Virus record (IMG/VR): IMGVR_UViG_3300032420_000007
Span: 1 to 20,990 of that record
Reading direction: 5' to 3' (one strand)
Source of the DNA: a virus
Length of the DNA: 20,990 nt
Shown here: piece by piece, positions 1 to 20,990 of the stretch
How the letters are laid out: each line of letters opens with the position of its first letter
How positions within the stretch are numbered: the stretch's first letter is position 1
Made by a program: the position numbers and the translations under genes
The notes under the pieces: generated by a model
Told to the model about the DNA's origin: nothing
What the model saw: the letters and a program-made list of their open reading frames with translations, nothing else
Databases searched by the model: none

Positions 1-2
1 GC

Positions 3-77
3 GCCGGCCACACCCTCGGATCAATCGACGCGGCCTGCCGCGACAAGGCGATCTGGCTCGTAAAGCCGATGGGCTAA
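3..77 (+). CDS. 3' end of an upstream head gene (partial; possibly head decoration protein)
   Basis: An open frame enters from the left edge and stops at TAA 75-77, leaving the last 24 residues, which end in LVKPMG. The tail is too short to recognise. In phages with a lambda gpE-type capsid gene, the gene directly upstream is commonly the small head decoration protein (gpD family) or a scaffold/protease gene, so a decoration protein is the best contextual guess. The frame is open back to the window start and its third positions are G/C rich, so I believe it is coding. The product name is inference from position only. Confidence 0.5.
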   Translation, partial: AGHTLGSIDAACRDKAIWLVKPMG

Positions 78-113
78 CCGAGATCGTCACGGAAGCAAAA
101 CGGAAAGCCCAAC

Positions 114-1172
114 ATGGACCTCTTTAGCACCACCGCACTGAATCGTGTCGTCGAGGAATTGCCGCTCAACCCGGCGTTCTTCCTCAACACGTTCTTCACC
201 ACCGTCGAGACCTCGACCACCGAGGACGTGAAGTTCGACAAGGTCAAGGGCCGTCGCCTGATCACCCCGTTCGTCAGCCCCATCGTGGCCGGCAAGGTGG
301 TCCGCGAAGCCGGCTACGAGACCAAGTCGCTCGCGCCGGCCTACCTCAAGGACAAGCGCGTCTTCAAACCGGCAGGTCAGTTCAAGCGCCGCGCTGGCGA
401 GAAGATCGGCGGCTCCCTGACGCCGGAACAGCGCCTCGCGGCCTCGATCGCCTTCAGCATCAACGAGCAGTTGGTGATGTGGACGCGCCGCCTCGAAGTG
501 ATGTCGGCTGAGGTTCTGCGCACCGGCAAGGCAATCCTCGAAAGCGACGACTATCAGCGTCAGGAAGTGGACTTCGGCCGGCATCCCGACCTGTCGATTG
601 TTCTGACCGGCGACGATCGGTGGTCGGACGACGCGGTGAATCCGCTCGATGACATCGAGGATTGGGGTCAGGCAATCTTCGACCATTCGAGCCTCGTCTG
701 CCGCGACGTGTTCATGGCGAGCGACGTGTGGCAGACGATCCGCGACAAGATGGCCGGTCCTGACACCGATGCTATCGCCCGATCGATGCGTCTTCAGATC
801 GATCGCACCGCGAACGCTCTGACTGCCGGGCGCGCGGAACTCGGTCCGATCATCATCACGCCCGGTATCCGGCTGGTCGCGGTGTTCGGCGATTACCGTC
901 TGTGGGTTCACGCCGACAAGTACACCGACCCGCTGACCGGCGAAGAAACCGACGTGCTGCCGGCGGGCGAGATCGTCATGGCGTCGCGCGAGATCGAGGG
1001 CGTCCGTCATTTCGGCGCGATCCTCGACCTGAAGGCCGGCCTCCAGCCCCGCGACTTCTTCGTGAAGTCCTGGGAAGAGGAAGACCCGAGCGTGCGCTAC
1101 ATGCTCGGTCAGTCGGCCCCGCTGATCGCGCCGTACCGCGCGAACGGAACCCTCGGAGCGAAGGTGAAGTGA
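114..1172 (+). CDS. Major capsid protein, lambda gpE family
   Basis: This 352-residue protein forms the icosahedral head shell. Length (lambda gpE is 341 residues) and sequence fit the Phage_cap_E family. The N-terminus (MDLFSTTALNRVVEELP) is the family's usual start, followed by a strand-rich N-arm and E-loop region. A central helix-rich stretch (about residues 104-135) and the NPLDDIEDWGQAI segment (about 181-193) precede the P-domain. The C-terminal part has the family's YxxxD(P)L(T)G and FxxSWEEEDPS-like segments at about 271-330. The ATG at 114 follows a GGAAAG ribosome site (102-107). The stop overlaps the next start (GTGATG). No internal protease domain or N-terminal scaffold extension is visible, so those functions probably lie upstream of the window. 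Confidence 0.93.
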   Translation: MDLFSTTALNRVVEELPLNPAFFLNTFFTTVETSTTEDVKFDKVKGRRLITPFVSPIVAGKVVREAGYETKSLAPAYLKDKRVFKPAGQFKRRAGEKIGGSLTPEQRLAASIAFSINEQLVMWTRRLEVMSAEVLRTGKAILESDDYQRQEVDFGRHPDLSIVLTGDDRWSDDAVNPLDDIEDWGQAIFDHSSLVCRDVFMASDVWQTIRDKMAGPDTDAIARSMRLQIDRTANALTAGRAELGPIIITPGIRLVAVFGDYRLWVHADKYTDPLTGEETDVLPAGEIVMASREIEGVRHFGAILDLKAGLQPRDFFVKSWEEEDPSVRYMLGQSAPLIAPYRANGTLGAKVK

Positions 1173-1627
1173 TGCCCGTCTATCGTGGCCTCGTAACGAT
1201 CAAGCGTGACGGGCGGTATCATCCGCCCGGCTCGCTGCACGATCTGAGCGAAGACGAAGCGAAGGGCCTCGGCCCCTCGCGCGTCGTCCTCGCGCCGGAT
1301 CAGGCTTTGGCGTTGGCGGATATCGCCGCCGACGCCGAAGCGCGAATGACGACGTTCTGCCCGCTTGGCGATCTGTCTGTGACGGATTCGCCCCCCACGC
1401 CGCCCTCTGTCGTCGTTCCTCCCGCCGACGAACAGAAGGGTGGCGTGGGTGATCGCATCGCTGACATCAAGGCGGCCTTCGATCTGCTCGATCCCGACAG
1501 GGACTACTTCAAGTCCGGCAAGCGGGTCGGCAAGCCGAAGCAGAAGCCCGTCGAAGAGATCGTTGGTTTCGACATCAGCGATGCCGATATCGACGCCGCC
1601 CTGGCGCTGGCCGAAAGCGGGCTGTAA
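1172..1627 (+). CDS. Small head-region protein of unknown function
   Basis: A 151-residue acidic protein between the capsid and head-tail joining genes. Its N-terminus (MPVYRGLVTIKRDGRYHPPG, then a DLSEDEAKGLG segment) resembles the small phage N-terminal domain in which a short beta hairpin precedes a 'pG..v.Lseeea..L' turn, as in FluMu gp35-type and related head proteins. A Pro/Val-rich linker follows (about residues 70-88). The C-terminal part (about 90-151) contains a helix, a basic patch (KSGKRVGKPKQKP) and an acidic helix (DISDADIDAALALAESGL). This two-domain plan with a flexible linker recalls the FluMu gp35 type, but I cannot confirm homology. The ATG lies in the capsid stop (GTGATG), implying translational coupling; longer frames starting upstream run through the capsid gene in another frame and are unlikely. 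Confidence 0.72.
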   Translation: MPVYRGLVTIKRDGRYHPPGSLHDLSEDEAKGLGPSRVVLAPDQALALADIAADAEARMTTFCPLGDLSVTDSPPTPPSVVVPPADEQKGGVGDRIADIKAAFDLLDPDRDYFKSGKRVGKPKQKPVEEIVGFDISDADIDAALALAESGL

Positions 1628-1980
1628 TGCCCGTCGAGACCGACGACGATCTGCTGATCTTCCTCAACACCGACGAGTTCGGTGTTGAGGCTCAGTACCT
1701 CTCGCGCGTTCCAGGTGCCGTGCCGAAGCCGATCCCCGGTCACTTCGATGACGAGGGCAGCAACTGGAATCCGAATCGGTGGACCGGCACGCAGTATCAG
1801 CAACAGATGGGCGCGAGCATCACGTCATCTGGCCCGACATTTCTCTGCCGCACGTCCGATCTCTACAAGGGCGGTCGCCAGAATGAGACCCTGACCATCA
1901 ATGATCAGGTCTACCGGATCGAGGACAAGCGCCCCGATGGCACCGGCATGACCGTGCTCTTGCTCATGGCGAACGACTGA
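1627..1980 (+). CDS. Head-tail joining protein, lambda gpFII-like
   Basis: This 117-residue protein probably caps the portal-side connector and receives the tail. It follows the pattern of lambda gpFII (117 residues) closely: a GHFDDEGSNW segment like gpFII 'GVFDDPEN', then a central SGPTFLCRTSDLYKGGRQNETLTI stretch matching gpFII 'SLFVRTDEVRQLRRGDTLTI', and a C-terminal YRIEDKRPDGTGMTVLLL strand pair matching 'FWVDRVSPDDGGSCHLWL'. The start overlaps the preceding stop (TAATG). The first 35 bases of the gene contain an exceptionally strong hairpin at 1662-1690, listed separately. Its presence next to a gpE-type capsid indicates a lambda-type head and neck joined to a contractile tail. Confidence 0.85.
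   Translation: MPVETDDDLLIFLNTDEFGVEAQYLSRVPGAVPKPIPGHFDDEGSNWNPNRWTGTQYQQQMGASITSSGPTFLCRTSDLYKGGRQNETLTINDQVYRIEDKRPDGTGMTVLLLMAND
1662..1690 (+). promoter_or_regulatory. Perfect 12-bp inverted repeat inside the head-tail joining gene
   Basis: CCTCAACACCGA (1662-1673) and TCGGTGTTGAGG (1679-1690) are exact reverse complements around a 5-base loop (CGAGT). The element begins 35 bases after the start codon and encodes residues LNTDEFGVE. It would form a very stable RNA hairpin. No U-tract follows, so it is not a standard terminator. A role in translation rate, pausing or mRNA processing is inference. Confidence 0.6.
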
Positions 1981-1981
1981 G

Positions 1982-2515
1982 ATGGCACATCCCCGCAGGC
2001 TGATCCGCACCGCATTCAGAGACTTGCTTGCGACACCCTCGGCCGGCGGCGAGTTCCACACGCGAGCGCAGGGGCGCGTCTATGCCAGCCGTCTTCAGCC
2101 GGTGACGGAAGAGGAACTGAAGGAGGATGGCCCGGCTATTCTCGTCTACGCGCGCATGGACAAGACCGACAAGGATAGCGACTACGGCCCCGATGGGGAC
2201 AACAGCCTTGTCGAGCGCGAACTGATCCTTGTCACCGAAGGGATGATGGTCGCCAACTCACTCACGGTTGACGACGATCTCGACGACTTTGCGCAAGAGA
2301 TGGAGACAGCGATCCAGGACTTCATGATCCCCGGCCTTGAGTCGGCGGTCATTCGTCTGATCGAGGCCGACATCGACGTTGTGACTGAGCAGGTCAAACG
2401 CCCGATCGGGGCCATCGGCCTCGTTTGGAAGGTGAGGTATTGGACCGCATGGCGCCCCCGCGCGACTGCGAACGACCCCGACGCGGCCATGGCCGACTTC
2501 CTGGCGGGGCGCTGA
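1982..2515 (+). CDS. Probable tail terminator / tail completion protein
   Basis: A 177-residue protein between the head-tail connector and the baseplate genes, where tail terminators (lambda gpU-like) or P2 R/S tail completion proteins sit. It begins with a short helix that opens tail terminators (HPRRLIRTAFRDLLA), continues with a GRVYASRLQPVTEEELKEDGPAILVYARMD segment typical of terminators (a region of 'arv..sr..pl....lPai.vy'), and a long central strand/helix unit (about residues 75-118) with VERELILVTEGMMV. The C-terminal half (GAIGLVWKVRYWTAW) matches the closing beta strand of such proteins. The family assignment is by pattern and position; it would form the ring that caps the tail tube at the head-proximal end. 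One base separates it from the previous stop and from the next start. Confidence 0.72.
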   Translation: MAHPRRLIRTAFRDLLATPSAGGEFHTRAQGRVYASRLQPVTEEELKEDGPAILVYARMDKTDKDSDYGPDGDNSLVERELILVTEGMMVANSLTVDDDLDDFAQEMETAIQDFMIPGLESAVIRLIEADIDVVTEQVKRPIGAIGLVWKVRYWTAWRPRATANDPDAAMADFLAGR

Positions 2516-2516
2516 C

Positions 2517-3224
2517 ATGAAGTTCCTGCGCGACCCGGCGAGCACTGGCGGCGTGAGCGATCCTGAAGCGACGGACATCGATCGTCGCGCACAGGACGTT
2601 GTCAAGTTCGGCCGCATCAAGAAGGTGGACTACAAGCGCAAGCCGCCGGCCTACCGCGTCGAGATCGGTGACGAGAAGGATGAGGACAACTACATCCTGA
2701 CCGACTGGCTCCCCGCGACCGGCGCGCGCGCCAAGGGCGACCGTGAGACCCACTACCTCGAAGTGGGTGAGAAGGTCGCGCTGCTGTGTGAAGGCGGCGA
2801 GCTTGCGACCGCCTACGTCATGCCGGCGGGGCAGTACACCGAAGAGGAAGAAGAGAAGGAAACGACCGACAAGGCTGGCGTTTGGAAAAAGGTGTTCAAG
2901 GACAAGGGCGAAATCGCCTACGACAGGGAGAGCCACACCTGGAACATCGACGGCACCAAGGACGGGTCGGTAACGATCAAGGCCGGTGGCTGCGAGATCA
3001 TCATGAAGGACGGGAAGATCACGCTGAAGGCGAAGCATGTCTTTGTCGATGCCAGTGAGAAGTTCGAGTCCAAGACCGACAAGTCGCATCACACGGTCAA
3101 TACCGAGTTCAAAACGGCCGGCGACGGCAGGACTTTCCTCGGGCTCGACGACGTGAACGAGCGGATCGACATCAAGGTCAACACCGAGGCTGGCCCGGCG
3201 AAGAAGACTTTCGCCAAGACGTAA
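2517..3224 (+). CDS. V: Baseplate assembly protein V (tail spike)
   Basis: A 235-residue protein, close to P2 gpV (211). It should form the trimeric membrane-piercing spike at the tail tip. An N-terminal OB-fold is seen at about residues 30-105: FGRIKKVDYKRKPPAYRVEIGD, then TDWLPATGARA and VGEKVALLCEGGELATAYVMPAG, which is the hallmark pattern of Phage_base_V. An acidic EEEEEKE stretch (about 109-115) joins it to a C-terminal region rich in short strands (about 128-215, with repeated 'T/V-I-K' strands such as WNIDGTKDGSVTIKAGG and CEIIMKDGKITLKAKHV) that fits the triple beta-helix needle. The histidines KSHHTVN lie in that region, but a clear iron-binding HxH tip motif is not seen at the very end (AKKTFAKT). 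It begins one base after the terminator stop and is followed by W, J and I as in P2. Confidence 0.92.
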   Translation: MKFLRDPASTGGVSDPEATDIDRRAQDVVKFGRIKKVDYKRKPPAYRVEIGDEKDEDNYILTDWLPATGARAKGDRETHYLEVGEKVALLCEGGELATAYVMPAGQYTEEEEEKETTDKAGVWKKVFKDKGEIAYDRESHTWNIDGTKDGSVTIKAGGCEIIMKDGKITLKAKHVFVDASEKFESKTDKSHHTVNTEFKTAGDGRTFLGLDDVNERIDIKVNTEAGPAKKTFAKT

Positions 3225-3262
3225 GTGGGGAGGGCCAAACGGGCTCGTTCCGACCCCCACTT
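3223..3262 (+). promoter_or_regulatory. Hairpin in the V-W intergenic gap
   Basis: AAGTGGGG (3223-3230, overlapping the V stop codon) pairs exactly with CCCCACTT (3255-3262), an 8-bp stem with a 24-base loop. The loop itself contains AACG-GGCT-CGTT (3238-3249), a nested 4-bp hairpin. No T-run follows. It fills most of the 56-base gap before W, which has no convincing purine-rich ribosome site. Confidence 0.45.
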
Positions 3263-3280
3263 CGCGGCACGGTACGTGGT

Positions 3281-3694
3281 ATGGCGACCATTGACCGCAA
3301 CACCGGCAAGCTTCTCGAAGGCATCGACGATGTCTGGCAGTCGCTTGCCGTCATCCTGTCAACCGCGCTCGCGTCACTCGTTATGGCGCGGGACTTCGGG
3401 TCGCTGATGCCGCGCCTTGTTGACCGCGCCGTCTCGCAGGTCACGCTCATTGAGTTCTATGCGGCCGTTCCCGAGGCGATCAATCGGATCAGTCCCGAGT
3501 CGCTGATGGCTGAAGAGCCGCGCTTTCGCGTCGTGCAGATGAAGCTCGCCGGTATGACCGACACCGGCCATGCGGAGTTCGACATCGATGGCATCTACTA
3601 CCCGCGCGGCCATCTCGGCGATTACTCCGAAGCCCGCGATGCACAGAACCGCATCGTTGTGGCGAACAATATCGTGACCGGGAGCTATGTCTAA
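3281..3694 (+). CDS. W: Baseplate wedge protein W (gp25-like)
   Basis: A 137-residue member of the GpW/gp25 family (P2 gpW 115 residues), the inner baseplate protein joining sheath-initiator and wedge. The family's 'tGk.l.g...v.QSl..iL.T..gs.vm.rdfGs.l..lvd' pattern is present at residues 7-48 (including ARDFGSLMPRLVD), and the invariant gp25 EPR motif is at residues 79-81 (AEEPRF). The closing strands (GHAEFDIDGIYYPRGH) are at about 95-110. The start at ATG 3281 is chosen because it gives the family N-terminus; no in-frame ATG lies upstream and the preceding GTACGTGGT is a poor ribosome site. The gene ends at TAA overlapping the ATG of J (TAATG). Confidence 0.93.
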   Translation: MATIDRNTGKLLEGIDDVWQSLAVILSTALASLVMARDFGSLMPRLVDRAVSQVTLIEFYAAVPEAINRISPESLMAEEPRFRVVQMKLAGMTDTGHAEFDIDGIYYPRGHLGDYSEARDAQNRIVVANNIVTGSYV

Positions 3695-4548
3695 TGGACG
3701 CGCCGCTGCCCAATTTTTCGCTGCCGGTTATCGAGCGCGAGCCCGCATTCCAGTCGCTCTTTGATGAGCGCCTGACGCAGATGCGTGGATTGCTCACAAC
3801 GGCCGGGATCGATTGGGATACGTGGATGCTTCGCTCCGATCCCATCAACAATATGTGCCGGCATGCCGCCTACGGCGACCTTCTCTACGTCACGTCGCTC
3901 AACGATACGTTCCGCGCGACGCTGCTCGACTTCGGCCAAGGCGCTGACCTTCTCGCGCAGGGCACCGACTGGAATTTGTCGCCGTTTCCCGACGAATCGA
4001 TGGACGATTTCCGTCGTCGCCTCCGCGAGACCAAAAAGGGGCAGGGCGGCTTCACCGAGAATTGGTACAAGCGCTTCGCCTTCGATGCTGACCCGCGCGT
4101 GGCGGACGTTGGCGTTGCCGGCGACGGCAAAGGCGGCGTCAAGGTCTCGATCCTCTCGACGGAAGAGGGCGGCGTCGCCAGCGACGATCTTATCGCAGTC
4201 GTTTCGGCGGCGCTCAATCGGCCGAATGTCCTTGGCGACAACGATCACGTCGCTGTCGTGCGCGCGGTGATCCGCGTCATCAACGTCGAAGCCGACGTGT
4301 GGCTTCTGCCCGAGGCGTCCGACGACGAATACCAGAAGGCCGAAGACCGCCTGAAGGCCGAGTTCGCAGCCGCGCGACGCCTTGGGTGGGATTTCACGGG
4401 CGACTTTATCATCGCTGCGCTGCGCACTACCGGCGTCCGGCGGATCAGAATGCTCTCGCCGGCCGCTGATGATCATGTGAACGTCGATGCGAACGAGGCT
4501 GTGGCGCTTGGGTCGATCAAGATCAATCGCAAGGGTCGGGCCTACTGA
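3694..4548 (+). CDS. J: Baseplate assembly protein J (wedge)
   Basis: A 284-residue homologue of P2 gpJ (302 residues), the baseplate wedge protein around the spike hub. The N-terminal arm (PNFSLPVIERE) is followed by a conserved helix-rich section with SDPINNMCRHAAYGDLLY (about residues 49-66) and the 'FGQGADLLAQGTDWNL' turn (about 79-93), both in the Baseplate_J pattern. A RRRLRETKKGQGGFTENWYKRFA segment (about 107-129) is a family signature. The C-terminal domain has the DADPRVADVGVAG segment and a VRVINVEADVWLLPEA strand-helix unit (about 191-206), ending in VALGSIKINRKGRAY. It starts in the W stop (TAATG), and its own stop overlaps the I start (TGATG). Confidence 0.93.
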   Translation: MDAPLPNFSLPVIEREPAFQSLFDERLTQMRGLLTTAGIDWDTWMLRSDPINNMCRHAAYGDLLYVTSLNDTFRATLLDFGQGADLLAQGTDWNLSPFPDESMDDFRRRLRETKKGQGGFTENWYKRFAFDADPRVADVGVAGDGKGGVKVSILSTEEGGVASDDLIAVVSAALNRPNVLGDNDHVAVVRAVIRVINVEADVWLLPEASDDEYQKAEDRLKAEFAAARRLGWDFTGDFIIAALRTTGVRRIRMLSPAADDHVNVDANEAVALGSIKINRKGRAY

Positions 4549-5402
4549 TGACCGACCTTATCGACATCGTCCCGCGCTCGGCATCGCCGGTTGAACGCGC
4601 TGCCGTGCAGACGGTGGACTCGCGCGCGCGTCACCGCGCTCATGCTCAGTCGATTGTCGATGTCCGCTATCTCGACGTGATCCCGGAAGACATCCTGCCG
4701 TGGTTGCTGCGCCATTGGGGCCTTGAGGACGCGGCTGCGTTCATGGCCGACCATCAGCGCCTCTATCGCGAGGGAAAGCACTGGCAGACCGTCCGTGGCC
4801 GCGTGGAAGCCTATCAGATCATCTTCGATTGGCTGGCCCTCAATGGCGTCTACGAGCGCGGCGATCATGGCGATGAACGCTGGGGCCTGTTCCAAATCGG
4901 TCTGGATGGCGAGCCGACGTTCGAGCAACTGATCAACCTGATCGGCCTCGCAAACCTCTCCAAGCGCGCGTCAAGCGTCCTGGGGCGCGTCTACGGCGGC
5001 TACGACATCCGACCGATGCGGCTCGACATGATGCGCCTCGACGGCGCTCTGCTCGATGACTGGTCGGGCGTTTACCTCGACGGCATCAAGCCGAAGCTCT
5101 CGTTCGGCAGGCAGCATGGCGAAGAGATCAGCTTCGGCGTGCACGTTTCCGGCGGCGGCTTCGGCATGATCTCTGGAACCGCCCGCTTCGAGGAAGGCTT
5201 CGTCCTCGATCGCTCGCCGCTCGATGGCGAAGTGCTTGAGCCGTCAGTAGTCGCGATTCAAGCCGCGTTGTCGGGCGAAACCATCGACCTTGCCGACGAC
5301 GTTCTGATGCCGTGGCCGAACGGACGATGGCCGGCGCTGGCTTGGTCAAACTTTGAACCTTTCACCATCTATGGAGGCCCCGATGGCACTTCTGGTCAAT
5401 AG
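4548..5402 (+). CDS. I: Tail protein I (baseplate), extended
   Basis: A 284-residue protein, markedly longer than P2 gpI (about 176). The N-terminal part (1-130) carries the Phage_tail_I pattern: a long helix RARHRAHAQSIVDVRYL, then PEDILPWLLRHWGLEDAAAFM and a strongly conserved 'REGKHWQTVRGRVEAYQII' stretch (about 76-91). From about residue 135 an extension of about 145 residues follows, containing the GGYDIRPMRLDMMRLDG segment and a beta-rich GEEISFGVHVSGGGFGMISG region. In P2, gpI links the baseplate to the fibre gpH. The extension may form the docking surface for the atypical fibres encoded next. The last 20 bases overlap the next gene. Confidence 0.88.
   Translation: MTDLIDIVPRSASPVERAAVQTVDSRARHRAHAQSIVDVRYLDVIPEDILPWLLRHWGLEDAAAFMADHQRLYREGKHWQTVRGRVEAYQIIFDWLALNGVYERGDHGDERWGLFQIGLDGEPTFEQLINLIGLANLSKRASSVLGRVYGGYDIRPMRLDMMRLDGALLDDWSGVYLDGIKPKLSFGRQHGEEISFGVHVSGGGFGMISGTARFEEGFVLDRSPLDGEVLEPSVVAIQAALSGETIDLADDVLMPWPNGRWPALAWSNFEPFTIYGGPDGTSGQ
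5373..5377 (+). promoter_or_regulatory. Ribosome binding site that decides the 5383 start
   Basis: GGAGG lies five bases before ATG 5383 inside the end of gene I. It favours this ATG over the earlier in-frame codons at 5353 and 5371, because it is the only strong Shine-Dalgarno match here. Confidence 0.7.
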
Positions 5403-6081
5403 CGGACGCGCCGGTTTGGCGGCTGCACTCAAGGCCCGCGCGATGTACTTCGCGTGGGGACGTGGCGCTGCGTGGTGGGGCCAGACGGACGTAAAGAACA
5501 AGACGTTCTCTGGCTCGCCGGAACGCTTCACGCTCGATCATGCGCCCGTCGAGTCGCTTTCCCTTGTCGATCCGAATAGTTCGCAGGTCTATGAGACTCC
5601 TGCGGACTACGTCTTCGACCCCAACTCGGGCATCGTTTCGCGCGTCAACGGCGGTGGTATTGCGCCCGGCGCGACCGTGCAGGCGCAGGCCGTCTATGGC
5701 ACCACGGCGCTCGGCTCGGGAGAGACCGCTTTGGTGAATGAAGTTGGCCGCCGCGTTGCAACGAGCGTGGAGTTTGTCGTTCCTGATCCGAGCGGCAACA
5801 TCTACACGCCGGGCGGCGAGAGGTGGACGGTCTCCGCGGTGGCGACCCGCTATCTCTACGTCGCAGCGCAGTTCGATTTCCTCGAAGCCGCAGACGAAAC
5901 GATCCGTGAAGTTGGCATTTTCGTCGATAGCGTTCGCGCCGAAGGGGTGCCTGAAGGGCAACTGTACTTGACTCCCGAAGATGTCGCCGAACCGGGATAC
6001 TTGCTCTTGCTCGATCGCTTCGCCGGCATCTCTCGGTCCCCGAGTTCCCGGCAGGGCTTCTCTTACGTTTTGGTGATTTGA
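5383..6081 (+). CDS. Conserved phage tail protein of unknown function
   Basis: A 232-residue protein between I and the DUF4815-type gene. It resembles a protein often found in Mu/P2-type alphaproteobacterial prophages after the baseplate genes: 'NSGRAGLAAALKARAMYFAWGRGAAWW' at the N-terminus (residues 6-32), an ETALVNEVGRRVATSVEFVVPDPSG segment in the middle (about 109-133), and a terminal 'ETIREVGIFVDS' strand (about 177-188), then FAGISRSPSSRQGFSYVLVI. The I-R-E-x-G-I-F-V element is also seen in tail-collar fibre N-termini, where it contacts the baseplate. An adaptor between baseplate and fibre is a reasonable inference, not shown. Start choice rests on the GGAGG at 5373-5377. The stop TGA overlaps the next ATG. 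Confidence 0.72.
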   Translation: MALLVNSGRAGLAAALKARAMYFAWGRGAAWWGQTDVKNKTFSGSPERFTLDHAPVESLSLVDPNSSQVYETPADYVFDPNSGIVSRVNGGGIAPGATVQAQAVYGTTALGSGETALVNEVGRRVATSVEFVVPDPSGNIYTPGGERWTVSAVATRYLYVAAQFDFLEAADETIREVGIFVDSVRAEGVPEGQLYLTPEDVAEPGYLLLLDRFAGISRSPSSRQGFSYVLVI

Positions 6082-9000
6082 TGGCCGACGCTCGCGACCA
6101 ACTGCCCGCCTATCAGAATACGTTCATTCGCGAGAAGGGGTTTCAGCGACTCGCGTTCCACTACGATCGCTTTCTGACCGCGAACGAAATGAACGTCGCG
6201 CAGGAAATCGGTGCGGATCGCGTGAAGAACATCGCTGACTCGTTCTGGCGCGACGGCTCGCTCGTCAGCGGCGGCGCGATCAATCTCAGTCCCATCGCCG
6301 ATGCCATGGTCACCGCGAAGCTTGCGGCGGCGAAGGTCTACATTCGCGGCGCGGTGCATGACATCGAAGCCCGCGACATCGTCGTGTCGGCCATCGGCAC
6401 CGTCGTTGTCGGCATCCGACTGCGCACCTACACCGTGAGCTATGAAGACGATCCGACCCTCAAGGGCATGGCACCTGGCACCCGTGCGCAGGGCGAGCCG
6501 GGCGCGACGGCGCTCGTCATGAAGGGGCGCTGGGGTTTCGATGGCGACGGCGAGGATGGCGACTTCTTCCCGATCTACACCATCAAGGACGGCGAGCTTG
6601 AAACCGTGCCCGTCCCCGGCATGGACGACGCATGGGCGAACCTTCTGGCGCGCTATGACCGGGAAGCGCATGGCGGCTACGTCGTCGAGGGCTTCAAGGT
6701 GCAGGCCATTGGCCTCGAAAACGGCAAGCAGGTCTTCACCGTTTCGGAAGGCACGATCAACGTCTACGGCTACAAGCGAACGCGGCCTGCATCGTATCGT
6801 TTGCGTGTGGACGAAGAGCCGGAAGTGATGCTGCTCGATGACGAGCCGCATGCTGTCAGTTCGGGTCTTCAGACGATCATCGTTCGCTTCGCGCCGATCG
6901 CCGAAATCGTCGAGGTGACGGTCATCGCCGAAAAGACCGTGACGCTGACGCACGGCTCGTATACCGGCGTGTCCGACGCGCTTCCCGATCCGACTGTGCT
7001 CTCGATCCGCAAAGTCAAGCAGGGTGGCACCGTCTATGATGCGGCGACCAGCTACAAGCTGACCGGCGCGTCCATCGATTGGTCCCCGGCCGGCCCCGAG
7101 ATCGCGCCTGGCTCAACCTACCAGGTCACGTATCGCTACCTGACCAACGTCACCCCGACGAACATCCAGCGCGACCGCTTCGACATCACCGGCGCCGGCG
7201 ACGACACGACTGCGTTCGTGAAGTATCGGACGAAGCTGCCGCGCTTCGACGCCGTCGTGGCCGATCAGAATGGTGCGATTTCGTACCTGAAGGGCATCTC
7301 GTCCCTGTACGCCCCGCAGGTCGTGGTCGTGCCTTCGACCCTGCACAAGCTGGCCGATATCGAGAATCAGTGGGGCCTTGTCCCGAACGTGCGCCAGGTC
7401 GCGACCGTTCGGATGCCGTTCAACGACCTGCGCGGCCTCGAAAACATGGTGGGCGACCTCTACGCGCTTGTGGCCGAAGAGCGCCTTCAGCGCGACGTGG
7501 ACCGCAAGGAGGTGACCGCCAAGCGCGGCGTGTTCGTGGACCCGTTGATCGACGACGACATGCGCGACCAGGGCATCGCTCAGTCTGGCGCGATCTTCAG
7601 CGGCAAGCTGTGGCTCCCGATTATCCCGACGATCACCAACCTGCCGGTTGGTACGACGACGCTTGCCTACACCGAAGAGAATATCTTCGAGCAGCGGCAG
7701 ATCACGGGCGAGACGAAGATCAATCCCTATCAGGTCTTCGGTCCGCCCGCGACCGATGTCACCCTGAATCCGTCCGTCGATCTCTGGACCGACACGGTGG
7801 ACATCTGGACTTCGGTCAGCACGTCGCGAACCGTGCGCGCCTTCTTCGGCACGCACGTCGGCAATATGTTCATGGGCGCGACCCAGGCCGTTGTCGATCG
7901 CGTCACGTCGTCGAATACGGTGGCGCAGGAAACGATCCGCACGCGCAACGTGACCTTCACCGTCAACAAGTGGGGCTTCAACGAGCTTCTGAAGTCGGTC
8001 AAGTTCGACGACATCGACGTGACCCCGGCCGGCCCGATCCGCGCCGACGCGAACGGAACGCTCACATCATCGTTCGACATCCCGGCTGGCGTCCCGGTCG
8101 GCGTGAAGCACGTCGCCTTCGAGGGCGTCGGCGGGTCGAAGGCCAACGGGCTTTATACCGCCTACGGCTGGACGACGACTGTGATGAACGAGCGTTCCTT
8201 CATCACGACGTTCTGGTACGAGTCGGACCCGCTCGCGCAGACCTTCCGCTTGCCCGAGCCGCGCCAGGTTCTCGGCGTGGATGTGAAGTTCACGAAGATC
8301 GGCGACCGCAACAAGCCGGTGCGCATCCAGATTCGCGAAGTCGAACTCGGCATTCCGACCGAGCGCGTCGTCGCGGAATCGATCATCGACATGCACAACG
8401 TCACTGCCATCGACCCGCTGTCGGTCGCACCGCGCACGGAAGCTGATTGGACCTTCGCTCCCTTCGAGCGCGCCACGACGCTGCGCGAAGACCGCAGCTA
8501 CTCGATCACGGTCCTGACCGAGGATGGCGAGCACTCTGTCGCAATCGCCGATCTCGGCGGCTTCGACCAGATCAACGGATGGGTGACGAGCAACGCTTTC
8601 ACGGCCGGCACCTTCCTCGACGGATCGGATGCCCGCACTTGGCTTCCGAAACCCGGTCGCTCGTTGACCTTCCGGCTGCGCGGCGCGCGATTCACGCCGA
8701 CCACGCGCACCATTGAAGTCGGCGATCTGGCGGTCGTGAACTGTTCGGACCTCATGCCGCTGCTCGTTGCCGAGCGGCCCGAGAACACGGCTATCGAAGT
8801 CGAGTTCGAGGCTCCGAACGGCGCGAAGTACATCACCGGGCCTTCGGTCAACATCCAGCTTCCGTCTGCCATCACCGGCACGCTGAAAGTGCGCCTTCGG
8901 CTGACCGGCTCGGCGACGTTGGCGCCGCAGATGCTCCCCTACATCCAGGTCGTGGCCGGCGCGATCCAGTCTGAGGGCGACTACGTCAGCCGCGCTTTCG

Positions 9001-9305
9001 ATGCGGGCGCCGACTCGAAGGTCCGCCTGATCCTCGACGTGTATCTGCCCTCGACCGCGAGCTTCGCCGCCAACATCCAGACCGCAGTCGGCGGCGATGG
9101 GTTGCCGGTGTGGTCGGCTGTGAATGCGCTGACGCTGGAAAAGGCGACGCCGCTCGGCGACGGATGGGAAGAGCGGCAGTACATGCTCGACCACGTCAAC
9201 TCTCCGATCACGCGCGCGAAGATCAAGATCACGGGTGGCCCCGCCGCTCGGTCGAACGTGCGCAACATCCGCTGCGTCGCGGTCAAGTCCACCACGGGAG
9301 CGTAA
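6081..9305 (+). CDS. Large DUF4815-type tail/baseplate structural protein
   Basis: A 1074-residue protein. The N-terminal part (about residues 14-150) has the DUF4815 pattern: FIREKGFQRLAFHYDRFLTANEMNVAQE, a 'FWRDGSLVSGG' turn (about 54-64), then strand-rich segments with AAAKVYIRGAVHDIEA and YTVSYEDDPTLKG. From about 150 to 580 the chain is mainly beta strand with VTYRYLTNV-type elements. The C-terminal half includes ESDPLAQTFRLPEPRQVLGVDVKFTKIGDRNKPVRIQIREVELG (about 714-757), a signature of large structural proteins of T4-like cyanophages and other contractile phages, followed by further beta sandwiches. It is probably a peripheral baseplate or fibre-bearing protein. P2 has gene H here; no H-like sequence is visible. 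A TTG codon one triplet upstream is a possible start, but ATG 6081 overlapping the preceding TGA is preferred. Confidence 0.8.
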   Translation: MADARDQLPAYQNTFIREKGFQRLAFHYDRFLTANEMNVAQEIGADRVKNIADSFWRDGSLVSGGAINLSPIADAMVTAKLAAAKVYIRGAVHDIEARDIVVSAIGTVVVGIRLRTYTVSYEDDPTLKGMAPGTRAQGEPGATALVMKGRWGFDGDGEDGDFFPIYTIKDGELETVPVPGMDDAWANLLARYDREAHGGYVVEGFKVQAIGLENGKQVFTVSEGTINVYGYKRTRPASYRLRVDEEPEVMLLDDEPHAVSSGLQTIIVRFAPIAEIVEVTVIAEKTVTLTHGSYTGVSDALPDPTVLSIRKVKQGGTVYDAATSYKLTGASIDWSPAGPEIAPGSTYQVTYRYLTNVTPTNIQRDRFDITGAGDDTTAFVKYRTKLPRFDAVVADQNGAISYLKGISSLYAPQVVVVPSTLHKLADIENQWGLVPNVRQVATVRMPFNDLRGLENMVGDLYALVAEERLQRDVDRKEVTAKRGVFVDPLIDDDMRDQGIAQSGAIFSGKLWLPIIPTITNLPVGTTTLAYTEENIFEQRQITGETKINPYQVFGPPATDVTLNPSVDLWTDTVDIWTSVSTSRTVRAFFGTHVGNMFMGATQAVVDRVTSSNTVAQETIRTRNVTFTVNKWGFNELLKSVKFDDIDVTPAGPIRADANGTLTSSFDIPAGVPVGVKHVAFEGVGGSKANGLYTAYGWTTTVMNERSFITTFWYESDPLAQTFRLPEPRQVLGVDVKFTKIGDRNKPVRIQIREVELGIPTERVVAESIIDMHNVTAIDPLSVAPRTEADWTFAPFERATTLREDRSYSITVLTEDGEHSVAIADLGGFDQINGWVTSNAFTAGTFLDGSDARTWLPKPGRSLTFRLRGARFTPTTRTIEVGDLAVVNCSDLMPLLVAERPENTAIEVEFEAPNGAKYITGPSVNIQLPSAITGTLKVRLRLTGSATLAPQMLPYIQVVAGAIQSEGDYVSRAFDAGADSKVRLILDVYLPSTASFAANIQTAVGGDGLPVWSAVNALTLEKATPLGDGWEERQYMLDHVNSPITRAKIKITGGPAARSNVRNIRCVAVKSTTGA

Positions 9306-9308
9306 GCC

Positions 9309-10028
9309 ATGGCTGACGAGATGACCGCGCGCGGCTACCCGCTGCCGAACCCCGACAACATTGCGCGTGAGGATGCCACTCGCATCCGCAACGCCATCCA
9401 GGCAATCGACAACGATCTCGCAGTGATCGAGGCTGACATGGCAAACAGCGGCCTGTCGGCCACTGAAAGCCGAGCAGGTCGGGTACAACTCGCGACGCAG
9501 GAAGAAGCGGCGGCGGGCTCGGCAACGGACGTTGTGCCGACTGTGAAGCGGGTGCGTGACATGATCGTCGCGCTGCTCGATGTCCTCGAAGCCACGGTCA
9601 ACACGCTGTCGGATCGGACTACGGCCGACAAGGGTGTGCTGCAATCTGCAATCAACGCGCGCGCCAGCGAAACCACCGCCGCGCTCGCGGCTCGCGCCCT
9701 TCTTGCTGGCGGGCAGTCACTCACGGGTGGCTTCAGCGGAAACACTCCCGTCATCGACGTGAATGCCGGAACCACGTTCACGCCGAATCCGCATCTTGGC
9801 AATGTGCAGGCGATCAAAGTCCACGGCGCTCATACGATGGTGCCGCCGGCCGTCAGTGCGTGCACGATGGTTCTTCAGTATTTCAACCACCAATCCGGCG
9901 GTGTGACGCTGTCTGGATTTACGAAGGTGACCGGCTCCACGATGGTTCCCAACATCAACAAGGGCTACTTCCTCTTCATCACCAAGTCAGCGGCGTGGTG
10001 CCACTTGCATATCGTGGCGGTCAACTGA
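9309..10028 (+). CDS. Tail fibre protein
   Basis: A 239-residue protein. Its N-terminus (ARGYPLPNPDNIAREDATRIRNAIQAIDNDL, about 7-37) is the usual 'P.P.p....eDv.Rlr.a...id' fibre start that attaches to the baseplate. At about 48-78, SATESRAGRVQLATQEEAAAGSA plus TDVVPTVKRVRDMI is the classic tail-fibre repeat ('ateteaGvvelAT.eEa.aGtd...vvtP..l'). A predicted coiled region spans about 78-135. The C-terminal beta domain (about 140-239) starts with LTGGFSGNTPVIDVNAGTTFTPNP and carries strands consistent with a small knob. GGGAG at 9296-9300 precedes the ATG, and its stop overlaps the next ATG (TGATG). It may be the shaft on which the following glycine-rich protein sits. Confidence 0.8.
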   Translation: MADEMTARGYPLPNPDNIAREDATRIRNAIQAIDNDLAVIEADMANSGLSATESRAGRVQLATQEEAAAGSATDVVPTVKRVRDMIVALLDVLEATVNTLSDRTTADKGVLQSAINARASETTAALAARALLAGGQSLTGGFSGNTPVIDVNAGTTFTPNPHLGNVQAIKVHGAHTMVPPAVSACTMVLQYFNHQSGGVTLSGFTKVTGSTMVPNINKGYFLFITKSAAWCHLHIVAVN

Positions 10029-10975
10029 TGTTCCCCTTCGCAACCATTTGCCCCGGAAACTCGAAGCCCTTGCCGTTCGCATTCAGCAATGTCGCGAACG
10101 TCGCGGTGAATAAGCTTTGCTACAGCAACACGATCGTTCCGACCGGCTACGATAGTCAGGCGGTGGTGATCCCGAATGGCTGCGAGCATTGCATCGCCGG
10201 CCGGGCTTGGTCGGGCGGTCCCGCAATGATCAATCCCGGCGAGAGCATTGCCATCCGCGCGACTGCGGCGGGCGCGTGGTCTAGCTCGCGCTCGGTATCG
10301 ATTTCGATCGACACCACGACGACGTCTTGGGTGATCACCACTGCAAATGTGACGGGCGGGACGTGGAACACAGACTGGACTACCGGGGAATGGGACATTT
10401 ACACGCCCGCCTTCTTCAACTGGTTCCGCGTACAGGGCTGGGGCTCTGGTGGCGGTGGCGGTGGTGGCGGTGGTGGTGGTGGCGTCCTGGGGCCGGGTGG
10501 CGCTGGCGGTGGCGGCGTTGAAGGCGGCTACACGCGGTTCGCCGACGGTCCTTATGCCCTCGGCGGCATGGGCGGTGGTCCGGGTGGTGGTGGTTACTAC
10601 TCCGGAAACTACAATGGTGCCGACGGTGGCGGTGGTGATCCCGGCACTGGTGTCGGCGGCGATGATAACACCTACGCTGGCGATCACGCAGCCGGCGGTG
10701 CTGGTGGCGGGGGCGGCGGGCCGGGCGGCGGTGGCATGGGTGGTAGTGGCATGGGTGGTAGTGGTGGCTACGGTGGGGCCGGCGGACGGGGTGGCTCGGG
10801 TGGCTACTTCATCAAGACCTACTATTGGGGCCAAATCAACCCGAGCTACCCGTATCATGTCGCTGTCTTTCCTCCGGGCATTGGCGGTGGTGGCGGTTAT
10901 CCTTCGACGAATAGTTACGCTGGCGGCGCTGGTGCCGGCGGAGCTTACGGCCGAATGTATATCGATTGGGGATAG
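10028..10975 (+). CDS. Glycine-rich tail fibre tip / adhesin
   Basis: A 315-residue protein. The first 135 residues contain a small beta-sandwich unit (AVVIPNGCEHCIAGRAWSGG, then INPGESIAIRATAAGAWSSS and SVSISID) of the type common in phage tail proteins. FFNWFRVQGWGSG (about 129-141) leads into a glycine-rich domain from 141 to about 259, starting with twelve consecutive glycines (141-152) and including MGGS-type repeats. A hydrophobic aromatic segment YFIKTYYWGQINPSYPYHV (about 260-278) interrupts it, and a second Gly/Ala-rich tail (285-315) closes the protein. Such glycine-rich domains occur in phage receptor-binding tips built of polyglycine helices with variable loops (S16 gp38-like in style, not by homology). 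ATG 10028 overlaps the fibre stop. Coding use changes to GGT/GGC runs. Confidence 0.75.
   Translation: MFPFATICPGNSKPLPFAFSNVANVAVNKLCYSNTIVPTGYDSQAVVIPNGCEHCIAGRAWSGGPAMINPGESIAIRATAAGAWSSSRSVSISIDTTTTSWVITTANVTGGTWNTDWTTGEWDIYTPAFFNWFRVQGWGSGGGGGGGGGGGGVLGPGGAGGGGVEGGYTRFADGPYALGGMGGGPGGGGYYSGNYNGADGGGGDPGTGVGGDDNTYAGDHAAGGAGGGGGGPGGGGMGGSGMGGSGGYGGAGGRGGSGGYFIKTYYWGQINPSYPYHVAVFPPGIGGGGGYPSTNSYAGGAGAGGAYGRMYIDWG
10448..10483 (+). repeat. Low-complexity GGT/GGC run
   Basis: Twelve successive glycine codons, mixed GGT and GGC (no GGA or GGG), start the glycine-rich domain. Such runs are prone to length change by slippage. Confidence 0.8.
10733..10762 (+). repeat. 15-bp tandem repeat (GMGGS twice)
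   Basis: GGCATGGGTGGTAGT occurs twice head to tail (10733-10747 and 10748-10762) and encodes GMGGS-GMGGS inside the glycine-rich tip protein. The two copies are identical at the base level, which suggests a recent duplication by slippage rather than a long-conserved motif. Confidence 0.8.
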
Positions 10976-10978
10976 AAC

Positions 10979-11473
10979 ATGCAGAAGAATGGTTACGCTT
11001 TGGTGCGCGACGCTGATGGCGCAGAACTCGATTGGTGGGAGATGATCCCGCCTCGGATCGATGTTCCCGGCACGACGATTGTCGCCTTCGGCGCGGACGA
11101 GACCTGGCAGTCCGATGAGGGCTATCATCTCGCGCCGAGCACGCGCGAGTTTGCGGACCCGCCTGATCTCGATCCGACGCTTCCCGCGCCGCTCGCTCCG
11201 ATCACTCGCCGGCAACTGTTGCTCGAACTGAAGTCGCGCGGACTCATCACGGCACAAGAAGCGATTGCGGCGGCGACGAGCGGAGTTGTGCCCGCATCGG
11301 TGCAGGCCGTGTTTGACTTGTTCCCTGAAGCCGATCGCGACGAAGCGGTCATCACTTGGGCGACGATGTCGCAAGCCGAGCGTGGTCACCCGATTGTGCA
11401 AGCGTTGCAGGCGGTCTGGCAGTACCCCGACGATGAGCTTGACGCGCTCTTCCGGTCGGCGTTGTTGCGCTAA
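10979..11473 (+). CDS. Fibre-associated small protein of unknown function
   Basis: A 164-residue protein following the fibre tip. The N-terminal part (1-70) is a short beta domain with acidic and aromatic residues (EMIPPRIDVPGTTIVAFGADETW). The C-terminal part (about 75-164) has ITRRQLLLELKSRGLITAQEAIAAAT, then a turn with VPASVQAVFDLFPEADRDEAVITWATMSQAERGHPIVQAL. This helical module ('sRrQf...L...GlIt..EAlaa...G.iP') recurs at the ends of alphaproteobacterial phage fibre operons. A chaperone or accessory role in fibre assembly is inference from position. The stop is followed by an 85-base gap before the sheath gene. Confidence 0.68.
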   Translation: MQKNGYALVRDADGAELDWWEMIPPRIDVPGTTIVAFGADETWQSDEGYHLAPSTREFADPPDLDPTLPAPLAPITRRQLLLELKSRGLITAQEAIAAATSGVVPASVQAVFDLFPEADRDEAVITWATMSQAERGHPIVQALQAVWQYPDDELDALFRSALLR

Positions 11474-11476
11474 CAA
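11462..11476 (+). promoter_or_regulatory. Small dyad TTGTT-N5-AACAA at the start of the sheath leader
   Basis: TTGTT (11462-11466) and AACAA (11472-11476) are inverted around five bases that include the previous stop codon. In P2 a late promoter lies just before the sheath gene and its activator sites are TGT/ACA dyads, but with a 12-base spacer, so the match is only suggestive. No convincing -35/-10 pair was found in 11474-11558. Confidence 0.2.
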
Positions 11477-11519
11477 GAGATACCGAAACGGTCCCGACAC
11501 GTAGTTAGTCGCTCACTAA

Positions 11520-11556
11520 GCTTCTCTCAATCCAAAGATCGAGGATTGAGAGAAGC
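11520..11556 (+). promoter_or_regulatory. Perfect 14-bp hairpin burying the sheath gene's ribosome site
   Basis: GCTTCTCTCAATCC (11520-11533) and GGATTGAGAGAAGC (11543-11556) are exact reverse complements with a 9-base loop (AAAGATCGA). The right arm holds the only purine-rich ribosome-site candidate (GAGAGAAG), and the stem ends two bases before ATG 11559. No T-run follows, so it is not an intrinsic terminator. As drawn, the stem would block ribosome loading on the sheath mRNA unless melted or processed. Confidence 0.75.
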
Positions 11557-11558
11557 AA

Positions 11559-12971
11559 ATGTCCCTGACCGATTTCCTTCACGGCGTCGAGACTGTCGTC
11601 GTTGACCGTGGCCCCAGGCCCATCCAGACCGTCCGCTCGTCCGTCATTGGATTGATCGGTACTGCACCCGCCGCGAACGACGTGGCATTCCCCCTCGACA
11701 AGCCCGTGCTCGTCAACCGTCGTCAGGCGGCGGCGATGATCGGTAGCGACGGCACCCTGCCGCAGGCCATCGACGCGATTTACGATCAGGGCGGCGCCAT
11801 CATCGTGGTCGTGCGTGTCGAGCAGGTCGAGGACGAAAACGAGCAGATGTCGAAGATCATCGGCGGTGTCGATGCCATTACCGGCGAGTTCACCGGCATT
11901 CACGTCTTCCGAGCGGCTGAAACCGAGTGCGGCGTCTCGCCGATGATCCTGATCGCGCCGGGCTTCACCCATCAGCGCCCGATCGGCGTGAGCGGCCACA
12001 TCGTCACCGCCGCCGGCACCACGGACTACACCACGGCGAGCGTGATGTTCGCGGGCGGCGGGCAGGGCGCAGTGCTTCCGCAGGCGACCCCGATCATCGT
12101 GAACGGCAAGTTCACGGGGCTCGACTTCACGACGCTCGGCTACGGCATCACCGCCCCGGTGACCGCGACCATCGGCGGCGACGGCGCTGGCGCAACCGTG
12201 ACGATCCAGACTGGCGCAGCCGCCAATCCGGTTGTCTCGGAGATGAAGCAGATCGCCGACGCGCTGAAGGCGCACATCATCGCCGATGGTCCCTCGACCA
12301 CGGATGCCGCCGCCTTCGCGTATCGCAACGACCACGGCACCCGCCGCGTGTTCGTCGTCGATCCGAAGGTGTCGGGCTGGTCGGTGAAGAGCAACACCTA
12401 TGCGGTGGAGCCGGCATCGCCGCGCGTCGCCGGCCTGATCTCGCGCGTGGACAACGAACTCGGGTTTTGGGAGTCGCCGTCCAACAAGGAAGTCTACGGC
12501 ATCGGCGGCCTCGCGCGCCCGATCGACTATGCGTATGGCGACAAGAACAGCCGTGCGAACATCCTCAACGAAAATCAGATCGCCACGTTCATCCGCGACG
12601 ACGGCTGGTATCTGTGGGGCAACCGCACCTGCTCGGCAGACGAGAAGTTCGCGTTCCTGTGCGTCTCGCGCACGAGCGACATGATCGATATCTCGATCGC
12701 CAAGGCGCATCGCTGGGCCGTGGATCGCTCGATCACGAAGAACTACTTCGAGGACGTGACGGCGTCGGTCCGCGCCTACCTGCGTCAGTTGAAGACGCGC
12801 GGCGCGATCCTCGGCGGTGATTGTTGGGTCGATCCCGAGTTCAACACCGAAGCCGACATCACCCAGGGTCATGCGACCTTCTCCTACGACTTCACCCCGC
12901 CGTATCCGGCCGAGCGCGTGACCTTCCGGTCGCATCTCGTCTCCGACTACATCCGCAACCTCTTCGCATAA
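11559..12971 (+). CDS. FI: Tail sheath protein
   Basis: A 470-residue contractile sheath subunit, longer than P2 gpFI (396). The N-terminus (FLHGVETVVVDRGPRPIQTVRSSVIGLIGTAP, residues 6-37) is the P2-type sheath start, with the N-terminal arm used in subunit linking. The following FPLDKPVLVNRRQAAAMIGSDGTLPQAIDAIYDQGG (about 45-80) is a family hallmark. The section of about 140-235 is an inserted beta domain (TTDYTTASVMFAGGGQGAVLP and ATIGGDGAGATVTIQTGAA). The C-terminal half has SPRVAGLISRVDNELGFWESPSN, LNENQIATFIRDDGWYLWGNRTCS and the closing AERVTFRSHLVSDYIRNLF, all typical of sheath domain Phage_sheath_1C. It follows an 85-base leader with a strong hairpin, and the tube gene follows after 12 bases. 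Confidence 0.96.
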   Translation: MSLTDFLHGVETVVVDRGPRPIQTVRSSVIGLIGTAPAANDVAFPLDKPVLVNRRQAAAMIGSDGTLPQAIDAIYDQGGAIIVVVRVEQVEDENEQMSKIIGGVDAITGEFTGIHVFRAAETECGVSPMILIAPGFTHQRPIGVSGHIVTAAGTTDYTTASVMFAGGGQGAVLPQATPIIVNGKFTGLDFTTLGYGITAPVTATIGGDGAGATVTIQTGAAANPVVSEMKQIADALKAHIIADGPSTTDAAAFAYRNDHGTRRVFVVDPKVSGWSVKSNTYAVEPASPRVAGLISRVDNELGFWESPSNKEVYGIGGLARPIDYAYGDKNSRANILNENQIATFIRDDGWYLWGNRTCSADEKFAFLCVSRTSDMIDISIAKAHRWAVDRSITKNYFEDVTASVRAYLRQLKTRGAILGGDCWVDPEFNTEADITQGHATFSYDFTPPYPAERVTFRSHLVSDYIRNLFA

Positions 12972-12983
12972 CGGGGAAGACAG

Positions 12984-13487
12984 ATGATCCCGCGCGTACT
13001 TCGCAACTTCAACACCTTCGTGAACGGGACCGGCTACGCCGGTCGCGTTTCCGAAGTCGAACTCCCCGAGCAGGCCATCAAGACGGAAGAGCATCGTGGC
13101 GGCGGCATGGACGGCTCGGTCGAGTTGGACATGGGACTCGAGACCATGACCGCCAAGCTCACGTTCGCCGAATACAACCCGGCGATCATGGGTCTGTGGG
13201 GCAACATGGATGGCAACGCCGCCCGCGTGCAGCTTCGTGGTGCCCTTCAGCGGGACGGTGAAACCGCCGTTCCGATGATCGTCGAGATGCACGGCGGCTT
13301 CAAGACCAGCACGCTTGGCTCTTGGAAGGCCGGCGATCTTTCGAACAACGAGATCGAGATGTCGGTCCGCTACCTGAAGATTCAGATCGCGGACACCGTC
13401 GTCACCGAGATCGACATCGACAACATGGTTCGCGTCGTCAACGGCGTGGATCAGTTGGCGTCCATTCGCGCAGCGATGGGCATGTAA
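12984..13487 (+). CDS. FII: Tail tube protein
   Basis: A 167-residue inner tube subunit (P2 gpFII 172). The family's opening IPRVLRNFNTFVNGTGYAGRVSEVELPE (residues 2-29) is followed by a 'RGGGMDGSVELDMGLETMTAKLTFAEYNPAIMGLWG' stretch (about 38-73), then VQLRGALQRDGETAVPMIVEMHGGFK. The C-terminal SVRYLKIQIADTVVTEIDIDN strand is the usual ending. GGGGAAG at 12973-12979 is a good ribosome site. In P2 order the tube directly follows the sheath and precedes the chaperone, as here. A terminator-like hairpin follows, probably to boost sheath and tube mRNA over the downstream tail genes. Confidence 0.96.
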   Translation: MIPRVLRNFNTFVNGTGYAGRVSEVELPEQAIKTEEHRGGGMDGSVELDMGLETMTAKLTFAEYNPAIMGLWGNMDGNAARVQLRGALQRDGETAVPMIVEMHGGFKTSTLGSWKAGDLSNNEIEMSVRYLKIQIADTVVTEIDIDNMVRVVNGVDQLASIRAAMGM

Positions 13488-13493
13488 CCCGAT

Positions 13494-13536
13494 CGGCCGT
13501 GTGCGCCTCACAACGCACGGGCCGGTCTATTTCTCT
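13494..13536 (+). terminator. Terminator-like hairpin after the tube gene
   Basis: CGGCC-GT-GTGCG (13494-13505) pairs with CGCAC-G-GGCCG (13514-13524): two 5-bp helices with a small internal loop and an 8-base hairpin loop. A pyrimidine stretch with TCTATTTCTCTC follows (13526-13537). It is imperfect as a Rho-independent terminator (the T-run is interrupted), so partial termination or RNA stabilisation is the likely effect. Confidence 0.6.
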
Positions 13537-13565
13537 CAACTCATGAGCGGGAGCTTTGAAGTCTG

Positions 13566-13856
13566 ATGAATGCTGACACCAAGAAGAACTACGATGCGCG
13601 AGCGGCGGCCGAAGTCCCCCTCGAATACCCGGTCGTCGTCGATGGCGTGAAGTACAAGGCGCTGACGATGCGGCGGCCGAAGACCAAGGACTCCAAGATC
13701 GTTGCTGCGTCGCGCGGTGACGACATGGCGAAGGGTATCCTGCTTCTGGCGAACCTCTGCAATGTCGCCCCGAACGTGATCGAAGAACTCGATGAGGTCG
13801 ATACCAAGTCGCTGGGCGATCAGCTTGAAGCTTTTCGTGGGGGTCAGTTGAGCTAA
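13566..13856 (+). CDS. E: Tail assembly chaperone (short form)
   Basis: A 96-residue protein (P2 gpE 91) that assists tape-measure packing and tube assembly and is not part of the virion. The sequence AEVPLEYPVVVDGVKYKALTMRRPKTKDSKIVAASRGDD (about 15-53) followed by GILLLANLCNVAPNVIEELDEVDTKSLGDQLEAF is a clear member of the P2 E/Mu gp41-type chaperone pattern ('L..pv...g..i..ltlR.p...d'). It lies between tube and tape measure, as required. The ATG at 13566 follows GGGAG (13549-13553). The frame stops at TAA 13854-13856, but an overlapping -1 frame continues to the tape measure gene, suggesting a frameshifted long form. Confidence 0.85.
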   Translation: MNADTKKNYDARAAAEVPLEYPVVVDGVKYKALTMRRPKTKDSKIVAASRGDDMAKGILLLANLCNVAPNVIEELDEVDTKSLGDQLEAFRGGQLS

Positions 13857-14017
13857 GCGATCTTCGCAAGGCGATACTGACCCTGATCCGACTCACCAAA
13901 GGCGGCGTCTCGATCAGCGAAGTCGAGGAAATGGACTTCGACGATTTCCTCGGGTGGCTTGAAGCTGCGGCAGCGCTTCAGGCCGACATCAACAAGGCGC
14001 AGGCTAAGGGCAAGTAG
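13829..14017 (+). CDS. Tail assembly chaperone -1 frameshift extension (long form)
   Basis: The -1 frame relative to E opens after a TGA at 13826-13828 and runs to TAG 14015-14017, one base before the tape measure ATG. It has no plausible start codon with a ribosome site near its beginning; the only in-frame ATG (13931) would leave 28 residues. Its sequence (ELSDLRKAILTLIRLTKGG, then a DFDDFLGWLEAAAALQADI helix) is the typical C-terminal chaperone extension. Two slip-prone runs are in the overlap: TTTT (13832-13835), where Phe-TTT can re-pair perfectly, and GGGGG (13839-13843). The fusion would be about 150 residues, close to P2 E+E' (142). Neither run is a perfect X-XXY-YYZ heptamer. Confidence 0.78.
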   Translation, partial: SFSWGSVELSDLRKAILTLIRLTKGGVSISEVEEMDFDDFLGWLEAAAALQADINKAQAKGK

Positions 14018-16594
14018 ATGGCGACCAGCTTCTCCGTATTTGTGAACATCGGGGGCAAGGTCAACCCGAGCCTAGCAGCCGCCGTGGCCGCGACGAAGAC
14101 CCAAGTCAATAGCTTGGGCGCTTCGCTCGCGGGTATCGGCCAGCGCGGCGCTGCGCAGTTCGCGGCCCTCAATCGTTCCGTCGATGCGACGGCGAAGCGC
14201 TTCGAGAAACTTCAACAGAAGGGCCGTGACGCGGCGCTGGCGATCACGATGCCTAGCGCATTGGTCGCGCGAAGCGGTGCGTCGATTGTTTACGGCTTCG
14301 AGAAGGAACTCAACAAGACTCAAGCGTATGGCGAACTGTCCGATGAGCAGCTTAAGCGCATCGGAAACAACGCGCGTGAGATGGCCCGGCTCGGGCTTGC
14401 CGGCGCGAAGGATGCGGTCGAGCTTCAGCGTCGGTACATTCAGGCCGGTCGGTCAGTTGACCAGGCCATTGGTATGTCGCGACCGACGCTTAACTTCTCG
14501 CTGTACGGCGACGTTGAGCCGGCGAAAGCCGCTGACGTTATCACTTCGGTCGCCGCCGCATATCAGAAGCCGATGGAGACGCTTGAGCAGGCGAGCCAGG
14601 TTGCGACCCGGATCGGCGACGTGCTCGCAAAGGGCGCGAACATCTCGCGAGCCGACGTGTCCGACTTCGCGGAAGGCTTCAAGTACGTCGCCCCGCTGGC
14701 GCACAAGGCGGGCATGTCGATCGAGCAGGTAGCCGCTGCCATCGCGACGATGAATCAGAACGGCCTCAAGGGCAACGAGGCCGGCGTCGCGTTGCGCTCG
14801 ATGCTGATCCGTATGGTGAGGCCGACCGCAGCCGCGCGCGCCGCGCTGGAAGCCAATGGGCTGTCGTTCGAGCAGTTTACCAACAAATGGAAGAAGTTCG
14901 ACGGCAACGGCTTGCAGGGCGTTCTCAACTTGAACGGCATTAATGTGAACAAGTCCCTCATGGACAAGGTCACGAATGCCGTCAAGGACATGGACCCGCA
15001 GACGCAGGCGAAGCAGATTCGTGAGACGGTCACGAAGATGCTTGTCGAGGGCATGAAGCTGAAGGCGCGCGACGGCAAGGTAGTTGCCAGCACGATTTCA
15101 GGCTTCCTCGGCAATATGGCCGAAGAGGTTGACGCGGACGCCATGATCCGCGCTCTCGAAGAGAAGGGCGTCAGCCTCGGCAAGCTCGCTAATCTGTTCG
15201 ACGTTCGTCAGGGAGCCCGGCTCTCGACGCTGTTCTCGGGCGACTTGTATCAGAACCTCTTGGGCCAAATCCTCGATCCGAAGACCGATGGCGCGTCCGC
15301 GCGTGGTGCCGCGACGATGTTGAAGGGCATCGTTGGGGCTGTGATGCGGTTCAAGGGCGCATGGGACAACCTCTGGATCAGCATCGCCCGATCCGGCGTG
15401 CTCGACGTTGTCACGGATGCGCTTGAGCGGATCGCGAAGGCGATGGACGATCTCGGCAAGTCGAGCCCGGCGGCGTTGAAGCTCGGCGTCGGCCTGGTCG
15501 CGGCTGCGGCGGTGGCTGGACCGTTGCTGTTTGTCCTCGGCGCGATCGGTCGCCTCGGCGCATTCGCCTTCAAGGGTGTCGCCGCAGGGCTTGCGCTTCT
15601 GTTCGCGCCGCTTCGTTTGGCGGCGGTCGCTGTTGTGGGGCTCGCCCGAGGGCTCGCTCTGGCCGGCGCTGCGGCGCTGCTCTTTGGCGCGCGGCTGCGC
15701 GGTCTCATTGCCGCGATGGCGATGTTGCGGTTCTCGACGGTCGCGCTGGCCGGCGTGTCCGCCCTTGGCGCGGGCCTCGCCGCGTTCGGTGCGGCTGTTC
15801 TGCGCTTCCCCATCGTGGCCCTGCGCGCGGTCGGCGCCGCCTTGATCTTCAACCCCGTTGGTGTGGTCATCACGGCCATCGTTGTCGCTCTGACGGCGCT
15901 TGGCGTGTGGGTTGCCAACAACTGGAACGGCCTCAAAAGCTTCTTTGGCGGGTTCGGCGACGGGTTCATGTCCGGCGTTGGCCCGGCCGCCGGGGCGATC
16001 AAGAGCATCGGCGACGGCCTCGCGTCCGCCTTCGGATGGCTGGGGCGGTTGCTCGGTCCGCTGGACGAAAGCGGCGCCAAATGGAAGTCGTGGGGCGAGG
16101 CAGTCGGCGGCGCGGCAGCGAGCGGCGTCAACGCCGTGATCGACGGCATCAAAAGCCTGATTGGGTTCTTCGGCACCGTCATCTCGAAGGCTGGCGAGGT
16201 TGCCGGTGCCATCCGTGGCATGTGGTCCGCGCCGAAGACTTTGCCGAATGCGCCTAAGTCTCCCGCGCCGCTCGCTGGCGCGCGCGCATTGGGCGGCCCG
16301 GTGCGCTTCGGCAAGCCGTACTTGGTCGGCGAGCGCGGTCCTGAAATCTTCGTGCCCGGTCAGACCGGCCGTATCGAGACGAACGACACCCTGCGCGGAT
16401 TGACCACCAACGGGGCTGCGGCGGTCGCTGGCGCGTCTTCCAGTTCGACCACCAACACCCGCTCCCAGCGCGCGGAAGTCACTGTGCAGGTCCAAGGCGG
16501 CGATCCGGCGGCGATCGGCCGCGCAGCCGAAGATGCTGTCTACCGCGTCTTCGCCCGTCTTGAATCCGAACAGCGCGGCCTCTTGAGCGATTGA
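14018..16594 (+). CDS. T: Tail tape measure protein
   Basis: An 858-residue protein (P2 gpT 815) that sets tail length and is ejected with the DNA. At about 95-300 there is a TP901-type minor tail core, with AREMARLGLAGAKDAVELQRRYIQAG, DVITSVAAAYQKPMETLEQASQVATRIGDVLAKGANISRADVSDFAEGFKYVAPLAHKAGMS and ATMNQNGLKGNEAGVALRSML. A long hydrophobic, Ala/Gly/Leu-rich stretch (about 484-632) resembles membrane segments and may aid passage through the host membrane. The C-terminal part has the common GGPVRFGKPYLVGERGPEIFVPG element (about 758-780). It starts directly after the chaperone extension stop. By the usual 1.5 A per residue rule, the tail would be about 130 nm (estimate). Confidence 0.95.
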   Translation: MATSFSVFVNIGGKVNPSLAAAVAATKTQVNSLGASLAGIGQRGAAQFAALNRSVDATAKRFEKLQQKGRDAALAITMPSALVARSGASIVYGFEKELNKTQAYGELSDEQLKRIGNNAREMARLGLAGAKDAVELQRRYIQAGRSVDQAIGMSRPTLNFSLYGDVEPAKAADVITSVAAAYQKPMETLEQASQVATRIGDVLAKGANISRADVSDFAEGFKYVAPLAHKAGMSIEQVAAAIATMNQNGLKGNEAGVALRSMLIRMVRPTAAARAALEANGLSFEQFTNKWKKFDGNGLQGVLNLNGINVNKSLMDKVTNAVKDMDPQTQAKQIRETVTKMLVEGMKLKARDGKVVASTISGFLGNMAEEVDADAMIRALEEKGVSLGKLANLFDVRQGARLSTLFSGDLYQNLLGQILDPKTDGASARGAATMLKGIVGAVMRFKGAWDNLWISIARSGVLDVVTDALERIAKAMDDLGKSSPAALKLGVGLVAAAAVAGPLLFVLGAIGRLGAFAFKGVAAGLALLFAPLRLAAVAVVGLARGLALAGAAALLFGARLRGLIAAMAMLRFSTVALAGVSALGAGLAAFGAAVLRFPIVALRAVGAALIFNPVGVVITAIVVALTALGVWVANNWNGLKSFFGGFGDGFMSGVGPAAGAIKSIGDGLASAFGWLGRLLGPLDESGAKWKSWGEAVGGAAASGVNAVIDGIKSLIGFFGTVISKAGEVAGAIRGMWSAPKTLPNAPKSPAPLAGARALGGPVRFGKPYLVGERGPEIFVPGQTGRIETNDTLRGLTTNGAAAVAGASSSSTTNTRSQRAEVTVQVQGGDPAAIGRAAEDAVYRVFARLESEQRGLLSD

Positions 16595-16596
16595 TC

Positions 16597-16983
16597 ATGC
16601 AAAGCACCGTCCTTCTCGCCCTCGGCTCCTATCGGTTCGCGGTCTCCACTGGCGCGTACCAGAAGTTTGAACGAAGTTCGTCCTGGCGTTGGCCGACGCA
16701 GGAACGGATCGGCATGGCGCCAGCCGCGCAATATGTCGGCCCCGGCGAGGACACGATCTCGATCGATGGCGTGATCTTCCCGCACTACCGGGGCGGCCTG
16801 CGCCAGATCGACCAGATGCGAGCGCAGGCCGGTATGGGCAGGCCGCTCCCGTTGATCACCGGCTTCGGTCGCTATCTCGGAAGCTACGTCATCGAGACGA
16901 TCAAGGAGACTCAAGAGGTCCTGATGTCGGACGGCGCGCCGCGCAAGATCGAGTTCTCGATCAGCCTGAAGGCATATGCGTGA
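16597..16983 (+). CDS. U: Tail protein U
   Basis: A 128-residue homologue of P2 gpU (159), a P2-type tail protein of the GpU family. The pattern 'LALGSYRFAVSTGAYQKFERSSSWRWPTQERIG' (7-39) and then PAAQYVGPGEDTISIDGVIFPHYRGGLRQIDQMRAQAG (about 42-79) is characteristic. The closing GRYLGSYVIETIKETQEVLM and PRKIEFSISLKAYA complete the family. ATG 16597 gives the family start; a TTG two codons upstream is an unlikely alternative. The stop shares its last base with the X start (TGATG). Confidence 0.93.
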   Translation: MQSTVLLALGSYRFAVSTGAYQKFERSSSWRWPTQERIGMAPAAQYVGPGEDTISIDGVIFPHYRGGLRQIDQMRAQAGMGRPLPLITGFGRYLGSYVIETIKETQEVLMSDGAPRKIEFSISLKAYA

Positions 16984-17189
16984 TGGAAAACTACACGACG
17001 ATGGATGGCGACACGGTCGATCTGATCGCATGGCACCGCTTCGGCGATACGCGCGACGCGGCTGAGGTAATCCTTCGCGCAAACCCCGGACTTGCCGCCG
17101 CCGGAACGAAGCTCCCGCCCGGCATGACCATCGTCATTCCGGCGTGGACGAAGAAGAAAGTCAACGCGACAACGAGGATTTGGTCGTGA
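16983..17189 (+). CDS. X: Tail protein X (LysM-like)
   Basis: A 68-residue protein, nearly the size of P2 gpX (67). The sequence MENYTTMDGDTVDLIAWHRFG, then DTRDAAEVILRANPGLAAAGTKLPPGMTIVIPAW, is the P2 X/LysM pattern (GDtvd.ia...yG....a.e.il.aNP.La..g..lp.G..i.lP). gpX-type proteins bind near the baseplate hub and may anchor the tail tip. ATG 16983 overlaps the U stop; the stop TGA overlaps the GTG start of gene D. A longer frame upstream of this start runs through U in another frame and is not real. Confidence 0.9.
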   Translation: MENYTTMDGDTVDLIAWHRFGDTRDAAEVILRANPGLAAAGTKLPPGMTIVIPAWTKKKVNATTRIWS

Positions 17190-18346
17190 CACCCGCGTGC
17201 CGCATCATGCTCGACGGAACCGACATCACCGCAAACCTGCTGCCGGCACCTTTTGGCCTGCCGCTCGAAGGTGGTGGTCGGGTCATTGCTGGCGGCGGTC
17301 TTGGCTTCGGCCGTGGCGCACTGCTTTCGATCACTGTGCAGGACAATGAGGGCAAGAAGTCCGACTCCTGCGAGCTTGAACTGGATGCCCGCGAGTACAT
17401 CCCGTCGCCTGGCAAGGGTGCGAAGATGCAGGTCTGGCTCGGCTTCGTCGAGACCGGCGTCAACTACATGGGCACCTATCTAATCGAGTCGTGGACGAAG
17501 AAGGGGCGGCCGAAGACGATGAGTGTTTCGGCGAAGGCCGCCGGCCTCACGACGGATATCAAGGCCCCGAAGTCTCGGTCCTATCATGAGACAACGGTCG
17601 GCGACATCGTCAAGAAGGTCGCCGGCAAACACGGCCTGGGCGTTGTCATCTCGGGCGAGTTGGCCGGCGTGAAGATCGGGCATATTGACCAATCGAACGA
17701 GTCCGACATCAACTTCCTCACACGGCTGGGCGGGCGCGTCGGCGCTAACTTCAAGCTGGCGGACGAGAAGATCATCTTCAACAAGGCCGGCTCGGGCCAG
17801 CTTCCCGGCGGCGGTGCGGCGCCGACCTTCATCCTCACCGAAACCGGGCAGACGGAATGGGATTGCACCGGCTCCACGCGAGGCGAATACGAGTCCGTCG
17901 AAGCCGCTTGGCACAACGTCAAGAAGGGTGAACGCGAGTGGGTGAAGAGCAAGGGTGGTGGTGGCGGCGGCAAGAAGGGCGCTGTCCATCGTAACCGGAA
18001 GCTCTTCAAGACGAAGGAAGAGGCCGAGGCGCAGGCCAACGCCACGAAGTCGTCGCTCGCGCGCGGCGGCAAGGTCTTCAGCGCAAGTTTTCCCGGCCGC
18101 ACTGAGATGTTCGCTGGCGCGGGGCTGATGGCGGTCGGCTTCGACCCCGATGCTGACGATGCCTACACGATCAAGTCGGCGACGCACAGCCTCAATGGTC
18201 AGGGCCTCACCACTCGCATTTCGTGCGAGCAGGGCGGCGAGGGTGACGACAACTCTTGGAGTGGAAGCAGCAAGCCCGGTAAAAAACCTGGCTTGACGTC
18301 ACCGAACAATTCCGCCGGTGACGTTGGTGGAGGGAATGTCGCCTAG
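17186..18346 (+). CDS. D: Baseplate hub protein D (gp27-like, late control D)
   Basis: A 386-residue protein, almost identical in size to P2 gpD (387). It should form the trimeric hub that joins the tube to the V spike. The N-terminal part has PACRIMLDGTDITANLLPAPFG and LLSITVQDNEGKKSDSCELELDAREYI (about 43-69), then a 'MQVWLGFVETGVNYMGTYLIESWTKKG' strand unit (about 81-107), and the GVKIGHIDQSNESDINFLTRLGGRVGANFKLADEKIIF region (about 160-200), all in the Phage_GPD pattern. A Lys/Gly linker with six successive glycines lies at about residues 255-260. GTG 17186 overlaps the X stop (GTGA); an ATG at 17144 inside X is less likely. The last 25 codons carry two abutting hairpins. Confidence 0.92.
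   Translation: MTPACRIMLDGTDITANLLPAPFGLPLEGGGRVIAGGGLGFGRGALLSITVQDNEGKKSDSCELELDAREYIPSPGKGAKMQVWLGFVETGVNYMGTYLIESWTKKGRPKTMSVSAKAAGLTTDIKAPKSRSYHETTVGDIVKKVAGKHGLGVVISGELAGVKIGHIDQSNESDINFLTRLGGRVGANFKLADEKIIFNKAGSGQLPGGGAAPTFILTETGQTEWDCTGSTRGEYESVEAAWHNVKKGEREWVKSKGGGGGGKKGAVHRNRKLFKTKEEAEAQANATKSSLARGGKVFSASFPGRTEMFAGAGLMAVGFDPDADDAYTIKSATHSLNGQGLTTRISCEQGGEGDDNSWSGSSKPGKKPGLTSPNNSAGDVGGGNVA
18271..18324 (+). promoter_or_regulatory. Two abutting hairpins at the end of gene D
   Basis: First hairpin: CAAGCCCGGT (18271-18280) and ACCTGGCTTG (18286-18295) pair at 9 of 10 positions with an A5 loop. Second: ACGTCACCG (18296-18304) and CGGTGACGT (18316-18324) pair perfectly (9 bp) with an 11-base loop, and follow the first with no gap. 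Both lie inside the last codons of D, 22 bases before the stop, at the junction of tail and lysis genes. No T-run follows. Possible roles are pausing, 3'-end protection or processing. Confidence 0.55.
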
Positions 18347-18406
18347 TCTATGTCTGTAAAATTGCGTGGAAGCGGCGACTCAAATGGTCCTGACGGACGC
18401 GGAACG

Positions 18407-18447
18407 ATGGCTGATCATACTCTCACGAACTAATCGGAGAGAGCCAT
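18407..18447 (+). promoter_or_regulatory. Compound hairpin covering the lysin ribosome site and start
   Basis: ATGGCT (18407-18412) pairs with AGCCAT (18442-18447), and CTCTC (18420-18424) with GAGAG (18437-18441); the right arms are contiguous, while the left arms are split by a 7-base bulge. The ribosome site GGAGAGAG (18436-18443) is wholly within the paired region and the stem reaches into the ATG at 18446. The 99-base gap from 18347 holds no other clear signal; a CATACT at 18416-18421 resembles a -10 box but lacks a fitting -35. Confidence 0.5.
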
Positions 18448-19357
18448 GCAGTCGATCACCATCAACAACGGCCTTGCCTATCAAGGCGGACGCCGGTTGC
18501 CGTTTGTGAAGAGCCCGAACATCGGCGGCAAACTCAATCCGATCTACATCGTGATCCACGACACCGCTTCCGGCCTGAAGGACGATGGCGATGTGTCGTG
18601 GCTCGCCGATCGCGCGAGTAAGGTTTCGGCCCATTTCGTCGTCAGCCGCGAAGGCAAGATCACGCAACTTGTGCCGTGCAACGTGGTCGCGTGGCACGCC
18701 GGCAAGTCGCAGTGGCGCGGCAGGAAGTTCCTCAACAGCTATGCTGTCGGGATCGAAATCGACAATCCCGGCAAGCTTCAGAAGGTGTCGGAAGGCGTCT
18801 ACAAGAACGCCGTCGTGACGATCGACACCAACAAGAACCCGAAGCTGAAGGTGGAGTACGCGAAGTCGGATGCGCACGGCGCTGGTTATTGGCTCGCCTA
18901 TTCCGCCGCACAGATCGAGGCCGTCGAGGCGCTGTGCCGCTCGGTCGCGTCCGAATACGCGATCGAGGATATTCTGACTCACTGGATGATTTCGCCGGGG
19001 CGGAAGATCGACACGAATCCTCTGTACCCGCTGGACGCTCTTCGCAAGAACGTGCTGCGACGCGCGCAGTATGGCTTCGCGGACCTTTCGGCGGGAACCG
19101 ACCGGACGGACACCGATGAAAGCGGCGGCGAGGAAGACGTGGTGCTGTCCGTCGAGAAAGACCGAGACGAAAGCGCCACCAAACCCGGCAAGCTCGCGGC
19201 GTTCATCAAGAGCAAGTTCACGGCGGCGTCCGGCCTCTTCACCGGCCTGTCGTTGTCGTCGGTCACGGGCCTGCTCACTGATTGGAGGGTGATCACCGCG
19301 CTCGGTGTCTTCATCCTGATCGGGCTTGCGATTTGGGCGTGGAGCGAAAGGGAATGA
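18446..19357 (+). CDS. Endolysin: N-acetylmuramoyl-L-alanine amidase with C-terminal membrane segment
   Basis: A 303-residue protein. Residues 30-200 form an Amidase_2 zinc hydrolase that cuts the amide bond between muramic acid and L-alanine in peptidoglycan. Visible motifs are IYIVIHDT (H38, first zinc ligand), SAHFVVSREGKITQLV (61-76), VAWHAG (H84), SYAVGIEID (98-106), and THWMISPGRKIDTNP (178-192), giving H179 and D189 as the remaining ligands. An acidic linker (about 217-242) leads to a small helical region and a hydrophobic segment at 281-299 ending in charged ERE, consistent with a C-terminal membrane anchor. There is no N-terminal signal. Most amidase endolysins lack such an anchor. 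The next gene overlaps its stop (ATGA). Confidence 0.92.
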   Translation: MQSITINNGLAYQGGRRLPFVKSPNIGGKLNPIYIVIHDTASGLKDDGDVSWLADRASKVSAHFVVSREGKITQLVPCNVVAWHAGKSQWRGRKFLNSYAVGIEIDNPGKLQKVSEGVYKNAVVTIDTNKNPKLKVEYAKSDAHGAGYWLAYSAAQIEAVEALCRSVASEYAIEDILTHWMISPGRKIDTNPLYPLDALRKNVLRRAQYGFADLSAGTDRTDTDESGGEEDVVLSVEKDRDESATKPGKLAAFIKSKFTAASGLFTGLSLSSVTGLLTDWRVITALGVFILIGLAIWAWSERE

Positions 19358-19818
19358 GCGGCTTTCTCTGGACGCTCGTTACGTCGGACGTATTCTTGGC
19401 TGCGTTGGGGGTTCTGATCCTCGCCGCAGTAGTCGTTGGGTATTTTCCGATTGTGAGCAGCATCGCTGCGCTGAGGGGGTATGTCACCACGGCGCGATTT
19501 GCGTTGCTGCTCTTCGTCGGGGCCGCCGCCTTCCTTGTCGGTTTCCGCGTAGCGGATGATCGAGCGGAGGTGGCGGCCCTGCGCGAGAAGATCGCGGCAA
19601 AAGACAACATGATCCAAGTCAAGAACATGGAACTTTTGCTTTCCCAGCAAATGGCCGATCAGGCCGATCTTGAACGGAAGGCCGCAGCCGCGCGCGCCGA
19701 AGCAGCACAGGACGAAATCAATGACTACGCGGAACGTCTCCAAGCTCGCCCGAACGCTGCTTGCTTGCTCGGTCCTGACGACTTCACTCGCGGCGTGCGC
19801 AACGACGCAAGGCGCTGA
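19354..19818 (+). CDS. Rz: Rz-like i-spanin with two membrane segments
   Basis: A 154-residue inner-membrane spanin subunit. Two hydrophobic segments are seen at residues 13-31 and 49-64, followed by a long charged coiled coil (about 68-138, AEVAALREKIAAKDNMIQ and later DEINDYAERLQ) and a conserved end 'ARPNAACLLGPDDFTRGV' like the C-termini of alphaproteobacterial i-spanins. It should reach across the periplasm to an outer-membrane o-spanin, whose gene overlaps it in the +1 frame. Ordinary i-spanins have one N-terminal membrane segment; the extra one is unusual. The start overlaps the lysin stop (ATGA) and is preferred to earlier in-frame codons inside the lysin gene. Confidence 0.82.
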   Translation: MSGFLWTLVTSDVFLAALGVLILAAVVVGYFPIVSSIAALRGYVTTARFALLLFVGAAAFLVGFRVADDRAEVAALREKIAAKDNMIQVKNMELLLSQQMADQADLERKAAAARAEAAQDEINDYAERLQARPNAACLLGPDDFTRGVRNDARR

Positions 19819-20008
19819 TCCGGTCAAGCCGTCGCTTCCTCACGAATCGACGGTGGTCCCCGATCAGGTGGCCGCACCGAACATCCAACCTGGAATGGAC
19901 GCGCGCGTGGCGTGGAGGATGGAAGAGGCGGCTCGGACTGAAGCCAACAATCGCCTCGGCATCGCGCGAAAGAACGTTCGGAACATGCGGATCGAGTACG
20001 CCAAATGA
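19721..20008 (+). CDS. Rz1: Rz1-like o-spanin lipoprotein (overlaps Rz)
   Basis: A 95-residue lipoprotein that completes the spanin pair. The N-terminus MTTRNVSKLARTLLACSVLT is a basic start plus hydrophobic core, ending in a lipobox LAAC with the lipidated cysteine at residue 26. The mature part (about 70 residues) is Pro-rich at first (DPVKPSLPHES and PNIQPG), then charged and helical (MEEAARTEANNRLGIARKN). The first 98 bases lie inside the i-spanin gene in the +1 frame, the classic embedded Rz/Rz1 arrangement. An upstream in-frame ATG at 19670 would add 17 residues before the signal and is unlikely. The stop overlaps the next start (ATGA). Confidence 0.85.
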   Translation: MTTRNVSKLARTLLACSVLTTSLAACATTQGADPVKPSLPHESTVVPDQVAAPNIQPGMDARVAWRMEEAARTEANNRLGIARKNVRNMRIEYAK

Positions 20009-20340
20009 TCACGGTTGAGGAAGGCGTAGTCCTCTCGATCGTTGCGCTGGTCGGCGCTGGCGTTGGTGTGCTGATCCGCAACGCAGTGCAGCACACCAGG
20101 ACTGAGGCATCCGCAAGGGCCGGAAAGGCAATCGCCAATGAGGCGAAGGCCGCAGCGATCGAGGCGCAGCGACAAGCTGCTGCGATCGAGCGCGACCTCG
20201 CTCAGTTTCGTGAGAGGGTGGCGCAGGAATACGCGACCATCGCGTTGTTCGACCGATTCGAAGAGCGAGTAGTCCGCTCGCTCGATCGCATCGGCGAGAG
20301 GTTCGACAAGTTTTTGACGCAGAGTGGGAAGCCGCAGTGA
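20005..20340 (+). CDS. Small membrane protein with coiled coil, unknown function
   Basis: A 111-residue protein. One hydrophobic segment (about residues 6-24, EGVVLSIVALVGAGVGVLI) is followed by an Ala/Glu/Gln-rich region (about 30-75) that should form a coiled coil, then a charged helix with FDRFEERVVRSLDRIGERFDKFL. This is a plan also seen in DUF2730-type Mu-like proteins and some small lysis or pre-packaging proteins, but no family is certain. Position after the spanins would fit a holin, antiholin or accessory lysis protein; the single segment and long soluble tail do not match a typical holin. Its start is in the o-spanin stop (ATGA) and its stop in the GTG of the next gene. Confidence 0.68.
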   Translation: MITVEEGVVLSIVALVGAGVGVLIRNAVQHTRTEASARAGKAIANEAKAAAIEAQRQAAAIERDLAQFRERVAQEYATIALFDRFEERVVRSLDRIGERFDKFLTQSGKPQ

Positions 20341-20990
20341 ACGTGTCCGTTAACAAGAAATACAAGGAAGCTATCGAGCAGTGCCTTCGAGAAGGCTATG
20401 CTCCGTATCGTTCCAAGGTGCTCGGCAACGGCTCGGCAGTGCTCGAAGCCACCCGGCGACTCAGGCTCAACAAGAACACGCTGACGGATTGGGTCCGCGC
20501 GCAGGGTGCGCTCGCCGATCGTGACGAAGTTCACTGGATGCCGAATTGGGAACTGTTCGTGCCGGCGGCGAACGACAATCAGCCGCCGTCACGGCGCGAG
20601 GTTCACGATAGCGCCTATTGGCGCACGCGCTTCAACGCATCCGAGAAGGAATTGGCGGCGGTCGAGAAGATGCTTGAGGAAGTTGGCGGCGTCCGTCAGC
20701 TTCAGGTGTCGCCGCCCGAGTGGCTTGTGAAGGCCGCGAGCAGCAAGCGTAACCGCTCAGTGCTCTCGATGCTGTTCACCGATCTGCACATGGGGGAGGT
20801 CATCGACGCCGACGAAATCCTCGGCCTCAATGCCTATGACGAGAAGATTGCGCAGCGCCGGGCGCAGCGGTTCTTCGAGGCGGCGGTCGAACTCGGTCCC
20901 CGCTGGGCGGCTGACACGAAGGTCGAAGGCATTCTGCTCAACCTCGGCGGCGACCTAATCTCGGGCGACATCCACGAAGAACTGCGGATC
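20337..20990 (+). CDS. HTH plus metallophosphoesterase-like protein (3' truncated by window)
   Basis: The frame runs from GTG 20337 (overlapping the preceding TGA) to the window end without a stop, giving 218 residues. The N-terminal part (about 8-55) has a helix-turn-helix style unit: AIEQCLREGY, then VLEATRRLRLNKNTLTDWVRAQ. A linker with several aromatic residues follows. From about 141 a calcineurin-type fold begins: MLFTDLHMGEV (145-155) supplies the D149-x-H151 metal pair, and GGDLISGDIHEEL (204-216) the GD motif, so metal-dependent hydrolysis of a phosphoester is likely. Related HTH-phosphoesterase proteins are found in phage genomes, often near DNA packaging genes; the substrate is unknown. 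A second GTG at 20343 is an alternative start. Confidence 0.72.
   Translation, partial: MNVSVNKKYKEAIEQCLREGYAPYRSKVLGNGSAVLEATRRLRLNKNTLTDWVRAQGALADRDEVHWMPNWELFVPAANDNQPPSRREVHDSAYWRTRFNASEKELAAVEKMLEEVGGVRQLQVSPPEWLVKAASSKRNRSVLSMLFTDLHMGEVIDADEILGLNAYDEKIAQRRAQRFFEAAVELGPRWAADTKVEGILLNLGGDLISGDIHEELRI

Follow-up and report, generated by a model that had tools for sequence, protein, structure and literature searches.

The locus raises the question of why the ribosome site of a tail sheath gene should lie in one arm of a perfect hairpin. In the window (the whole 20,990-nt stretch of DNA that was analysed), the sheath gene is followed by tube, chaperone, tape measure, U and D homologues in the P2 tail order, and it is preceded by capsid, head-tail attachment, baseplate W- and J-like, and fibre-like genes. 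An earlier note had singled out a 14-bp stem with a 9-base loop in the fibre/sheath gap as the strongest hairpin of the window. This was confirmed in that the two arms are 100% complementary and form the longest perfect inverted repeat of the whole window (Table 1). A perfect 14-bp stem arose in 0 of 40 dinucleotide shuffles, the shuffle maximum being 13 bp; stem length by itself excludes chance only modestly, and the comparison with relatives does much more. Folding of the region 11470-11620, as the note had proposed, retained the 14-bp stem (z = -3.45 vs shuffles). The right arm covers the sheath ribosome site and ends two bases before the ATG, as had been claimed. The claim that it holds the sole ribosome-site candidate did not stand, since GAGG at 11541-11544 is a second one and pairs better than GAGAGAAG with the assumed anti-SD (-5.9 kcal/mol).

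Table 1. Coordinates of the features discussed, in window positions
Feature	Sequence	Position	Strand	Remarks
Conserved late-promoter upstream element	AAGAGATACCGAAACGGTCCCGAC	11475-11498	+	Putative activator site
-35-like hexamer	CCGACA	11494-11499	+	Upstream element runs into it
Predicted -10 box (TAnnnT)	TAAGCT	11517-11522	+	18 bases after CCGAC; 17-bp spacer from -35-like hexamer
Stem left (5') arm	GCTTCTCTCAATCC	11520-11533	+	Overlaps -10 box and start point; covaries with right arm
Predicted +1	A	11529	+	Within left arm; A at -10 box + 7 in every leader collected; placed by position
Loop	AAAGATCGA	11534-11542	+	Sequence and length (8-12 nt) vary among relatives
Second ribosome-site candidate	GAGG	11541-11544	+	Straddles loop/stem border; 14 nt from ATG
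Stem right (3') arm	GGATTGAGAGAAGC	11543-11556	+	Covers sheath ribosome site
Sheath ribosome-site candidate	GAGAGAAG	11548-11555	+	By position relative to ATG 11559
Tail sheath gene (P2 FI position)		11559-12971	+	phrog_23 E 6e-115; Pfam PF04984/PF17482
Second promoter-element copy, before endolysin		18371-18425	+	19.7 bits; orthologous copies in L220-L223
Endolysin promoter element	AAATGGTCCTGAC	18382-18394	+	
Endolysin -10-like box	GATCAT	18413-18418	+	
Endolysin predicted +1	A	18425	+	
Endolysin hairpin, weak 5-bp version		18420-18441	+	CTCTC 18420-18424 / GAGAG 18437-18441, in ribosome site GGAGAGAG
N-acetylmuramoyl-L-alanine amidase (endolysin) gene		18446-19357	+	PF01510, E 3e-23

An intrinsic terminator at 11520-11556 was considered and rejected. 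Such a terminator has a GC-rich stem and then a T run, and here the stem is followed by AAATGTCC. None of the terminator-like sites of the window fell in the fibre/sheath gap, and this stem was not among them. With no terminator-like site in the gap, read-through from the upstream operon is plausible.

We sought to characterize the gap by comparison with relatives. Sheath homologues of 84-90% identity were found in IMG/VR contigs and Bradyrhizobium genomes, and their gaps align despite a differing upstream gene. In 21 distinct sheath leaders the gap was found to hold a conserved late-promoter-like block, usually AACGGTCCCGAC-N18-TAnnnT-N6-A, and the consensus from the relatives' alignment reads AAGGGATACCGAAACGGTCCCGAC, 18 bases, TAnnnT, six bases and A. 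The upstream element is conserved regardless of the 5' gene. Its window copy scored 38.2 bits with a profile for which a Markov control gave one match above 15 bits per Mb, and the exact 11-mer ACGGTCCCGAC occurs as one copy in each of 10 related contigs. TAnnnT was present at the fixed spacing in all distinct sheath leaders collected; the box and its spacing were part of one leader-collection pattern, and the unfiltered alignment gave the same result. This includes L019 and L177 (approximately 70% identity to the window sheath group), in which the -10 box and spacing are kept and the upstream element has changed. From the -35-like CCGACA, the 17-bp spacer and the conserved block, we infer that the block is a working promoter with its exact start at A11529. 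The left arm begins within the predicted -10 box and continues past this position.

Further copies of the motif were looked for in the window by counting mismatches, and the 13 loose matches obtained were not above chance, so that a weighted profile was needed. The exact pattern ACGGTCCCGAC-N18-TAnnnT occurred in 77 stretches across IMG/VR; outside this phage group they resemble chance matches within genes. It was also noted that neither Ogr/Delta nor Mor family activators, as candidate readers of the elements at 11475-11498 and 18371-18394, were found in seven related contigs; PF04606 (Ogr/Delta) had no match there, in records that are possibly incomplete. A literature search on Bradyrhizobium phage late promoters returned nothing relevant.

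The position of the predicted start determines how much of the stem each transcript could form. An mRNA from the sheath gene's own promoter would retain at most 5 bp (AAUCC/GGAUU), and the outer nine pairs need an upstream start. For the window, the computed cost of opening -16 to +3 was 24.4 kcal/mol in read-through RNA vs 6.2 in the +1 RNA, and across 12 sheath leaders it was 13-24 vs 3-9 kcal/mol. Among 18 window gene starts, the same truncation gained 18.1 kcal/mol at the sheath gene and from -6.4 to +6.4 at the others; over 201 starts in related contigs, some sheath starts included, the gain averaged 0.8 kcal/mol (sd 3.2).

We consider it likely, on computed evidence, that this arrangement is a promoter-embedded translational lock that insulates the sheath operon. 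In this design, the late promoter of the sheath-tube operon would be placed in the fibre/sheath gap, the hairpin's 5' arm holding the -10 box and the start point and its 3' arm being the sheath ribosome site. Read-through mRNA from the upstream head/baseplate/fibre operon would carry both arms, fold and block sheath translation, and mRNA from the own promoter, lacking most of the 5' arm, would leave the ribosome site open. As the biological reason we infer that restricting sheath synthesis to firing of the own promoter would fix when and how much sheath is made and protect against stray transcription. The earlier note had named a start inside the left arm among its refuting conditions, as one that would prevent the stem from forming. 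Such a start is indeed predicted, at A11529, yet its effect is limited to mRNA begun there, and the stem can still form in read-through mRNA.

The note had also proposed a search for compensatory base changes in the same gap of relatives, and these were found. Double changes in the outer pairs were observed in L010 (GTTTCT/AGAAAC), L152 (GGTTCT/AGAACC), L064 (GTGCT/AGCAC) and L004 (TTGTT/AACAA). Counted on 11 distinct arm pairs, with statistics that ignore shared ancestry, the arm covariation score was 0.184 vs 0.088 +/- 0.019 for shuffled arms (0/500), and slid registers reached at most 0.069. Eleven cells had changed on both sides; pair 2 occurred as GC/UA/CG, pair 4 as UA/GC and pair 5 as CG/UA. 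Permutation of the right arm for pairs 9-14 gave p = 0.0003 (kinship ignored). The covarying pairs 2, 4 and 5 all use left-arm bases that lie 5' of +1, so these pairs would form only in longer transcripts. When arms were exchanged among the sheath leaders, the own pair was better, with 0 of 20,000 permutations reaching it (n = 12; kinship ignored).

These data bear on whether the hairpin could be a by-product without function, in which a CT-rich initial sequence and a GA-rich ribosome site pair accidentally. Composition makes CTCTC-like starts complementary to GAGAG-like ribosome sites, and swapped sheath arms still averaged -13.4 kcal/mol. However, such a by-product is extremely unlikely given the superiority of own over swapped pairing, the outlying position of the sheath gene among the 201 starts and the specific double changes (GTG/CAC in L064, GTT/AAC in L010, GG/CC in L152, TTGTT/AACAA in L004).

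The stem was variable in its outer part. A perfect 14-bp helix was found in the window, L010 and L152, and would suit an RNase III-type processing site separating the upstream mRNA from the sheath mRNA, an operon separation that would also fit the terminators of other relatives described below. In the L005 type, common among relatives, and in L003 and L022, only 7-8 inner pairs are kept and outer mismatches interrupt the helix. Many of the comparable hairpins before endolysin and kinase-like genes have just 4-9 bp, and helices of this length are short for RNase III. Processing does not account for promoter, start point and arm coinciding, and we regard it as very unlikely.

Another possibility was that all sheath mRNA is under an RNA switch or brake, the whole stem being in the main transcript and opened by a protein, small RNA or temperature, as the earlier note had suggested. 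The covariation does suggest some RNA in which the full stem is formed. Against this reading, every leader has a start predicted within the left arm by the promoter-like block, and the arm duplex ranges from approximately -12 to -25 kcal/mol among closely related sheath leaders, unlike a tuned thermometer. Rfam covariance models gave no match at the gathering score, and the best match at a relaxed threshold was a microRNA model at chance level (E 0.66). Such a switch appears decidedly improbable, and it is not needed if the choice of promoter sets the state of the stem.

The lock also has points against it. Outer stems are interrupted in the three types named above, the arms of L177 pair weakly, and the endolysin hairpin of the window is weak. 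Because the upstream and sheath operons are both late, the benefit would be less obvious than in T4.

In other relatives the same gap holds a different device. Mica and Mano have annotated terminators between fibre and sheath, and a GC-rich stem with a T run was found in this gap in Persinger, PPpW-3, Bas97, L068-L070 and L194; three Bradyrhizobium loci are among the relatives with an intrinsic terminator here. The leaders of L068-L070, whose sheath has 40% identity, were left out of the alignment. With terminators in the gap of these relatives and a predicted lock in that of the window, the two appear to meet a shared aim, which is to keep upstream transcription from expressing the sheath. 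The Mica, Mano and PPpW-3 terminators thus share the gap and the apparent job, but they stop transcription, whereas the block proposed here is on translation.

We then compared the arrangement with known systems. Longer transcripts of T4 e, soc, 49 and I-TevI hide the ribosome site, and a late promoter whose start lies within the 5' strand has been described as freeing it in e and I-TevI (PMC3014915, PMC2988022). By prediction, the sheath leader works like the control of these T4 genes. Computation and covariation place its ribosome site in a stable helix on the longer RNA, and the -10 box and its spacing predict an own start within the 5' arm; in T4 gene e, the DNA encoding the 5' strand contains a late promoter. 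A lysis gene, the endolysin, is also among the genes with a similar layout in the window phage group, which is apparently temperate and Bradyrhizobium-associated. However, the T4 late promoter TATAAATA does not occur in the sheath leader, which has TAnnnT (TAAGCT) and a conserved upstream element, and the phages are unrelated; the likeness would be one of function and does not come from descent. A further difference is that the clearest case here, predicted from sequence, concerns a structural gene located where two late operons meet.

In P2, a late promoter driven by Ogr precedes FI. The earlier note had rightly taken the fibre/sheath gap as the counterpart of this P2 gap. The two share this border and the order of the genes (FI FII E T U D homologues), but the upstream element differs here and an Ogr_Delta homologue was absent from the 7 related contigs. 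The IS10 transposase gene is protected from external promoters by an inverted repeat that masks its ribosome site in read-through mRNA only, and the element's own promoter starts inside the repeat. The sheath leader would share both properties, in a phage structural operon instead of a transposon gene. Our literature search returned no report of a promoter-embedded lock design for a sheath gene.

If the lock is correct, an unrelated phage group would have evolved the T4 lysozyme trick independently, where two late operons meet, and would keep the tail sheath under a promoter of its own even though upstream transcription probably runs in. The lock would also offer a testable view of why sheath expression stands apart from that of the baseplate and fibre, and a simple signature, with a promoter box in one arm and a ribosome site in the other, that could be sought in other phages and mobile elements.

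The upstream-element profile identified another copy before a kinase-like gene, in addition to the endolysin copy. Downstream of this kinase-like gene is a putative terminase small subunit gene. In endolysin and kinase-like leaders, promoter-side bases pair with the ribosome site through sequences that differ from those of the sheath (ATACTCTCC/GGAGAGTGT, CATGCTCTC/GAGAGTGTG, ATGCTC/GAGCAT). The endolysin arm duplex was -7.5 kcal/mol in the window and -16 to -18.5 in L220, L222 and L223. Own arms paired better than swapped arms for the endolysin (p = 0.024, n = 5) and kinase-like leaders (p = 0.009, n = 10), with kinship ignored in both. The -10 spacing is not clearly kept in the kinase-like leaders, and a start point was not assigned to them.

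The changed sequences also bear on a DNA operator, in which a dimeric regulator would bind the inverted repeat across the start point. Operators typically lie across -10/+1, as this repeat does, and close relatives hardly vary in the inner 8 bp of the sheath stem. However, the repeat sequence differs in the L019, endolysin and kinase-like leaders and only complementarity is kept, which favours RNA pairing over an operator of fixed sequence. A loop of 8 to 12 nt changes the spacing of the arms, and the core was confined to the sheath site in those phage contigs and host genomes that matched. We consider an operator improbable. Turning back to the lock, it may extend beyond the sheath gene, although we hold this more tentatively: the sheath, endolysin and kinase-like/head operons could each combine a related upstream element with a distinct hairpin masking the first ribosome site on read-through only. 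It is conceivable, at somewhat less than an even chance, that such locks serve as a general insulation of neighbouring late operons and replace the terminators of relatives.

Several minor observations were made. Between the baseplate and fibre genes, the window contains a gene of 1075 aa (6078-9305) with a DUF4815 domain (PF16075, E 2e-158; phrog_877), for which these Pfam and phrog matches give no function. At about 57.8 kb of contig G003 (L091:17828, minus strand), a second sheath-like start was noted with its own late-promoter element and the stem TTGGTCTCAATCC/GGGTTGAGAgCCAA. Finally, L102 and L152 are different sheath promoters near opposite ends of a single 64-kb contig (IMGVR_UViG_3300046665_000229), which represents either a pair of prophages or a single element read beyond its end.
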